A stretch of 64,000 bases of DNA from Ancylobacter radicis. GTDB lineage: Bacteria > Pseudomonadota > Alphaproteobacteria > Rhizobiales > Xanthobacteraceae. A program made the position numbers and the translations under genes. Shown here in pieces: positions 1 to 64,000 of this stretch (positions within the stretch are counted from its first letter, which is position 1; every line of letters begins with the position of its first letter). The notes beneath the pieces are model-generated. The model did not search any database, was not told the DNA's origin, and saw only the letters and a program-made list of their open reading frames with translations. The stretch is taken from NCBI RefSeq assembly GCF_018449475.1, contig NZ_JAHCQH010000015.1:434001-498000 (forward strand). Direction: 5' to 3'.

Positions 1-956
1 TCGATATACTTGACGATCGAATAGACCGCCGCCGGGCCGTTGGTGTCGCCACCGCGCTCCACCGAGGAGCCGGTCGGGCGGCAGCCTTCCATGCGGATGC
101 CCCATTCGTCGACCGGCTTGCCGTTCGGCAGGCCGCGATCGCCATTGCCGGCCATGGACAGCCACGCATCGGTGAAGCGCCAGCCGAGCGAGGGATCCTT
201 CTTGCCATAGTCCATGTTGCCATAGACCTTGACGCCGTCGATCTCCTTCACATCGTTGGTGAAGAAGTCGGCGATGTCCTCATAGGCCGACCAGTTCACC
301 GGCACGCCGAGATCATAGCCGTACTTGGCCTTGAAGCGGGCCTTGTAGTCCGGGTTGGTGAACCAGTCGTAGCGGAACCAGTAGAGGTTGGCGAACTGCT
401 GGTCGGGCAGCTGGTAGAGCTTGCCGTCCGGCGCGGTGGTAAAGGACAGACCAATGAAGTCCTTGAGGTCGAGCGTCGGGGAGGTGACGTCCTTGCCCTC
501 GGCGGCCATCCAGTCGGTCAGCGGCACGGCCTGCTTGTAGCGGAAATGCGTGCCGATGAGGTCGGAATCGTTCACCCACGCATCGTAGATGTTCTTGCCC
601 GACTGCATCTGCGTCTGGATCTTCTCGACGACGTCACCTTCCTGGATGAGGTCGTGGGTGAGCTTGATCCCGGTGATTTCCGAGAACGCCTTGGCGAGAA
701 CCTTGGCCTCGTATTCATGGGTGGTGATGGTCTCGGAGACGACGTTGATCTCCATGCCCTTGAAGGGCTCGGCCGCCTTGATGAACCACTGGAGTTCCTT
801 CAGCTGCTCGTCCTTCGACAGCGTCGAGGGCTGGAACTCCGCGTCGATCCACTTCTTGGCAGCAGCCTCATCCGCGCGCGCGGGTGGCGCGAAGGCGAAC
901 AGCACCATGGTACTGGCTGCGACCAGCAATCTTGTCCGGCGTGACATCTGCTTCAT
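1..956 (-). CDS. glpV: Glycerol ABC transporter, substrate-binding protein (partial, C-terminus outside window)
   Basis: Periplasmic binding protein expected to deliver glycerol to the GlpP/GlpQ permeases. The reading frame starts at ATG 956, seven bases after a GGGAGGA ribosome site, and runs off the left edge after about 318 residues, so the C-terminus is missing. The first 28 residues form a Sec signal peptide: twin Arg near position 6, a hydrophobic core, and an ARA-D cleavage site. The mature part reads like a family 1 extracellular sugar/glycerol-binding protein. It is the last gene of a seven-gene operon whose order (glpD, S, T, P, Q, U, V) matches the rhizobial glycerol transporter; the symbol rests mainly on that order. 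A sugar or polyol ligand other than glycerol cannot be excluded from sequence alone. Confidence 0.85.
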   Translation of the reverse strand, partial: MKQMSRRTRLLVAASTMVLFAFAPPARADEAAAKKWIDAEFQPSTLSKDEQLKELQWFIKAAEPFKGMEINVVSETITTHEYEAKVLAKAFSEITGIKLTHDLIQEGDVVEKIQTQMQSGKNIYDAWVNDSDLIGTHFRYKQAVPLTDWMAAEGKDVTSPTLDLKDFIGLSFTTAPDGKLYQLPDQQFANLYWFRYDWFTNPDYKARFKAKYGYDLGVPVNWSAYEDIADFFTNDVKEIDGVKVYGNMDYGKKDPSLGWRFTDAWLSMAGNGDRGLPNGKPVDEWGIRMEGCRPTGSSVERGGDTNGPAAVYSIVKYI

Positions 957-1006
957 TGCTTCCTCCCGTCTCTCCGAGAAATTGCGGCCTTCGCCGCTTT
1001 TGTGCG

Positions 1007-1312
1007 TCACACGAGGCGGAACACCGCCAGTGCGTAGACAAGGCAGAGCGCCAGCGCCCAGCCAAGTTCGGGTCCCACCAGGGCAAGCCAGGCGAGATTG
1101 ATGAAGGCGCTGCCCAGCAGCGTGATGAAGAAGCGGTCGCCGCGCGTCGTCGGGATACCGAGAACGCCGACGCGGGCGCGCTCAGGCTTCCAGACCGCAA
1201 TGACCGTCAGGATGACCAGAAGGCTGGCGATGACGGCGAAGAACACGCCGGTCTGCCAGGTCCACGCCATCCAGGCGAGGTTCTCGGCGAGGTGGCTGGT
1301 GGTCTCTTCCAT
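1007..1312 (-). CDS. glpU: Small membrane protein of the glycerol transporter (DUF2160 family)
   Basis: A 101-residue integral membrane protein with hydrophobic segments at roughly residues 19-42, 60-80 and 83-101, separated by a basic loop containing WKPERAR. It matches the DUF2160 protein that sits between the second permease and the binding protein of alphaproteobacterial glycerol ABC operons, called GlpU in Rhizobium. Its biochemical role is not established; it may be an accessory transporter subunit. It lies 11 bp downstream of glpQ and 50 bp upstream of glpV on the same strand. There is no sign of truncation. Confidence 0.8.
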   Translation of the reverse strand: MEETTSHLAENLAWMAWTWQTGVFFAVIASLLVILTVIAVWKPERARVGVLGIPTTRGDRFFITLLGSAFINLAWLALVGPELGWALALCLVYALAVFRLV

Positions 1313-1323
1313 CGCAACCTCCC

Positions 1324-4129
<2,806 letters not shown>

Positions 4130-4141
4130 CGCGCGTCTCCG

Positions 4142-5251
4142 TCAGGCTGCCGCGTCGAGCGCGCGGCCGGCGCGCGCGCCGGCAGAATCGAACAGAAGGA
4201 TCTGGCCGGGATCAACCAGCACATCGACCGCCGTCCCCGGCTCGAGGCCGCGAATACCCGGCAGCAGCGCGATCAGCGGCGTTTCACCAGCTTCCATATG
4301 CAGATAGGTCTCGGAGCCGGTGATTTCGGCGACCGTGACGCTGGCCCGCAGGCGGAACACACCATTGATCGATGGCGCCGCCTCATGCCCTTCACCGGCT
4401 TCCACCTGGAGGTGATGCGCGCGCACGCCGATCGTGTAGCTGCCATCCGGCACGCTGGCGAAGGCACCCGCCACCGGAATGGATCCGCCGGCTTGCAGCC
4501 GCACCGTGCCGCCTGATTTGGTGGCCTGAAGCGTGTTGAGCGGCGGATCGGAGAAGACGCGGGCGGTGGCGAGATCGCCCGGACGGCGATAGACCTCCGC
4601 CGTCGGCCCGAACTGGGTCAGGCGGCCTTCGCGCAGCGTTGCCGTGCTGCCGCCGAGCAGCAGGGCTTCCATCGGCTCGGTGGTCGCATAGACGAATACC
4701 GCGCCGGTGGAGGCGAAGATGCGCGGCAGTTCCTCGCGCAGTTCCTCACGCAGCTTGTAGTCGAGGTTGGCCAGCGGCTCGTCGAGCAGCACCAGATCAG
4801 CCCGCTTCACCAAGGCGCGGGCGATGGCGCAACGCTGCTGCTGGCCACCGGACATTTCCAGCGGCCGGCGCTGAAGATAAGGGGTGAGTTTGAGCAGTCG
4901 TGCCGCCTCCGCGACGCGGGCCTCGATCTCGGATCGGGGCAGACCCGCCACGCGCAAGGGCGAGGCGATGTTCTCGTAGACCGTCAGCGCGGGGTAATTG
5001 ATGAACTGCTGGTAGACCATCGCCACCGAGCGTTTCTTCACCGTGAAGCCGGTGACATCTTTCCCGTCCACCAGCACCCGGCCGGAGGTCGGGGCATCGA
5101 GGCCGGCCATCAGGCGCATCAGACTGGTCTTACCGGCCAGGGTGGCGCCGAGCAGCACGTTGAGACTGCCGCGCTCCAGACGCAGCGACACGTCGTGGAT
5201 ATGGGTGACGCCGGCGACAGCACGGCTGACTTTTTCAAGCTCGAGCGTCAC
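4142..5251 (-). CDS. glpS: Glycerol ABC transporter ATPase lacking the switch histidine
   Basis: Second MalK-like ATPase of the glycerol importer, 369 residues. I placed the start at GTG 5251, which overlaps the glpD stop as GTGA and has a GGGAGG ribosome site. An open frame continues 49 codons upstream inside glpD but is not protein-like. Visible motifs are Walker A GATLAGKTS, signature MSGGQQQR and Walker B LLDEP. Where MalK has VTHDQ this protein has ATTEP, so the switch histidine is replaced by threonine. A TOBE-like domain occupies the last third. It is expected to act as a heterodimer with GlpT. Confidence 0.87.
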   Translation of the reverse strand: MTLELEKVSRAVAGVTHIHDVSLRLERGSLNVLLGATLAGKTSLMRLMAGLDAPTSGRVLVDGKDVTGFTVKKRSVAMVYQQFINYPALTVYENIASPLRVAGLPRSEIEARVAEAARLLKLTPYLQRRPLEMSGGQQQRCAIARALVKRADLVLLDEPLANLDYKLREELREELPRIFASTGAVFVYATTEPMEALLLGGSTATLREGRLTQFGPTAEVYRRPGDLATARVFSDPPLNTLQATKSGGTVRLQAGGSIPVAGAFASVPDGSYTIGVRAHHLQVEAGEGHEAAPSINGVFRLRASVTVAEITGSETYLHMEAGETPLIALLPGIRGLEPGTAVDVLVDPGQILLFDSAGARAGRALDAAA

Positions 5252-6798
5252 GCTGCGCCTCCCTGAACCACTGCCGGCATGGGACGCAGCTGCACCTTCT
5301 CCCGCATGAACATGTCGAGCGCCTCGATCTGCTCGGCCGAGAAACGCAGACCGAGCTTCGAGCGGCGCCAGAGCACATCTTCGGCCGTGCGGGCCCATTC
5401 CTCGCGCATGAGATAAAGCACCTCCGCTTCGGTTAGATCGGCGCCGAACACCCGGCCGAGATCGGCGGCGCTGCGCGCGCCATCGAGCAGCCGGAGAGCG
5501 CGCGTGCCATAGGCCATGACGAGGCGACGGGCCAAAGCCTCGTCGAGCCAGAGATGGGCGCGCTTCAACTGAGCGACGATACGCACCGGCTCGCCGACCG
5601 GAAAATCACCGCCCGGCAGCGGTTCCTTGCCTGTCCAGGACACCTTCGACGCCGAGGGCAGGAAAGCTCCGAGCTTCTCCAGCGCGTGTTCCGCAAGGCG
5701 GCGATAGGTGGTGATCTTGCCGCCGAAGACCGAGAGCAGCGGCGGGCGCCCCTCTCCTTCCTCCATCTCCAGCACATAGTCGCGCGTGGCTTCCTGAGCC
5801 TTGGACGCGCCATCATCATAGAGCGGCCGCACGCCGGAATAGGTCCAGACGACCTGCTCGGGCGTCACCGGCGAGCGGAAATACTCGCTCGCGGCAGTGC
5901 AGAGATAGGCGATTTCCTCGGCACTGGCGACCGGGCGACCGGGGGTCTGGCCGAAATCGCGATCGGTCGTACCAATCAGCGTGAAGTCGTGCTCGTAGGG
6001 GATGGCGAAGATGATCCGCCCATCCGCGTTCTGGAAGATGTAAGCCCGGTCATGGTCATACAGCTTGGGAACCACAATGTGGCTGCCCTGCACGAGACGG
6101 ACATTGGCGGGAGAATTGACCCGCACCACCTGCGCCAGCACCTCATGCACCCAGGGGCCGGCGGCGTTGACCAGAACACGCGCCCGAACGCTCGCGCGCT
6201 CGCCATCCTGCTCGACATCGATCTGCCAGTGATCGCCAACTCGGCTCGCCCCGAGGACGCGACAGCGCGGGCGAATGTCCGCCCCGCGCTCGGCGGCATC
6301 AAGCGCGTTCAGCACGACGAGGCGGCTGTCCTCGACCCAGCAGTCGGAATATTCAAAGCCGCGGCTATAGCCGTCGCGCAGCGGCTTGCCCGTCTCGTCG
6401 CGAGTGAGGTCCAGCGTGCGCGTCGCCGGCAGCAGCTTGCGCCCGCCGAGATGGTCATAAAGGAACAGGCCAAGCCGAAGCAGCCAGGCGGGCCGCAATC
6501 CCTTGTGATGGGGCAGAACGAAACGCAGCGGCCAGATGATGTGGGGTGCGATGCGCCAAAGCACCTCGCGCTCCATCAGCGCCTCACGCACCAGCCGGAA
6601 CTCGTAATGTTCGAGGTAACGCAGACCGCCATGAATCAGCTTGGTCGAGGCCGAAGAGGTAGCACCGGCAAAATCGCCCTGCTCGAACAGGACGACGGAC
6701 GCGCCACGCCCTGCGGCGTCGCGGGCAATGCCACAGCCATTGATCCCGCCGCCGATGACGGCAAGATCGTAAAGCGGATCGAGCGTGCGAGCGTCCAC
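5248..6798 (-). CDS. glpD: Glycerol-3-phosphate dehydrogenase, FAD-dependent
   Basis: Oxidises sn-glycerol-3-phosphate to dihydroxyacetone phosphate and passes electrons to quinone at the inner membrane. The 516-residue protein starts with a Rossmann dinucleotide motif (VIGGGINGCG, about residues 14-23), followed by the GATSSASTKLIHGGLRYLE stretch typical of GlpD. The length is normal for the family. The start is GTG 6798 with a GGGAGG ribosome site. It is the first gene of the glycerol operon. glpK and glpR, often linked to it, are not present in this window. Confidence 0.95.
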   Translation of the reverse strand: MDARTLDPLYDLAVIGGGINGCGIARDAAGRGASVVLFEQGDFAGATSSASTKLIHGGLRYLEHYEFRLVREALMEREVLWRIAPHIIWPLRFVLPHHKGLRPAWLLRLGLFLYDHLGGRKLLPATRTLDLTRDETGKPLRDGYSRGFEYSDCWVEDSRLVVLNALDAAERGADIRPRCRVLGASRVGDHWQIDVEQDGERASVRARVLVNAAGPWVHEVLAQVVRVNSPANVRLVQGSHIVVPKLYDHDRAYIFQNADGRIIFAIPYEHDFTLIGTTDRDFGQTPGRPVASAEEIAYLCTAASEYFRSPVTPEQVVWTYSGVRPLYDDGASKAQEATRDYVLEMEEGEGRPPLLSVFGGKITTYRRLAEHALEKLGAFLPSASKVSWTGKEPLPGGDFPVGEPVRIVAQLKRAHLWLDEALARRLVMAYGTRALRLLDGARSAADLGRVFGADLTEAEVLYLMREEWARTAEDVLWRRSKLGLRFSAEQIEALDMFMREKVQLRPMPAVVQGGAA

Positions 6799-6836
6799 GC
6801 GGCGCCTCCCAATGACGGCTCCTTTTGGTCAGGAGC

Positions 6837-6923
6837 ACTTTCGTTTTTATCTTCACATAAACGCTATATGAAAGCCAAAGGGTGGGCAATAGCGGAAATT
6901 CCGAAAGAATCGAACTTTCGTTT
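6837..6923 (-). promoter_or_regulatory. Candidate GlpR-type operator region upstream of glpD
   Basis: The 378 bp between glpD and the fhuC-like gene hold no convincing gene. They do contain a repeated motif: ACTTTCGTTT at 6837-6846 and again at 6914-6923 (plus strand), and an inverted CGAAAG at 6902-6907 facing CTTTCG at 6915-6920. TTTCG-containing half sites are typical of DeoR-family regulators such as GlpR. The position just upstream of the operon fits an operator pair about 77 bp apart. No regulator gene is nearby, so the assignment is an inference. Confidence 0.35.
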
Positions 6924-7176
6924 AGATGCAACGCAACAAAACATGACCGCATTGCGGCGACGCCGACCCATGAAGCCCACGTCTCTCTTGGTGAAATGAG
7001 GGAGAAAAACGATACTGCCGCCGCTGTCGGCGCACCGCTCGCGCGTGACGCACTGCACGGGCGAGCGACAGGCCAAACCCGACGGCAGAAAGCCTCGCCG
7101 GGCGACAAGATTGAGGGCACATCAGCGACTGTGCGTACGACCTTCGGAACGCGCGATAAGCGAGCGCAGGCTATCG

Positions 7177-7998
7177 TTAAAGAGGCGCGGCGAACCGGCC
7201 TCCGCCCACTCGGCTCAACACCTCCATCCGCACGCCATAGATCGCCTCCAACTGGGGCGGCGTGAGAATATCGTCGGGTGCACCGCGCGCTACGAGGCGC
7301 CCTCCGCTCAGGGCGAGGATCTCATCGCAGAAGCGCGAAGCCATGTTGATGTCGTGCAGAACCGCGACAACGCTCAGTTTCTTGACATGGGAAAGCTGCC
7401 GCACCAGCGTCAGCACCTCCAATTGATGGGCGATATCGAGCGCCGAGGTTGGCTCATCGAGCAACAGGCATTCGGCGTCCTGCGCCACCAGCATGGCGAG
7501 CCAGGCCCGCTGGCGCTCGCCGCCGGAGAGCGTGTCGACCAGGCGATCAGCGAAGGGCGCGATCCGGGTCAGCTCGATGGCTTCCTCCACCTTGCGCCGG
7601 TCAATGTCGGAAAAGCGGCCAAGCGCGCCGTGCCAGGGATAGCGCCCGAGCGCCACCAGCTCGCGCACCAGCAATCCCGCCGCCGGAGGCGTGGCCTGTG
7701 GCAGATAGGCGAGCTTGCGGGCGAAACCGCGATCATTCCAGTCACCAAGGGAGCGGCCGCCAAATCGCACCACGCCCGCCGAGGCTGGCTGCTGCCGCGC
7801 GAGAATCTTCAGCAGCGTCGACTTGCCCGAGCCATTATGCCCGATCAGTCCGATGACTCGACCAGCCGGAAGCGACAGGGTCAGCGGTTCGAGAAGCACC
7901 CGCCCGGGCACGGCAAAGGAGACGCTGTCGAGATCGAACAGCGGCGCGGCGACCTCATCGATCGCAGCGGCCAGCGGTGACATGAGCGGCGGGTTCAA
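7177..7998 (-). CDS. FhuC-like iron(III)-siderophore ABC transporter ATPase, orphan
   Basis: Cytoplasmic ATPase of 273 residues, most like FhuC/FepC. Walker A GHNGSGKST, signature LSGGERQR, Walker B LLLDEP and the switch histidine in LHDINMA are all intact. It should power import of ferric hydroxamate or a similar chelate, but no permease or binding-protein gene is adjacent, so its partners must lie elsewhere or be lost. The start is probably TTG 7998, which has AGGAGG six bases upstream; the first ATG (7983) is too far from that site. It is separated from glpD and is not part of the glycerol operon. Confidence 0.75.
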   Translation of the reverse strand: MNPPLMSPLAAAIDEVAAPLFDLDSVSFAVPGRVLLEPLTLSLPAGRVIGLIGHNGSGKSTLLKILARQQPASAGVVRFGGRSLGDWNDRGFARKLAYLPQATPPAAGLLVRELVALGRYPWHGALGRFSDIDRRKVEEAIELTRIAPFADRLVDTLSGGERQRAWLAMLVAQDAECLLLDEPTSALDIAHQLEVLTLVRQLSHVKKLSVVAVLHDINMASRFCDEILALSGGRLVARGAPDDILTPPQLEAIYGVRMEVLSRVGGGRFAAPL

Positions 7999-8415
7999 GC
8001 GGTGCCTCCTGACGACGGGAGCCTTCCGAAGGCTCCCCGCACCCGCTTACGCCATCCCATCGACCACGGTCAAATGCTCCATAGTATAGGCACGCCCAAC
8101 GGCACCAAAATACGCTTTTATATTATAAAAATTCAAGACTAAACACGTCAGATCAAACCGTTCACACGGACAACGAATGAAGCTGCCAGGGTCAATTTTA
8201 AGCCCCTCGGGATCTTCACGCATCATGCTCCGCAAGAGATTGCCGGTCCGCATACCTATGTATGTCCAGCGCATATGGGCAGATCATTTATCTGAAGCCT
8301 GACCTCGACGTTAAATCCCGTCGGGTGATCCGGCGTTTTTCTCCAATGCGGCGGCTCCCAACCGGCCAATTCTGCAATGGCCGGCCTCTCGAGCTTCTCG
8401 CGACAGGAGACCGCC
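7999..8415. other. Intergenic region with an unusually AT-rich core
   Basis: About 417 bp between the divergent fhuC-like and fdhF-like genes. The part from roughly 8090 to 8160 is far more AT-rich than the surroundings. A 75-codon minus-strand frame (8047-8274) crosses it but has no recognisable family and poor codon character, so I do not call it. A short inverted repeat (CCGGCCA at 8362-8368, TGGCCGG at 8378-8384) lies in the fdhF leader. The region presumably carries the promoters for both flanking genes; no clear -35/-10 pair was assigned. Confidence 0.4.
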
Positions 8416-10716
8416 ATGGGCATCGTCAAGACCATCCGCCCCTATCACGAGCCAGCCGGCGGCTGGGGGGCGCTCAAGGCGATGGGCACGGCCCTCGCCG
8501 AGCAGGACATTGCCATTTCCGGCATGGCCACCTTGTCGCGCATGAACCAGCACGGCGGGTTCGATTGCCCCGGCTGCGGCTGGGCCGACCCGAAGAATCC
8601 CTCGCCATTCGAGTATTGCGAGAATGGCGGCAAGGCGGTGGCCTGGGAGGCCACGACGAAACGGTGCACGCCGGAGTTCTTCGCCTCCTTCACGGTGAGC
8701 GAGCTTGAAGCCTTCACCGATTTCGAGCTGGAGATGCAGGGACGGCTGACGCACCCGATGCGTTACGACTCCTACAGCGACCGCTATGTGCCGGTGAGCT
8801 GGGAGGAAGCCTTCGCCATCGTGGCGCGGCATCTCAACGTGCTGCCCAATCCCAATATGGCGGACTTCTACACTTCGGGCCGCGCCTCCAATGAGGCCGC
8901 TTTCCTCTACCAGCTGTTCGCCCGCGAATACGGCACCAACAATTTCCCCGACTGCTCCAACATGTGCCACGAGGCCACCAGCGTCGGGCTGCCGCAGTCG
9001 CTCGGCGTCGGCAAGGGCACGGTGCTGCTGGAGGATTTCGAGAAGGCCGACTGCATCTTCATCTTCGGTCAGAACCCCGGCACCAATTCGCCGCGGATGA
9101 TGACGGATTTGCGCAACGCCTCGCGGCGCGGTGCCACCATCATGTCGTTCAACCCGTTCCGCGAGCGGGCACTGGAACGTTTCCAGGCCCCGCAGAACCC
9201 GGTGGAGATGGCGACGCTCACCTCCACGCCGATCTCCTCGCGCCTGTTTCAGGTCAAGGTCGGCGGCGATGTCGCGCTCATCAAGGGTATCATGAAGCTG
9301 ATGGTCGAGGCTGATGAGGCGTCCCGTCGCGACGGGGGCGCCCCGGTACTCGACTGGGACTTCATCCACGGCCACACGGCGGGCGTTGAGGCGCTGATCG
9401 CCGATCTGAAGGCGACGCAGTGGGCCGATATCGAGCGCAAATCCGGCATCGCGCGCGTCGATATCGCGGTCGCCGCCGACGCTTACATGAAAGCCGAGCG
9501 GGCGATCATCGTTTTCGGTATGGGCATCACCCAGCATCGCCATGGCACACAGAACGTTCAGCAGCTCGCCAACCTCGCGCTGCTGCGCGGCAATATCGGC
9601 CGCGAGGGCGCCGGCATCTGCCCGGTGCGCGGTCATTCCAACGTGCAGGGCGATCGCACTGTCGGCATCACCGAAGTTCCCAGCGACGCGCTACTCAACG
9701 CGCTTGAGGCGCGCTTCGGCTTCGCGCCTCCCCACGCGCCCGGCCACAACGTCGTCACCGCGCTGGAAGCCATGGTGCGCGGCGATGCCAAGGTCTTCAT
9801 CGGGCTGGGCGGCAATTTCTCCGCCGCCATTCCCGATTGGGAGCAGACCCAGGCGGCGATGCGCCGGCTCGACCTCACCGTTCACATCGCCACCAAGCTG
9901 AACCGCAGCCACATCGTCCATGGCCGCGAGGCGCTGATCCTGCCGTGCCTCGGCCGTACCGAGCTGGATGAGCAGGCCGGCGGCCCGCAGGCGGTGACGG
10001 TGGAAGACTCCATGTCGATGGTGCATGCCTCGCGCGGCCACAACAAGCCGGCCTCGGAGCACCTCAAGAGCGAACCCGCCATCATCGCGGGCATGGCGCG
10101 CGCAACGCTCGGCGCGCGCTCCAAGGTCGACTGGGAGAAGCTGACCGCCGACTACGCACTGATCCGCGAGGACATCGAGGCGGTGTTCCCGATCTTCCAG
10201 GGCTACAATGCCCGGATCGAGGAGCCCGGCGGCTTCCACCTCACCTCGCTCGCCCGCGAGCGGATCTGGGCTACCCCTTCCGGCAAGGCGAACCTGCTGG
10301 TCTGTGAAGGGCTCTGCGAGGATCCCAGCGTCACGGATCCCGAGGCGCTGTGGCTGACCACCGTGCGCAGCCATGACCAGTACAACACCACACTGTACTC
10401 ACTCTCCGACCGCTATCGCGGCGTCTATGGCCAGCGCGATGTGATCTTCCTCAACCCGCAGGAAATGGCAAAGCGCGGTCTGAAGGCGGATGACCGGGTC
10501 GACATCGTGACCCTGTCGCAGGACGGCATCGAGCGCGCCGTGCGCGGCTTCAAGGTGGTGCCCTACAGCTTCCCGGATGGTGGCTGCGCCGCCTACTACC
10601 CCGAGACCAACCCGCTCGTGCCGCTCTACGCGCATGACCCGCAGAGCTTCACCCCCTCGTCGAAGGCCGTGCCGGTCCGCCTCGTGAAGTCCTCCACCGT
10701 GCAGGGAGCCAACTGA
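8416..10716 (+). CDS. FdhF/YdeP family molybdopterin oxidoreductase
   Basis: A 766-residue cytoplasmic molybdopterin enzyme of the formate dehydrogenase/YdeP branch. It has an N-terminal Cys pair in DCPGCGWADP (Cys51, Cys54) that fits the Fe-S site of the YdeP group, then long molybdopterin-oxidoreductase and dinucleotide-binding domains. There is no Tat signal. I start at ATG 8416 because it has an ACAGGAGA ribosome site; an upstream in-frame ATG (8377) has none. The stop is one base before the cytochrome bd gene cioA, so the two are surely co-transcribed. The substrate is unproven: E. coli YdeP is linked to acid resistance, and formate oxidation is only inferred from the family. Confidence 0.85.
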   Translation: MGIVKTIRPYHEPAGGWGALKAMGTALAEQDIAISGMATLSRMNQHGGFDCPGCGWADPKNPSPFEYCENGGKAVAWEATTKRCTPEFFASFTVSELEAFTDFELEMQGRLTHPMRYDSYSDRYVPVSWEEAFAIVARHLNVLPNPNMADFYTSGRASNEAAFLYQLFAREYGTNNFPDCSNMCHEATSVGLPQSLGVGKGTVLLEDFEKADCIFIFGQNPGTNSPRMMTDLRNASRRGATIMSFNPFRERALERFQAPQNPVEMATLTSTPISSRLFQVKVGGDVALIKGIMKLMVEADEASRRDGGAPVLDWDFIHGHTAGVEALIADLKATQWADIERKSGIARVDIAVAADAYMKAERAIIVFGMGITQHRHGTQNVQQLANLALLRGNIGREGAGICPVRGHSNVQGDRTVGITEVPSDALLNALEARFGFAPPHAPGHNVVTALEAMVRGDAKVFIGLGGNFSAAIPDWEQTQAAMRRLDLTVHIATKLNRSHIVHGREALILPCLGRTELDEQAGGPQAVTVEDSMSMVHASRGHNKPASEHLKSEPAIIAGMARATLGARSKVDWEKLTADYALIREDIEAVFPIFQGYNARIEEPGGFHLTSLARERIWATPSGKANLLVCEGLCEDPSVTDPEALWLTTVRSHDQYNTTLYSLSDRYRGVYGQRDVIFLNPQEMAKRGLKADDRVDIVTLSQDGIERAVRGFKVVPYSFPDGGCAAYYPETNPLVPLYAHDPQSFTPSSKAVPVRLVKSSTVQGAN

Positions 10717-10717
10717 C

Positions 10718-12133
10718 ATGGACGCGGTCGCCCTCTCCCGCCTGCAATTCGCCTTCACCATCGGCTTTCACATCCTGTGGCCGACTCTGACCATCGGCAC
10801 CGCCTGGTTCGTCACGGTGCTGAGCGCGCTGTGGTGGCGCACCGGTAACACGGTCTATCGCGACCTGATGCGCTTCTGGATGCGGCTGTTCGCATTGGGC
10901 TTCGGCATGGGCGTCGTCACCGGCATCGTGCTGAGCTACGAGATCGGCACCAACTGGGCCGGCTTCTCGCGCTCCGTTGCCAATGTGCTCGGGCCGCTCT
11001 TCGCCTATGAGACCATGACCGCCTTCTTCCTGGAGGCCGGCTTCATCGGCATCATGCTGTTCGGTGAGGGCCGGGTATCCAAGGGCGCGCACTTCTTCGC
11101 CTGCCTGATGGTGGCGACCGGCGCGCTGATCTCCTCCACCTGGATCATCGCCGCCAATAGCTGGATGCAGACGCCGGCCGGTGCGGTGGCGGATGCCGAG
11201 GGCATCTATCATGTGGCGAGCTGGTGGGACGTCATCTTCACCGCGTCCTTCCCGTATCGCCTCGCGCACATGGTGTGCGCCAGCTTCCTGACCTGCTCCT
11301 TCGTGATCGCCGGGGTCTCGTCCTTCCATATCTGGCGCGGCCAGCATGTCGCCGCCTCCCGCAAGGCCTTCTCCATGGCGCTGGGGCTGGCGCTCATTCT
11401 GGCGCCGCTGCAGATCTTCATCGGCGACATGCACGGCCGCAACACGATGGTCGAACAGCCGACCAAGCTCGCCGCCATGGAAGGCCTGTGGGAGACCACC
11501 AAGGGCCCCGCCATGACGGTGATCGCCTGGCCGGACATGGAAGCGCAGAAGAACCTCTTTGCCATCGAGATTCCTCATCTTGCCAGCCTGTACCTGACCC
11601 ATAGCTGGGACGGAGAGGTGCAGGGCCTCAAGGCCGTGCCGGAAGCCGACCAGCCCAATGTGCCAATCGTGTTCTTCGCCTTCCGCATCATGGCCGGCAT
11701 CGGCGTGGTTCTGCTGGCGACCGCGATCACCGGCTTCGTCCTGCGGCTGCGGGGAAAGCTATTCACTACGCGCTGGTTCCAGTTCGTCACCATGGCGACA
11801 ACCCCGCTCGGCTTCCTTGCCGTGTTGGCTGGCTGGACCGTGACCGAGGCTGGGCGGCAGCCCTGGATTATCTATGGCGCGCTTCGCACCGCCGATGCGG
11901 CGGCGCCGGTCACGGCCGGCGCGGTGACGACCAGCCTGCTCATCTTCTTCGCCGTCTACAATGTACTGCTGCTGGCCTTCGTCTGGTTTGCCGGGCGCGT
12001 CGCTCTGAAGGGGCCGATCGACAGCTCGCCGCCGACCCGTGAGCGCCCCGGTATCGAGCGCAGCACGCTCGACGCCTTTGCCACGTCCCCCATCCCGTCG
12101 CCCGCGCGCGGCATCGAACAAGCGAGGGCCTGA
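10718..12133 (+). CDS. cioA: Cytochrome bd ubiquinol oxidase subunit I, CioA type
   Basis: Haem-carrying subunit of a bd-type terminal oxidase in the inner membrane; it oxidises ubiquinol and reduces oxygen. The 471-residue length and short Q-loop fit the cyanide-insensitive CioA branch. Expected haem ligands are visible: His18 (GFHILW), His184 (RLAHMV) and Met325 (FRIMAG), together with acidic Glu98 and Glu106 and the GRQPW motif. The start lies one base after the fdhF stop and cioB begins two bases after its own stop, giving a tight three-gene operon. Confidence 0.93.
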   Translation: MDAVALSRLQFAFTIGFHILWPTLTIGTAWFVTVLSALWWRTGNTVYRDLMRFWMRLFALGFGMGVVTGIVLSYEIGTNWAGFSRSVANVLGPLFAYETMTAFFLEAGFIGIMLFGEGRVSKGAHFFACLMVATGALISSTWIIAANSWMQTPAGAVADAEGIYHVASWWDVIFTASFPYRLAHMVCASFLTCSFVIAGVSSFHIWRGQHVAASRKAFSMALGLALILAPLQIFIGDMHGRNTMVEQPTKLAAMEGLWETTKGPAMTVIAWPDMEAQKNLFAIEIPHLASLYLTHSWDGEVQGLKAVPEADQPNVPIVFFAFRIMAGIGVVLLATAITGFVLRLRGKLFTTRWFQFVTMATTPLGFLAVLAGWTVTEAGRQPWIIYGALRTADAAAPVTAGAVTTSLLIFFAVYNVLLLAFVWFAGRVALKGPIDSSPPTRERPGIERSTLDAFATSPIPSPARGIEQARA

Positions 12134-12135
12134 CC

Positions 12136-13173
12136 ATGACCGAGCTTATGCAGGCGGACTATATCCCGCTGATCTTCGCCGCCGTCGCGGTGTTCTGCGT
12201 CACGGTCTATGTGCTGGCCGACGGGCTGGATCTGGGCGTCGGCATCCTGTTCCTCGCCGCCCCGCGCGACGCCGACCGCGACCTGATGATGGCCTCGATC
12301 GAGCCGGTATGGGACGGCAACGAGACCTGGCTGGTGATGGGCGGCACGCTGCTGTTCGCCGCCTTTCCCGCCGGCTACTACATCCTGCTGCCGGCCTTCT
12401 ATCTGCCGATCATGTTCATGCTGTTCGCGCTGATCTTCCGGGGCGTGGCATTCGGCTTCCGCCTGCAGGCGGCGCGCTTCCGTCTGGTGTGGGATATCGC
12501 CTTCTTTGCTGGCTCGGTGCTGGCGACCTTCTGCCAGGGGTTGATCCTGGGTGGGCTGATCAATGGCGTGCCGGTCGAGAACGGTATGTTTGCGGGCGGG
12601 CCGTTCAGCTTCCTCAGCCTGCTCGGCATTATGTGCGGGGCTGGCCTCGTCGGCGGCTATGCGCTGATCGGCGCGGGCTGGCTGATCTGGAAAACCGACG
12701 GCGCGACGCAGGTCTTCGCCCGCGAGATCGCCCATGCCGCGCTCATCCTCACGGGCGCGATGATGGCTCTGGTCAGCGCATGGAGTGCATGGAGTGTACC
12801 GGAAGTGGCGGCGCGCTGGTTCGCCCTTCCCAATCTGCTGATGCTCGCCCCCGTGCCGCTGGCGACGCTCGCCGTCATCGCCGCGATCTGGCGCGGCATC
12901 TGGGAGGGCGCGCAGCCCCGCACTTTCCTGCTGGCCCTGTCGCTGTTTGCGCTCGGGCTGATCGGGCTGATCGTCAGTCTCTGGCCCTATCTCGTGCCCC
13001 GCCACGTCACGGTGTGGGACGGCATGTCCGACCCGCAATCGTTGGCCTTCGTCTCGGTCGGCATCGCAGTGATCATCCCGATCGTGCTGGCCTATCAGGC
13101 CCATGCCTATTGGGTCTTCCGCGGCAAGACACGGCATGAGGCCGGCGCCTATGGCGGGAATACCGGCTCCTGA
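12136..13173 (+). CDS. cioB: Cytochrome bd ubiquinol oxidase subunit II
   Basis: A 345-residue polytopic membrane protein that pairs with CioA. It has the typical CydB/CioB opening (YVLADGLDLGVGIL) and the strongly conserved EPVWDGNETWLV stretch, followed by several further membrane spans. Length and hydropathy are normal. It is the third gene of the fdhF-cioA-cioB operon. No cydX- or cydCD-like gene follows; the next gene is a secreted hydrolase 52 bp downstream. Confidence 0.93.
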   Translation: MTELMQADYIPLIFAAVAVFCVTVYVLADGLDLGVGILFLAAPRDADRDLMMASIEPVWDGNETWLVMGGTLLFAAFPAGYYILLPAFYLPIMFMLFALIFRGVAFGFRLQAARFRLVWDIAFFAGSVLATFCQGLILGGLINGVPVENGMFAGGPFSFLSLLGIMCGAGLVGGYALIGAGWLIWKTDGATQVFAREIAHAALILTGAMMALVSAWSAWSVPEVAARWFALPNLLMLAPVPLATLAVIAAIWRGIWEGAQPRTFLLALSLFALGLIGLIVSLWPYLVPRHVTVWDGMSDPQSLAFVSVGIAVIIPIVLAYQAHAYWVFRGKTRHEAGAYGGNTGS

Positions 13174-13225
13174 CGCGGGTTCCTATCCCGATTTGGATCA
13201 GCGGCACGGCAAGCGAGAGCACACA

Positions 13226-14386
13226 ATGAACTGGAAATGGTACTTGCGGCTGTGCGCGGCGGCGGTGCTCGCCGTGCTCATGTCCATACCTGCCTCCGCG
13301 TCCGGCCCGGGCGGCGGGCGGCGCGGCGCGCTCCTCCAGGCGACGGAAATTCCGGGCGCCGGCCGATATGGGTCGGTCTACCGTATCCTTTATCGCTCGA
13401 GCACATCGCGGAACACGCCGGTCATCGTCTCCGGTCTCGTCATGATCCCGGATGGACCGGCCCCGGCGGCGGGACGGCCCGTCGTTTCATGGGGCCATGG
13501 CACGACCGGGGTCGCCAATGACTGCGCGCCATCCCTGAACGCAGACAGGGCGATGGGCGAGACGCTTGGCCTCAAGCCGTTGCTGCGGGAGGGTTATGTG
13601 GTGGTCTCCACCGATTATCCCGGCCTCGGTTCGCCCGGCGTCCACCCCTATCTGGACGGCATCAGCGCCGCCCGTGCGATGATCGACGCGGTGCGTGCCG
13701 TGCGGCAGTTGGCGCGGGCCCATGCGGGCTCCCGCTATGCGGCCTGGGGGTTCTCGCAGGGCGGTCACGGCGCGTTGTTCGTCGCGTCGATCGCCAAAAG
13801 CTACGCCCCGGAACTGACCCTGGTAGGCAGCGCCGCCGCCTCCGCGCCCACGCAACTGCGCCGTCTGCTCCGGGCCGACGCGCAAACTCCGGCGGGGCGT
13901 GTCATCGCCGCCTATGCCATCTGGTCGTGGCAGCGTTTTTACGGGGCCCCTGTCGCGGAGATTGCTGATGCGAAGACGATGTCGGTCATCGACGGCGTTG
14001 CGCGGGTCTGCAGCCTCAATGCGCTCGAAAATCTTCAGCTTGGGCTCGACAGCCTGGCCTTCCCGCATAGCGGCTTCCTGAAATCCGAACCCAGCGATTC
14101 CACCATCTGGGGCCGCCTGATCGCGAAGAACAGCGCCCCCGAGACGCCACGCGATGTGCCGCTCCTGATCCTTCAGGGCGGCGTCGACCAGATCGTCGAG
14201 GCGCCCATCACACGGCGCTACGTCAAGCGGCTGTGCGAGAGCGGCCGGCGTGTCACCTATGTCGAGATGGCCGGCGTCGACCACGGGACCGCCGCGCGCC
14301 GTGGCGCCGACATGGCCGTGAAGTGGCTGACGGACCGCTTCTCGGGTCAGCCCGCCGCCTCCAATTGCCCCGCTGCCGCGGATTGA
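13226..14386 (+). CDS. Secreted alpha/beta hydrolase, secretory-lipase-like
   Basis: A 386-residue exported protein with an N-terminal signal peptide (hydrophobic core at about residues 8-22, ASA cleavage region near 26). The body has the alpha/beta hydrolase nucleophile elbow GFSQGG with Ser177, an early HG motif (SWGHGTTG) for the oxyanion hole, a late Asp in LQGGVDQ and a His in GVDHGTA. The overall pattern resembles the secretory lipase family. An in-frame extension to 13103 would overlap cioB; ATG 13226 directly begins the signal peptide. The substrate is unknown. It may be the last cistron of the fdhF-cioAB operon or separately expressed. Confidence 0.75.
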   Translation: MNWKWYLRLCAAAVLAVLMSIPASASGPGGGRRGALLQATEIPGAGRYGSVYRILYRSSTSRNTPVIVSGLVMIPDGPAPAAGRPVVSWGHGTTGVANDCAPSLNADRAMGETLGLKPLLREGYVVVSTDYPGLGSPGVHPYLDGISAARAMIDAVRAVRQLARAHAGSRYAAWGFSQGGHGALFVASIAKSYAPELTLVGSAAASAPTQLRRLLRADAQTPAGRVIAAYAIWSWQRFYGAPVAEIADAKTMSVIDGVARVCSLNALENLQLGLDSLAFPHSGFLKSEPSDSTIWGRLIAKNSAPETPRDVPLLILQGGVDQIVEAPITRRYVKRLCESGRRVTYVEMAGVDHGTAARRGADMAVKWLTDRFSGQPAASNCPAAAD

Positions 14387-14408
14387 ACCGGCATCCGCCG
14401 ATACAGCG

Positions 14409-15668
14409 TCACCCGACGGTGCGAACCGTCGATGACGTATCAGCCCGCGTCGGCAGCGCCAGCGTCACGAACCAGCAGATGAACAGCATCACCGCCGAAC
14501 CGATGAGGCAGGCATAGATGCCGCCGAACTGGTAGAGGAAGCCGGAGGCGAGAATGCCGATGAAGCGCCCCGCGGCGTTGGCCGCATAATAGAAGCCGAC
14601 ATCCTCCGCCGCCTTCTCCGAGCCCGCATAGGCGAGCACCAGATAGGAATGCACCGAAGAATTCACCGCGAAGGCGATACCGAACACCGCGAGCCCGACG
14701 ACCAGCACCAGGGTCGGGTCAGGCGGGGCCAGCACCAGCGCCGCAGCGATCAGCACGGGCACGACGGCCAGCGCCAGCGACCACCAGCGCGCGGCCGGCA
14801 CCTCGCGCGACAGCCCGTCGGCACTGCGGGCAACGAGCGAGGGCGCCGCCGCCTGCACCAGCCCGTAACCGATGGTCCACAGCGCCAGGAAGGCGCCGAC
14901 CATCGTGAAGGTCCAGCCATTGGCATAGAGGAACACCGGCACGCCGACAACGAACCATACGTCCCGCGCGCCGAACAGGGCGACGCGCGCGGCGGCCAGA
15001 AGATTGATGCCTTTGGACTTGGCGAACAGCTCGCGCGCGCTGCGGCTGGCCTTGGCCTTGCCCATCATCGCCGGCAGCGAGAACACCACGCCGAGCATCA
15101 CCAGGAACAGAGCGCCCGCCATCAGCCACAGCCCATAGCGGAAGCCGACGAGTTGCAGCAGCAGCCCGCCAAGGAAGAAGCCGACGCCCTTCATCGCGTT
15201 CTTCGAGCCGGTGAACCAGGCCACCCATTTGAACAGCCGGCCCTCCGCCTCGCCGGAAGCCTGCGATTCCGTGATCTTGATCGCCGACTTGGAGGCGGTC
15301 TTGGTGAGGTCCTTGGCGACGCCACACACGCCCTGTGCCAGTAGCACCCAGGTCACCAGCAGCGTGCTACCCCATTCGGGAGAGGCGGCGGACAGCAGCA
15401 GGAAGCCGGCGATCTGCGTGACCAGCCCGACGGTCAGCATGCGGGTTATGCCGTAGCGCGCCGCCAGCCAGCCACCGATGAAGTTCGCGCCGATGCCCGC
15501 CGCCTCATAGAGCAGGAACAGGAAGGCGAGCGTGAACGGCGAGTAGCCAAGCTGGAAAAAGGTGAACAGCACCAGCATGCGCAGGGCGCCATCGGTGAGG
15601 GTGAACCCCCAATAGGCCGCCGTCACGATGGCGTAGTTGCGCAGCCCGCCGGCCGATGAGCCCGCCAT
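14409..15668 (-). CDS. arsJ: Organoarsenical efflux MFS transporter ArsJ
   Basis: Major-facilitator permease of 419 residues with about 12 membrane segments. Its immediate upstream partner is an arsenic-type GAPDH, 2 bp away, which is the signature arrangement for ArsJ. In that pathway GAPDH makes the unstable 1-arseno-3-phosphoglycerate from arsenate, and ArsJ exports it, where it hydrolyses back to arsenate. The central loop TKTASKSAIKITES matches ArsJ proteins as I know them. It is the promoter-distal gene of the arsenic cluster and converges with the lipase-like gene 22 bp away. Confidence 0.88.
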   Translation of the reverse strand: MAGSSAGGLRNYAIVTAAYWGFTLTDGALRMLVLFTFFQLGYSPFTLAFLFLLYEAAGIGANFIGGWLAARYGITRMLTVGLVTQIAGFLLLSAASPEWGSTLLVTWVLLAQGVCGVAKDLTKTASKSAIKITESQASGEAEGRLFKWVAWFTGSKNAMKGVGFFLGGLLLQLVGFRYGLWLMAGALFLVMLGVVFSLPAMMGKAKASRSARELFAKSKGINLLAAARVALFGARDVWFVVGVPVFLYANGWTFTMVGAFLALWTIGYGLVQAAAPSLVARSADGLSREVPAARWWSLALAVVPVLIAAALVLAPPDPTLVLVVGLAVFGIAFAVNSSVHSYLVLAYAGSEKAAEDVGFYYAANAAGRFIGILASGFLYQFGGIYACLIGSAVMLFICWFVTLALPTRADTSSTVRTVG

Positions 15669-15670
15669 GT

Positions 15671-16714
15671 TCAGATCCCGACTTCGTTCATGTGGCAGGC
15701 GAGATCGACCATCCGGCAGGCATAACCCATCTCGTTGTCGTACCAGGCATAGACCTTGAGCAGCGTCTCATCAGTGACCATGGTCGACAGGCCGTCGACG
15801 ATCGAGGACCGGGTGTCGCGGGCATAGTCGGCGGAGACCAGCGGGCGCGGCTCGTAGCCGAGAATGCCGGCGAGCGGGCCTTCGGCGGCGATACGGTACA
15901 GCTCGTTCACCTCCTCGACCGTGGTCGGGCGCTGCATCTCGAACACCGCATCGGTGAGCGAGGCGTTGAGCACGGGCACGCGCACCGCATGGCCGTTGAG
16001 CTTGCCTTTCAGTTCCGGATAGATCAGCGCAATGGCGGTGGCGCTGCCCGTCGTAGTCGGCTGAAGCGACAGCATGGCGGAGCGGGCGCGGCGCAGATCC
16101 TTGTGGGGTGCGTCGACCACGACATTGGTATTGGTCGGGTTGTGGATCGTGGTGATCTGCCCGTGGCGGATGCCGATCGCCTCATGCACCACCTTCACCA
16201 CGGGGGCGAGGCAGTTGGTGGTGCAGGACGCCGCCGTCACGATAGGATGCACAGCCGGATCGTAGAGGTGCTCGTTGACGCCGACGACGACATTGAGGAC
16301 CGAAGGGTCCTTCACCGGCGCGGCGACGATGACCCGCTTGGCGCCGCGGTCAAGATGCCCCTGCAGGACGGCCGGGGTCAGGAACTTGCCCGTGCATTCC
16401 AGCACGACATCGACGCCCAGATCGCCCCACGGGATATCGGCCGGCGCGGCATGGGCGGAAAAGGAAATGCGCTTGCCGTCGATCATGACGGCATCTTCCC
16501 CGGCGGTCTCGATCTGAGCGCGCCAGCGGCCCTGCACGCTGTCGAACTCGAGCAGATGCGCGGTGGCCGCAGCACCGCCCTTGATCTCGTTGAAGTGGAT
16601 CACGTCGAGCCGGTTGCCGGCACGCGGATCGCTGGACTGCCGTTCGGCAGCCCCCATCGCCGCCCGCAGCGCCAGCCGCCCGATCCGCCCCATGCCGCTA
16701 ATGCCGACTCTCAT
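15671..16714 (-). CDS. ArsJ-associated glyceraldehyde-3-phosphate dehydrogenase
   Basis: GAPDH-family enzyme of 347 residues, paired with ArsJ and predicted to use arsenate in place of phosphate to form 1-arseno-3-phosphoglycerate. It has the NAD-binding motif GMGRIGR at residues 7-13, the catalytic Cys164 in ASCTTNC, and a C-terminal WYDNEMGYA block. I start at ATG 16714, eight bases after a TTAGGAG ribosome site, rather than at the upstream in-frame codon 16744. Housekeeping GAPDH normally sits with glycolytic genes, so its place in the ars cluster supports the arsenic role. A Pho box lies 114 bp upstream. Confidence 0.88.
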
Positions 16715-16827
16715 CCGTCCTGCTCCTAAGGCTGCGGGGCGCAACGCAACGGCTTCATCCGAGCCGCGCCTGTCTCGTCATGGGGCGCTGCTATCCAGCG
16801 CGACACTCACCAGCCGCCGGTAACAGG

Positions 16828-16849
16828 CTTGAATGACACTTCAGTGACA
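16828..16849 (-). promoter_or_regulatory. Pho box (PhoB site) upstream of gapArs-arsJ
   Basis: On the minus strand two 11-bp units lie in perfect tandem: TGTCACTGAAG (16849-16839) and TGTCATTCAAG (16838-16828). Each begins with the TGTCA core and is AT-leaning in the last half, which is the layout of a PhoB-binding Pho box. It is about 114 bp upstream of the gapArs start and oriented to activate it. The rest of the 352 bp between gapArs and the MFS gene shows no gene. Confidence 0.7.
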
Positions 16850-17066
16850 TTTTTCGACGCATACTCTCCGGGCAGCCTCCCCCTCCGGGAGCACAGCAAC
16901 GTGCAGACACAGCAACGACGCCGCAGGCATGCGTCGAGCACATCATCCGACTGGCACTCCAAATCGTCATTATTTCGAGACTATTCGACGCAGAGAGATT
17001 CTGCGCCGTCCCAGACGCCTTCCGCAGCTCGCGCATCCCGACTGGGCGAGCGAGTCGGTGGGAGCC

Positions 17067-18323
17067 TCAGTTTGCGGAGAGTGCGGCCTGGCGTGACAGG
17101 AAAGCGGCGAGCCAGAAGCCGCACGCCAGCAGCAGCGTCAGCACGATGATGGCGAGCAGCACGCCATCATAGGAGCCCGACATCGACCAGATCACCGCCG
17201 CGCCCAGCGGCGCCACCGCGCGCGAAATCGTGCTGGGCGCCGACATGGCTCCGTTCACCGCGCCATAGGCCTCGCGGGTGAGCATTTCCGGCACGGACAG
17301 GCCACGCACGATGGTGGTGATGCCGTTCGCCGCACCGTAGAGCAGCGCCACGACGGCGATCAGCAGGAAGCTTGGTGGCAGCACATCGAGCGCGACCAGC
17401 GCCAGCGGGAACACCGCCACCGTGACCGAGCCGATCACCCGCACCGGCGCGCGCGGCGCGAACAGCCAGATGGCGATGCGTCCCGCCACCTGCGCCGGGC
17501 CGATCAGCGTCATGGCCGCGACCACGGAAGATACCTCGAACCCCTTCTCCACCAGCAGGGGATAGAGATGGAAGGTGAACGCCGAGAACGCCGCCGAATA
17601 GGCGGTGAAAGCCACCGCCAGCGCCCAGAACACCGGCTGGCGCGCCGCCCAGGCCACCGCTGCCCTCCCGCTCAGCGCCGGCAGGCCGCTTGAACCGCGA
17701 TGCATCGGCGCATCGGCGGCGGGGTCGATCACCGACCAATAGCAGCCGGCACAAATCAGGATGTTGATCGCCGCCAGCACCATCAGCGCGTCGCGCCAGC
17801 CAATCGTATCGAGCAGCACCTGCACCAGAGGGATGAACACGGTCGAGGCGAAGCCGCCCCATAATGTCAGGGCTGTGATCCCGGCCCGCGCATGGGAGGG
17901 ACCGGAGCGGCGGGCGATGACGGCAAAGGCCGGATCGTAAAGCGTCGCCGCCTGCAGCGCGCCGATGCCGGCCACCGCGACATAGAACAGCGCCATGCTC
18001 TCGGCCTGCGACCACAGCACGAGCAGCAAGCCGGCCAGCACCGAGCCAATGGTCATGATCGCGCGGCCATGGCCACGGTCGATGGCGGCGCCGATCGGAT
18101 AGGCCGCCACACCTGCCAGAGCGAGGCCGAGCGTCGCAGCACCATAAAGCACGCTTTTCGACCAGCCGAGCTCATGTCCCATAGCCTCGGCGATCAGCGG
18201 GAAACTGTAATAAAGCGAGCCCCAGGAGCAGACCTGCCCGATACCCAGGCCGGTGACGAACAGGCTGCGCGCGCCAGGCGGGCGATGTTCGCGCGCGCCG
18301 GACAGAAGGAAATTCTCGCTCAC
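17067..18323 (-). CDS. MFS transporter, ArsK-like arsenite/antimonite efflux candidate
   Basis: A 418-residue major-facilitator protein with about 12 hydrophobic spans. I chose GTG 18323 because it overlaps the arsR1 stop as GTGA; upstream in-frame sequence lies inside arsR1. Co-translation with an ArsR regulator inside an arsenic cluster suggests export of trivalent arsenicals, as described for the MFS protein ArsK of Agrobacterium. I assign this by context and general MFS character only. Alternatives include a pump for another oxyanion or a general MFS exporter. Confidence 0.65.
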   Translation of the reverse strand: MSENFLLSGAREHRPPGARSLFVTGLGIGQVCSWGSLYYSFPLIAEAMGHELGWSKSVLYGAATLGLALAGVAAYPIGAAIDRGHGRAIMTIGSVLAGLLLVLWSQAESMALFYVAVAGIGALQAATLYDPAFAVIARRSGPSHARAGITALTLWGGFASTVFIPLVQVLLDTIGWRDALMVLAAINILICAGCYWSVIDPAADAPMHRGSSGLPALSGRAAVAWAARQPVFWALAVAFTAYSAAFSAFTFHLYPLLVEKGFEVSSVVAAMTLIGPAQVAGRIAIWLFAPRAPVRVIGSVTVAVFPLALVALDVLPPSFLLIAVVALLYGAANGITTIVRGLSVPEMLTREAYGAVNGAMSAPSTISRAVAPLGAAVIWSMSGSYDGVLLAIIVLTLLLACGFWLAAFLSRQAALSAN

Positions 18324-18649
18324 GTCGATACTCCGCCGGCGGCGGCATCGGCCGTGACGCATCCCGCGTCGGCACAGCATTCGTCCGCGAGATAGCCGAT
18401 CAGGGCATTCATCGCCGGATAATGCGCGCGGCAGATCAGGGTCGTGGCGTGGCGCTCCTGCGTCACCAGCCCGGTCTCGACAAGGCGTTTCAGATGATGC
18501 GACAGCGTCGAGGCGGCGATGCCGATCCGCTCCTGCAAGCCCCCGACCGGCAGGCCGGCAGGCCCCGCCCGGACCAGCGTCCGGTAGATCTGCAGACGGG
18601 TCGGATTGCCCAGTGCTTCGAGCTGGCGAGAGGCTATTTCGAGATTCAT
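18320..18649 (-). CDS. arsR: ArsR-family arsenic-responsive repressor (arsR1)
   Basis: A 109-residue winged-helix repressor. The helix-turn-helix spans about residues 32-62 (IAASTLSHHLKRL), and a C-terminal thiol cluster Cys91-Cys92 and Cys97 (ECCADAGC) fits an As(III) or Sb(III) site. I choose ATG 18649; the in-frame ATG at 18685 would overlap the promoter. A TTGACC (18685-18680) / TTATCG (18662-18657) pair with 17-bp spacing puts the predicted transcription start at about the ATG, so the message may be leaderless. It is translationally coupled to the MFS gene downstream. Confidence 0.88.
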   Translation of the reverse strand: MNLEIASRQLEALGNPTRLQIYRTLVRAGPAGLPVGGLQERIGIAASTLSHHLKRLVETGLVTQERHATTLICRAHYPAMNALIGYLADECCADAGCVTADAAAGGVST

Positions 18650-18656
18650 GGAAATA

Positions 18657-18710
18657 CGATAAAGGCCGCTCCGGCCAACGGTCAATCCCTATTTCGACAA
18701 TTGTCGAAAT
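18657..18710 (-). promoter_or_regulatory. Promoter and palindromic ArsR operator of arsR1
   Basis: A perfect 20-bp palindrome, ATTTCGACAATTGTCGAAAT, occupies 18691-18710 in the gap between acr3 and arsR1. On the minus strand it is followed 5 bp later by a TTGACC -35 element (18685-18680), and 17 bp after that by TTATCG (18662-18657). The position is that of an autoregulatory operator for the arsR1-MFS operon. It also means this pair has its own promoter separate from the upstream ars genes. Confidence 0.65.
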
Positions 18711-18747
18711 TCAGGCCGCAGCGCCCCGGGCGCCGGATCGAACCCAC

Positions 18748-19836
18748 TCACGAACCCGCGCCTGAGGGCGCCGTCGCGGGGAACCATTTTTTGCCGAGCC
18801 GCAGGGCGACATGTACCAGCAAGATCAGCACGGGCACCTCGACCAGCGGACCGATGACCGCGGCGAACGCCACCGGCGAGGCGAGGCCGAAGGCGGCGAT
18901 GGCCACCGCGATTGCCAGCTCGAAATTATTGCCGGCGGCAGTGAAGGCAATCGCCGTGGTGCGCGGATAATCCGCCTCGATCAGCTTGCCCATGGCGAAG
19001 CTGATCAGGAACTGGACGATGAAATAGATCGTCAGCGGAATGGCGATGATCACCGCGTCCATCGGCAGGCGCACGAGATCGCCGCCCTTCAGGCTGAACA
19101 TCGCGACGATGGTGAACAGAAGCGCGCCGAGCGTGATCGGGCTGATCTTCGGCAGAAAGACGTTCTCGTACCAGTCCGCACCCTTCCGAGCGATGAGGAT
19201 GCGGCGGGTAAGGAAGCCGGCGAGGAACGGAATGCCGAGATAGATCAGCACCGCCTCGGTGATGGTCCAGAAGCTGACATCGACCACGCTGCCCTCCAGC
19301 CCGAACAGCGGCGGCAGCACGGTGAGGAACAGCCAAGCATAGGTTGAAAAGAACAGGATCTGGAAGATCGAGTTGAACGCCACCAGCCCGGCGACATACT
19401 GGTTGTCGCCCTTGGCCAGCTGGTTCCACACCAGCACCATGGCGATGCAGCGCGCCAGCCCGATCAGGATCAGCCCGGTCATGTATTCCGGGTGGTCGCG
19501 CAGGAAGATCACGGCCAGCGCGAACATCAGCGTCGGGCCGATCAGCCAGTTCTGCACCAGCGAGAGCACCAGCACGCGCTTGTCGGCGAACACCCGGTGC
19601 AGTTCCTCGTACCGCACCTTGGCGAGCGGCGGGTACATCATCAGGATCAGGCCGATGGCGATCGGAATATTGGTGGAGCCGACCGCCAGTGTGTTCAGCG
19701 CCTCCGGCAGGCCCGTGAACACCGTGCCCAGCACGACGCCGAGCGCCATCGCCGCGAAGATCCACACGGTGAGATAACGGTCGAGGAAGGACAGCCGTGC
19801 GGCCAGCCGGGGCGTGATCGCCAGGGTCTGTGACAT
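18748..19836 (-). CDS. acr3: Arsenite efflux permease Acr3
   Basis: A 362-residue membrane protein of the ACR3 family with about ten membrane spans; it exports arsenite using the proton gradient. The essential cysteine is in [12 protein letters not shown] (about Cys130), and the later conserved Glu is in [11 protein letters not shown]. Length and motifs are normal. It lies 18 bp after the glutaredoxin-type arsC stop on the same strand, so arsenate reduction and arsenite export are co-expressed. The stop is followed by the arsR1 operator region. Confidence 0.95.
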
Positions 19837-19854
19837 GAGGGCTCCAGTTCGGTT

Positions 19855-20292
19855 TCAGGCGGCGCGCGTGCCGTGGGAGTCGACGACCAACTGGCCGTCT
19901 TCCTTGCGGAACTCGCCGCGCTGGGGGGCGTCGAGCAGGTCGAGCACGGTCTCCGACGGCCGGCAGAGCCGAACGCCGCGCGCGGTGACAACGATAGGAC
20001 GGTTGATCAGGATCGGATGCGCCATCATCGCGTCGAGCAGCGTTTCCTCGCTGAGTGCGGGGTCGCCGAGCCCCAGTTCGGCATAAGGCGTGCCTTTTTC
20101 CCGCAGCAGAGCGCGCACGGGAATGCTCATGCGGGCGATCAGCGACACCAAGTCCGCGCGGCTCGGCGGGGTCTTCAGATATTCGATCACCGTCGGAGTG
20201 AGGCCGGCATTGCGAATGAGCCCCAGCACGTTGCGTGACGTGCCGCAGGCGGGGTTGTGATAGATCGTGACGTCGGCACTCTCAGGTGACAT
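19855..20292 (-). CDS. arsC: Arsenate reductase, glutaredoxin-coupled (R773 ArsC type)
   Basis: A 145-residue cytoplasmic enzyme that reduces arsenate to arsenite with glutathione and glutaredoxin. The active-site HX3CX3R motif is clear: His12, Cys16 and Arg20 in HNPACGTSR. Downstream arginines in LINRPIVV and RGVRLCRP fit the substrate-binding set of this family. It lies 11 bp after a second, unrelated arsenate reductase of the thioredoxin type, so the operon encodes two mechanistic classes. Confidence 0.93.
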   Translation of the reverse strand: MSPESADVTIYHNPACGTSRNVLGLIRNAGLTPTVIEYLKTPPSRADLVSLIARMSIPVRALLREKGTPYAELGLGDPALSEETLLDAMMAHPILINRPIVVTARGVRLCRPSETVLDLLDAPQRGEFRKEDGQLVVDSHGTRAA

Positions 20293-20303
20293 GGCACGCC
20301 CCC

Positions 20304-20846
20304 TCAGGCGACATCGCGCCGGGGACTGGTGGCGCCCTCGCCGCGACCGATTTCGTGCAGCCGAGCTCCCAGTGTCAGTGTATCGAGACTGCGGATCGGC
20401 AGGGCGGTGAAGGCGGAGATCCGGTTCTTGAGATAGCGGAAGGTGCGGGCGAAGGCGGCCTCCTTCTCGATCTCGGTACCTTCAGCGGCGGCGGGGTCCT
20501 CGATACCCCAATGCGCGGTCATCGGCTGGCCGGGCCAGACCGGGCAGGTCTCGCCCGCCGCGCTGTCGCAGACGGTGAAGACGAAATCCATCACAGGCGC
20601 GTCGGGGGCGGCAAATTCATCCCAGCCCTTGGAGCGCAGACCATCGGCCGGATAATCCAGGCTGCGCAGCGTCGTCAGTGTCAGCGGGTGCACGCTGCCC
20701 CTGGGCTGGCTGCCGGCGGAGAAAGCCCGGAAGCGGCCGTGGCCGTCCTTGGCGAGGATTGATTCCGCCATCAGCGAACGGGCGGAATTGCCGGTGCAGA
20801 GAAACAGGACGTTGTAGATGTGACCGAGCGACGTCGTGTCAGACAT
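20304..20846 (-). CDS. arsC: Arsenate reductase, low-molecular-weight phosphatase (thioredoxin) type
   Basis: A 180-residue enzyme of the low-molecular-weight tyrosine phosphatase fold. The phosphate loop CX5R is Cys17-TGNSA-Arg23, and a later pair of cysteines sits in TVCDSAAGETCPVW, as expected for redox relay to thioredoxin. I start at ATG 20846, which overlaps the arsR2 stop by eight bases; a longer frame begins inside arsR2. The protein is clearly paralogous to the C-terminal half of the ArsR-ArsC fusion encoded upstream. Confidence 0.92.
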   Translation of the reverse strand: MSDTTSLGHIYNVLFLCTGNSARSLMAESILAKDGHGRFRAFSAGSQPRGSVHPLTLTTLRSLDYPADGLRSKGWDEFAAPDAPVMDFVFTVCDSAAGETCPVWPGQPMTAHWGIEDPAAAEGTEIEKEAAFARTFRYLKNRISAFTALPIRSLDTLTLGARLHEIGRGEGATSPRRDVA

Positions 20847-21210
20847 GGCACGCCTCCTTGGCGGCATTGGCTCCTGCCAGGCAGCAGGGCTGAAGATCGG
20901 CGATCAGCGGGGCACAGATGTCCGGCTTTCCGCCGCAACAATCCTTCAGGATGAAGGATGCGAGATGACGCACCGCGTCCAGTCGAGCGCGGTAGATGAT
21001 GAGGCGGCTCCGGCGCTCCGCGACGATCAGACCGGCGCGGGCGAGAATGCCGAAATGGGCGGAGAGCGTGTTGTGCGGCACATCAAGCCGACGCGCGATC
21101 TCGCCGGCCGGCATGCCTTCGGGCTCATGCGCGATGAGCAGCCGGAAAACATCGAGCCGAGTCGACTGCGCGAGTGCCGCGAAGGCTATGAGAGCTTGAT
21201 CCGTGTCCAT
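20839..21210 (-). CDS. arsR: ArsR-family arsenic-responsive repressor (arsR2)
   Basis: A 123-residue winged-helix repressor with a cysteine-rich C-terminus: Cys91-Cys92, Cys99, Cys109-Cys110 and Cys121. This suits an As(III) sensor of the C-terminal-site class. The helix-turn-helix includes VPHNTLSAHFGIL. I place the start at ATG 21210; the 18 extra codons of the longer frame would be translated from the operator. Predicted -35 TTGATC and -10 TATCGT lie within a large inverted repeat and end at the ATG, implying a leaderless message. First gene of the arsR2-arsC-arsC-acr3 operon. Confidence 0.88.
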   Translation of the reverse strand: MDTDQALIAFAALAQSTRLDVFRLLIAHEPEGMPAGEIARRLDVPHNTLSAHFGILARAGLIVAERRSRLIIYRARLDAVRHLASFILKDCCGGKPDICAPLIADLQPCCLAGANAAKEACHV

Positions 21211-21247
21211 ATGTCGACGATATCCGACATATGGACACGGATCAAGC
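21194..21247 (-). promoter_or_regulatory. 23-bp perfect inverted repeat over the arsR2 promoter and start codon
   Basis: Arms at 21194-21216 and 21225-21247 are perfectly complementary over 23 bp, with an 8-nt spacer that itself contains GATATC. Read on the minus strand, the arm further from the gene supplies a TTGATC -35 box, and TATCGT at the spacer edge is the -10 box. The near arm contains the ATG and first five codons of arsR2. It is far longer than a usual ArsR operator, and in RNA form it could hide or restart translation. Confidence 0.7.
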
Positions 21248-21307
21248 ATCTTCGATGGCGACACTCTGTAGATGCCAACAGGGCCGAGTTTTTACCGGTC
21301 GCTGCGC

Positions 21308-22195
21308 TTAGGTCCCACGCGCAGCCAATGTCATCTCGGTGGCGCCTTCCATCACCGAAATATCGCTGAGGCGGGCCTTCAGGGCGGTGAGATCAAGGGT
21401 GTCCAGGGGAAGATTGACGAAGGCGGACATGCGGGCCGCGATCTGCCGATAGGTGGCCAGGAACGCGGCACGCAATTGCGCCTCGGTGCCGCCCGATGCG
21501 GTGGGATCGGCAAGACCCCAATGTGCCGTCAGCGGATGGCCGGGAAAAACCGGACAGCTTTCACCGGCGGCCGCGTCACAGACAGTGATCACGAAATCCA
21601 TCGGCTCGACGGCGCCGCCGGCGAACTCGTCCCAGCCCTTCGAACGCAGATCCTCGGTCGTGTAGCCGAGCGAGCGCAGCAGATCGAGCGCCAGCGGATG
21701 CGGCGCGCCGCGTGGGACGCTGCCCGCGGAGAAAGCACGGAAACGCCCGCGTCCCTCGCGGTTTAGCACCGCCTCCGCCATGATCGAGCGCGCCGAATTA
21801 TGCGAGCACACCAGAAGCACATTGTAGCGCCGCTCCGCCGGCTCGCCCGGTCGCAAGCGCGGAAATCCCGCCCCTTCGTCCGCCGACCTCGGCAATTCCC
21901 CAAGCAGCAGATCAAGAATCGACGCCGCCCGCCCGGCTCTGGCCGAATAGATGATCGACCGCCCTTCGCGGCGTGAGGCCACCAGTCCCGCCCGCTCCAA
22001 TTGAGCCAGATGGGTCGACATCGTGTTGTGCGGGACCGCCAGCAGGCGGGCGACATCCCCCGCATTCAACCCGAAGGGCGCGTAGCGCAGCAACAGGCGG
22101 AAGGCGTCGAGCCGGGTCGACTGGGCCAGCGCGTCGAACATCGCGACAGCATCGTCCGACAACAGCCGCTTCACATCCCTCGCCTCACCCTGCAT
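21308..22195 (-). CDS. ArsR-ArsC fusion protein
   Basis: A 295-residue two-domain protein. Residues about 13-100 form an ArsR winged helix (FDALAQSTRLDAFRLL, VPHNTMSTHLAQL). After a linker rich in Pro, Gly and Glu, residues about 124-285 form a thioredoxin-type arsenate reductase with phosphate loop Cys130-SHNSA-Arg136 and a second Cys pair in VCDAAAGESCPVF. The ArsR part has no cysteine, so As(III) sensing by a usual thiol site is unlikely in that domain. I start at ATG 22195; the longer frame to 22366 crosses the promoter. It lies upstream of arsR2-arsC, which encode the same two domains separately. Confidence 0.85.
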   Translation of the reverse strand: MQGEARDVKRLLSDDAVAMFDALAQSTRLDAFRLLLRYAPFGLNAGDVARLLAVPHNTMSTHLAQLERAGLVASRREGRSIIYSARAGRAASILDLLLGELPRSADEGAGFPRLRPGEPAERRYNVLLVCSHNSARSIMAEAVLNREGRGRFRAFSAGSVPRGAPHPLALDLLRSLGYTTEDLRSKGWDEFAGGAVEPMDFVITVCDAAAGESCPVFPGHPLTAHWGLADPTASGGTEAQLRAAFLATYRQIAARMSAFVNLPLDTLDLTALKARLSDISVMEGATEMTLAARGT

Positions 22196-22280
22196 CACGT
22201 CACCCTGCTTTCGTTTCAGCTTCCGCTCTTGAACGTCGCCCCCACCAGCGGCTCGGGGAGCGGACCGCGAGCCGGACGAG

Positions 22281-22308
22281 AAAATAACGGCGCGTGGAGC
22301 ACTCTCAA
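22281..22308 (-). promoter_or_regulatory. Predicted promoter of the ArsR-ArsC fusion gene
   Basis: On the minus strand TTGAGA (22308-22303) and TATTTT (22286-22281) are separated by 16 bp, about 85 bp upstream of the chosen start codon. The stretch 22196-22594 otherwise contains no gene I can support. No strong palindrome like those at arsR1 and arsR2 was seen here. Confidence 0.45.
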
Positions 22309-22570
22309 AGCTCGATCTGTCGGGATTAACCGACGAACCTGCAAGGACACTGTACGACGCTTCCATGACGCGGGGTCGTAACCACGCCGCTGGTTCGCCG
22401 CGCCGTGTCGTCGTTGAGAGCCCCGGTAGAAGGATTGAGCCTAACGCGCCAGAAAGTGCGGCATCGCCCCCCCAAATGGAAGCCGATCACCACGCGGGCC
22501 CGCAGCAGGACCAGATGGTAACGATTCCTGCCGGATGGCGGCCTGCGTTCTTATTTATGAAAATTCAGAA

Positions 22571-22592
22571 ATCTCTTATTCTTCAAAGAGAT
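22571..22592 (-). terminator. Weak hairpin terminator after tRNA-Arg
   Basis: Immediately downstream of the tRNA on the minus strand, ATCTCTT (22592-22586) and AAGAGAT (22577-22571) can form a 7-bp stem with an 8-nt loop. It is followed by a T-rich but interrupted tail (TTCTGAATTTTC). It is a plausible transcription end for the tRNA gene, though the stem is AT-rich and the U-tract imperfect. Confidence 0.4.
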
Positions 22593-22594
22593 AG

Positions 22595-22671
22595 TGGCGC
22601 GCCCGAAGAGATTCGAACTCCTGACCCCCAGATTCGTAGTCTGGTGCTCTATCCAGCTGAGCTACGGGCGC
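22595..22671 (-). tRNA. tRNA-Arg (anticodon ACG)
   Basis: A complete 77-nt tRNA with CCA encoded. The acceptor arms GCGCCCG and CGGGCGC pair over 7 bp with a G discriminator. The D-arm includes AGCTCAGCTGGATAGAGC, and the T-arm contains GTTCGAATC. The anticodon loop CTACGAA is closed by CCAGA and TCTGG, giving anticodon ACG (reads CGU/CGC arginine codons after A-to-I editing). Its 3' end faces the arsenic cluster, whose first gene starts 400 bp away, so this tRNA could be an old integration site, although no integrase or duplicated 3' end was found. Confidence 0.97.
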
Positions 22672-22803
22672 CCGGCTTCCCGAGGGAAGCGTTTCGCGGC
22701 ATGTGCTGCCAGCGAGGGCCGTCTGCTACCCCGTTTCGGCGGAGGATGCAAGACGTTGTCGTGTCATAGATGACTGTCCACAGGCTTATCGGCAAATTAC
22801 CGG

Positions 22804-24144
22804 TCAGCGGATCTCGAAGGGGAGATTGGCGGTGGCGGCGGCGCCGCGGCTGTCCAGCACCTCGACGAACAGGCGATAATGGCCGGCGGCGAGGCCGCCG
22901 ATGCGGGCGCCGGTGGGGCCGGCGGTGCTGATGGCCTCGGGATAAGCCTTTGGCAATGCTTCAGGATCGCCGCCGATGCCACGCGCCCGGCTTTCCGCCA
23001 TGACGGTCCAGCGGACCTCGATCGGATCACCATCCGGGTCGAGGGCGTCGAGGGTGACGGCACCGCCTTCCGGGCCCCAGCTGGCGAAGGGGGCGCTGGG
23101 ATCGGCGGAGAGGCGCAGGGAGGCGATGCGGGGCGCGTGGTTGCCGTCCGGTGTCGTGCCGCCCCAGGATTCCGCCATGGATTCAAGGGGTTCGGTCCAT
23201 TCTCCTGTCGGCAGGAACAGGCTGTGGAAAGTCGGCGTGACCTCTTGCTTCTGCCCCCAGAAAAACGTCACGGCACCCGCCTGCTGATCGCCTAACGCCT
23301 TGAGATAGCGACGGAATTGAATCGACTTCTGGGTCGATGAGGGCTCGAAGGGGGCGCCCCAGGGGGTGGTCGCGGCCTGCCATTGGCCCAAAGCGCCCAT
23401 CTCGGCGATGACGATCGGGCCGGTCCAGCCTTGCCCGCGGGCCCGCTCCGCGACGGAAAAAAGCGCGTCGCCATAAGAGTTTATGCCGAGCACGTCGATG
23501 GAGGGGGCGGCTTGGCGCAGGTGAGCTGCCTTGTCACCGCCGATCTCGGCGAGCACCGCCATGGTCGGGTGATCCGGGTCCAAGCCCTTGACCATGCTGG
23601 CGATTTTCTCGATCTCCGGCCAGACGCCGGCGGGATCGGCGAGATCGACCTCGACCTCGTTGCCGATGCCCCACATCAGCAGCGCCGGATGATTTTTGTA
23701 TTTATTGACAAGGGCTTGCAGCTCGTCGCGCTGGCGGGCGACAAAAGCGGCGTCGCCATAATCGGCGCCCTGCCGGGGCTGGCCGACCCAGAGGCCGACA
23801 ATGACCTTGAGACCGGCCGCCTGTGCCGCGTCGAGCAGCGCGCCGGGGTCGCCGCCATAGGAGCGGACGGTCGTCGCACCCAATGATTTCAACAGGTTGA
23901 GACGCCCCTCCCCGGCCGCGCCGCGCACCGCGAAGGGCGCCCCATCGACCTCGATCGCACGGCCGGCGACCGTGACCTCGGCGGCGGCCGCCGGCCGGAG
24001 CGTCAGTGCAGTGAGGTGGACGATCAGGCCAGTGAGAACGAGCGGGAGGGCAATGAGACCGCGACGGCGCCGCCCACGCGAGGCCCCGGCCGGGACGACC
24101 GACGGAGCGCCCGCCTCCCCCACTCCGTTCCGCCGCTCACCCAT
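22804..24144 (-). CDS. Exported glycoside-hydrolase-like TIM-barrel protein
   Basis: A 446-residue protein. A basic start followed by a hydrophobic stretch (about residues 29-54, ending PAAAA) acts as a signal peptide or anchor. The middle resembles the catalytic barrel of glycoside hydrolase family 2 or the related beta-glucanosyl enzymes: an acid/base Asn162-Glu163 in WGIGNEVE and a nucleophile candidate Glu248 in VIAEMGA. The last 100 residues look like an immunoglobulin/PKD-type domain. The start ATG 24144 overlaps the histidine kinase stop by eight bases, so the two are translationally coupled. The substrate is unknown. Confidence 0.7.
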   Translation of the reverse strand: MGERRNGVGEAGAPSVVPAGASRGRRRRGLIALPLVLTGLIVHLTALTLRPAAAAEVTVAGRAIEVDGAPFAVRGAAGEGRLNLLKSLGATTVRSYGGDPGALLDAAQAAGLKVIVGLWVGQPRQGADYGDAAFVARQRDELQALVNKYKNHPALLMWGIGNEVEVDLADPAGVWPEIEKIASMVKGLDPDHPTMAVLAEIGGDKAAHLRQAAPSIDVLGINSYGDALFSVAERARGQGWTGPIVIAEMGALGQWQAATTPWGAPFEPSSTQKSIQFRRYLKALGDQQAGAVTFFWGQKQEVTPTFHSLFLPTGEWTEPLESMAESWGGTTPDGNHAPRIASLRLSADPSAPFASWGPEGGAVTLDALDPDGDPIEVRWTVMAESRARGIGGDPEALPKAYPEAISTAGPTGARIGGLAAGHYRLFVEVLDSRGAAATANLPFEIR

Positions 24145-25693
24145 GCGAGCGGGCGGCGCGGTGGGCATCGAGATCGACCGGCCGGTCGGGCACGCGCAGC
24201 TGGAAGGTGGCGCCGATGGTGCCGGGCACGAGCTGGACGCCGCCGCCATGGGCCTGCATCAGCTCGGCGGCGATGGCGAGGCCGAGGCCGGTGCCGCCGC
24301 GCCGGGCGGACCCCTGGAAGGCCTCGAACAGATGCGCGCGGGCACGCTCGGGCACGCCGGGGCCGGTATCGGCCACCTCGATGATGGCGATGGTGCCCTC
24401 GCGCCGCCCGGTGATGCGGATCTGGTCGCGAATCGGGTCGTTCGGGGCGCGGGCGGACAGCGCCTCCATGGCGTTGCGCGACAGGTTGAGCAGCACCCGG
24501 AACAGCTGGTCCGGGTCGGCATCGACCTTCATGCCGCGCTCGATCGAGGCCACCCAGCCGATGGAAGGGGCCTCCTCGCCGGTGCCGCCGAGGCCCAGCG
24601 TGTCGCGCACCTCCGCCACCAGCGGGCCGAGCGGCACCATGCGGCGCTCCGGCGGGGGCTCCTGCGCCCGGCCATAGGCCAGCGTGTGCTGGCAATAGGC
24701 GATGGCACGGTCGAGCGCGGCCTCCAGCTTGGGGGCGAAACGCTGCACCGCCGGGTCCTGAATATCGGCCAGACGGTCGGAGATGAGCTGGACGGAGGCG
24801 AGCAGGTTGCGCAGATCGTGATTGATCTTGGAGACGGCGAGGCCGAGCGCCGCGAGATGGCTTTTCTGCTGCAGGGTCTCGCCGATCTGCTGCTGCATGA
24901 CGACGAATTCGCGCTCGGCGAGGCCGATCTCGTCCATCCGCTCGGGCGGGCCGAGCACCGGCACCGGCACGGCCGGGTTCTCGCGAAAGGCGATCATGCG
25001 CTGGGTGAGGCGCCGCATCGGCCGCACGAACATCCAGGCGAGGCCGAGATAGACCAGCGCCCCGGTAAGCGCGGCGATGACCAGCGACACCAGCAGGATG
25101 TTGCGGGTGAAGCGCATCATCGCCTTGCGCAGCGGGGTCTCGTCCAGAACGATCTCGACGAAGCCGTCGCCGCGCGGCGGATTGCCGACGACGCGGATAA
25201 TCCGTCCATCGGAGGCGGCCAGGGTGTCGAACGCCTCCGACACCGCCTGGAGCGGGTCGACGTCGCGCAGATCGACATGCAGGTCGACTTCCGGCGGCAT
25301 CTCGCTGGAGGCGAGCAGGCGGCGCGTATCGTCCCGCTTCAGGGCGACGGTGATAGCGCCGACGCTGCCGAGCAATTCGCGGGTGAGCTGCGGGGGAATC
25401 ATCCCGTCGGGCGCCGCGTCCAGCACCAGCGCCGCCGTGCGGGCAGCGGCCAGCCGGTCGGACAGCCAGTTGACGCGGAAGGAGGCGACCGCCGGGACGA
25501 TGATCAGCACCTCGGCCAGCAGCACGAAGGCAAGGGTGAAGGCCAGCAGCTTGCCGGACAGGCCGAGATGGCGGGGAATCGGCGCACGGGCGCCAAGGCG
25601 CGGCGTGGTGCCCGCCCGGCGCGCGCCATCGCTGGCCGCCCGGCTGTCGGGCAGGCCCGCCGCGTCGTTCAGGCGCTCCAGCCGGTCTTCCAT
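24137..25693 (-). CDS. Membrane sensor histidine kinase
   Basis: A 518-residue kinase with two membrane segments (about 47-72 and 197-222) flanking a periplasmic sensor of roughly 125 residues. A HAMP-like linker, a H-box with His292 in SKINHDLRNLL, and a C-terminal ATPase domain follow. The ATPase domain carries N-box NLSRNAMEAL, G1 DTGPGVP and G2 GGTGLGL. I start at ATG 25693 (ribosome site AGAAGGGG) rather than 25735. No response regulator is adjacent. The gene downstream and overlapping encodes an exported glycosidase-like protein, so the sensor may respond to an envelope glycan. Confidence 0.85.
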   Translation of the reverse strand: MEDRLERLNDAAGLPDSRAASDGARRAGTTPRLGARAPIPRHLGLSGKLLAFTLAFVLLAEVLIIVPAVASFRVNWLSDRLAAARTAALVLDAAPDGMIPPQLTRELLGSVGAITVALKRDDTRRLLASSEMPPEVDLHVDLRDVDPLQAVSEAFDTLAASDGRIIRVVGNPPRGDGFVEIVLDETPLRKAMMRFTRNILLVSLVIAALTGALVYLGLAWMFVRPMRRLTQRMIAFRENPAVPVPVLGPPERMDEIGLAEREFVVMQQQIGETLQQKSHLAALGLAVSKINHDLRNLLASVQLISDRLADIQDPAVQRFAPKLEAALDRAIAYCQHTLAYGRAQEPPPERRMVPLGPLVAEVRDTLGLGGTGEEAPSIGWVASIERGMKVDADPDQLFRVLLNLSRNAMEALSARAPNDPIRDQIRITGRREGTIAIIEVADTGPGVPERARAHLFEAFQGSARRGGTGLGLAIAAELMQAHGGGVQLVPGTIGATFQLRVPDRPVDLDAHRAARSHG

Positions 25694-26257
25694 CGGTCCC
25701 CTTCTCGCCACGGCCGGAGCCGGGCCTTTGATCATACACCCGCCGGCGCCGCCCGCCCCCGCGCGAATCGCGCGCGCATGGCACGGCGGGAATGCGGCGG
25801 CGGCACGGCAATTCTCATTGGCACGTCGTTTCCCGCGGGACGGATCTCGCGAAAGAGCCGATCCCCGGAAATACGCGGCGCCCCGCCCGCTGGATGCCGG
25901 GCGGCGGCCTTACGCGCCCGGAAATCGTCAGCGGACAACGCCCGCGTCCTTTCCCTCATCTATGGCGTCCCGCGCCCCGCACCAGAGCCCGCGCGCTTTT
26001 CGCGTGCGGGTTCCGCCGAAAGCAGCAGAACGGGAGCCACTGGGCCCCGCGCTGTCGGGCGCCCGCCCCCGCTCCGGCGGCAGGCGGACCGCCCGAGCGG
26101 GGCCATCACCCGAAGCGTGACGCGCCGTAACGAGGGGTGACGCGCCAGCATTGCGCGGGGATTGCGCGGCAGCCGCCATGGCCTCACCATCCCCAGCGAA
26201 TGCCGGCCTGCCCGCCGCAGGCGGCGACGCGGGCCCGACGCGCCGCAGCACGTCAAC

Positions 26258-26312
26258 TTGCACCATGTCGACTTGCAGTACGCCCACTTCCAGCAGCACG
26301 CCCACTTCCAGA
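26258..26312. repeat. Short tandem ACTTSCAG repeats upstream of the rpmH promoter
   Basis: Four imperfect copies of an 8-bp word lie in a row on the plus strand: ACTTGCAC, ACTTGCAG, ACTTCCAG and ACTTCCAG, spaced 15, 15 and 18 bp apart. They end just before the rpmH -35 box. The 786 bp from 25694 to 26479 hold no convincing protein gene. Other parts carry simple direct repeats such as GTGACGCGCC twice near 26117-26150. The ACTTSCAG array could bind a regulator or be neutral sequence drift. Confidence 0.4.
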
Positions 26313-26341
26313 TTGACTCGGTCCGGCGCCGCCCCTATAAG
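26313..26341 (+). promoter_or_regulatory. Housekeeping promoter of rpmH
   Basis: TTGACT at 26313-26318 and TATAAG at 26336-26341 are separated by exactly 17 bp, a near-consensus sigma-70 promoter by alphaproteobacterial standards. It lies 139 bp upstream of the rpmH start codon, leaving a leader of about 130 nt. It probably drives rpmH-rnpA-yidC-engB. Confidence 0.7.
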
Positions 26342-26479
26342 CCGCCCCAACCTCGGCTGCCCAGCGGTCGGGTTGTCCCCCGCCTATGCGCAGTTGCGCC
26401 GCGACAGGTTTCGCGGCCGGCCGGATGCGGGACGGCATCCCGGTTCGGGCGGCGTCAATGAAACAGCGGAGAGATACCC

Positions 26480-26614
26480 GTGAAGCGCACTTATCAACCG
26501 AGCAAGCTCGTGCGCGCCCGCCGGCACGGCTTCCGTGCGCGCATGGCGACCCGCAACGGCCGCAAGATCATCAATGCCCGCCGGGCCCATGGCCGCAAGC
26601 GCCTGTCCGCCTGA
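26480..26614 (+). CDS. rpmH: 50S ribosomal protein L34
   Basis: A 44-residue basic ribosomal protein, [20 protein letters not shown] at the N-terminus, the standard L34 sequence with the usual KRTYQPS opening and the [10 protein letters not shown] core. The start is GTG 26480 with GGAGAGA upstream; the gene is too short for many ORF finders. It is the first gene of the conserved rpmH-rnpA-yidC-engB block. Length is exactly as expected. Confidence 0.97.
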
Positions 26615-26677
26615 TATCGTTTCGCGGCCCCTAATGGCTGGGGCGCGCGGCCCTGCCGCCTGAGGATCGGCGCCTTC

Positions 26678-27088
26678 ATGCACCGGCTCGTCACGCGCAA
26701 GGACTTTCTGGCCGCAGCCTCCGGGCTGCGCGCCAATTCCGGCCCGCTGCTGTTGCAGGGCCGTGACCGCGCCGACGCGGCGCCGCCCCGAATCGGGCTC
26801 ACCGTCACCAAGAAACATGGCAATTCCGTCGTCAGGAACCGCATTCGTCGGCGCCTGCGCGAAGCGGTGCGCGAGGCCCTGCCCCGCGCCGGGCGCGACG
26901 GCTTCGATTATGTGATCGTCGCCCGGCGTGCCGCGATGACCGTGCCGTTTTCCGACCTTATCAACGACATAGAGCGGGGCATCGCCCGCCTCCACTCAGG
27001 AAGCCGGCGCCGGCCGGCTGCCGCGACGCCCACCCATGCGCCGCTGCCCAAGGCCGCCTCGACAGAGAGAACTGCCCATGACCAGTGA
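26678..27088 (+). CDS. rnpA: Ribonuclease P protein component
   Basis: A 136-residue basic protein that binds RNase P RNA for tRNA 5' processing. It shows the RnpA RNR signature region KKHGNSVVRNRIRRRLREAVRE (residues about 47-68, given here in part as NSVVRNRIRRRLRE). The C-terminal 25 residues are a low-complexity tail beyond the usual domain. It starts 63 bp after rpmH and its last 11 bases overlap the start of yidC. A yidD gene, often found between rnpA and yidC, is absent here. Confidence 0.93.
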   Translation: MHRLVTRKDFLAAASGLRANSGPLLLQGRDRADAAPPRIGLTVTKKHGNSVVRNRIRRRLREAVREALPRAGRDGFDYVIVARRAAMTVPFSDLINDIERGIARLHSGSRRRPAAATPTHAPLPKAASTERTAHDQ

Positions 27089-28895
27089 AAACCGAAACAT
27101 GATCGTCGCCATCGTGCTGTCGATGGCGGTGCTGATCGCCTGGCAGTTCTTCTCCGGCGTCCCGCAGATGGAGCAGCAGCGCCAGGCCCAGCAGCAGGCG
27201 GAGTTGCAGCAGCAGCAGGCCGCGCAGACGGCCGGCTCGACCGCCCCGACGCCGGGCGGCGCCACCGCGCCGAACGCGGCGCCGGGCACCGCCGCGGCCC
27301 TGACCCGCGATCAGGCGCTGGCCCGCGCCCCGCGCGTCGCCATCGACACGCCGCGCGTGGTCGGCTCGGTCAATCTGCGCGGCGGGCGAGTCGACGACCT
27401 GTCGCTGAAGGATTACCGGGAGACGGTGAAGGACGACAGCCCGATCATCGTGCTGCTCTCGCCCTCGGGCGGGCCGAACCCGTTCTACGCCGAATTCGGC
27501 TGGGTGCCGGGTGCCGGCTCGACCGTGAAGGTGCCGGACGGGCAGACCGTGTGGAGCGTCGCCGACGGCGCCCGCCTCACCCCCGACACGCCGCTGGAAC
27601 TCAGCTTCGACAACGGCGCCGGCCTCATCTTCCGCCGCACCATCACCATCGATGCCAACTACATGTTCCATGTGGTCGACAAGGTGGACAACGCGACCGC
27701 CGAGCCGGTGGCGCTGCATCCCTATGCGCTGGTCTCGCGCCACGGCACCCCGCACACGCTCGGCTACTATATCCTGCATGAGGGCCTGATCGGCGTGACC
27801 ACCGAGGGTGGCCTGCACGAGATCAAGTATGCCGACATCGCCGAGCGCAAGACCGAGACCTTCGCCTCCACCGGCGGCTGGCTCGGCATCACCGACAAAT
27901 ACTGGGCCGCGACCGTCATCCCCGGCGCGGAAGAGAAGGTGCAGGCGCGCTTCTCCGCCGCCCAGGCCGGGCCGGACCTGATCTACCAGACTGATTTCCT
28001 CGGCGATCCGGTAACGGTCGCCCCCGGCGCCAGCGCGCAGACCGACGCCCGCCTGTTCGCCGGCGCCAAGGAAGTGCGCGTGGTCGACGGCTATGACGCC
28101 GCCTACAATATCGACCGCTTCGACCTGCTGATCGACTGGGGCTGGTTCTATTTCATCACCAAGCCGCTCTTTCTGGTGATCGACTGGATCTACAAGGGCG
28201 TCGGCAATTTCGGCGTCGCCATCCTGATCGTCACCGTGCTGCTCAAGGGCATCTTCTTCCCGCTCGCCAACAAGAGCTACGCCTCGATGGCGAAGATGAA
28301 GGCGGTGCAGCCGGAAATCACGGCGCTGCGCGAGCGTTACGGCGACGACAAGATGAAGCTCCAGCAGGAGATGATGGCGATCTACAAGAAGGAGAAGATC
28401 AACCCGGTCGCGGGCTGTCTTCCGATCCTGATCCAGATCCCGGTCTTCTTCGCGCTCTACAAGGTGCTGTTCGTCACCATCGAAATGCGGCACGCGCCGT
28501 TCTTCGGCTGGATCCAGGACCTCTCGGCGCCCGACCCGACGACCATCTTCAACCTGTTCGGGCTGATCCCGTGGGATCCGGGCACGGTGCCGGTGATCGG
28601 CCACTTCCTGATGCTCGGCGTGTGGCCGATCATCATGGGCTGCACCATGTGGGCGCAGATGAAGCTCAACCCGGCCCCGCCGGACCCGACGCAGAAGATG
28701 ATCTTCGACTGGATGCCGCTGGTCTTCACCTTCATGCTGGCGAGCTTCGCCTCGGGCCTCGTCATCTACTGGGCGTGGAACAACACCCTCTCGGTGCTCC
28801 AGCAGTCGATCATCATGCGCAAGAATGGCGTGAAGATCGAATTGTGGGACAATCTCAAGGGCATGTTCGTCCGCAAGAAGCCGAAGGCCGGCTAG
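27078..28895 (+). CDS. yidC: Membrane protein insertase YidC
   Basis: A 605-residue inner-membrane insertase. It has an N-terminal membrane anchor (about residues 8-25), a Gln/Ala-rich linker, a large periplasmic beta-fold domain, and a C-terminal cluster of about five membrane spans with the typical KMKAVQPEI stretch and GCLPILIQIPVFFALY. It acts alone and with SecYEG. I start at ATG 27078, which overlaps the rnpA end by 11 bases; an upstream in-frame ATG (27036) lies inside rnpA. The engB start follows the stop with no gap. Confidence 0.95.
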   Translation: MTSENRNMIVAIVLSMAVLIAWQFFSGVPQMEQQRQAQQQAELQQQQAAQTAGSTAPTPGGATAPNAAPGTAAALTRDQALARAPRVAIDTPRVVGSVNLRGGRVDDLSLKDYRETVKDDSPIIVLLSPSGGPNPFYAEFGWVPGAGSTVKVPDGQTVWSVADGARLTPDTPLELSFDNGAGLIFRRTITIDANYMFHVVDKVDNATAEPVALHPYALVSRHGTPHTLGYYILHEGLIGVTTEGGLHEIKYADIAERKTETFASTGGWLGITDKYWAATVIPGAEEKVQARFSAAQAGPDLIYQTDFLGDPVTVAPGASAQTDARLFAGAKEVRVVDGYDAAYNIDRFDLLIDWGWFYFITKPLFLVIDWIYKGVGNFGVAILIVTVLLKGIFFPLANKSYASMAKMKAVQPEITALRERYGDDKMKLQQEMMAIYKKEKINPVAGCLPILIQIPVFFALYKVLFVTIEMRHAPFFGWIQDLSAPDPTTIFNLFGLIPWDPGTVPVIGHFLMLGVWPIIMGCTMWAQMKLNPAPPDPTQKMIFDWMPLVFTFMLASFASGLVIYWAWNNTLSVLQQSIIMRKNGVKIELWDNLKGMFVRKKPKAG

Positions 28896-29579
28896 GTGGC
28901 AGATACCCCCGAGACCCAGGACGACAACACCTCCGGCGGACCCTCGCCGGAGGAGATCGAGGCCGGGCGGCGGCTGTTCGCCGGCGACTGGCAGTTCCTC
29001 ACGGCGGCGCCGACGATCGAGACGCTGCCGCCGATGCGCACCATCGAGATCGCCTTTGCCGGCCGCTCCAATGTCGGCAAGTCGAGCCTCGTCAACGCGC
29101 TGACCGGGCGCAAGGCGCTGGCCCGCACCTCGGTGACGCCGGGCCGCACGCAGGAGCTGATCTTCTTCGGCCTCGGCCCGGAGCTGACGCTGGTCGACAT
29201 GCCCGGCTACGGCTTCGCCAAGGCGCCGAAGGACAAGGTCGACGCCTGGACCGCGACCGTGCACGCCTATCTGCGCGGCCGGGCCAACCTTGCCCGCGTC
29301 TTCGTGCTGATCGATTCCCGCCATGGCCTGAAGCCGATCGACCGCGAGGTGCTGGACGGGCTCGACAAGGCGGCGGTGTCCTATGCCGTGGTGCTGACCA
29401 AGGCCGATGAGCTGAAGAAGGGCGAGCTGGAAACCCGGATCGCCGAGACGCAGGCCGGGCTCGCGCGCCGGCCGGCGGCATTCCCCACCGTGTTCCCCAC
29501 CTCCTCGCGCGAGGGCAGCGGCATCGGCGAACTGCGCGCCGCCGTGGTGCGGCTGATGGCCGAGCGCGGCGTCGGCTAA
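28896..29579 (+). CDS. engB: Ribosome biogenesis GTPase EngB/YsxC
   Basis: A 227-residue GTPase of the TrmE-Era-EngA-EngB family needed for large ribosomal subunit assembly. Motifs: G1 GRSNVGKSS (residues 56-64), G2 [11 protein letters not shown]3 DMPGYG, G4 TKAD. The start is GTG 28896, directly following the yidC TAG, so the two are strongly coupled. An acidic N-terminal extension of about 45 residues precedes the GTPase domain. Confidence 0.95.
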
Positions 29580-29727
29580 GCCCTTTCCTTACCGGGATAA
29601 GGTGCCGGCTAAATTAATGCGTCCAGCCACTGCGCGCCGGCCGGATTTGTTCGCCGGCGATTGATCGCGGTCATATCCTCGTCCGGTCGGACCGCCATAG
29701 TGCGGCCCGATCACAGGAGGATTTGCC

Positions 29728-30801
29728 ATGCCCAAGATGAAAGCCGCCATCTTCGTCGAGCCCGGCCGCATCGTGCTGGACGAGAAGCCGATCCCCGACA
29801 TCGGGCCGCTCGACGCGCTGGTGCGCATCACCACCACCACCATCTGCGGCACTGATGTTCACATCCTCAAGGGCGAGTACCCGGTCGCCCGCGGCCTCAC
29901 CATCGGCCATGAGCCGGTCGGCATCATCGAGAAGCTCGGCTCGGCGGTGACCGGCTATCGCGAGGGCCAGCGCGTCATCGCCGGGGCGATCACCCCGTCG
30001 GGCTATTCCTATGCCTGCCTGTGCGGCTGCGGCTCGCAGGACGGCGCCGGCACCAAGCACGGCTTCAAGGCCACCGGCGGCTGGAAGTTCGGCAACACCA
30101 TCGACGGCACGCAGGCCGAATATGTGCGGGTGCCCGACGCGCTCGCCAATCTCTCGCCGATCCCGGACGGGCTCACCGACGAGGAAGTGCTGATGTGCCC
30201 GGACATCATGTCGACCGGCTTCTCCGGCGCCGAGAGCGGCGCAGTGCAGATCGGCGACACGGTGGTGGTGTTCGCGCTCGGCCCGATCGGCCTGTGCGCG
30301 GTGGCCGGCGCCAAGCTCAAGGGCGCCACGACCATCATCGGCGTCGACACGGTGCCCAAGCGGCTGGAGATCGCCCGCCAGCTCGGCGCCAACCACATCG
30401 TCGACTTCAAGAATGGCGACGTGGTCGAGCAGATCATGGCGCTGACCGACGGGCGCGGCGTCGATGTCGCGATCGAGGCGCTGGGCACGCAGGCGACGTT
30501 CGAGGCGGCGCTGCGGGTGCTGCGGCCGGGCGGCACGCTGTCCAGCCTCGGCGTCTATTCCAGCGACCTGACCATCCCCTTGAGCGCCTTCTCGGCGGGG
30601 CTGGGCGACAACAAGATCATCACCACCCTGTGCCCCGGCGGCAAGGAGCGGATGCGCCGGCTGATGGACGTCATCGCCTCCGGCCGCGTCGATCTCAAGC
30701 CGCTGGTCACCCACCGCTTCAAGCTGGACGACATCGAGGCGGCCTATGACCTCTTCTCCCACCAGCGCGACGGCGTGCTGAAGGTGGCGATCACGCCCTG
30801 A
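29728..30801 (+). CDS. Zinc-dependent alcohol dehydrogenase, secondary-alcohol type
   Basis: A 357-residue medium-chain dehydrogenase. The catalytic zinc site is Cys40 (TTICGTD), His61-Glu62 (IGHEPVG) and a downstream Asp in CPDIMSTGF, the Cys-His-Asp set of microbial secondary alcohol dehydrogenases such as isopropanol dehydrogenase. The nucleotide-binding motif is GPIGLCAVAGAK. The start ATG 29728 has a CAGGAGGA ribosome site. The gene stands alone, 148 bp after engB, and is followed by a palindromic repeat. Cofactor preference (NAD or NADP) and the physiological substrate are not decidable from sequence here. Confidence 0.85.
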   Translation: MPKMKAAIFVEPGRIVLDEKPIPDIGPLDALVRITTTTICGTDVHILKGEYPVARGLTIGHEPVGIIEKLGSAVTGYREGQRVIAGAITPSGYSYACLCGCGSQDGAGTKHGFKATGGWKFGNTIDGTQAEYVRVPDALANLSPIPDGLTDEEVLMCPDIMSTGFSGAESGAVQIGDTVVVFALGPIGLCAVAGAKLKGATTIIGVDTVPKRLEIARQLGANHIVDFKNGDVVEQIMALTDGRGVDVAIEALGTQATFEAALRVLRPGGTLSSLGVYSSDLTIPLSAFSAGLGDNKIITTLCPGGKERMRRLMDVIASGRVDLKPLVTHRFKLDDIEAAYDLFSHQRDGVLKVAITP

Positions 30802-30851
30802 GGGCCACCCTTCGCGGCCGTGCGGCGCCGCATGGCCGCGGCATCGCCCCC

Positions 30852-30965
30852 GTCATCCTGAGGTGCCCGCGTCAGCGGGCCTCGAAGGACGCAGAGGCGG
30901 GCATCGCGCCCCGGCACGGGCCTGCGTGCTTCGAGGCCGGCCTTTGGCCGGCACCTCAGCATGAC
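30852..30965. repeat. Dispersed palindromic repeat, copy 1 (GTCATCCTGAGGTGC type)
   Basis: A 114-bp element beginning GTCATCCTGAGGTGC and ending GCACCTCAGCATGAC, so its ends are inverted repeats. Inside, GCCTCGAAGGACGCAG faces CTGCGTGCTTCGAGGC. A near-identical copy lies at 31794-31906. The 350 bp between the alcohol dehydrogenase and the next gene hold nothing else I can support. Confidence 0.85.
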
Positions 30966-31151
30966 GGGCGTTCGGCCGGGAGGCACTCGCCCGCGGTGGC
31001 CCCCGGCAGATGCGCGGCGTCCATGCGGCAGCCCTGGCGCCACGCACGGGCGTTCAGTCTCGCGTTGATTGTCGGGCAACGAACGACCAGAGTGCGCGTT
31101 ATCGAGCGATGGGCACCATGGCCCATCACTCTCATAGGGAAGGCATCGTCG

Positions 31152-31586
31152 ATGAACCTCTTGTCAGCACTAAAGGTCGGGCTCCTCGCATTGGCAACGC
31201 TCATCGGCGCCGTATCGATGGCGAGCGCGGCTGACGGCACCATCAGCATCCGCATCGTGAAGGCCGGCTTCATCGTCGGCGGCTCCGGCGGAGACGGCGT
31301 GCTGACGTTTCAGGGCCGCAAATATCCTCTCTCGGTCGGCGGGCTGAGCTATGGCCTGACCTTCGGCGCTTCCGAGACCCGCCTGCGCGGCACGGTCAAG
31401 AACATCCGCCAGGCGTCTGACGTGTCCGGCGTCTATGCTCAGGGCGGTGCGGGCGCCGCGCTCGGCAAGGGCGCGCAGGTCGTCGTCCTGACGAACCAGA
31501 ACGGCGCCGTTCTGGAGCTGGGCGGCGAGCAGAAGGGCCTCATCGTCAGCCTTGATCTGAGCGGGCTTGCTCTGTCGCTCAAGTGA
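31152..31586 (+). CDS. Small exported glycine-rich protein, distantly EipA/DUF1134-like
   Basis: A 144-residue protein with a clear signal peptide (residues 1-26, cleavage after ASA) and a mature region rich in Gly and short beta-strand-like segments. The stretch VYAQGGAGAALGKGAQVVVL followed by GAVLELG recalls the end of the periplasmic EipA (DUF1134) proteins of alphaproteobacteria, but the similarity is weak and judged by eye. No catalytic motif is visible. The start ATG 31152 has GGGAAGG upstream; a longer frame to 30996 lacks a site. It is flanked on both sides by palindromic repeats. Confidence 0.65.
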   Translation: MNLLSALKVGLLALATLIGAVSMASAADGTISIRIVKAGFIVGGSGGDGVLTFQGRKYPLSVGGLSYGLTFGASETRLRGTVKNIRQASDVSGVYAQGGAGAALGKGAQVVVLTNQNGAVLELGGEQKGLIVSLDLSGLALSLK

Positions 31587-31689
31587 CGCTGCCGATGTAG
31601 CAGCGGCGGCCTCGCTGGCCTCCGCCCCGCCGTCATCAGATCAGCGACATCGCCCGTCGATGAGGCGGCTCCGGGCGCACGCTGCGTCC

Positions 31690-31953
31690 GTGGATCCCCG
31701 GGTCAAGCCCGGGGATGACGGCGTTCAGGTAACCAGAGTCATCCTGAGGTGCCCGCACGGACATGCCGGCTATGCCGGCACTTCGCTTCTTCCGTCATCC
31801 TGAGGTGTCCGCGCCAGCGGGCCTCGAAGGACGCAGGCGACACCCGCGCCTCGGCACGGACCTGCGTGCTTCGAGGCCGGCCCTCAGGCCAGCACCTCAG
31901 CATGACGGGCGTGAAGGGAAGCCATGGCTCCCCGGGTCAGGCCCGGGGATGAC
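31690..31953. repeat. Cluster of dispersed palindromic repeats
   Basis: Four elements lie in the 569 bp between the exported protein and the HTH gene. At 31690-31719 and 31928-31953 there are copies of the CCCGGGTCA(A/G)GCCCGGGGATGAC palindrome (given in parts: CCCGGGTCA, GCCCGGGGATGAC). At 31739-31757 there is a partial GTCATCCTGAGGTGCCCGC end, and at 31794-31906 a full second copy of the element found at 30852-30965. No gene is visible between them. Confidence 0.85.
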
Positions 31954-32155
31954 GGCGTATCGGCGGGAGCCCCCGCTATGTCGATGGCGGGGGATGCTGG
32001 CCCAGCGACGGGATAACGTGTTTTTGAAGCGATGACGGCGCGTGGGCCGGCGCCGGCGGGTCAGCTCTTGGACCCGCGCTGGCGGGCGCGGGCTGCGTCG
32101 GAAACCGGCTCGCGCCAGATGCGGCCGGCGTCAGCGGGGAAGCGCGCGCGGCGCG

Positions 32156-32485
32156 TCAGCCATCATTGGCGCTGGAGAGGTTCTCCGTGGCGATGTAGCC
32201 GGCCTTCTGATCGCGCAGGCGCAGGCCCGCGCCGCCACCGGAACTCGCCTCCCCCGCAGCCAGGAAGACGACGCCCGCCGCCTCCAGCGCCCGGCGCAGG
32301 CGCGCCGCCTCGCCGGGATCGGCATCAAGGCCGGGCTCGCGCCCCTGCTCGAATTCATGCAGCCAGTCGGTGGGCACATGGGCCCGCTCGGCCAGCTCCG
32401 CCGGCGACCAGTTGAGCAGCGCCCGCGCGGCACGGCATTGGGCAGAGTTCAGGGCATATTGGGCAGGAAGGGTGGTCTCGGGCAT
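32156..32485 (-). CDS. XRE-like helix-turn-helix protein
   Basis: A 109-residue protein with an N-terminal XRE-type helix-turn-helix (about residues 13-45, AARALLNWSPAELAERAHVP), then an LRRALEAAGVVFL stretch. That stretch is common in small alphaproteobacterial XRE regulators, which usually end in a G-rich GVRLR-like segment, here GAGLRLR. I start at ATG 32485 with AGGAGCG upstream rather than 32524. Its target is unknown; it is separate from ptsN, 173 bp away on the same strand. Confidence 0.7.
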   Translation of the reverse strand: MPETTLPAQYALNSAQCRAARALLNWSPAELAERAHVPTDWLHEFEQGREPGLDADPGEAARLRRALEAAGVVFLAAGEASSGGGAGLRLRDQKAGYIATENLSSANDG

Positions 32486-32658
32486 CAGGCGCTCCTCGCA
32501 GCGGGCCGGTGGCGCGAGAGCCACCGGCTGTCGCCTCCTGAGGTAGGGCGCGCGGCCGGCCTGTGCAGCCCCGCGCGCGCCTTTGATATCCCCTCCCGCT
32601 CCTTCGGTGCGGCCCGGCGACCGGATGCCAAGCGGCGGCGCGCGGTCATGACGCGATG

Positions 32659-33123
32659 TCAGGCCGCGTCGGTGGCCGGCGTGCCGGTGAGGATGGCGTG
32701 GATCGAGGCGCTGTCGCGCGACTGGCGCAGCTTGCGGGCGACCTCGGGGTCGCGCAGCAGCCGGGCGACGCGGGCCAGCGCCTTGAGGTGATCGGCGCCC
32801 GCCGCCTCGGGGGCGAGCAGCAGGAAAATGAGGTCGACCGGCTCGCCATCCAGCGATTCGAAGTCGATCGGCTTGTCGAGCCGGGCGAACATGCCGAACA
32901 GCTTGTCCATCTTGGCGAGCTTGCCATGGGGAATGGCGATGCCGCTGCCGACGCCGGTGGAACCGAGGCGCTCGCGCTGGTTGAGCGTCTCGAAAATCTG
33001 TCGCTCGTCACGGCCCAGCAGTTCCGCCGCCTTGGCGGACAGCTCCTGAAGCGCCTGCTTCTTGCTGGTGACCCTGAGAGCCGGGAAGACGGCTGGAAGC
33101 GCCAATATGTCGTTCAAGGCCAT
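32659..33123 (-). CDS. ptsN: Nitrogen-regulatory PTS EIIA protein
   Basis: A 154-residue EIIA-Ntr protein with the phosphorylatable His66 in GIAIPHGK. It takes phosphate from NPr in the nitrogen phosphotransferase system and regulates potassium transport and other processes rather than sugar uptake. It lies downstream of hpf and rpoN on the same strand, the usual alphaproteobacterial order. Length and motif are normal. Confidence 0.93.
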   Translation of the reverse strand: MALNDILALPAVFPALRVTSKKQALQELSAKAAELLGRDERQIFETLNQRERLGSTGVGSGIAIPHGKLAKMDKLFGMFARLDKPIDFESLDGEPVDLIFLLLAPEAAGADHLKALARVARLLRDPEVARKLRQSRDSASIHAILTGTPATDAA

Positions 33124-33199
33124 TGCGGGATCCGGGTCGTGGCGAGAGGAAGCGCGCGGGCCACCGAGGGGGCCGCGCGCGCTTCAGAAAAAGAGCGGG

Positions 33200-33832
33200 T
33201 CAATGAAGGTCGTCCGCCAGGGCGGCAGAGGCACCGTTCGGCGTGGCCAGCGTCTCCGGCGGATCAACCCAGCCCACATGCCCGTCGACGCGGCGGTAGA
33301 CCACATTGATGCGGCCATGGCCGGCATGGCGGAACACGAGCACGGATGCGCCAGTGAAATCGAGTTCGAGCACGGCGTCGCTGACGGCGAGGCGCGGCAG
33401 CTTGGTGGTCGCCTCGGCCACCACGGTCGGCGACCAGCCTTCCATCGCGTCCTCTTCCTCATCCGGCGCGGAGAGGACGGTCAGCGGGGCGGTCTCCATC
33501 AGCGGAGCCAGAAGCTCGCTGGCGTGCTCGCCATTGGTCGGGCGGCGCTTCACGCGGCTCTTGTAGCGGCGCAGCCGCGCCTCGATCCGCTCCACGGCGG
33601 CATCGGCGCTGGCATAGGGGTCCTGCGCGCCCGCATGGGCCTGCAGGACGGTGCCGCTGTCCAGATGCAGCGCGCAGTCCGAGCGATAGCCGGAGCCCTC
33701 GCGGGCCACCGTGACGTGGCCGGACCAGCCCCCGTCGACATATTTCTCCATGGCGACGGCAACACGTTCGGCAACCCGTTGCCGGAGCGCCTCGCCCACG
33801 TCGATATTTTTCCCTGAAACCCGCAGCGGCAT
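33200..33832 (-). CDS. hpf: Ribosome hibernation promoting factor, long form
   Basis: A 210-residue long-form hibernation factor. The N-terminal domain (about 1-100) begins MPLRVSGKNIDVGEAL and has the conserved AREGSGYRSDCALHL and QDPYASADAAVERIEARLRR type segments. The C-terminal dimerisation domain (about 150-210) contains HAGHGRINVVYRRVDGHVGW. It dimerises 70S ribosomes into inactive 100S particles in stationary phase. I start at ATG 33832; the upstream extension to 34012 is low complexity. rpoN lies 258 bp upstream. Confidence 0.92.
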   Translation of the reverse strand: MPLRVSGKNIDVGEALRQRVAERVAVAMEKYVDGGWSGHVTVAREGSGYRSDCALHLDSGTVLQAHAGAQDPYASADAAVERIEARLRRYKSRVKRRPTNGEHASELLAPLMETAPLTVLSAPDEEEDAMEGWSPTVVAEATTKLPRLAVSDAVLELDFTGASVLVFRHAGHGRINVVYRRVDGHVGWVDPPETLATPNGASAALADDLH

Positions 33833-34090
33833 GGTGACTAGTCCCTCTGCTGGGGCATGCCCGCGGCGGCCCTTGCAACGCGGACCCCGCGACCTGCCCG
33901 AACCCCCTACTTGCCCGGCCGGTGCCTTAAAGAGGTAGGAGCCGGAAGGGAAAGTGTCAACGATGGCGGTGGATAGGTCCCCGGAAGCGCCGGGGGCAGG
34001 CGGGCGCCGCAAGGCTCACGCAAGGCGCCGCGCGCGCGAACGGCCAGCGGGCGGGTGATTCGGGCGGCCGCAGGGCCGCCCAGCCGGCGC

Positions 34091-35662
34091 TCAGCCGGCG
34101 GCGGCCTGCTTCTCGCGCCGGCGCTGCACCGAGGAGGGGATGCGCATCGCCTCGCGGTACTTGGCCACGGTGCGGCGGGCGATGTCGATGCCGGCCTCGC
34201 GCAGGCGCTGCACCAGCGTGTCGTCGGACAGCACGTCGTCCGGGCTCTCCGCGTCGATCATCTGCTTGATGCGGAAGCGCACGGATTCGGCCGAATGCGC
34301 CTCCCCGCCATCGGCCGAGGAAATGGAGGACGAGAAGAAATACTTCATCTCGAAGATTCCGCGCGGCGTCGCCATGTATTTGTTGGATGTCACGCGCGAC
34401 ACGGTGGATTCGTGCATGCCGATCGCGTCGGCCACGATGCGCAGGTTGAGCGGGCGCAGATGCTGCACGCCGAGCGTCAGGAACGCATCCTGCTGGCGCA
34501 CGATCTCGGTGGCGACCTTGAGGATGGTGCGGGCGCGCTGGTCCAGCGAGCGGGTCAGCCAGGTCGCGGTCTGCATGCACTCGCTGAGGAAGGCCTTTTC
34601 CTTCTCGCCGCGCGTGGTCTTCTGCACCCGCGAATAATAGGCCTGATTGACCAGCACGCGCGGCAGCGTGTCGGAATTCAGCTCGACCAGCCAGTTCTCC
34701 GTGCTGCCGCGCACGAACACATCCGGCACGATCGGCTGGATGATGCCGGAGCCGAAAGCGAGGCCGGGCTTGGGATTCAGCCGGCGGATCTCCGCCACCA
34801 TCTCGGCGAGGTCCTCGTCATCGACGCCGCAGACCCGCTTCAGCGTGTTGAATTCGCGCCGGGCGAGCAGTTCGAGATGGGCCAGCAGCGCCGCCATGGC
34901 GGGGTCGTAGCGGTTGCGTTCCTTGAGCTGGAGCGCGAGGCACTCGGCCAGCGAGCGCGCGCCGATGCCCGGCGGATCGAAGCCCTGGATGACGGTGAGT
35001 ACCTGCTGCACCACGGCCAGCGGCGCGCCCAGACGCTCGGCGACGCCAGCGAGATCGGCCGATACATAGCCGGCTTCGTCGATCATATCGATCAGATTGG
35101 TGCCGATCAGGCGCTGCACCGGATCGAGGATGGCGAGGCTGAGCTGGCTTTCCAGATGGTCGGCCAGCGTGGTCTGGGCGGAGACGAAGGCTTCGAGATT
35201 GTAATCGTCGCCGTCGCGCCCGCCGGAGCCGACGCCGGACCATTCCGAATAGGCGGCGCCGTCGAGCCCGGTGGGCGGGCCGGCGGGCTCGCGCCCGGCA
35301 TCGTCGGGAAACACGTTCTCAAGGCCGGTGTCGAGCCGGTCCTCGATGGCGCTGCGCGAGGAATCGAGCCGCTCCTCCAGCCAGTCGGCGGTGTGGCCTT
35401 CCTCATTGGTGGCGACGCGGCTGTCGGCATCGCCATGAACGCCGCTTTCGGCGCGCTCATTCTCGGCGATGCTGTCATCCTCGCGGCGCTCGCCCTCGGG
35501 CTCGGCCTGGCGCTCCAGCAGCGGGTTGCGCTCCAGCTCGGCCTCGACATAGGCGACGAGGTCGAGATTGGAGAGCTGCAGCAGCTTGATCGCCTGCATC
35601 AGCTGCGGCGTCATCACCAGAGACTGGGTCTGGCGGAACTCCAGGCGCGGGCCTAGCGACAT
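34091..35662 (-). CDS. rpoN: RNA polymerase sigma-54 factor
   Basis: A 523-residue sigma-54. Region I is the Gln/Leu-rich start (QTQSLVMTPQLMQAIKLLQ, residues 11-29), followed by an acidic region II, a core-binding domain, a helix-turn-helix (MHESTVSRVTSNKY) and the diagnostic RpoN box RRTVAKYREA at about residues 496-505. It directs nitrogen, transport and other genes that need an activator ATPase. Start and length are ordinary. It sits between lptB upstream and hpf/ptsN downstream. Confidence 0.97.
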   Translation of the reverse strand: MSLGPRLEFRQTQSLVMTPQLMQAIKLLQLSNLDLVAYVEAELERNPLLERQAEPEGERREDDSIAENERAESGVHGDADSRVATNEEGHTADWLEERLDSSRSAIEDRLDTGLENVFPDDAGREPAGPPTGLDGAAYSEWSGVGSGGRDGDDYNLEAFVSAQTTLADHLESQLSLAILDPVQRLIGTNLIDMIDEAGYVSADLAGVAERLGAPLAVVQQVLTVIQGFDPPGIGARSLAECLALQLKERNRYDPAMAALLAHLELLARREFNTLKRVCGVDDEDLAEMVAEIRRLNPKPGLAFGSGIIQPIVPDVFVRGSTENWLVELNSDTLPRVLVNQAYYSRVQKTTRGEKEKAFLSECMQTATWLTRSLDQRARTILKVATEIVRQQDAFLTLGVQHLRPLNLRIVADAIGMHESTVSRVTSNKYMATPRGIFEMKYFFSSSISSADGGEAHSAESVRFRIKQMIDAESPDDVLSDDTLVQRLREAGIDIARRTVAKYREAMRIPSSVQRRREKQAAAG

Positions 35663-35725
35663 GGCGCGCGACCTCCGGGGGCGGCCGGATCGGGGACGGG
35701 ATCGGGCGGGACCGGCGGGTTCATG

Positions 35726-36697
<972 letters not shown>

Positions 36698-36820
36698 GCG
36701 CACCCTCCGTGGTGAGCCCACCACAGGAAGGTGATAAACGCTTGAGGCCACTCTGGCAAATAGCGCGATGCAAAAACCGGGCCGAGAGCGCGGCGATCGG
36801 CCGCGCGCCGGCCGTCAAGC

Positions 36821-37519
36821 CTATTGCGGCTTGGGAGCCGGCTTGGCGCCGGTAGTCCCGCTCGGCGCAGCGCCAGGCTTGGGCGCGGCATTGTCGAGCT
36901 GCTTGACGCTGTTCGGCACGATCAGGCTCTCGACCCGCCCGCCCTCGAAGCGCGAGGTGCCGGAGGCGAGGTCCACGGTGAGCCGGCGGCCGCGAATGAC
37001 GTTCGGCCCCTGCGAGAGCACCACCGGATTGCCGGAGAGGGTGATGGTGTTGGACGCGGTCTCGAACACGCCCTGATCGCCGGTCGCGGTCTGCTCCTTG
37101 GTGGTCACCACGACCGAGCCGTTGATCTCCAGCCGGCGGATCGAGGAGGAGCTCATCGGGCTGCCGGCGGCCAGCGCCTCGCCGGTGGCGGGAGCGGCGG
37201 CGGCGGCGGGTTTGGCGCCAGCGGCGGGCGCGGCGCCCTTGCCGTCATAGAACACCACCAGTTCCTTGGAACGCATGGTGGTGTCGCCCTGCTGGACCAC
37301 GACATTGCCGGAGAAGATCGCCTTCTTGGTCTGGTCGAGCACTTCCAGGCTGTCGGCGGCGATGCTGATCGGCTGGTCGCGATTAGTGGCGAAGCCCTGC
37401 AACGCATTGGGCACGTTGCGCGACTGCGCCAGCGCGGCCGGGGTGGCGGCGGCCAGCAGGAGAAGGGCAGCGGCGGAGCGCGCGAGCGCGCGAGGGAAGG
37501 AACCGGACATGGCGATCAT
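36821..37519 (-). CDS. lptA: LPS transport periplasmic protein LptA
   Basis: A periplasmic bridge protein of about 232 residues. A signal peptide (about residues 1-31, ending ALAQ) is followed by an OstA-type beta-jellyroll with PISIAADSLEVLDQTKKAIFSG-like repeats (core AADSLEVLD, FSGNVVV). An Ala/Pro-rich insert sits in the middle and a Pro-rich tail at the end. I choose ATG 37519; ATG 37510 is also possible. It lies between lptC and lptB in the normal export operon. Confidence 0.88.
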   Translation of the reverse strand: MIAMSGSFPRALARSAAALLLLAAATPAALAQSRNVPNALQGFATNRDQPISIAADSLEVLDQTKKAIFSGNVVVQQGDTTMRSKELVVFYDGKGAAPAAGAKPAAAAAPATGEALAAGSPMSSSSIRRLEINGSVVVTTKEQTATGDQGVFETASNTITLSGNPVVLSQGPNVIRGRRLTVDLASGTSRFEGGRVESLIVPNSVKQLDNAAPKPGAAPSGTTGAKPAPKPQ

Positions 37520-37590
37520 GCTTCCATCTCTAGCCGCGCAAGCCCGCGCATACAATGGCGACGCGCCCCGGCCGGCAACGACGGAACGCC

Positions 37591-38451
37591 TCACGGCAGC
37601 CCCGCCGTGCTGCCGCGCAGCAGCGGGGAGCTGATCGGGCGCAGTTCAGGCGCCAGCATGCCCTGATCGGCGCTGGAATCGCGGGGGGCCGAACCGGGCG
37701 CGGCGGGGCCGGAAGCGCCGCCATTCTCGCCCTTTTCGTCATTCGACGGCATGCGGAAATTCAGCCGCACATTGCCGGTGAGCAGGGCGCGGGCGGTCTT
37801 CTGCGAGACTTCCATGCGGTCGGCGGTGAGCTTGCCGTCGAGATAGGAGAGCTGCACCGGGCGGTCGGAGACCAGCGTTCCGCCCTTCACGTCGATCACC
37901 ACCGTTTCGAGTTCGCCGCCATAGCCGGCCGAGGTCGAGAAATTGATCCCGCCGCCCAGCGTCATCTGCTCGGTCTTGGTGTCGTATTTGCCGGTATTGG
38001 CCACGAGATTGGCCCAGCCCTGATCGGCCAGCTCCAGCTTCGCGTCGATGGTGGTGAGGTCGATCTGGTTCGGCTGGGTGAGATCCTGCGAGGCGGACTG
38101 GGCAGTGACGCTGTAGCCGCGATTATCCTGCGTGAAGCCGTGCAGCTTCGGGAACTCCATCATCACCCGCGTGCCGGAGAGCGTGACCCGGCCGAGATCG
38201 AACGGCAGATCCACCCCGAGGGTGAAGGGGTCGAGATAATTCACCGCCAGCGTGAGGCCGAGCGCCGTCAGCACGCCGAGCGGCAGGGCGCGGCGCAGCA
38301 GGCGGACGCGGCGGCTGTGGCGGCCGGCCCGGCGGAAATCGTCATCCGAGCGGCGCTGGTCGTCGCGCGCCGATTCGCGCTGGGCAAAGCGCCCCCGCGG
38401 CTCATCGGCTGCCGCGCCCGGACGCTGTGGCGGTTCCACGTGGCGGTTCAT
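37591..38451 (-). CDS. lptC: LPS export protein LptC
   Basis: A 286-residue membrane-anchored protein. A basic, Arg-rich N-terminus (about 1-50) precedes one membrane span (about residues 55-72, ALPLGVLTALGLTLAVNYL), then a periplasmic beta-jellyroll. It docks LPS from LptFG to LptA. The order lptC-lptA-lptB supports the assignment. I start at ATG 38451; a longer frame reaches 38526. The C-terminal 40 residues are low complexity and may not be part of the fold. Confidence 0.85.
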   Translation of the reverse strand: MNRHVEPPQRPGAAADEPRGRFAQRESARDDQRRSDDDFRRAGRHSRRVRLLRRALPLGVLTALGLTLAVNYLDPFTLGVDLPFDLGRVTLSGTRVMMEFPKLHGFTQDNRGYSVTAQSASQDLTQPNQIDLTTIDAKLELADQGWANLVANTGKYDTKTEQMTLGGGINFSTSAGYGGELETVVIDVKGGTLVSDRPVQLSYLDGKLTADRMEVSQKTARALLTGNVRLNFRMPSNDEKGENGGASGPAAPGSAPRDSSADQGMLAPELRPISSPLLRGSTAGLP

Positions 38452-38628
38452 AGGTACATGTGATTCCCGGCGGCCGGCTCCCCCTCCGACCGGGCCAAAG
38501 ATGGCGACTTCCACCCCCCGGTGCAAGCATCAGCGGTAGCGACGCCGTTAAACATGCCGAATGCGGCATGGATGCGGGCGGCAAAACGGCAAAAGCCGGC
38601 CAAGGCCGGCCATGCGACACCCCCGCGC

Positions 38629-39261
38629 TCACGTATGCGCGAAGATGTCCTCATCCGGCCAGCCGGCGAGGTCCAGCGCGGCGCGGGTCGGCAGGAAGCC
38701 GAAGCAGGATTCGGCCAGACCCAGCCGGTTCTCGCGCGCCAGCATGGTGCCAAGCTTGGCCTGCAAGGCGTGCAGATGCAGCACGTCGGACGCGGCATAG
38801 ACGAGCTGCGCGTCGGACAGCGTCTCCGCCGCCCAGTCCGAGCTCTGCTGCTGCTTGGACAGATCAATGCCGAGCAGTTCGCGCGTCAGCTCCTTGAGGC
38901 CATGACGGTCGGTATAGGTGCGGGCGAGGCGCGAGGCGATCTTGGTGCACCATACCGGGCCCACCGTCAGGCCGAAGGTCTTGCCGAGCACCGCGACATC
39001 GAAGCGGGCGAAATGGAACAGCTTGGTCACGGCGGGATCGGTGAGCAGCGCCTCCAGATTGGGCGCGCTGCCGGGGCCCGCGCCCGCCGGGATCTGCACC
39101 ACATCGGCCGAGCCGTCGCCCGGCGAGAGCTGGACCACGCAGAGCCGGTCGCGATGCGGGTTGAGACCCAGCGTCTCGGTGTCGATGGCGACCACGGGGG
39201 CGACGTCGGCGGTGTAGCGGGACAGGTCGACCAGGTCGCCGCGGTGCAGGCGGATGCTCAT
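38629..39261 (-). CDS. RNase D-like 3'-5' exonuclease
   Basis: A 210-residue DEDD exonuclease domain with Asp27-Thr-Glu29 in AIDTETLG, a second motif in KLFHFARFDVAVL, and a late YAASDVLHLHAL motif. It lacks the HRDC domain of full-length RNase D, as is usual in the short alphaproteobacterial forms. It lies upstream of lptC, its common neighbour in this order. I start at ATG 39261 (MSIRLHRGDL); the long upstream frame is Ala/Pro/Cys-rich and not protein-like. It probably trims small structured RNAs. Confidence 0.85.
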   Translation of the reverse strand: MSIRLHRGDLVDLSRYTADVAPVVAIDTETLGLNPHRDRLCVVQLSPGDGSADVVQIPAGAGPGSAPNLEALLTDPAVTKLFHFARFDVAVLGKTFGLTVGPVWCTKIASRLARTYTDRHGLKELTRELLGIDLSKQQQSSDWAAETLSDAQLVYAASDVLHLHALQAKLGTMLARENRLGLAESCFGFLPTRAALDLAGWPDEDIFAHT

Positions 39262-39346
39262 CGGAACAGCACTTTCATGAGAACGCTGCGTCATTAGCAT
39301 CGCCAGCCGGGGCGGAGCAACCGCAACGGCGGAAGCCGCCCCGCGA

Positions 39347-40300
39347 TCAGGCGAGCAGCGCGTCGAGGGCGAGACCGGCGAACAGCAGCAGCCCGGCATC
39401 GCGGTTGGAGCGGAACAGGCGCAGGCACAGATCGCGGTCGTCAATGTCGAGTCGGGCGATCTGCTGGGCGAGATGGCCGGCGAACAGGGCAAGGCCGGCA
39501 TAGGCCGCCGGTCCCGCCCCCGCCTGCCATAGAGCGAGGCCGATGAGGCCGGCAGCGCCGGCATAGAGCGGCACCAGCCAGGCGCGCGTCGCCCCGGCGA
39601 ACAGCCGGGCCGAGGACTTCACCCCGACCATGGCGTCGTCCTCGCGGTCCTGATGGGCATAGATCGTGTCATAGCCGACCACCCAGAGCACCGAGCCGGC
39701 ATAGAGCAGCAGCGCGGCCGGCGGCAGCGCCTCGATCAGCGCGGCAAAGCCCATCAGCGCGCCCCAGGAGAAGGCGAGGCCGAGCACCAGCTGGGGAATC
39801 CAGATTACCCGCTTCATCAGCGGGTAGACCGCCACCACGCCGAGCGAGGACAGCGCCACGGCAATCGCGAAGGGCGGCAGGCAGAGCAGCACGAACAGCC
39901 CGGCGAGCCCCTGCAGGGCGAGAAACACGAAGGCGCCGGTGAGCGTGACCTGGCCGGAGGGCAGCGGGCGCCCGCGCGTGCGTTCCACCAGCCCGTCAAT
40001 GTCGCGGTCGAGAATGTCGTTCCAGGTGCAGCCGGCCCCGCGCATGGCGACCGCGCCGAGCGCGAACAGCGCCATCAGCGCCAGCGCCTGTCCGGCATCG
40101 ACCGACAGGCCGTGGCGCGCGGCAAAGGCGCTCGCCAGCGCCACCGACCACCAGCAGGGAATGAGCAGCAGCCAGCTGCCGATCGGCCGGTCCGCGCGGG
40201 CCAGCCGCAGGAAAGGCCGCAGGAAGGACGGCGCGTGGCGGTCCACCCAATTGCCGGAGGCGGCATCGGCGGGGGTGAGACCGGGAGCGGGCACCGTCAT
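39347..40300 (-). CDS. ubiA: 4-hydroxybenzoate polyprenyltransferase
   Basis: A 317-residue integral membrane prenyltransferase of ubiquinone biosynthesis with about nine membrane spans. The two Asp-rich motifs are present: NDILDRDID at residues 94-102 and DREDDAMVG after YDTIYAHQ. It joins the polyprenyl chain to 4-hydroxybenzoate. Nine bases separate it from the secreted protein gene upstream on the same strand. Confidence 0.94.
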   Translation of the reverse strand: MTVPAPGLTPADAASGNWVDRHAPSFLRPFLRLARADRPIGSWLLLIPCWWSVALASAFAARHGLSVDAGQALALMALFALGAVAMRGAGCTWNDILDRDIDGLVERTRGRPLPSGQVTLTGAFVFLALQGLAGLFVLLCLPPFAIAVALSSLGVVAVYPLMKRVIWIPQLVLGLAFSWGALMGFAALIEALPPAALLLYAGSVLWVVGYDTIYAHQDREDDAMVGVKSSARLFAGATRAWLVPLYAGAAGLIGLALWQAGAGPAAYAGLALFAGHLAQQIARLDIDDRDLCLRLFRSNRDAGLLLFAGLALDALLA

Positions 40301-40308
40301 CTCAAGGA

Positions 40309-41112
40309 TCAGCGCAGCGCGTCGCCGCCGAGCGTGTCGAACACGCCGCCCTTGGCGGTCGCGGTCGAGGGCAGTCCGCTGGACAGGCCGAGGCCCTGCG
40401 AGACCGCGCCCTGCACCGGCGGGCCGGAGGGACCGCCCTGCTGCTGCGCGGCCGCGGCCTGACAGACCTTGTCACGGATCGAGGTGACGCTGCCGGCGTT
40501 GTCCTTCAGCCCCTTGATGGCCTCGTCCGGCACGCCGCATTTCGACTTGTTGGCGACCAGATAACTGTAGAAACGCTGCTGCGAGGACACGAAATTGCGG
40601 AACATCGGGCACAGCTCGGAGGGCGGCAGCTTCTTGCTGGCCGCCTTGCGCAGCGCCTCGTTGCGGTTTTCCAGATCGGTACGCAGCTTGGTGACCTGGG
40701 TCTGGCAGTCGGCCATGTCGGCCGGGCTGGGACCGGCCGGAACCGGCGTGGCGGGACCGGGCATCATGCCCATGCTGCCCGGCAGCGGGGAGCCGCCGAA
40801 ACTGTCCGTCGACAGGCCCGGAGACGAGAAGCCCGGCGAGGCCGGGGCGGCGGTCATCGGCGCCGGCGCGGCCGGGGCCATGGTCGGGGTCGCCGGCGTG
40901 GCGGCCTGCGGGGCGCTGGAACTGGTGCCGCTATCCCCGGTGCTGGTGCTGTCCGAACCGCCCGGCGCGCCGATCCACTGCGCCGCCGCCGGCAGCGAGA
41001 CGCCGGCCAGCAGGACGCCGGCCAGAAACGCGGCGGACAGGTTCGGCATCCCGCGCCCGGAGGCGGGGGAAAGCCGGTGCGCGGTGCGCTTTTCGCAATT
41101 CGACCGTCTCAT
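40309..41112 (-). CDS. Secreted low-complexity protein of unknown function
   Basis: A 267-residue exported protein. The N-terminus has a basic stretch and a hydrophobic core (about residues 22-43) ending AAAQ. The region from 45 to 125 is Pro/Ala/Ser/Thr/Gly-rich. A central domain (about 130-205) carries four cysteines (ADCQTQ, ELCPMF, SKCGVP, DKVCQAA), and a Gly/Ser-rich tail follows. I do not recognise the domain. The start ATG 41112 has GGAAGGCT upstream. It is divergent from rsmE and upstream of ubiA. Confidence 0.7.
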   Translation of the reverse strand: MRRSNCEKRTAHRLSPASGRGMPNLSAAFLAGVLLAGVSLPAAAQWIGAPGGSDSTSTGDSGTSSSAPQAATPATPTMAPAAPAPMTAAPASPGFSSPGLSTDSFGGSPLPGSMGMMPGPATPVPAGPSPADMADCQTQVTKLRTDLENRNEALRKAASKKLPPSELCPMFRNFVSSQQRFYSYLVANKSKCGVPDEAIKGLKDNAGSVTSIRDKVCQAAAAQQQGGPSGPPVQGAVSQGLGLSSGLPSTATAKGGVFDTLGGDALR

Positions 41113-41272
41113 GGAGCCTTCCGCTCGTGCAGAACTCGTCACACAGCCACTCGTGACCCAGCGTGATACAGAGGCCTCAAGGATTGGGCAACATCACGGC
41201 GGAGCGCGAAATAGCACAGCGCGCGTCATGTGTCGCCGGGGTGCCCTTGTGTGCGCTATATACGGTCAAATC

Positions 41273-42046
41273 ATGTCCCGTCCCGACACCGAGCACACCG
41301 ACCAGCCCTATGATTTCCGCGCCCAGCGCCTCTTTGTCGAGGAACCGCTCGGCGAGGATGCGCTCGTGCGGCTCGACCGCGACCGGGCCCATTACGTCGC
41401 CGACGTGATCCGCCTTCCCGTCGGCGGGCATATCCATCTGTTCAACGGCCGCGACGGCGAATGGCGGGCGATCCGCGAGGCGGGCGGGCGGCGCGAGGCG
41501 CTGCTGCGCTGCGAGGGACGGCTGCGGGCGCAGACCGCCCCGGCGGATGTCGACTATGTGTTCGCCCCGCTCAAACATGCCCGGCTCGACTATATGGTGC
41601 AGAAGGCGGTGGAGATGGGCGCCGGCCGGCTCCAGCCGGTGATGACCAAGCACACCCAGGCGACGCGGGTGAATACCGAGCGGATGCACGCGAACGTGAT
41701 CGAGGCGGCCGAGCAATGCGGCATCCTCACGCCGCCGCAGGTGCTGGAGCCCCTGCCCTTCGCCCGCTGGCTGGCCGGGCTCGACGCCGGGCGCACCCTC
41801 GTCTTCTGCGACGAGGCGGCGCCGCTGGCCGATCCGCTGACCCCGCTGAAGGACGCGGTGGACGGCCCGCTCGCCGTGCTGATCGGCCCGGAGGGTGGGT
41901 TCGACGCCGGGGAACGGCGCCAGCTTCAGGCCCGGCCGGGCACGCTCATCCTCTCGCTCGGCCCACGCATTCTGCGCGCCGACACCGCGGCGGTGGCCGC
42001 GCTCGCCCTTGTCGAGGCGGCCCGGCAGGCGCGGCAGGCAGGCTGA
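41273..42046 (+). CDS. rsmE: 16S rRNA (uracil-1498-N3)-methyltransferase
   Basis: A 257-residue SPOUT-fold methyltransferase that modifies U1498 of 16S rRNA. It has the PUA-like N-terminal domain (QRLFVEEPLGEDALVRL) and the knot motif IGPEGGFDAGE plus LSLGPRILRADTAA. A TATATA box (41257-41262) lies only about 10 bp before the ATG, so the transcript leader may be very short. A reading frame upstream to 40595 exists only as the antisense of the secreted protein gene and is discarded. Confidence 0.94.
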   Translation: MSRPDTEHTDQPYDFRAQRLFVEEPLGEDALVRLDRDRAHYVADVIRLPVGGHIHLFNGRDGEWRAIREAGGRREALLRCEGRLRAQTAPADVDYVFAPLKHARLDYMVQKAVEMGAGRLQPVMTKHTQATRVNTERMHANVIEAAEQCGILTPPQVLEPLPFARWLAGLDAGRTLVFCDEAAPLADPLTPLKDAVDGPLAVLIGPEGGFDAGERRQLQARPGTLILSLGPRILRADTAAVAALALVEAARQARQAG

Positions 42047-42409
42047 AGCGCACGCGATTTTCCCGGAACTTGGCGATTACGGAACGTGGCGGCGAGGGAA
42101 TCGCCGACGACGGAACCGGGTGACGACGACCGCGTTAGGTCCGCGCCGACCGCCCGGAGGGCTTTCGCCCCCGGTACGTTGCGCGCGTTAACGTCTGGCG
42201 CTGGAGTGCAATAAACCGATGTAAAGCGTAATAAATCCGCTCTACCTCGAAATTTCATAATAAAAATATGAGATTTACCGGAAGACAACGCAGTCACATT
42301 CCGGTCTCACTCCTCCACCATCTAACGCTCGGGCTACGGCGGATTGATTCTGCGCCGGCTAAGCTGCGCACGCCCGCCCGATCCTTGACTTTCCGCGGAG
42401 ACGGACGCC
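42047..42409. other. Intergenic region with AT-rich patch before the ybdK-like gene
   Basis: About 363 bp without a supported gene. The first 140 bp are GC-rich. From roughly 42200 to 42285 the sequence becomes AT-rich (ATTTCATAATAAAAATATG core) compared with everything around it. I see no clean -35/-10 pair or strong hairpin terminator for rsmE. The AT-rich patch probably holds the promoter of the downstream ligase gene. Confidence 0.4.
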
Positions 42410-43531
42410 ATGGCAGAAGAATACCGTATCGGCATCGAGGAGGAATATTTCATCGTCGACGGCGACACCAAGAGCGTGCTGCGACGCATGCCGACCGCCT
42501 TCATGGACAAGGCGCGCGACGCGCTGGGCGAGCGGGTGTCCGGCGAGATGCTGCAATCGCAGATCGAGGTGATGAGCCGCCCGCATGACAGCGCCGCCGA
42601 TGCCCGCGCCGAGCTGAGCGCGATGCGCCGCACGCTGGCCGATGTCGCCGCCGGCTTCGACCTGTGCTTCTTCGCCTCCGGCACCCATCCCACCGCCTCC
42701 TGGCAGAACGGCAAGCGCGCGCCGACGCAGCGTTATGACGGGCTGATGCACGATCTGCAGATGCTGGGCGAGCGCAACATGCTGTGCGGCCTGCATGTCC
42801 ATGTCGAACTGCCGGACCCCGAGACGCGCATCGACGTGATGCGCCGCATCCTGCCCTTCCTGCCCATCTTTGTGGCTCTGTCCACTTCGTCCCCCTTCTG
42901 GGAATCCAAGCGCACCGGGCTGATGGGCTACCGCCTCGCCGCCTATGACGAGCTGCCGCGCACCGGCATGCCCGAGCTGTTCGAGAGCGCCCGAGACTAT
43001 CAGGACTATATCGACGCGCTGGTGACCGCCGGCGCCATCCGCGATTCCAGCTATGTGTGGTGGACCATCCGTCCCTCGCAGAAGAACCCGACGCTGGAAC
43101 TGCGCGCGCCGGACAGCTGCACGCGGGTGGAGGATTCGGTGGCCATCGCCGCGCTCTACCGCGCGCTGGTGCGCCATCTCGTGCGCAATCCCAAGCTCAA
43201 TGCCGGCATCGACGCGGTCGAGCGCGCCATCGCCGTGGAGAACAAGTGGCGGGCCCAGCGTTACGGCATCCATGGCAGCTTCGTCGACCGCAGCGCCCGG
43301 CAGGCGATCCCGGTGGCGCAGGCGGTGGAAACGCTGATCGACATGGTGACGGACGACGCGCAGGCCATGGGCAGCCGGCAGGAGCTGGAACATCTGCGCA
43401 CCATTCTGAATGGCGGCACCAGCGCCGACATCCAGATCGCCGTCTATCAGGAAGCCGCCCACCGCACCGGCAACCGCGGCGAGGCGCTGCGGGCGGTGAC
43501 GAGCTGGCTCACCCACGCCTCCGCGCAATAG
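42410..43531 (+). CDS. YbdK-type carboxylate-amine ligase (GCS2 family)
   Basis: A 373-residue member of the glutamate-cysteine ligase type 2 superfamily, with the opening [13 protein letters not shown] that binds metal-ATP and a later [14 protein letters not shown] and TLELRAPD block. YbdK proteins have weak glutamate-cysteine ligase activity and their true substrate is unknown. A genuine gshA follows 220 bp downstream, so this protein likely has a different job. The start ATG 42410 has CGGAGA upstream. Confidence 0.85.
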
Positions 43532-43751
43532 CGGCAGGCCACGGCAGGGATGCAATGGGGCGCCGGACCGCCGACCCGGCGCCCGGCCCGCACTCCCCGC
43601 GCAAGCCCGCGCGCTCGCGGAAGTCCCGCCCGGCCTCATTGCACCAGCGCATTCCCCGGAGACCATCGGTAGTTACGGCGATTTGCGTCGCGGGGCGGCC
43701 TGTGTATGGTCGCGCGCCCTGCTACCCTGCCCTGCCCCGCCGGAGTTTTGA

Positions 43752-45122
43752 ATGGCGCGCGACCAGATCGACACCCAGCCCATCGAGAGCCGCGACGACC
43801 TCGTCGCCTGGCTGGAAGCGGGCTGCAAGTCGCCCTCGAAATTCCGTGTCGGCACCGAGCACGAGAAATTCCCCTTCACGCTGAACGGCCACGACCCGGT
43901 TCCCTATGAGGGACCGGACGGCATCCGCGCGCTGCTCGACGGCATGCAGGCGCTGAATGGCTGGGAGCCGATCATGGAGGGCGAGGCCATTATCGGGCTC
44001 GCCGACACCATTGGCGGCGGGGCGATCTCGCTGGAGCCGGGCGGGCAGTTCGAGCTGTCCGGCGCCCCGCTGATGACCATTCACGAGACCTGCGCCGAGG
44101 TGAATTCGCATCTCGAACAGGTGCGCGCCGTGGCGACGCCGCTCGGCTTCGGCTTCCTCGGCCTCGGCATGAGCCCGAAATGGAGCCGGGCGCAGACGCC
44201 GGTGATGCCCAAGGGCCGCTACAAGATCATGGCGAACTACATGCCGAAGGTCGGCTCGCTCGGCCTCGACATGATGTTCCGCACCTGCACCGTGCAGGCC
44301 AATCTCGATTTCGCCTCCGAACCCGACATGGTGACGAAGCTGCGGGTCGGGCTTGCCCTGCAACCCATCGCAACCGCGCTGTTCGCCAATTCCCCGTTTA
44401 CCGAAGGCAAGCCGAACGGCTTCCTGTCGTTCCGCTCGGAAATCTGGCGCGACACCGACAATAACCGCGCGGGCATGCTGCCCTTCGCCTTCGAGGACGG
44501 CATGGGCTTCGAGCGTTATGTCGACTACGCGCTCGACGTGCCGATGTATTTCATCAAGCGCGGCGACACCTATCTCGATGTCGCCGGCTCCTCCTTCCGC
44601 GACCTGCTGGCCGGCCGCCACCCGGCGGTGCCGGGCGAGAGCGCGACCGTCTCGGACTGGGCCAACCACCTCTCGACCATTTTCCCCGAGGTGCGGCTGA
44701 AGCGTTATCTGGAAATGCGCGGCGCCGATGGCGGGCCGTGGCGCAATCTGTGCGCCCTGCCGGCGCTGTGGACCGGCATCTATTACGACAATGCCGCCCT
44801 GGACGCGGCGTGGCAGCTCTGCAAGGGCTGGAGCGCGGAGCAGCGCCAGCGGCTGCGCGACGAGGTGCCCCGTCTCGGCTTCAAGGCCGAGATCGCCGGC
44901 CGCCCGGTGCTGGAGGTGGCGCGCGAGATGGTGGCGATCGCCCGCCAGGGTCTGGCCCGCCGCGACTATCGCGACAGCCAGGGCCGCGACGAGACGCGCT
45001 TCCTCCAGCCGCTGGAAGAAAGCCTCGCCACCGGCCTCACCCCGGCCGAGGAACTGCTCGCCCGCTATGAGGGCCCGTGGCACCACTCGGTCGATCCGGT
45101 GTTCGACGAACGCGCCTATTGA
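43752..45122 (+). CDS. gshA: Glutamate-cysteine ligase, plant/alphaproteobacterial type
   Basis: A 456-residue enzyme that makes gamma-glutamylcysteine, the first step of glutathione synthesis. It has the metal-ATP segment RVGTEHEKFPF near residue 33, FLGLGMSPKW, and PKGRYKIMANYMPKVG, typical of the plant and alphaproteobacterial group. Glutathione made here would feed the glutaredoxin-type arsenate reductase encoded earlier in the window, though they are not linked in an operon. The start ATG 43752 follows CGGAGTTTTG. Confidence 0.93.
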   Translation: MARDQIDTQPIESRDDLVAWLEAGCKSPSKFRVGTEHEKFPFTLNGHDPVPYEGPDGIRALLDGMQALNGWEPIMEGEAIIGLADTIGGGAISLEPGGQFELSGAPLMTIHETCAEVNSHLEQVRAVATPLGFGFLGLGMSPKWSRAQTPVMPKGRYKIMANYMPKVGSLGLDMMFRTCTVQANLDFASEPDMVTKLRVGLALQPIATALFANSPFTEGKPNGFLSFRSEIWRDTDNNRAGMLPFAFEDGMGFERYVDYALDVPMYFIKRGDTYLDVAGSSFRDLLAGRHPAVPGESATVSDWANHLSTIFPEVRLKRYLEMRGADGGPWRNLCALPALWTGIYYDNAALDAAWQLCKGWSAEQRQRLRDEVPRLGFKAEIAGRPVLEVAREMVAIARQGLARRDYRDSQGRDETRFLQPLEESLATGLTPAEELLARYEGPWHHSVDPVFDERAY

Positions 45123-45422
45123 GCGCCCGCACGGCCGCGCCGCCATGCGGGGTGGCGCCCCTCATGGCCGCTGCTGACTTGAGCAGGATCAAGGCGGCGC
45201 GGGCGCTCGCCTCCTAATCTGTCCCCATCGTCCGCCGGCTTCCCATCGGGACCGGCGCCCGGACCTGTTGCGGCAGGATCGCGCGCTGGATGGAGAGGCC
45301 GGTCTCACCCATGTGACGATGTTGAAGCTGGAGATCCCACGCGCAAGGCAGCCCTCGCCGGTAGCGCAGGGGAGAGGTTTCCGGGAAGCTTCTCGACAAG
45401 CCGGCGGGCGGCCGGCTCACCT

Positions 45423-45453
45423 CGGCGGGCCATGGGCCCGCCGTTCCTTTTTT
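45423..45453 (+). terminator. Strong intrinsic terminator 300 bp after gshA, possible end of a small RNA
   Basis: CGGCGGGCC (45423-45431) and GGCCCGCCG (45435-45443) form a 9-bp stem with a 3-nt loop, followed by TTCCTTTTTT. It lies 300 bp past the gshA stop. The stretch 45123-45422 has no protein gene but can fold locally, for example GTCCG at 45230 with CGGAC at 45260. It is either a long 3' untranslated region of gshA or an independent small RNA ending at this terminator. Confidence 0.7.
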
Positions 45454-45486
45454 GGGGGGTGTTGGGGCTAACCCACCCAGCACACC

Positions 45487-45521
45487 GTCATCCCCGGGCT
45501 TGACCCGGGGATCCACGACTT
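45487..45521. repeat. Dispersed palindrome GTCATCCCCGGG type (single unit)
   Basis: A 35-bp unit starting GTCATCCCCGGGCTTGAC and ending GGGGATCCACGACTT. CCCCGGG and CCCGGGG halves form an imperfect hairpin. The same unit occurs as half of composite elements at 48332, 57862 and 62090. Here only the first half is present, between the gshA terminator and the LysR gene end. Confidence 0.85.
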
Positions 45522-45603
45522 TCCGGCCCACGCTTTCCGCCCCACGACTTGCGCGCCGCCAAGCGCGGGAGCGGCCGGCCGGGATAACACGGAACCCGCC
45601 CGC

Positions 45604-46488
45604 TCACTCCGCCGCGATGGCGGCTTCCGAAATATTGTCGAGACCCTGCACGATATGATTGGCCAGCGCGTCGGCCAGCGGGGAGGCCTCGTGCCGGTTG
45701 CGCAGCAGGCCGATGCGGCAGGGCGCGAGCGTGGGAAAGCCATCGGACGGCCCGAGCACGCGCATGCCCGGCCGCAGGCCCGATTCCGGCAGCACGGAAA
45801 TGGCGAGGCCCGAGAGCACGGCGGCGGACACCGCGGTCGAGTTCGACGAGGTATAGAGGATGCGGAAGGCGCGGCCGGCGGCCTGAAGCATGGAAATCGC
45901 CTCCTGCCGCCAGTTGCAGCTCTGCCGGCCGAGCGCCAGCGGCACGGGCGTGTCGAGATGCGCGGAATGGCGCATGGAGCCGACCCACAGGAGCTGTTCG
46001 CGCCGGATGATCTCGGTCTCGCGGTTCAGCGTCTCGCAATCGGTGATGATGGCGAGGTCGAGATCGCCGGTGTCGATGCGGTCGACCAGATCGCTGGAGG
46101 GATCGCAGACCACGGTCAGCTCGACATTGGGATGGGTGGCGGAAAAGCGCGCCATGATCTCCGGCAGGTAGCGGTCGGCGTAATCATCGGGGACGCCGAG
46201 CCGGACGCGGCCGGAAAGCTCCGCCGAGGCCAGACTCGCCACCGCTTCCATGTTCAGCTTGACGATGCGGCGGGCATAATCGAGCAGCCGCTCGCCCTCG
46301 TCGGTGAGGCGCGAGGCGCGCCCGTCACGGGCGAAGATCGCCTTGCCGACCCGCTCCTCCAGCCGCTTCATCTGCATGGAGACGGCCGACTGGGTCTTGT
46401 GGACCACATCCGCCGCTTTGGTGAAACTGCCGGTTTCGGCAATTGTAATGAATGTTCTTAATTGATCAATGTCGAGCAACACGGACAT
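45604..46488 (-). CDS. LysR-family transcriptional regulator
   Basis: A 294-residue LysR regulator. The winged helix-turn-helix occupies residues about 5-64 (LRTFITIAETGSFTKAADVVHKTQSAVS core), followed by a two-lobed effector domain. I start at ATG 46488 (MSVLLDIDQL) rather than 46545. It is divergent from the DUF1127 gene 196 bp away, the usual place for a LysR target, but the inducer is unknown. A TATCAT-ATGATA dyad lies just upstream. Confidence 0.9.
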   Translation of the reverse strand: MSVLLDIDQLRTFITIAETGSFTKAADVVHKTQSAVSMQMKRLEERVGKAIFARDGRASRLTDEGERLLDYARRIVKLNMEAVASLASAELSGRVRLGVPDDYADRYLPEIMARFSATHPNVELTVVCDPSSDLVDRIDTGDLDLAIITDCETLNRETEIIRREQLLWVGSMRHSAHLDTPVPLALGRQSCNWRQEAISMLQAAGRAFRILYTSSNSTAVSAAVLSGLAISVLPESGLRPGMRVLGPSDGFPTLAPCRIGLLRNRHEASPLADALANHIVQGLDNISEAAIAAE

Positions 46489-46508
46489 GGCAGCGCCCCT
46501 GGGCGGTG

Positions 46509-46528
46509 TATCATCAATCGGAATGATA
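46509..46528. promoter_or_regulatory. Candidate LysR binding dyad
   Basis: TATCAT (46509-46514) and ATGATA (46523-46528) form an interrupted palindrome with an 8-bp spacer. It contains the T-N11-A arrangement typical of LysR-type sites. It lies about 20 bp upstream of the LysR start codon and 157 bp before the DUF1127 gene, consistent with autoregulation and divergent control. Confidence 0.4.
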
Positions 46529-46684
46529 TCTGAGATAAGAAACATTCGCTAGTGTGATTGATCCCGCCACGACATAACACTCCTGCCGCGAACGGACAGC
46601 GTCGAGATCGGGTGGCCCGCAAGCCTCCTTCCCGTGATCATCAGCCCAACGTCGTCGCCGCGCGGCCGACAGATGGAGAGGAAG

Positions 46685-47032
46685 ATGTCGTATATTGGCG
46701 AAGTTCGCAGGTCCGCCTTCGCGTCATTCGGTACCGCCGCCGCCAGCGTGCTGGTCGGTGCCGTCATGGGTAGCTTCAAGTTTCTCACGGCGCTGGCGCG
46801 CCGCCGTCACCTGATGCAGCTCGGCGAGTTCGACGACCGCATGCTCAAGGATATCGGCCTGACGCGCGCCGATCTGCGCGATGCGGCCTCCGGTCCGCTC
46901 TGGCAGGACCCGACCTCGGTGCTCGTGGTCCGCTCGGTCGAGCGCCGGGCCAGCCGTCGCGTCGCCGCACGCGACAATCTTTCCATCGGCGCCGCCAAGC
47001 GCGAGCGCGATGATCTCATTTCCTGCGGATGA
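46685..47032 (+). CDS. DUF1127 domain protein
   Basis: A 115-residue small basic protein. The DUF1127 motif is at about residues 38-72: LARRRHLMQLGEFDDRMLKD core, then DIGLTRADLRDA. DUF1127 proteins are short Arg-rich regulators in alphaproteobacteria, with roles reported in RNA turnover and phosphate or carbon metabolism. This one has a longer tail (about 40 residues) than the minimal form. The start ATG 46685 has GGAGAGGAAG upstream. A clear terminator follows. Confidence 0.85.
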   Translation: MSYIGEVRRSAFASFGTAAASVLVGAVMGSFKFLTALARRRHLMQLGEFDDRMLKDIGLTRADLRDAASGPLWQDPTSVLVVRSVERRASRRVAARDNLSIGAAKRERDDLISCG

Positions 47033-47090
47033 GCGTGCAGCCCGTCCACAGGATTGACGGCGACATCGACCCCCTCGTGTCGTCGACTTG

Positions 47091-47122
47091 AGCCCGCTGG
47101 TTCGTCCAGCGGGCTTTTTTTT
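47091..47122 (+). terminator. Intrinsic terminator after the DUF1127 gene
   Basis: AGCCCGCTGG (47091-47100) pairs with CCAGCGGGCT (47106-47115) in a 10-bp stem with loop TTCGT, followed by a run of eight T. It is 59 bp past the DUF1127 stop and should separate this gene from the downstream oxidoreductase. Confidence 0.92.
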
Positions 47123-47248
47123 ATGCGCCCTCCCGCTTTGCACGGCGGCAAGCATCTCCTTGCACGCGCGGCTGATGTGCGCGGCGCCGCGGCGGTCCAT
47201 ATGGACACCAGCCGGCGCCGTTCGCCGGCACGAACGCGCGGAGGATCC

Positions 47249-48310
47249 ATGGCACAGCATCTCGAACTCGGGCTCGACACGTTTGGCGACGTGACGCGCG
47301 AGGCCGATGGCACGCTCAAGCCGCACGCGCAGGTGATCCGCGAACTGGTCGCGGAAGCCCGGCTGGCCGATGAGGTGGGGCTCGACTTCTTCGGTGTCGG
47401 CGAACATCACCGCGATGATTTCGCGGTCTCCGCGCCGGAAGTGGTGCTGGCCGGCATCGCCACCCAGACACGCCGCATCCGCCTCGGCTCGGCGGTGACG
47501 GTGCTGTCCTCGGATGATCCGATCCGCGTGTTCCAGCGTTTCGCCACCGTCGACGCCCTGTCGAACGGGCGGGCCGAGGTGATTCTCGGGCGCGGCTCGT
47601 TCACCGAATCCTTCCCGCTGTTCGGTTTCGACCTGAAGGATTACGAGACACTGTTCTCGGAGAAGCTCGACCTGTTCGCCGCGCTGCTGAAGGACAACGG
47701 CACCAAGGCAGGCGTGACCTGGCAGGGCAGCATCCGCCCGCCGCTGAAGGGCCAGCACGTGTTTCCGCCGGCCGAGAGCGGCACGCTGAAGACCTGGATC
47801 GGCGTCGGCGGCAGCCCGGAATCGGTGGTGCGCGCGGCGCGCTACGGCCTGCCGCTGATGCTCGCCATCATCGGCGGCAATCCCGGCCGATTCGCGCCCT
47901 ATGTGGACCTCTACAAGCGCGCCATCGCGCAGGTGGGCGGCACAATGGCGCCGATCGGCGTGCATTCGCATGGCTACATCGCCGAGACCGACGAGGCCGC
48001 GCGCGAGGAATTCTATGCCGACTACAAGGTGATGCATGACCGGATCGGCCGCGAGCGCGGCTGGCCGGCCTATGGCCGCGACGCCTTCGAGCAGGAGATC
48101 ACCCACGGCTCGCTCTATCTCGGCTCGCCCGAGACGGTGGCCCGCAAGATCGCCAAGACCGCGAAGACGCTCGGCCTGTCGCGCTTCGACCTGAAATACA
48201 GCGCCGGCCCGCTGCCGCATGACCGGCTGATGCGCTGCATCGAGCTTTACGGCTCCAAGGTCGCCCCGCGCGTGCGGGAATTGCTGGCGCAGGAGACGGT
48301 GGAGGCGTGA
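47249..48310 (+). CDS. LLM-class flavin-dependent oxidoreductase
   Basis: A 353-residue bacterial luciferase-like TIM-barrel protein expected to use FMN or F420-type flavin. It has FFGVGEHHRDDFAVSAP and NGRAEVILGRGSF segments typical of the alkanal monooxygenase-like group. I start at ATG 47249 (GGAGGATCC site); a longer frame runs back over the terminator. The substrate is unknown. The gene stands alone between the terminator and a palindromic repeat. Confidence 0.85.
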   Translation: MAQHLELGLDTFGDVTREADGTLKPHAQVIRELVAEARLADEVGLDFFGVGEHHRDDFAVSAPEVVLAGIATQTRRIRLGSAVTVLSSDDPIRVFQRFATVDALSNGRAEVILGRGSFTESFPLFGFDLKDYETLFSEKLDLFAALLKDNGTKAGVTWQGSIRPPLKGQHVFPPAESGTLKTWIGVGGSPESVVRAARYGLPLMLAIIGGNPGRFAPYVDLYKRAIAQVGGTMAPIGVHSHGYIAETDEAAREEFYADYKVMHDRIGRERGWPAYGRDAFEQEITHGSLYLGSPETVARKIAKTAKTLGLSRFDLKYSAGPLPHDRLMRCIELYGSKVAPRVRELLAQETVEA

Positions 48311-48331
48311 GGGCTCTCGCCAACTGGGGCC

Positions 48332-48427
48332 GTCATCCCCGGACTTGATCCGGGGATCCACGACTTACCTCGCCACCCGGCTCAACCGTCAAAGGCATGG
48401 ATGCCCGGGCCAAGCCCGGGCATGACG
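48332..48427. repeat. Composite palindromic repeat, copy 1
   Basis: Unit A (48332-48366) begins GTCATCCCCGGACTTGATC and ends CACGACTT. After 27 bp, unit B (48394-48427) reads GGCATGGATGCCCGGGCC then AAGCCCGGGCATGAC. Each unit is a hairpin, and the outer ends GTCAT and ATGAC also pair, so the whole is a large imperfect palindrome between two genes that converge here. Confidence 0.85.
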
Positions 48428-48490
48428 ACGAGCGTGGGGATGACGGCCTTATAGGAACTGCGCCCCTCCCCGGCGGGGAAGGGCGTTGCC

Positions 48491-49891
48491 TCACACGTTC
48501 AGCAGCAGATATTCCCGCTCCCAGGGCGAGATGACCCGCATGAAGGTGTCGAACTCGGTCTGCTTCACCGCCGTGTAGGTCTTCACGAAGGATGGCCCGA
48601 GCACGGTGGCGATCTCCTCGGAATGCTGCAGCGCCGCCACCGCCTCGAGCAGGCCGCGCGGCAGTTCGAAATCGAGCCCCTTGGCGTCCGCCTCCAGCGG
48701 CTCGGTCGGGCGCAGGCCCTCGACGAGACCGAGATAACCGCAGGCCAGCGAGGCGGCGATGACGAGATAGGGGTTGGCGTCCGAGGACGGCACCCGGTTC
48801 TCGACGCGCCGCGCGGCCGGCGTGGACGGCGGCACGCGCAGCCCGGCGGTGCGGTTGTCATAGCCCCACTGCACGTTGATCGGCGCCATCGAATCGCGCG
48901 TCAGCCGGCGGTAGGAATTCACGTAAGGCGCGAGGATCGACATCACCGCCGGCAAATAACGCTGCTGGCCGGCGATGAAGGAGAAGAATTCCGGCGTCGG
49001 ATCGCCATCCTTGTCGGAGAAGATGTTCTTGCCGGTCTGCGCATCCACGATCGACTGGTGGATATGCATCGCCGAGCCGGGCTCGTCGGCGATCGGCTTG
49101 GCCATGAAGGTGGCGTAGATCTTGTGGGCCAGTGCCGCCTCGCGGATCGTGCGCTTGAACAGGAACACCTGATCGGCCAGGGCGATCGGATCGCCATGCA
49201 GCAGGTTGATCTCCATCTGCGCCGCGCCGTCCTCATGGATCAGCGTGTCGATCTCCAGGCCCTGCGCCTCGGAATAGTCGTACATGTCCTCGAACAGGGC
49301 GTCGAATTCGTTGACCGCCTGGATCGAATAGGACTGGCGGCCGATCTCGGGCCGGCCGGAGCGGCCGATCGGCGGCTTCAGCGGATAGTCCGCGTCGACA
49401 TTGGGCTCGACCAGATAGAACTCGATCTCCGGCGCCACGACGGCCTTCCAGCCCTTCTTGGCGTAGAGCTCGACGACGTTCTTCAGCACCTGGCGCGGCG
49501 CCAGTTCCACCGGGCGTCCGTCGCGGTGATAGGCGTCGTGGATGATCTGCGCGGTCGGATCGGTCGCCCAGGGCACGATCGCCAGCGTCGAGAAATCCGG
49601 CTCCATGACGAGGTCGCTGTCGACCACCACGGAATCCACGAGATTGTCATAGGGCGGATAGTCGCCCGAAATGGTCTGGAAAAACACCGAGAGCGGGAGG
49701 TTCATCACCGGGCTGGAGAGGAACTTCGACACCGGCATGATCTTGCCGCGACCGACGCCGGCAAGGTCTGGCACCGCGCATTCGATTTCGGTGATGCCGC
49801 GGGCACCCATCCAGGCTTTTGCCTCCTCGATCGAGGACACGCCGCGGGTGGACGTCACAGCGTCGCTTTCGGGACGCTTCTTCTTGGCCAT
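48491..49891 (-). CDS. Glutamine synthetase family protein, gamma-glutamylputrescine synthetase-like (PuuA)
   Basis: A 466-residue glutamine-synthetase-fold ligase. The metal and glutamate sites are visible in APEIEFYLVEP, LEIDTLIHEDGAAQMEINLLHGD (core HEDGAAQMEIN) and SAMHIHQSI; NRVPSSDANPYL is the ATP/active-site segment. It lies next to a PotGHI transporter and near a PuuB-like oxidase, so attaching glutamate to putrescine is the likely job. ATG 49891 has AGGA eight bases upstream; ATG 49900 is also possible. It is divergent from potG. Use of another amine is possible. Confidence 0.82.
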   Translation of the reverse strand: MAKKKRPESDAVTSTRGVSSIEEAKAWMGARGITEIECAVPDLAGVGRGKIMPVSKFLSSPVMNLPLSVFFQTISGDYPPYDNLVDSVVVDSDLVMEPDFSTLAIVPWATDPTAQIIHDAYHRDGRPVELAPRQVLKNVVELYAKKGWKAVVAPEIEFYLVEPNVDADYPLKPPIGRSGRPEIGRQSYSIQAVNEFDALFEDMYDYSEAQGLEIDTLIHEDGAAQMEINLLHGDPIALADQVFLFKRTIREAALAHKIYATFMAKPIADEPGSAMHIHQSIVDAQTGKNIFSDKDGDPTPEFFSFIAGQQRYLPAVMSILAPYVNSYRRLTRDSMAPINVQWGYDNRTAGLRVPPSTPAARRVENRVPSSDANPYLVIAASLACGYLGLVEGLRPTEPLEADAKGLDFELPRGLLEAVAALQHSEEIATVLGPSFVKTYTAVKQTEFDTFMRVISPWEREYLLLNV

Positions 49892-50093
49892 AATACCCAT
49901 CCTGATGCGCTTTCTGCGCGCAAAGAGGCAACCACGCCCTCCCGATGGCCGTCAAGGCGGGGCGCGCGATGAAGCGCACTGCTCATTTGCGGGCATGGTA
50001 AAATTGTTCGCATTGTGCCGTTGAGCCGCCGCCCGAAGCCGGATAGCGTCGCATCAGGGCCGGGTCATACCGGCGGGGACAACGGGGCCAAGC

Positions 50094-51269
50094 ATGAGCA
50101 CAGGCGTCGCCGACAAGACGCAGAAGACCATCGGGGGCATCCGACGCAAATTCGCCCCCTGGACCGATCCCCAGGCAACCCCGCTCATCCGCTACCAGAA
50201 CGTCACCAAGCGATTCGGCGAGTTCGTGGCGATCGACAATCTCTCGCTCGATATTTACGAGCGCGAGTTCTTCGCCCTGCTCGGGCCGTCCGGCTGCGGC
50301 AAGACCACGCTGATGCGCATGCTCGCCGGCTTCGAGGAGCCGACCAGCGGCCAGATCACGCTGGCCGGGCAGGATCTCGTCGGCACGCCGCCCTACAAGC
50401 GGCAGACCAACATGATGTTCCAGTCCTACGCGCTGTTCCCGCACATGAGCGTGTGGGACAACATCGCCTTCGGCCTGCGGCAGGACCGCATGGACAAGGA
50501 CGCGGTGGCCAACCGCGTCGAGGAGATGCTGAAGCTGGTGAAGCTCAGCCAGTTCGCCAAGCGCAAGCCGCACCAGCTTTCCGGCGGCCAGCGCCAGCGC
50601 GTGGCGCTCGCCCGCTCGCTGGCCAAGCGCCCCAAGGTGCTGCTGCTCGACGAGCCGCTCGGCGCGCTCGACAAGAAGCTGCGCGAGGAGACCCAGTTCG
50701 AGCTCATGGACATCCAGATGGAGCTCGGCATGACCTTCCTGATCGTGACCCACGATCAGGAAGAGGCGATGACCGTGGCCGACCGCATCGCGGTGATGAA
50801 CCATGGCAAGCTGGTGCAGGTTTCGCCGCCGGCGGTGATCTATGAGCAGCCCGCCTCGCGCTACGTCGCCGAGTTCGTCGGCGACGTGAACATTCTCGAC
50901 GCCGTCATCGAGGCCAAAGTGCCCGGCCTGGTGACGCTGCGCGCCGAGGCCGCGCCCGGCATGAGCTTCCGCGTGGCGCAGGACTGCGAGACCCAGGTCG
51001 GCGACACGGTGGCGCTGGCGTTCCGGCCGGAGAAGCTGCGGGTCGAACTCGATCCGCCGGCCGACCCCACCGTGAACTGCCTCACCGGCACGATCTGGGA
51101 CATCGGCTATCTCGGCGACCTGTCGATCTACCATGTGGAACTGGCCAATGGTCAGCGCATCAAGGCCGCCAAGCCGAACCTGACCCGCATGGTCGAGCGT
51201 CCCATCACCTGGGAAGACAAGGTCTATGTCTCCTTCGCGCCGGATGCCGGCGTGGTTCTGAAGAGCTGA
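50094..51269 (+). CDS. potG: Polyamine (putrescine) ABC transporter ATPase, PotG-like
   Basis: A 391-residue ATPase with Walker A GPSGCGKTT, signature LSGGQRQR, Walker B LLDEPLGALD and switch His in THDQEEAM. A C-terminal TOBE domain follows (about 300-385). The 33-residue N-terminal extension before the ATPase is usual for PotG. It energises polyamine import and is first in the potGHI operon. The divergent puuA-like gene starts about 200 bp upstream. Confidence 0.88.
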   Translation: MSTGVADKTQKTIGGIRRKFAPWTDPQATPLIRYQNVTKRFGEFVAIDNLSLDIYEREFFALLGPSGCGKTTLMRMLAGFEEPTSGQITLAGQDLVGTPPYKRQTNMMFQSYALFPHMSVWDNIAFGLRQDRMDKDAVANRVEEMLKLVKLSQFAKRKPHQLSGGQRQRVALARSLAKRPKVLLLDEPLGALDKKLREETQFELMDIQMELGMTFLIVTHDQEEAMTVADRIAVMNHGKLVQVSPPAVIYEQPASRYVAEFVGDVNILDAVIEAKVPGLVTLRAEAAPGMSFRVAQDCETQVGDTVALAFRPEKLRVELDPPADPTVNCLTGTIWDIGYLGDLSIYHVELANGQRIKAAKPNLTRMVERPITWEDKVYVSFAPDAGVVLKS

Positions 51270-51280
51270 AGGGGACCCCC

Positions 51281-52186
51281 ATGGCAGACAAGGCGAAAGG
51301 GCGCTGGCTGGTCCTCGCCATTCCCTATCTCTGGCTTTTCGCGCTGTTCCTCGTCCCGTTCCTGATCGTCTTCAAGATCAGCCTCTCGCAGGACGCGATC
51401 GCCCAGCCGCCCTATGTGCCGACCTTCGACCTCGCCGCCGGCTGGGAGGCCTTCAAGGAGAACTTCGCCGAGCTTTCTTTCGAGAATTACGGCTACGTCC
51501 TGAGCTGGGACAATGACTTCATCGAGGCCTATGGCTCCAGCCTGTGGATCGCCGGCGTCTCGACCGTGCTGCTGCTGATGGTCGGCTACCCGATCGCCTA
51601 CGCCATGGCGCGGGCGCCGAAATCGATCCGCCCAACCCTGCTGATGCTGGTGATCCTGCCCTTCTGGACCTCGTTCCTGATCCGCGTCTATGCGTGGATC
51701 GGCATTCTGTCGCCGGAGGGGCTGCTCAACCAGTTCCTGTTCGGGCTCGGGGTGATCGACCAGCCGCTGCAGATCCTCGCCACCGACACGGCGGTCTATA
51801 TCGGCATCGTCTATTCCTACCTGCCCTTCATGATCCTGCCGCTCTATTCGGCGCTGGAGAAGATGGACGAGACGCTGCTGGAAGCCGCCGCGGATCTGGG
51901 CTGCCCGCCCTTCGCCGCCTTCTGGAAGATCACCTGGCCGCTCTCCCTGCCCGGCGTGTTCGCCGGCTGCCTGCTCTGCTTCATCCCGGCGGTGGGCGAA
52001 TTCGTCATTCCCGACCTGCTCGGCGGTTCCGACACGCTGATGATCGGCAAGGTGCTGTGGACCGAATTCGCGGTGAACCGCTCCTGGACCGTGTCGTCGG
52101 CGGTGGCGGTGCTGCTGCTGATGGTGCTGGTGATTCCGATCGTCTTCTACCAGAACGTCCAGGCCCGCGAGATGGAGAAACGTTGA
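51281..52186 (+). CDS. potH: Polyamine ABC transporter permease, PotH-like
   Basis: A 301-residue permease with about six membrane spans and an EAA loop (ETLLEAAADLGCPPFAAFWK region). It begins 11 bp after potG with AGGGGAC upstream. Its stop overlaps the potI start as TGATG. It is half of the transmembrane channel for putrescine or spermidine. PotH/PotB identity follows from the order and not from a specific residue. Confidence 0.88.
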   Translation: MADKAKGRWLVLAIPYLWLFALFLVPFLIVFKISLSQDAIAQPPYVPTFDLAAGWEAFKENFAELSFENYGYVLSWDNDFIEAYGSSLWIAGVSTVLLLMVGYPIAYAMARAPKSIRPTLLMLVILPFWTSFLIRVYAWIGILSPEGLLNQFLFGLGVIDQPLQILATDTAVYIGIVYSYLPFMILPLYSALEKMDETLLEAAADLGCPPFAAFWKITWPLSLPGVFAGCLLCFIPAVGEFVIPDLLGGSDTLMIGKVLWTEFAVNRSWTVSSAVAVLLLMVLVIPIVFYQNVQAREMEKR

Positions 52187-53004
52187 TGAGAAAGGGCCTC
52201 TCCTGGTTCAACGTCACCTCGATCGTGCTCGGCTTCACCTTTCTCTATCTGCCGATCCTGCTGCTGGTGATCTACTCCTTCAACGCCTCGCGCATGGTCA
52301 CGGTGTGGGCGGGGTTCTCCACCCACTGGTATGTCCAGCTGTTCCAGAACCAGCAGCTGCTCGACGCCGCCTGGGTGACGCTGCGCGTCGCCTTCATCAC
52401 CGCCTCGGTGGCGACCGTGCTCGGCACGCTCGGCGCCATCGCGCTCACCCGCTATGGCCGCTTCTACGGGCGCACCCTGTTCTCGGGCATGATCTACGCG
52501 CCGCTGGTGATGCCGGAAGTGATCACCGGCCTGTCGCTGCTGCTGCTGTTCGTGGCGGTGGACATCGACCGCGGCTTCTGGACCATCACGCTCGCGCACA
52601 TCACCTTCACCATGTGCTTCGTCTCGGTGGTGGTGCAGTCGCGGCTCGTGACCTTCGACCGCTCGCTGGAGGAAGCCGCGCTCGATCTCGGCTGCACGCC
52701 CTTCAAGACCTTCTTCGTCATCACCCTGCCGATCATCCTGCCGGCGGTGGTATCGGGCTGGATGCTCGCCTTCACCTTGTCGCTGGACGATCTGGTCATC
52801 GCCAGCTTCACCACCGGGCCGGGCGCGACCACGCTGCCGATGCGCATCTACAGCCAGGTGCGGCTCGGCGTGACGCCGGAAATCAACGCCGCCTGCACCA
52901 TCCTCATCGCCATCGTCACCGTGGTCGTCATCGTCGCCTCGGTCATGACCAAGCGGCAGGAGATGGAGCGTCAGAAGGCGGAGCGGCTCGCGGCGGCGGG
53001 GTAA
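52186..53004 (+). CDS. potI: Polyamine ABC transporter permease, PotI-like
   Basis: A 272-residue permease with six membrane spans and an EAA loop (SLEEAALDLGCTPFKTFF region). The ATG 52186 shares an A with the potH stop. A longer frame reaching 51544 is antiparallel noise inside potH. No substrate-binding protein (PotF) gene is found in the rest of the cluster, so the binding protein must be encoded elsewhere. Confidence 0.88.
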   Translation: MRKGLSWFNVTSIVLGFTFLYLPILLLVIYSFNASRMVTVWAGFSTHWYVQLFQNQQLLDAAWVTLRVAFITASVATVLGTLGAIALTRYGRFYGRTLFSGMIYAPLVMPEVITGLSLLLLFVAVDIDRGFWTITLAHITFTMCFVSVVVQSRLVTFDRSLEEAALDLGCTPFKTFFVITLPIILPAVVSGWMLAFTLSLDDLVIASFTTGPGATTLPMRIYSQVRLGVTPEINAACTILIAIVTVVVIVASVMTKRQEMERQKAERLAAAG

Positions 53005-53011
53005 GCGACGC

Positions 53012-53407
53012 ATGCTCTCCCACATCAATATCGGCATCGCCGATTTCGACCGCGCCTACGCCTTCTATGCGGCCTTGCTGCCGGAACTCGGGCTGCAGAT
53101 GAAATTCGCCGAGGCCGAAAAGAACTGGGCCGGCTGGGTGCAGCCCGGCGTGGCGCGGCCGCTCTTTCTCATCGGCTGCCCCTATGATGGCGGCCCTGCT
53201 GCGCCGGGGAACGGCCAGATGGCCGCGTTCCTGGCGGCCGATCGCCCCATGGTCGACCGCGTGCACACCCTCGCCCTGCAACTCGGCGGCACGGACGAGG
53301 GCCTGCCCGGCCTGCGCCCGCAGTACCATGCGAACTATTATGGCGCCTATTTCCGCGATCCCGACGGCAACAAGCTGTGCGTGTGCTGTCACGATCCGGT
53401 GGCTTGA
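53012..53407 (+). CDS. VOC (glyoxalase/bleomycin resistance) family protein
   Basis: A 131-residue vicinal-oxygen-chelate protein. It opens MLSHINIGI with the first metal ligand His, and closes with HANYYGAYFRDPDGNK then LCVCCH. In relatives the closing strand usually carries a metal-binding Glu (LEVVCH); here that position is Cys. It lies 7 bp after potI and before mutL. Its substrate is unknown. Confidence 0.8.
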   Translation: MLSHINIGIADFDRAYAFYAALLPELGLQMKFAEAEKNWAGWVQPGVARPLFLIGCPYDGGPAAPGNGQMAAFLAADRPMVDRVHTLALQLGGTDEGLPGLRPQYHANYYGAYFRDPDGNKLCVCCHDPVA

Positions 53408-53476
53408 GGCCGGCCCTGCTAGGTCAGCCGCCGGCCTGCGGCTAGACTTCGGCCGAGCCTCGAATCGGATTCCGTC

Positions 53477-55333
53477 ATGCCCCTGCGCCTGCTTCCGCCC
53501 ACCCTGGTCGACCGCATCGCCGCGGGCGAGGTGGTGGAACGCCCGGCGGCGGCGCTGAAGGAGATCGTCGAGAACGCGCTCGACGCCGGCGCCTCCCGCA
53601 TCGAGATCGTCATCGACGGCGGCGGGCGGCGGCTGATGCGCGTCACCGACGATGGTTGCGGCATGGATGCCGACGATCTGGCGCTCGCGGTGGAGCGCCA
53701 CGCCACCTCCAAGCTCGACAGCGAGGACCTGCTCGCCATCTCCACCCTCGGCTTTCGCGGCGAGGCGCTGCCCTCGATCGGCTCGGTGGCGCGGCTCGCC
53801 ATCACCAGCCGGCCGCGGGGCGCGGACAGCGCCCATGAGATCCGCGTCGAGGGCGGGGTGAAATCCCCGGTAAAGCCGGCCGCGCTCGGCACCGGCACGC
53901 GGGTCGAGGTGCGCGACCTGTTCTTCGCCACCCCGGCGCGGCTGAAATTCCTGAAATCCGAACGCGCCGAGACGGCGGCGGCGGTGGATGCGGTGCGGCG
54001 CCTCGCGCTGGCCCGCCCCGAGGTCGGCTTCACCCTCGTCACCGATGAGCGGGCTCCGGTCACCTGGCCGGCCCGCAGCGCCGATGCGAGCGGCCGCCGC
54101 GCCCGCATCGCCGATGTGCTCGGCCATGAGGTCGGGCAGAACGCGCTCGATATTGACGGCCGGCGCGAAGGCGCGCGGCTTGCCGGCCTCGCCGGTCTGC
54201 CGACCTTCTCCAAGGCGAACTCGCTGTCGCAATATCTGTTCGTCAATGGCCGGCCGGTGCGCGACAAGGTGCTGATCGGCGCCATCCGCGCGGCCTATGC
54301 CGACCTTTTGCCCTCCGACCGGCACCCGGTGACGGCGCTGTTCCTCGATCTCGACCCGCGCGAGGTCGATGTGAACGTGCACCCGGCCAAGACCGAGGTA
54401 CGGTTCCGCGATCCCGGCCTCATCCGCGCGCTGATCGTGCGCACGCTGATGGACGCGCTCACCACCGCCGTGCCGCGCACCGCCTCCACCGCTGCCGACC
54501 GGCTGGCGCAGTTCGCCCGTGCCGAGACGATGGATGGCTACCGGCCACAGCCCAGGCCAGGCAATTACAACTGGACGAGTTCCTGGGCGGCACCCGAGGG
54601 TGCCTCGGCCAGCGCGCCAGACGGCTTCAATGAGTCCCCCGCGCGCTTCGATTTCGGTGCCCCCGGCGGGCAGAGTGGGGCTCTCGCCCTTGATCTGGCG
54701 CCGCAGGCCGATGCGCGGGCGGCACACCTGCCCGCGGCGCCGGATCTGATGGAACGCCCGCTCGGCGCGGCGCGGGCGCAGTTGCACGAGACCTACATCA
54801 TCGCCCAGACCAGCGACGGGGTGGTGGTGGTGGACCAGCACGCCGCCCATGAGCGCATCGTCTATGAGCGGCTGAAAGCCGCCATGGAGCGCGACGGGCT
54901 CAATCGGCAGATGCTGCTGGTGCCGCTGGTGGTCGATCTCGACCCGTCCGACGCGGCGCGCCTTGCCGAGCGCGCGCAGGCGCTGGAAAAGCTCGGCCTG
55001 GTGCTGGAGGCGTTCGGGCCGGGCGCGCTGCTGGTGCGGGAGGTGCCGGCGCTGCTCGGTGATGCCGATGTGCCGGCGCTGGTGCGCGAACTGGCCGAGC
55101 ACGCGGCGGAATGGGACGATGCGCTGCCGCTGGAGCGGCGCCTGCTGCATGTCGCCGCCACCATGGCCTGCCACGGCTCGGTGCGGGCCGGCCGCAGGCT
55201 GCGCGTCGAGGAAATGAACGCGCTGCTGCGCGAGATGGAACAGACCCCCAACGCCGCCCAGTGCAACCACGGACGTCCAACCTTCGTCACGCTGGCGCTC
55301 GCCGACATCGAACGCCTCTTCGCGCGGCGCTGA
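53477..55333 (+). CDS. mutL: DNA mismatch repair protein MutL
   Basis: A 618-residue GHKL ATPase. The N-terminal domain has IAAGEVVERPAAALKEIVENALDAGA (ATP lid region, core EVVERP and ENALDAG), DDGCGM and TLGFRGEALPSI. The C-terminal domain begins around residue 430 with QLHETYIIAQTSDGVVVVDQHAAHER and includes the NTAQCNHGRPT-like end NAAQCNHGRP. The domain has no DQHA(X)2E(X)4E endonuclease motif that I can confirm in full, although QHAAHERIVYE is suggestive. Standalone gene inside the polyamine locus. Confidence 0.95.
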   Translation: MPLRLLPPTLVDRIAAGEVVERPAAALKEIVENALDAGASRIEIVIDGGGRRLMRVTDDGCGMDADDLALAVERHATSKLDSEDLLAISTLGFRGEALPSIGSVARLAITSRPRGADSAHEIRVEGGVKSPVKPAALGTGTRVEVRDLFFATPARLKFLKSERAETAAAVDAVRRLALARPEVGFTLVTDERAPVTWPARSADASGRRARIADVLGHEVGQNALDIDGRREGARLAGLAGLPTFSKANSLSQYLFVNGRPVRDKVLIGAIRAAYADLLPSDRHPVTALFLDLDPREVDVNVHPAKTEVRFRDPGLIRALIVRTLMDALTTAVPRTASTAADRLAQFARAETMDGYRPQPRPGNYNWTSSWAAPEGASASAPDGFNESPARFDFGAPGGQSGALALDLAPQADARAAHLPAAPDLMERPLGAARAQLHETYIIAQTSDGVVVVDQHAAHERIVYERLKAAMERDGLNRQMLLVPLVVDLDPSDAARLAERAQALEKLGLVLEAFGPGALLVREVPALLGDADVPALVRELAEHAAEWDDALPLERRLLHVAATMACHGSVRAGRRLRVEEMNALLREMEQTPNAAQCNHGRPTFVTLALADIERLFARR

Positions 55334-55356
55334 GGCCGGTCTATGGTGCCGGCATA

Positions 55357-56640
55357 ATGGCGTTTGACACCGATCATCCCAAGAGCTGGTACGCCGCGAC
55401 GGCGCGCCATCTCTCCCCCTTCCCCGCCCTCGCCGGCACTGTGCGCGCCGATGTCTGCGTCATTGGCGGCGGCTATACCGGCCTGTCCGCCGCGCTGCAT
55501 CTGGCCGAGGCCGGGCTGGACGTGGTGCTGCTGGAAGCCGCGCGCCTCGGCTCCGGCGCCTCCGGCCGCAATGGCGGGCAGATCCATTCCGGCCAGCGGC
55601 GGGATCAGGACTGGCTGGAGGCGCAGGTCGGGATCGACGATGCCAAGGCGCTGTGGCGCCTCGCGGAAGACGCCAAGGCGCTGCTCCACGCGCTGATCGA
55701 GCGGCACGCCATCGATTGCGACGTGCGCCCCGGCCTCATCGTCGCCGACCACAAGCCCGGCTATGTCGCGCACAGCCACGCCTATGCGCGCAAGCTGAAC
55801 GAGGTCTATGACTACCCGCAGGCCGCCCCGCTCTCGCGCGAGGAGCTGCGCGCCCTGGTCGGCTCCGACGCCTATCATGGCGGCATGATCGACCATGGCG
55901 GCGGGCATCTGCACCCGCTCAACCTCGCGCTGGGCCTCGCCCGCGCCGCCAGCAAGGCCGGCGCCCGGCTGTTCGAGCAGTCCCGCGCGCTCGGCATCGA
56001 CGAGAGCGGCGCCAAGGCGCGGGCAACCACCGCCGGCGGCGTGGTGGAGGCCGATTTCGTGCTGGAATGCGGCGACGGCCTGCAAGACGGGCTCGACCGG
56101 CGGGTCGACAATTACGTCATGCCGATCGCCAACTACATCGCCGCGACGCAGCCGCTCGGGGCGCGCGCCCGCGACATCATCGCCAATGACGCGGCGGTGG
56201 CGGACAGCCGTTTCGTCGTGAACTATTACCGGCTCTCGGCCGATGGACGGCTGCTGTTCGGCGGCGGGGAGAGCTATACGCGGCGCCTGCGCCCGGACCC
56301 CGGCGCGTTTGTCCGGCCCTATATGCTGAAGATCTTCCCGCAACTGGCCGATGTGCGGATCGATTATGGCTGGGGCGGGCTGCTCGGCATCACCATGAGC
56401 CGCATGCCCTTCGTGCGCCGCCTGTCCCCCCGCGTGCTGACGGCGGCCGGCTATTCCGGGCAAGGCGTCATGCTGGCCCCCTATTTCGGCAAGCTGCTGG
56501 CGCAGGCGGTGCAGGGCCAGCTCGGCGCGTTCGATCTACTCGCCGGCCTGCCGGTGCCGCCCTTCCCCGGCGGGCCGGTGATGCGCTGGCCGCTGCTGGT
56601 CGCCGGCATGAGCTATTTCGCCCTGCGCGACCGGCTGTGA
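55357..56640 (+). CDS. FAD-dependent oxidase, gamma-glutamylputrescine oxidase-like (PuuB)
   Basis: A 427-residue DAO-fold flavoprotein. The FAD motif is VIGGGYTGLSAALHLAEAG (residues about 35-54), followed by GSGASGRNGGQIHSGQ, the pattern seen in PuuB. It closes with GGLLGITMSRMP and GYSGQGVMLAPY. It should oxidise gamma-glutamylputrescine to the aldehyde. Together with the PuuA-like ligase and PotGHI it completes the first steps of putrescine degradation. The ribosome site is weak. I start at ATG 55357, 24 bp past the mutL stop. Confidence 0.85.
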   Translation: MAFDTDHPKSWYAATARHLSPFPALAGTVRADVCVIGGGYTGLSAALHLAEAGLDVVLLEAARLGSGASGRNGGQIHSGQRRDQDWLEAQVGIDDAKALWRLAEDAKALLHALIERHAIDCDVRPGLIVADHKPGYVAHSHAYARKLNEVYDYPQAAPLSREELRALVGSDAYHGGMIDHGGGHLHPLNLALGLARAASKAGARLFEQSRALGIDESGAKARATTAGGVVEADFVLECGDGLQDGLDRRVDNYVMPIANYIAATQPLGARARDIIANDAAVADSRFVVNYYRLSADGRLLFGGGESYTRRLRPDPGAFVRPYMLKIFPQLADVRIDYGWGGLLGITMSRMPFVRRLSPRVLTAAGYSGQGVMLAPYFGKLLAQAVQGQLGAFDLLAGLPVPPFPGGPVMRWPLLVAGMSYFALRDRL

Positions 56641-56647
56641 GGACGCG

Positions 56648-57172
56648 GTGCTCGATCTGCACGCCTATGCCCGCGAGGCGCTGAGCTTCGTCCAGGCGCA
56701 CGCCCATTACGCGCCCTATGTCGCCTTCGCCCTCGCCTTCTGCGAATCGCTCGCCGTGGTCTCGCTGGTCGTGCCCGCCACCTTCGTGCTGCTCGGGCTC
56801 GGGCCGCTCATCGCCGCCGGCGGGGTGCCGCTGTTCCCGGTCTGGGCGGCAACGGCGGCGGGCGCCGCGCTGGGCGATACCGTGTCCTACTGGGTCGGCT
56901 TCCACCTCAAGGGCAGCGCGCGCGAGCGTTGGCCGCTCAGCCGCTTTCCCGAGGCGATCGCGCGCGGCGAACGGTTCTTCCACCGCTTCGGCACCTGGAG
57001 CGTGTTCTTCGGCCGGTTTTCCGGGCCGCTGCGGGCCTTCGTGCCGCTCATCGCCGGCATGTTCGCCATGCCGCATATCCTGTTCCAGATGGTCAACATC
57101 ACCTCCGCCATGGCCTGGGCGCTGCTGCTGCTCGGCCCCGGCGCAGCGGCGGTGAAGGCGCTCGGCTGGTAG
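56648..57172 (+). CDS. DedA family membrane protein
   Basis: A 174-residue polytopic membrane protein starting at GTG 56648, 8 bp after puuB. It has the DedA/SNARE-associated core, with GAALGDTVSYWVG and FFGRFSGPLRAFVPLIAG conserved, and about five hydrophobic stretches. DedA proteins act in membrane lipid flipping and homeostasis. The function here is not linked obviously to polyamines, though the tight spacing to puuB suggests co-transcription. Confidence 0.85.
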   Translation: MLDLHAYAREALSFVQAHAHYAPYVAFALAFCESLAVVSLVVPATFVLLGLGPLIAAGGVPLFPVWAATAAGAALGDTVSYWVGFHLKGSARERWPLSRFPEAIARGERFFHRFGTWSVFFGRFSGPLRAFVPLIAGMFAMPHILFQMVNITSAMAWALLLLGPGAAAVKALGW

Positions 57173-57230
57173 TGTAGGGGCTACCCCTCAGGGTTGCGAA
57201 ATCTCAACGACGCCCGCCCGCCCTTCCTCG

Positions 57231-57264
57231 ACACATGGCGCCAAGACACACATGGCGCCAAGAC
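57231..57264. repeat. 17-bp tandem duplication
   Basis: ACACATGGCGCCAAGAC occurs twice in direct tandem (57231-57247 and 57248-57264), 24 bp upstream of the macro-domain start codon. Each copy contains an ATG, so it creates an extra upstream start-like codon in the leader of the macro-domain gene. Confidence 0.9.
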
Positions 57265-57287
57265 CAAGCAAGGTTCTGGAGGATTCG

Positions 57288-57806
57288 ATGGCGATGATTC
57301 ACGATGTGGCGGGCGACATCCTCATGAGCGAGGCGCAGGTGATCGCCCATGGCGTGGCCCCCGGCGACCATTTCGACACCGGGCTGGCACTGGCGCTGCG
57401 CGAGCGTTACCCCTCGCTCGCCAAGGATTTCCGCCATGAGTGCCGGGTCAACCACCCCAAGGCCGGCGGCATCTGGGTCTGGGCCGGCGCCGGGGAAACC
57501 GGCTCGGTGCGCATCGTCAATCTGCTGACGCAGGAGGCGGCGGAGAACGCCACCGAGCGGCCGGGCAAGGCGACGCTGGAGAATGTCGGCCATGCACTCA
57601 AGGCACTCGCCCGCTACGCGCAGGAGGAGAAGATCACCAGCCTGGCTTTGCCCCGCCTCGCCACCGGCGTCGGCGGGCTCGACTGGGCGGATGTGAAGCC
57701 GCTGGTGGAACGCCATCTCGGCGCGCTCGACATCCCCGTCTATGTCTACACGGTCTATCACAAGGACCAGAAAGCCGCCGAGCCCGGCCTGCCCGCCGCG
57801 GCGTGA
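57288..57806 (+). CDS. Macro-domain protein, likely ADP-ribose binding or hydrolase
   Basis: A 172-residue macro domain. The N-terminal beta strand ends in AQVIAHGVAPGDHFDTGLALALRER (core AHGVAPGD), an early ADP-ribose-loop region, and LALPRLATGVGGLDWADVKPLV is the second loop. The family removes or binds ADP-ribose. I start at ATG 57288 with GGAGGATT upstream; the longer frame includes the tandem duplication. No ADP-ribosyltransferase is visible beside it. A terminator lies 180 bp after the stop. Confidence 0.85.
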   Translation: MAMIHDVAGDILMSEAQVIAHGVAPGDHFDTGLALALRERYPSLAKDFRHECRVNHPKAGGIWVWAGAGETGSVRIVNLLTQEAAENATERPGKATLENVGHALKALARYAQEEKITSLALPRLATGVGGLDWADVKPLVERHLGALDIPVYVYTVYHKDQKAAEPGLPAAA

Positions 57807-57861
57807 GGGCGCGCGGGGGCGTTGGCGGCCGGCGGCCGGCGCGGTCGGAGCCCCCCTCCCC

Positions 57862-57954
57862 GTCATGCCCGGGCCCGGCCCGGGCATCCATGACTTGGGC
57901 CCAGCGGGCGACGGAGGAAAGGCGTGGATGGCCGGGCCAGGCCCGGCCATGACG
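57862..57954. repeat. Composite palindromic repeat, copy 2
   Basis: Unit A (57862-57896) starts GTCATGCCCGGGCCCGGCCC and ends CCATGACTT. After about 24 bp, unit B (57921-57954) reads GGCGTGGATGGCCGGGCC then AGGCCCGGCCATGAC. It has the same two-hairpin layout as at 48332-48427 and 62090-62193. It sits between the macro-domain gene and its terminator. Confidence 0.85.
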
Positions 57955-57984
57955 TGGGGCCCAGGTGCAGACCCCAAACGAAAG

Positions 57985-58010
57985 GGGCGACCCGCGAGGT
58001 CGCCCTTTTT
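57985..58010 (+). terminator. Intrinsic terminator after macro-domain gene and repeat
   Basis: GGGCGACC (57985-57992) and GGTCGCCC (57998-58005) form an 8-bp stem with a 5-nt loop, followed by TTTTT. The T-run is on the plus strand, so it ends transcription coming from the macro-domain gene. It lies 30 bp before the end of the convergent brnA gene. Confidence 0.85.
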
Positions 58011-58039
58011 CATCGTCGGTGGCTGTCTGAAGGCTGCCG

Positions 58040-58264
58040 CTACTCGGCCGCTTCCTTGGGCGGCTTGCCCGCCTTCATCTCGCGCCGCGCCTTGGCGGGG
58101 AGGACGAGATCGAACTCCGCGAGTTCTGCCTCGGTGGGGAGGATGCTGTCCGGGTCCGCCTTCGCCGCCGCGACGATCTGTTCATCGGTCAACGCATCGA
58201 CCTTCGACCAGTCGAAGTCGCGCAGCAACCGTTCAGCTTCTTTCGATGGCTTGTGCGAAGACAC
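58040..58264 (-). CDS. brnA: BrnA-like antitoxin of a type II toxin-antitoxin pair
   Basis: A 74-residue acidic protein. The sequence is Asp/Glu/Lys-rich with DWSKVDALTDEQIVAAAKAD, typical of BrnA antitoxins, which bind DNA and neutralise BrnT. It starts at GTG 58264 (GGAGCGAGAG site) and overlaps the toxin stop by 32 bases, so translation of the two is coupled. The toxin lies upstream in the operon, the normal BrnT-BrnA order. Confidence 0.8.
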   Translation of the reverse strand: MSSHKPSKEAERLLRDFDWSKVDALTDEQIVAAAKADPDSILPTEAELAEFDLVLPAKARREMKAGKPPKEAAE

Positions 58265-58526
58265 GTCTCTCGCTCCGATGCGCCGGTCTTACGGATACAA
58301 GGCGCCGACGGCGCCCTCTCCAGACATAGACGCAGAGTATAACACGCCCGGCCACCTCGGCCATCGCAACGTGGCGGGACTCCTCCACGACGAGGCGCGG
58401 CGATGACGGCTCGAAGCGCGGGCGACCGTCGAAGACGAACTCGCCAAAGAGGAGCGGCAAACCGTGTTTCGCACGGTTCGCCGCGTCCTTATCGTCATCC
58501 CACTCGAAATCGTCCGTCTCGCCCAT
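58233..58526 (-). CDS. brnT: BrnT-like toxin (DUF497)
   Basis: A 97-residue protein starting MGETDDFEWDDDKDAANRAKHG. The FEWDDDK-NxxKHG opening is the hallmark of BrnT/DUF497 toxins, which fold like RelE and cleave RNA. The end includes RPAHRSERRVF, the family-typical RxAxxxER segment. It overlaps brnA by 32 bp. The pair stands in a gap between ilvC and the macro-domain gene, next to a 104-bp inverted-repeat structure. Confidence 0.85.
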   Translation of the reverse strand: MGETDDFEWDDDKDAANRAKHGLPLLFGEFVFDGRPRFEPSSPRLVVEESRHVAMAEVAGRVILCVYVWRGRRRRLVSVRPAHRSERRVFAQAIERS

Positions 58527-58575
58527 TGCCGCACCTCGTGAATGAACGCAGTGAGGTTAAGGGCGATACGGGCAC

Positions 58576-58679
58576 GTCAACCGTGGCGGATTCGATTAAA
58601 TTCGGACCATCAGTATTGTCAGGCACTTACGCCACATACTGACTGTGAAGAACTATATCTAGATACCGCCACGGTTGAC
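58576..58679. repeat. 104-bp structure with 14-bp terminal inverted repeats
   Basis: GTCAACCGTGGCGG (58576-58589) and CCGCCACGGTTGAC (58666-58679) are perfect inverted repeats bounding 104 bp. Inside, TCAGTAT (58610-58616) and ATACTGA (58636-58642) form a second nested hairpin. The interior is AT-rich relative to its neighbours. It lies between brnT and ilvC and could be a miniature mobile element, a folded 3' region of ilvC, or a brnTA regulatory site. The ends lack an obvious target duplication. Confidence 0.6.
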
Positions 58680-58700
58680 AACTGCCGCTTGTTTGATTCG

Positions 58701-60394
<1,694 letters not shown>

Positions 60395-60420
60395 GCGCCG
60401 GAGGGCTCCGTATTTTCCGT

Positions 60421-60435
60421 ACCGTACGTTACGGT
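60421..60435. promoter_or_regulatory. Candidate TetR operator
   Basis: ACCGTACGTTACGGT is a palindrome with 6-bp arms ACCGTA and TACGGT around CGT. It lies between the EamA gene end and the TetR start, 26 bp before the TetR ATG, where a repressor would block its own promoter. A related CCGTAC half site precedes it. Confidence 0.55.
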
Positions 60436-60488
60436 TCTCCTACAGCAGGCGCGATGGTTCCGCAAGCGGGTAATCCGCTCGGCTCACA

Positions 60489-61433
60489 TCAGCGGCGGAT
60501 CAGGGCGGAGAGGCGGGCGCGCCAGAACATCGGCGGCGCGGAAGCAAGAGCGACGCCCGAGGCGGCGATTGCCATGCCAACCCAGGCCAACGGCGCCAGT
60601 TGTTCATTGAGCAGAGCCCAGGCGATGAGCGCGGTGCAGGGTGGCACAAGGAAGAACAGCGCCGACACCTTCGACACCTCGCCGGCGCGGATCATCGCCA
60701 GATAGAGCGAAATGGCGACGAGCGAATTTCCGATGACGAGATAGGCCAACGCCGCGATCAACGGCCCGGTCCACATCACATGGCCGTCTTCCAGCAGCAG
60801 CGCCAGCGGAAGCGTGCACAGGAAGCCAACCGCACATTGCACGGTGTTGGACACCAGCGGGTGCTGCGGCGAGCCGAAGCGCTTCTCGTAGAGCGCGCCG
60901 CCGCACATGGCCAACAGGGCGCCGATGGCGAGCAGCAGCACGCCCGGCGAGGTCACCTCGATCGCCGAGCGCGAGGCGATCACCAGCCCCGCGCCCACCA
61001 GCCCGAGCAGCAGGCCTGTCCAGCGTCGGGCACCGACACGCTCACCCGCAAGGGCGGGAGCGGCGAGACCGACGACGATCGGCTGCATCGAGACGATGAT
61101 CGCCAGCGCGCCGGCCGAGATTCCGAACTTGAAGGCGAAATAGCTGAGATTGAAATACAGCACCTGGATGAGCAGGCCGACCACCGCGAGATCGAGATAG
61201 ACCCGCGGGCTGCGCGGCAGCGGCGGCCGGAACCAGGCCAGCAGCGGCAACAGCACGGCGAGCACGATGCCATAGCGCCAGGCCAGCAGGGTGAAGGGCC
61301 CGGTGTACAGAATGCCGATCTTGGCGACGGCGAACCCGCCCGACCACAGCAGCAGGAAGATGAAGGGCGCCGCCTGGAGCCACAGCGGTTTGCCGGTGGT
61401 CGCCGCCGGCATTGTGCCTGCACTGTCGCTCAC
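60489..61433 (-). CDS. EamA/DMT superfamily exporter
   Basis: A 314-residue membrane protein of the drug/metabolite transporter family with about ten hydrophobic spans in two EamA repeats. The first repeat (about 22-155) includes SGGFAVAKIGILYTGPFTLLAWRYG and the second (about 170-300) includes VSALFFLVPPCTALIAWALLNE. It may export an amino acid or metabolite. It precedes the TetR gene on the same strand and may be under its control. Confidence 0.82.
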   Translation of the reverse strand: MSDSAGTMPAATTGKPLWLQAAPFIFLLLWSGGFAVAKIGILYTGPFTLLAWRYGIVLAVLLPLLAWFRPPLPRSPRVYLDLAVVGLLIQVLYFNLSYFAFKFGISAGALAIIVSMQPIVVGLAAPALAGERVGARRWTGLLLGLVGAGLVIASRSAIEVTSPGVLLLAIGALLAMCGGALYEKRFGSPQHPLVSNTVQCAVGFLCTLPLALLLEDGHVMWTGPLIAALAYLVIGNSLVAISLYLAMIRAGEVSKVSALFFLVPPCTALIAWALLNEQLAPLAWVGMAIAASGVALASAPPMFWRARLSALIRR

Positions 61434-61521
61434 GTCTTCCGCCTTCCGCTCGCCTCAGGACGGAGCGGCCGGCCCAAGGCGCCGCGAGGCACCCCGGGAG
61501 GCGCCCCGCGAAGCGGCATCT

Positions 61522-62037
61522 TCACATGCCTTCGGGCCCGCGGCCAATAGCGGCGACGCCGGTGCGCGAGACTTCCACGAGGCCAAGCGGCTCCAGCAGC
61601 GAGACGAACTGGTCGATCTTCTCCGGCTTGCCGGTGATCTCGAACACGAAGCTCTCCAGCGTCGTGTCCACCGTGCGGGCGCGGAAACTGTCGGCGATCA
61701 AGAGCGCCTCCTGCCGGATCTCGCCCTTGCCGCGCACCTTGATGAGGGCGAGCTCGCGCTCCACCGCCTTGCCGACCACGGTGAGGTCGACCACGCGATG
61801 CACCGGCACCAGCCGGTCAAGCTGGCTCTTGATCTGCTCGATGATCGGCGGCGCCCCGGTGGTGACGACGGTGATGCGCGAGAGCTTGGAATCGTGGCTG
61901 ACCTCGGAGACGGTCAGGCTGTCGATGTTGTAGCCGCGCCCGGAGAACAGGCCGACGATGCGGGCAAGCACGCCCGGTTCGTTATCGACCAGCAGAGAGA
62001 GGGTGTGGCGTTCGACGGGTTCGTTGACGGGGGGCAT
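61522..62037 (-). CDS. ilvN: Acetolactate synthase small (regulatory) subunit
   Basis: A 171-residue regulatory subunit of acetohydroxyacid synthase. The N-terminal ACT domain begins HTLSLLVDNEPGVLARIVGLFSGRGYNI (core VDNEPGVLARI), and the C-terminal half contains a second ACT-like domain. It binds valine for feedback inhibition. I start at ATG 62037 (MPPVNEP); the 30 upstream codons of the longer frame lie in a palindromic repeat. ilvB is 176 bp upstream. Confidence 0.93.
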   Translation of the reverse strand: MPPVNEPVERHTLSLLVDNEPGVLARIVGLFSGRGYNIDSLTVSEVSHDSKLSRITVVTTGAPPIIEQIKSQLDRLVPVHRVVDLTVVGKAVERELALIKVRGKGEIRQEALLIADSFRARTVDTTLESFVFEITGKPEKIDQFVSLLEPLGLVEVSRTGVAAIGRGPEGM

Positions 62038-62089
62038 GGGGCACTCTGAAAAGGTGTGGCGGCTATGGCTGTCCGTGAGCTTCTTGACC

Positions 62090-62193
62090 GTCATCCCCGG
62101 GCTTGACCCGGGGATCCACGACTTCAATCCGCGCCGGCGTGATCGGCGCTCCGGTGAAAGGCGTGGATGGCCGGGCCAAGCCCGGCCATGACG
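62090..62193. repeat. Composite palindromic repeat, copy 3, between ilvB and ilvN
   Basis: Unit A (62090-62124) GTCATCCCCGGGCTTGAC through GGGGATCCACGACTT, a 35-bp spacer, then unit B (62160-62193) GGCGTGGATGGCCGGGCC to AAGCCCGGCCATGAC. It fills most of the 176-bp gap between ilvB and ilvN within the same operon. The hairpins may affect relative expression of the two subunits. Confidence 0.85.
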
Positions 62194-62213
62194 TGATCAG
62201 GCGCGAGGCGCCA

Positions 62214-63974
62214 TCACACCAGCATCTTGCCTTCCTCGCTGATCGCCTCGTCCAGCCCTTCGGGATGATCGGGCAGGATCATCTCGTTATGCGGCTTGCC
62301 CGATGGGATCATCGGCAGGCAATTCTCCATCTTGTCGACCAGGCAGTCGAACAGCACCGGGCGATTCACGTTGATCATCTCGTGGATCGCGCCGTCGAGG
62401 TCGCCCGGCTTGGAGCAGCGGATGCCGACCGCGCCATAGGCCTCGGCGAGCTTCACGAAGTCCGGCAGCGACTCGGAATAGGAGTGCGAGTAGCGCCCGC
62501 CATGCAGCAGATCCTGCCACTGGCGCACCATGCCCATATATTCGTTGTTCAGCACGAACACCTTGACCGGCAGGTTGAACTGCAGCGCGGTCGAGAGCTC
62601 CTGCAGGCACATCTGGATCGAGGCCTCGCCGGCAATGTCGATGACGAGGCTGTCCGGGTGCGCCACCTGCGCGCCGATGGCGGCGGGCAGGCCATAGCCC
62701 ATGGTGCCGAGGCCGCCAGAGGTCATCCAGCGGTTCGGCTCCTCGAAGTGGAAGTGCTGGGCCGCCCACATCTGGTGCTGGCCGACCTCGGTGGTGATGT
62801 AGACGTCCTTGTCCTTCACCTGGTCGTACAGCGCCTTGACGGCCTGCTGCGGCTTGATGATGGAGCTGGAAGGCTGGAAGGCGAGCGACTTGCGGGCGCG
62901 CCACTTGTCGATCTGGCCCCACCAGCCGGCGATGGCCTGCCGGTCCGGCTCGACCTTCATGCCGCGCCAGACGGTGAGCATGTCCTCAAGGACGTGCTTC
63001 ACATCGCCGATGATCGGCAGGTCGACCTTGACGTTCTTGTTGATCGAGGACGGGTCGATGTCGATGTGGATCTTCTTCGAGCCGGGCGAGAAGGCGTCGA
63101 GGCGGCCGGTGATGCGGTCATCGAAGCGCGCGCCGACGCAGACCATGACGTCGCAATCATGCATCGCCATGTTCGCTTCATAGGTGCCGTGCATGCCGAG
63201 CATGCCCAGCCACTGCTTGTCGGCCGCCGGATAGGCGCCGAGGCCCATCAGCGTCGAGGTGACCGGATAGCCGGTGAGCCGGGCGAATTCGCGCAGCAGG
63301 CGGCTCGCCTCGGGACCGGAATTGATGACGCCGCCGCCGGTGTAGAAGATCGGGCGCTTGGCCTTGGCCAGCATCTCGACCGCCGTCTTGATCTTCTCCG
63401 GGTCGCCCTTGAGGCGCGGCTTATAGGTCTTGTGCTCGATGTTCTCCGGGCCGACATAGATGCCCCTGGCGAACTGCACGTCCTTCGGGATGTCGACCAC
63501 GACCGGGCCGGGACGCCCGTTCTGCGCGACATAGAACGCCTCGTGCATGACGCGGGCGAGGTCGTTCACGTCGCGGACGAGGTAGTTGTGCTTGGTGCAG
63601 GGCCGGGTGATACCGACCGTGTCGCATTCCTGGAAGGCGTCCGAGCCGATCAGATGCGTCGGCACCTGGCCGGTGATGCAGACCAGCGGGATCGAATCCA
63701 GCAACGCGTCGGTGAGGCCGGTCACCGCATTGGTGGCACCCGGGCCCGAGGTGACGAGGACGACGCCGACCTTGCCGGAGGAGCGGGCATAGCCCTCCGC
63801 CATGTGCACCGCGCCCTGCTCGTGGCGGACGAGGATGTGGCGCACCTGGTTCTGGTGGAACATCGCGTCATAGATCGGCAGCACGGCGCCACCGGGATAG
63901 CCGAACATGTGCTCGACACCCTGATCGATCAGGGCCTGCATCACCATTTCGGCGCCGGTCATCTCGCGCATCAT
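62214..63974 (-). CDS. ilvB: Acetolactate synthase large (catalytic) subunit
   Basis: A 586-residue thiamine-diphosphate enzyme, complete in the window. It has the catalytic Glu in RHEQGAVHMAEGYAR, the ThDP-binding GDASIQM-like segment seen here as IAGEASIQMCLQEL, and the FAD-binding region. It condenses pyruvate to 2-acetolactate. The start ATG 63974 has GAGGAAAC upstream; a second ATG follows directly. It forms an operon with ilvN, with a palindromic repeat between them. Confidence 0.96.
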   Translation of the reverse strand: MMREMTGAEMVMQALIDQGVEHMFGYPGGAVLPIYDAMFHQNQVRHILVRHEQGAVHMAEGYARSSGKVGVVLVTSGPGATNAVTGLTDALLDSIPLVCITGQVPTHLIGSDAFQECDTVGITRPCTKHNYLVRDVNDLARVMHEAFYVAQNGRPGPVVVDIPKDVQFARGIYVGPENIEHKTYKPRLKGDPEKIKTAVEMLAKAKRPIFYTGGGVINSGPEASRLLREFARLTGYPVTSTLMGLGAYPAADKQWLGMLGMHGTYEANMAMHDCDVMVCVGARFDDRITGRLDAFSPGSKKIHIDIDPSSINKNVKVDLPIIGDVKHVLEDMLTVWRGMKVEPDRQAIAGWWGQIDKWRARKSLAFQPSSSIIKPQQAVKALYDQVKDKDVYITTEVGQHQMWAAQHFHFEEPNRWMTSGGLGTMGYGLPAAIGAQVAHPDSLVIDIAGEASIQMCLQELSTALQFNLPVKVFVLNNEYMGMVRQWQDLLHGGRYSHSYSESLPDFVKLAEAYGAVGIRCSKPGDLDGAIHEMINVNRPVLFDCLVDKMENCLPMIPSGKPHNEMILPDHPEGLDEAISEEGKMLV

Positions 63975-64000
63975 GGTCGTTTCCTCTTGAACTCGTCTTC

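Follow-up and report, generated by a model that had tools for sequence, protein, structure and literature searches.

A Pho box conserved in Ancylobacter precedes the arsenate efflux genes gapArs-arsJ and points to control by phosphate starvation

The gapArs-arsJ pair of Ancylobacter radicis raises the question of which signal switches on an arsenate efflux route, that of arsenic or that of phosphate. GapArs makes 1-arseno-3-phosphoglycerate and ArsJ exports it, while arsenate enters the cell as a look-alike of phosphate, so that its uptake should be worst under phosphate starvation, and the Pst phosphate importer is leaky and does not fully exclude it. The initial annotation of the window (the whole stretch of 64,000 nucleotides analysed here) claimed two tandem TGTCA-led 11-bp units upstream of gapArs, read as a Pho box under the control of PhoB, with ArsR operators at the other ars genes.

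The gapArs-arsJ locus and its upstream region

The features on which the analysis is based are the following, in window coordinates.
14409 to 15668, minus strand: arsJ, organoarsenical efflux MFS transporter (NF033734, 518.2 bits, cut-off 400)
15671 to 16714, minus strand: gapArs, ArsJ-associated glyceraldehyde-3-phosphate dehydrogenase, 347 aa, ATG at 16714 (NF033735, 541.9 bits, cut-off 450)
16715 to 17066, minus strand: intergenic promoter region between the arsK-like gene and gapArs (sequence reading)
16817 to 16822, minus strand: putative minus-10 hexamer TACCGG (spacing of 10 nt from the second TGTCAT)
16849 to 16839 and 16838 to 16828, minus strand: Pho box, tandem 11-bp units TGTCACTGAAG and TGTCATTCAAG (sequence reading, pstS matrix, conservation)
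17067 to 18335, minus strand: arsK-like MFS transporter gene, the upstream neighbour (ArsK model 179.4 bits, below the cut-off of 400; stop at 17067, start taken as 18335, reading frame open to 18380)
18692 to 18709, no strand assigned: ArsR-type palindrome TTTCGACAATTGTCGAAA 5' of arsR_a, a perfect 18-bp palindrome

The gapArs and arsJ genes each exceed their curated cut-offs, are adjacent and lie on the same strand. The minus strand 5' of the arsK-like gene carries arsR, acr3, arsC, a second arsC-type gene, a second arsR and an arsR-arsC fusion, the last of which (21308 to 22366) joins ArsR and an LMW-phosphatase-type arsenate reductase in one reading frame of 352 aa. Just beyond the ars cluster, the plus strand at 8377 to 13173 encodes a molybdopterin oxidoreductase (Pfam PF00384 and PF01568) and, 3' of it, frames that, as judged by eye, resemble both subunits of a bd-type quinol oxidase. 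No match to aioA was found in the window genome at E 1e-50.

The two tandem units were confirmed at 16849 to 16828 on the minus strand, about 120–135 bp 5' of the gapArs ATG; the interval first given for the site, 16714 to 16849, runs from the start codon to the box, which forms its far end. The units are direct repeats of the TGTCA type at 11-bp spacing, and the box stands where a minus-35 element would lie, with 10 nt separating the second TGTCAT from TACCGG (16822 to 16817), the same spacing as in the phoA promoter of E. coli and the pstS promoters of the host genus. The hexamer TACCGG is thus placed as a putative minus-10 of gapArs; it is weak, which counts against reading the region as a PhoB promoter. 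No sigma-70-like promoter or terminator-like site was found in 16650 to 17150.

The ArsR-type operators offer a contrast to this arrangement. A search of the 320 bp upstream of gapArs for palindromes (16 or 20 bp, at most one mismatched pair) gave none for nine of the ten copies of the genus, that of the window among them, the tenth (L078) showing an imperfect palindrome at -308. The view of the initial annotation that the other ars genes carry ArsR operators held for one unit only, the palindrome before arsR_a, which also occurs in all four other loci where gapArs lies behind arsK (with two mismatches in L080); arsR_b and the arsR-arsC fusion of the window have none in the 260 bp before their assumed start codons.

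The box against chance and against the Pho regulon of the genus

The Pho regulon of the host genus was used for calibration. Matching 11-bp units precede pstS in all 30 genus genomes, with 0, 1 and 2 mismatches in 7, 13 and 10 of them, and the hexamer TAGAAC follows the second TGTCAT-type hexamer by 10 nt in 24 of 29 pstS promoters, with a similar hexamer in three more and the remaining two rows anchored one unit off; the 10-nt spacing was also read at phoA of E. coli MG1655. Exactly one PhoB over the cut-off was found in each of the 30 genomes. PhoB of the window genome scores 343 bits (cut-off 296.2) and forms a single cluster with PhoR, PstS and PhoU, the PhoR score of 325.7 falling below its cut-off of 334.2.

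The exact pattern TGTCA-N6-TGTCA has three matches in the 4,216,024 bases of the window genome, the gapArs box being one of them, and the reversed pattern has none there. With up to one mismatch allowed, the core matches 48 times in the genome against 23 for the reversed pattern, and 10-nt spacing is kept at six of the 48 sites, namely those of gapArs, pstS, a PhnD-like binding protein and an autotransporter-like gene, one site within an open reading frame and one without a clear downstream gene. In the window alone, the core at this threshold was seen once against 1.46 expected, and at least one match occurred in 71 of 100 shuffles; the bare motif within the window alone would be thin evidence. 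The gapArs box stands above chance because of the quality of its match to the pstS matrix, its place and its conservation. The PhoB weight matrix, a kind of check already proposed for this site, was built from 29 host-genus pstS promoters with the window genome excluded (two rows, L118 and L119, being anchored one unit downstream), and it placed the gapArs box first of 127,952 positions in the window, at 22.3 bits with a runner-up of 14.5. The other nine of the ten genus boxes reach a modest 3.8–14.4 bits under this matrix, because their first unit is GTCAC and not GTCAT.

Two further Pho-like sites were observed in this survey. Three tandem 11-bp Pho-like units lie 5' of a gene for a 1025-aa autotransporter-like protein in the window genome (L098, 3284 to 3310, minus strand), which is a possible new member of the Pho regulon as judged from these units. 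A Pho-like box, CGTCATGCCTCTGTCAT, without the 10-nt spacing, lies 63 bp 5' of a gene for a choice-of-anchor I family protein (L111, position 1616).

Conservation of the box in the genus, the family and beyond

A search of the family detected gapArs above the cut-off in 45 of 296 genomes. The host genus holds ten copies in 9 of its 30 genomes, the window genome included and one genome having two. The initial annotation had named a lack of the two units in relatives as evidence against its reading, and the opposite was observed in the genus, where the box is present before all ten copies, with no mismatch in six and one in four, at 85–135 bp before the start, and TA stands 10 nt after the second TGTCAT-type hexamer in every copy. 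Dinucleotide shuffles gave a mean of 0.05 of 10; they were relied on because the reversed motif (ACTGT-N6-ACTGT), found exactly in three genus copies and at up to one mismatch in six, is not an independent control in the genus, AC often preceding both units. When the genus copies were compared with the box as anchor, the majority base reached 91% on average over the 16 box columns, against 50% and 60% in the flanks.

Differential neighbourhoods were observed for the genus copies. Five (the window, L080, L082, L084 and L085) lie behind arsK, and five (L077, L078, L079, L081 and L083) are divergent from a three-gene block, aioXSR, so that the box of these arsenite oxidizers sits between gapArs-arsJ and aioXSR. 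In the L081 block the first product matches the solved AioX (6esv, E 3.7e-94) and the other two genes encode a histidine kinase and an NtrC-type regulator, in this order; L077, L078, L079 and L083 have relatives of all three genes. Six genomes have aioA, and in five of them it shares a contig with gapArs, at most about 5 kb away. One genome, G234, contains both settings with a box at each; being kept in both settings, the box is tied to gapArs rather than to the gene beside it. A second pstS shares the contig of gapArs, at a distance of 6 to 39 kb, in G264, G165, G253, G234 (two), G022 and G186, and the window genome has the core pstS only. On the aioX side of the aioX-gapArs intergenic region, the five aio-linked copies share a second conserved stretch (GGCGTTTCCTGTTTGTAGTTCTT ... 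GGAAAT in L081), possibly a promoter or operator of aioXSR.

Of the 39 gapArs copies listed for the family's other genera, 38 were examined, and the box is absent from all of them; they stand for 34 different upstream regions, repeats being recognised by identity of the last 200 bp (L046 with L047; L349 with L351, L352 and L354). The upstream comparisons as a whole leave out G379, where the match begins only at profile position 40, and G222, which is partial. Eleven of the 38 were mapped in stretches of 10–11 kb. These operons have the same two genes in the same order as the window, but ten of the eleven follow an arsR-arsC gene on the same strand, a relative of the fusion of the window, five directly and five with acr3 between and pstS ahead of the arsR-arsC gene; in the remaining one, L094, gapArs immediately follows an arsC-type gene. 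In L091–L093, L095 and L096 the order is pstS, arsR-arsC gene, acr3-gapArs-arsJ, the gene of a phosphate-binding protein thus travelling with an ArsR-led operon. Because none of the 38 copies from the other family genera has it, the Pho box on gapArs-arsJ is, on the sequences compared, genus-level wiring and no general rule for gapArs-arsJ.

A further 137 loci were screened, made up of 121 of the 124 phylum matches listed and 16 named loci, among which L155 and L157 repeat the family loci L032 and L034 of the 38. The box at up to one mismatch was detected in 11 of the 137, against a shuffle mean of 0.75 and at most 2 (20 rounds) and 4 for the reversed motif, whereas with two mismatches allowed the motif and its reversed control gave 24 hits each. 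The 11 still include L153, L257, L287 and L310: the Bosea site (L153, L358) was taken as a probable ArsR operator owing to its TGTCGA palindromes, and those of L257, L287 and L310 were taken as inverted-type sites in which the 10-nt spacing is absent. The full architecture of box and spacing was present in 4 of the 137 (shuffle mean 0.08, at most 1, 50 rounds), namely in Rubrivivax albus, where it is exact, an Oxalobacteraceae MAG, a MAG labelled Bordetella and G535. A protein tree was built from 42 loci, hand-picked among those for which the entire gene was available; in it the genus copies group together (100/98), the Rubrivivax and Bordetella-labelled copies group elsewhere (98/79) and the Oxalobacteraceae copy stands apart. 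Three changes of the box label are needed on this tree and the starred branches force at least two, gains being indistinguishable from losses.

A different association with phosphate genes was observed in Burkholderiales LSUCC0115 (L154, 4001 to 9044), where gapArs-arsJ are followed on the same strand by pstS, pstC and pstA, and a one-mismatch box, TGTCATCGATCTGACAC, lies 82 bp 5' of gapArs without the 10-nt spacing. The genes for exporting arsenate and importing phosphate may be cotranscribed there.

Proposed control by PhoB, rival readings and known systems

The earlier interpretation of PhoB control gains support at the level of sequence from the ten of ten genus boxes, the pstS-type units and spacing, and the lack of an ArsR palindrome in most copies, and phosphorylated PhoB very probably activates gapArs-arsJ in low phosphate. 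Under phosphate starvation PhoR would phosphorylate PhoB, which is encoded in a single copy adjoining pst in the window genome; phosphorylated PhoB would occupy both 11-bp units, which would stand in for a minus-35 element, and recruit RNA polymerase to the minus-10 ten bases on. GapArs and ArsJ would then be produced alongside the Pst importer, whose exclusion of arsenate is incomplete; GapArs would form 1-arseno-3-phosphoglycerate and ArsJ export it, removing arsenate without prior reduction to arsenite. PhoB binding, induction and a physiological benefit at gapArs are thereby predicted, and the benefit, export of arsenate leaked through Pst, would follow from the chemistry of GapArs and ArsJ. 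The arsR-acr3-arsK side has an ArsR-type operator, and the two routes would therefore answer to different signals.

A dual control, in which PhoB activates and the need for or response to arsenic is added by cross-talk between PhoR and AioS in genomes that have aio, or by read-through from the ArsR-controlled arsR-acr3-arsK genes, is possible but rather doubtful. It would fit the failure to find a terminator-like site between arsK and gapArs, the intergenic region common to gapArs and aioXSR in five copies, and the cross-phosphorylation of PhoR and AioS and binding of PhoB1 at aioXSR reported for Agrobacterium by a review (PMC7533571). Against it, the window genome lacks an aioA match at the threshold used, the genus copies have no ArsR-type palindrome near gapArs apart from the imperfect one of L078, and the gap between the arsK and gapArs matches measures about 930–990 bp in the four arsK-setting relatives.

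The site could also belong to another regulator, of the ArsR type or another member of the OmpR family, and be a Pho box by resemblance only, which is improbable: the OmpR-type DNA-binding family has 16 matches in the window genome, PhoB among them, TGTCA-N6-TGTCA sites are all nearly palindromic, and in the Bosea copies a similar half-site lies beside the TGTCGA palindromes, but the pstS promoters of the genus share both the units and the minus-10 spacing of gapArs and the local ArsR-type operator differs in sequence. That the box is a chance match or a functionless relic appears extremely unlikely, for the core at up to one mismatch is indeed expected more than once per window, but it has been kept in all genus copies with diverged flanks, far beyond the shuffle mean.

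The promoter resembles the PhoB promoters of E. coli phoA and of the pstS type in its two TGTCA-led 11-bp units, the 10 nt and the minus-10, and differs from them in its target, gapArs-arsJ serving arsenate detoxification and not phosphate acquisition. Among arsenic genes, aioBA of Halomonas HAL1 has a Pho box to which PhoB binds (PMC4563254), the aioXSR promoter of Agrobacterium is reported to be a target of PhoB1, with cross-talk between PhoR and AioS (PMC7533571), and a Pho-Aio link appears also in PMC7965956. These cases share with the present one a PhoB site on an arsenic gene and a low-phosphate logic, but PhoB there drives the making of arsenate, whereas the box here is on its removal. 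The gapArs gene of HAL1, directly behind arsC, has no such box within 260 bp (best 3 mismatches).

Phosphate-linked expression has also been recorded in cyanobacteria. In Nodularia (PMC9846622), gapArs rises under phosphate depletion (log2 1.57 and 2.41) and arsJ later (1.20), the authors noting that most arsenate-related genes were without clear change, and the phosphate box named there for Synechocystis has a different sequence; in PMC10504305, the legend of a figure counts gap1, an mfs gene and arsR, with phoBR and pst, among the phosphate-acquisition genes of Prochlorococcus. The likeness lies in phosphate-linked gapArs (Nodularia) and gap1/mfs (Prochlorococcus), and the difference in the other box sequence (Synechocystis) and in the arsR listed beside the genes in Nodularia and Prochlorococcus. 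That the Pho system controls arsenite oxidation, and that gapArs is linked to phosphate in cyanobacteria, was thus already known from these sources; what appears to be new is that gapArs-arsJ has a conserved Pho box here, in contrast to the ArsR-led operons of relatives. Promoter type and operon are each known, and the open-access literature searched yielded no description of the two paired and no paper that connects arsJ with a Pho box.

It is about an even chance that gapArs-arsJ has passed out of ArsR control and into the phosphate-starvation response proper, both in this genus and in some betaproteobacteria that stand apart from it on the gene tree, low phosphate alone switching it on before arsenic is sensed, as a feed-forward protection of Pst uptake. 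As the box of the arsenite oxidizers sits between gapArs-arsJ and aioXSR, one phosphate signal could couple the making of arsenate to its export, and the Pho box may help to explain why several genomes of the genus keep gapArs-arsJ, aio genes and an extra pstS close together. With a Pho box on an arsenate-specific exporter, a poison would be anticipated from a nutrient signal, and the locus provides a simple case of one operon under different regulators, ArsR or PhoB, in related genera.
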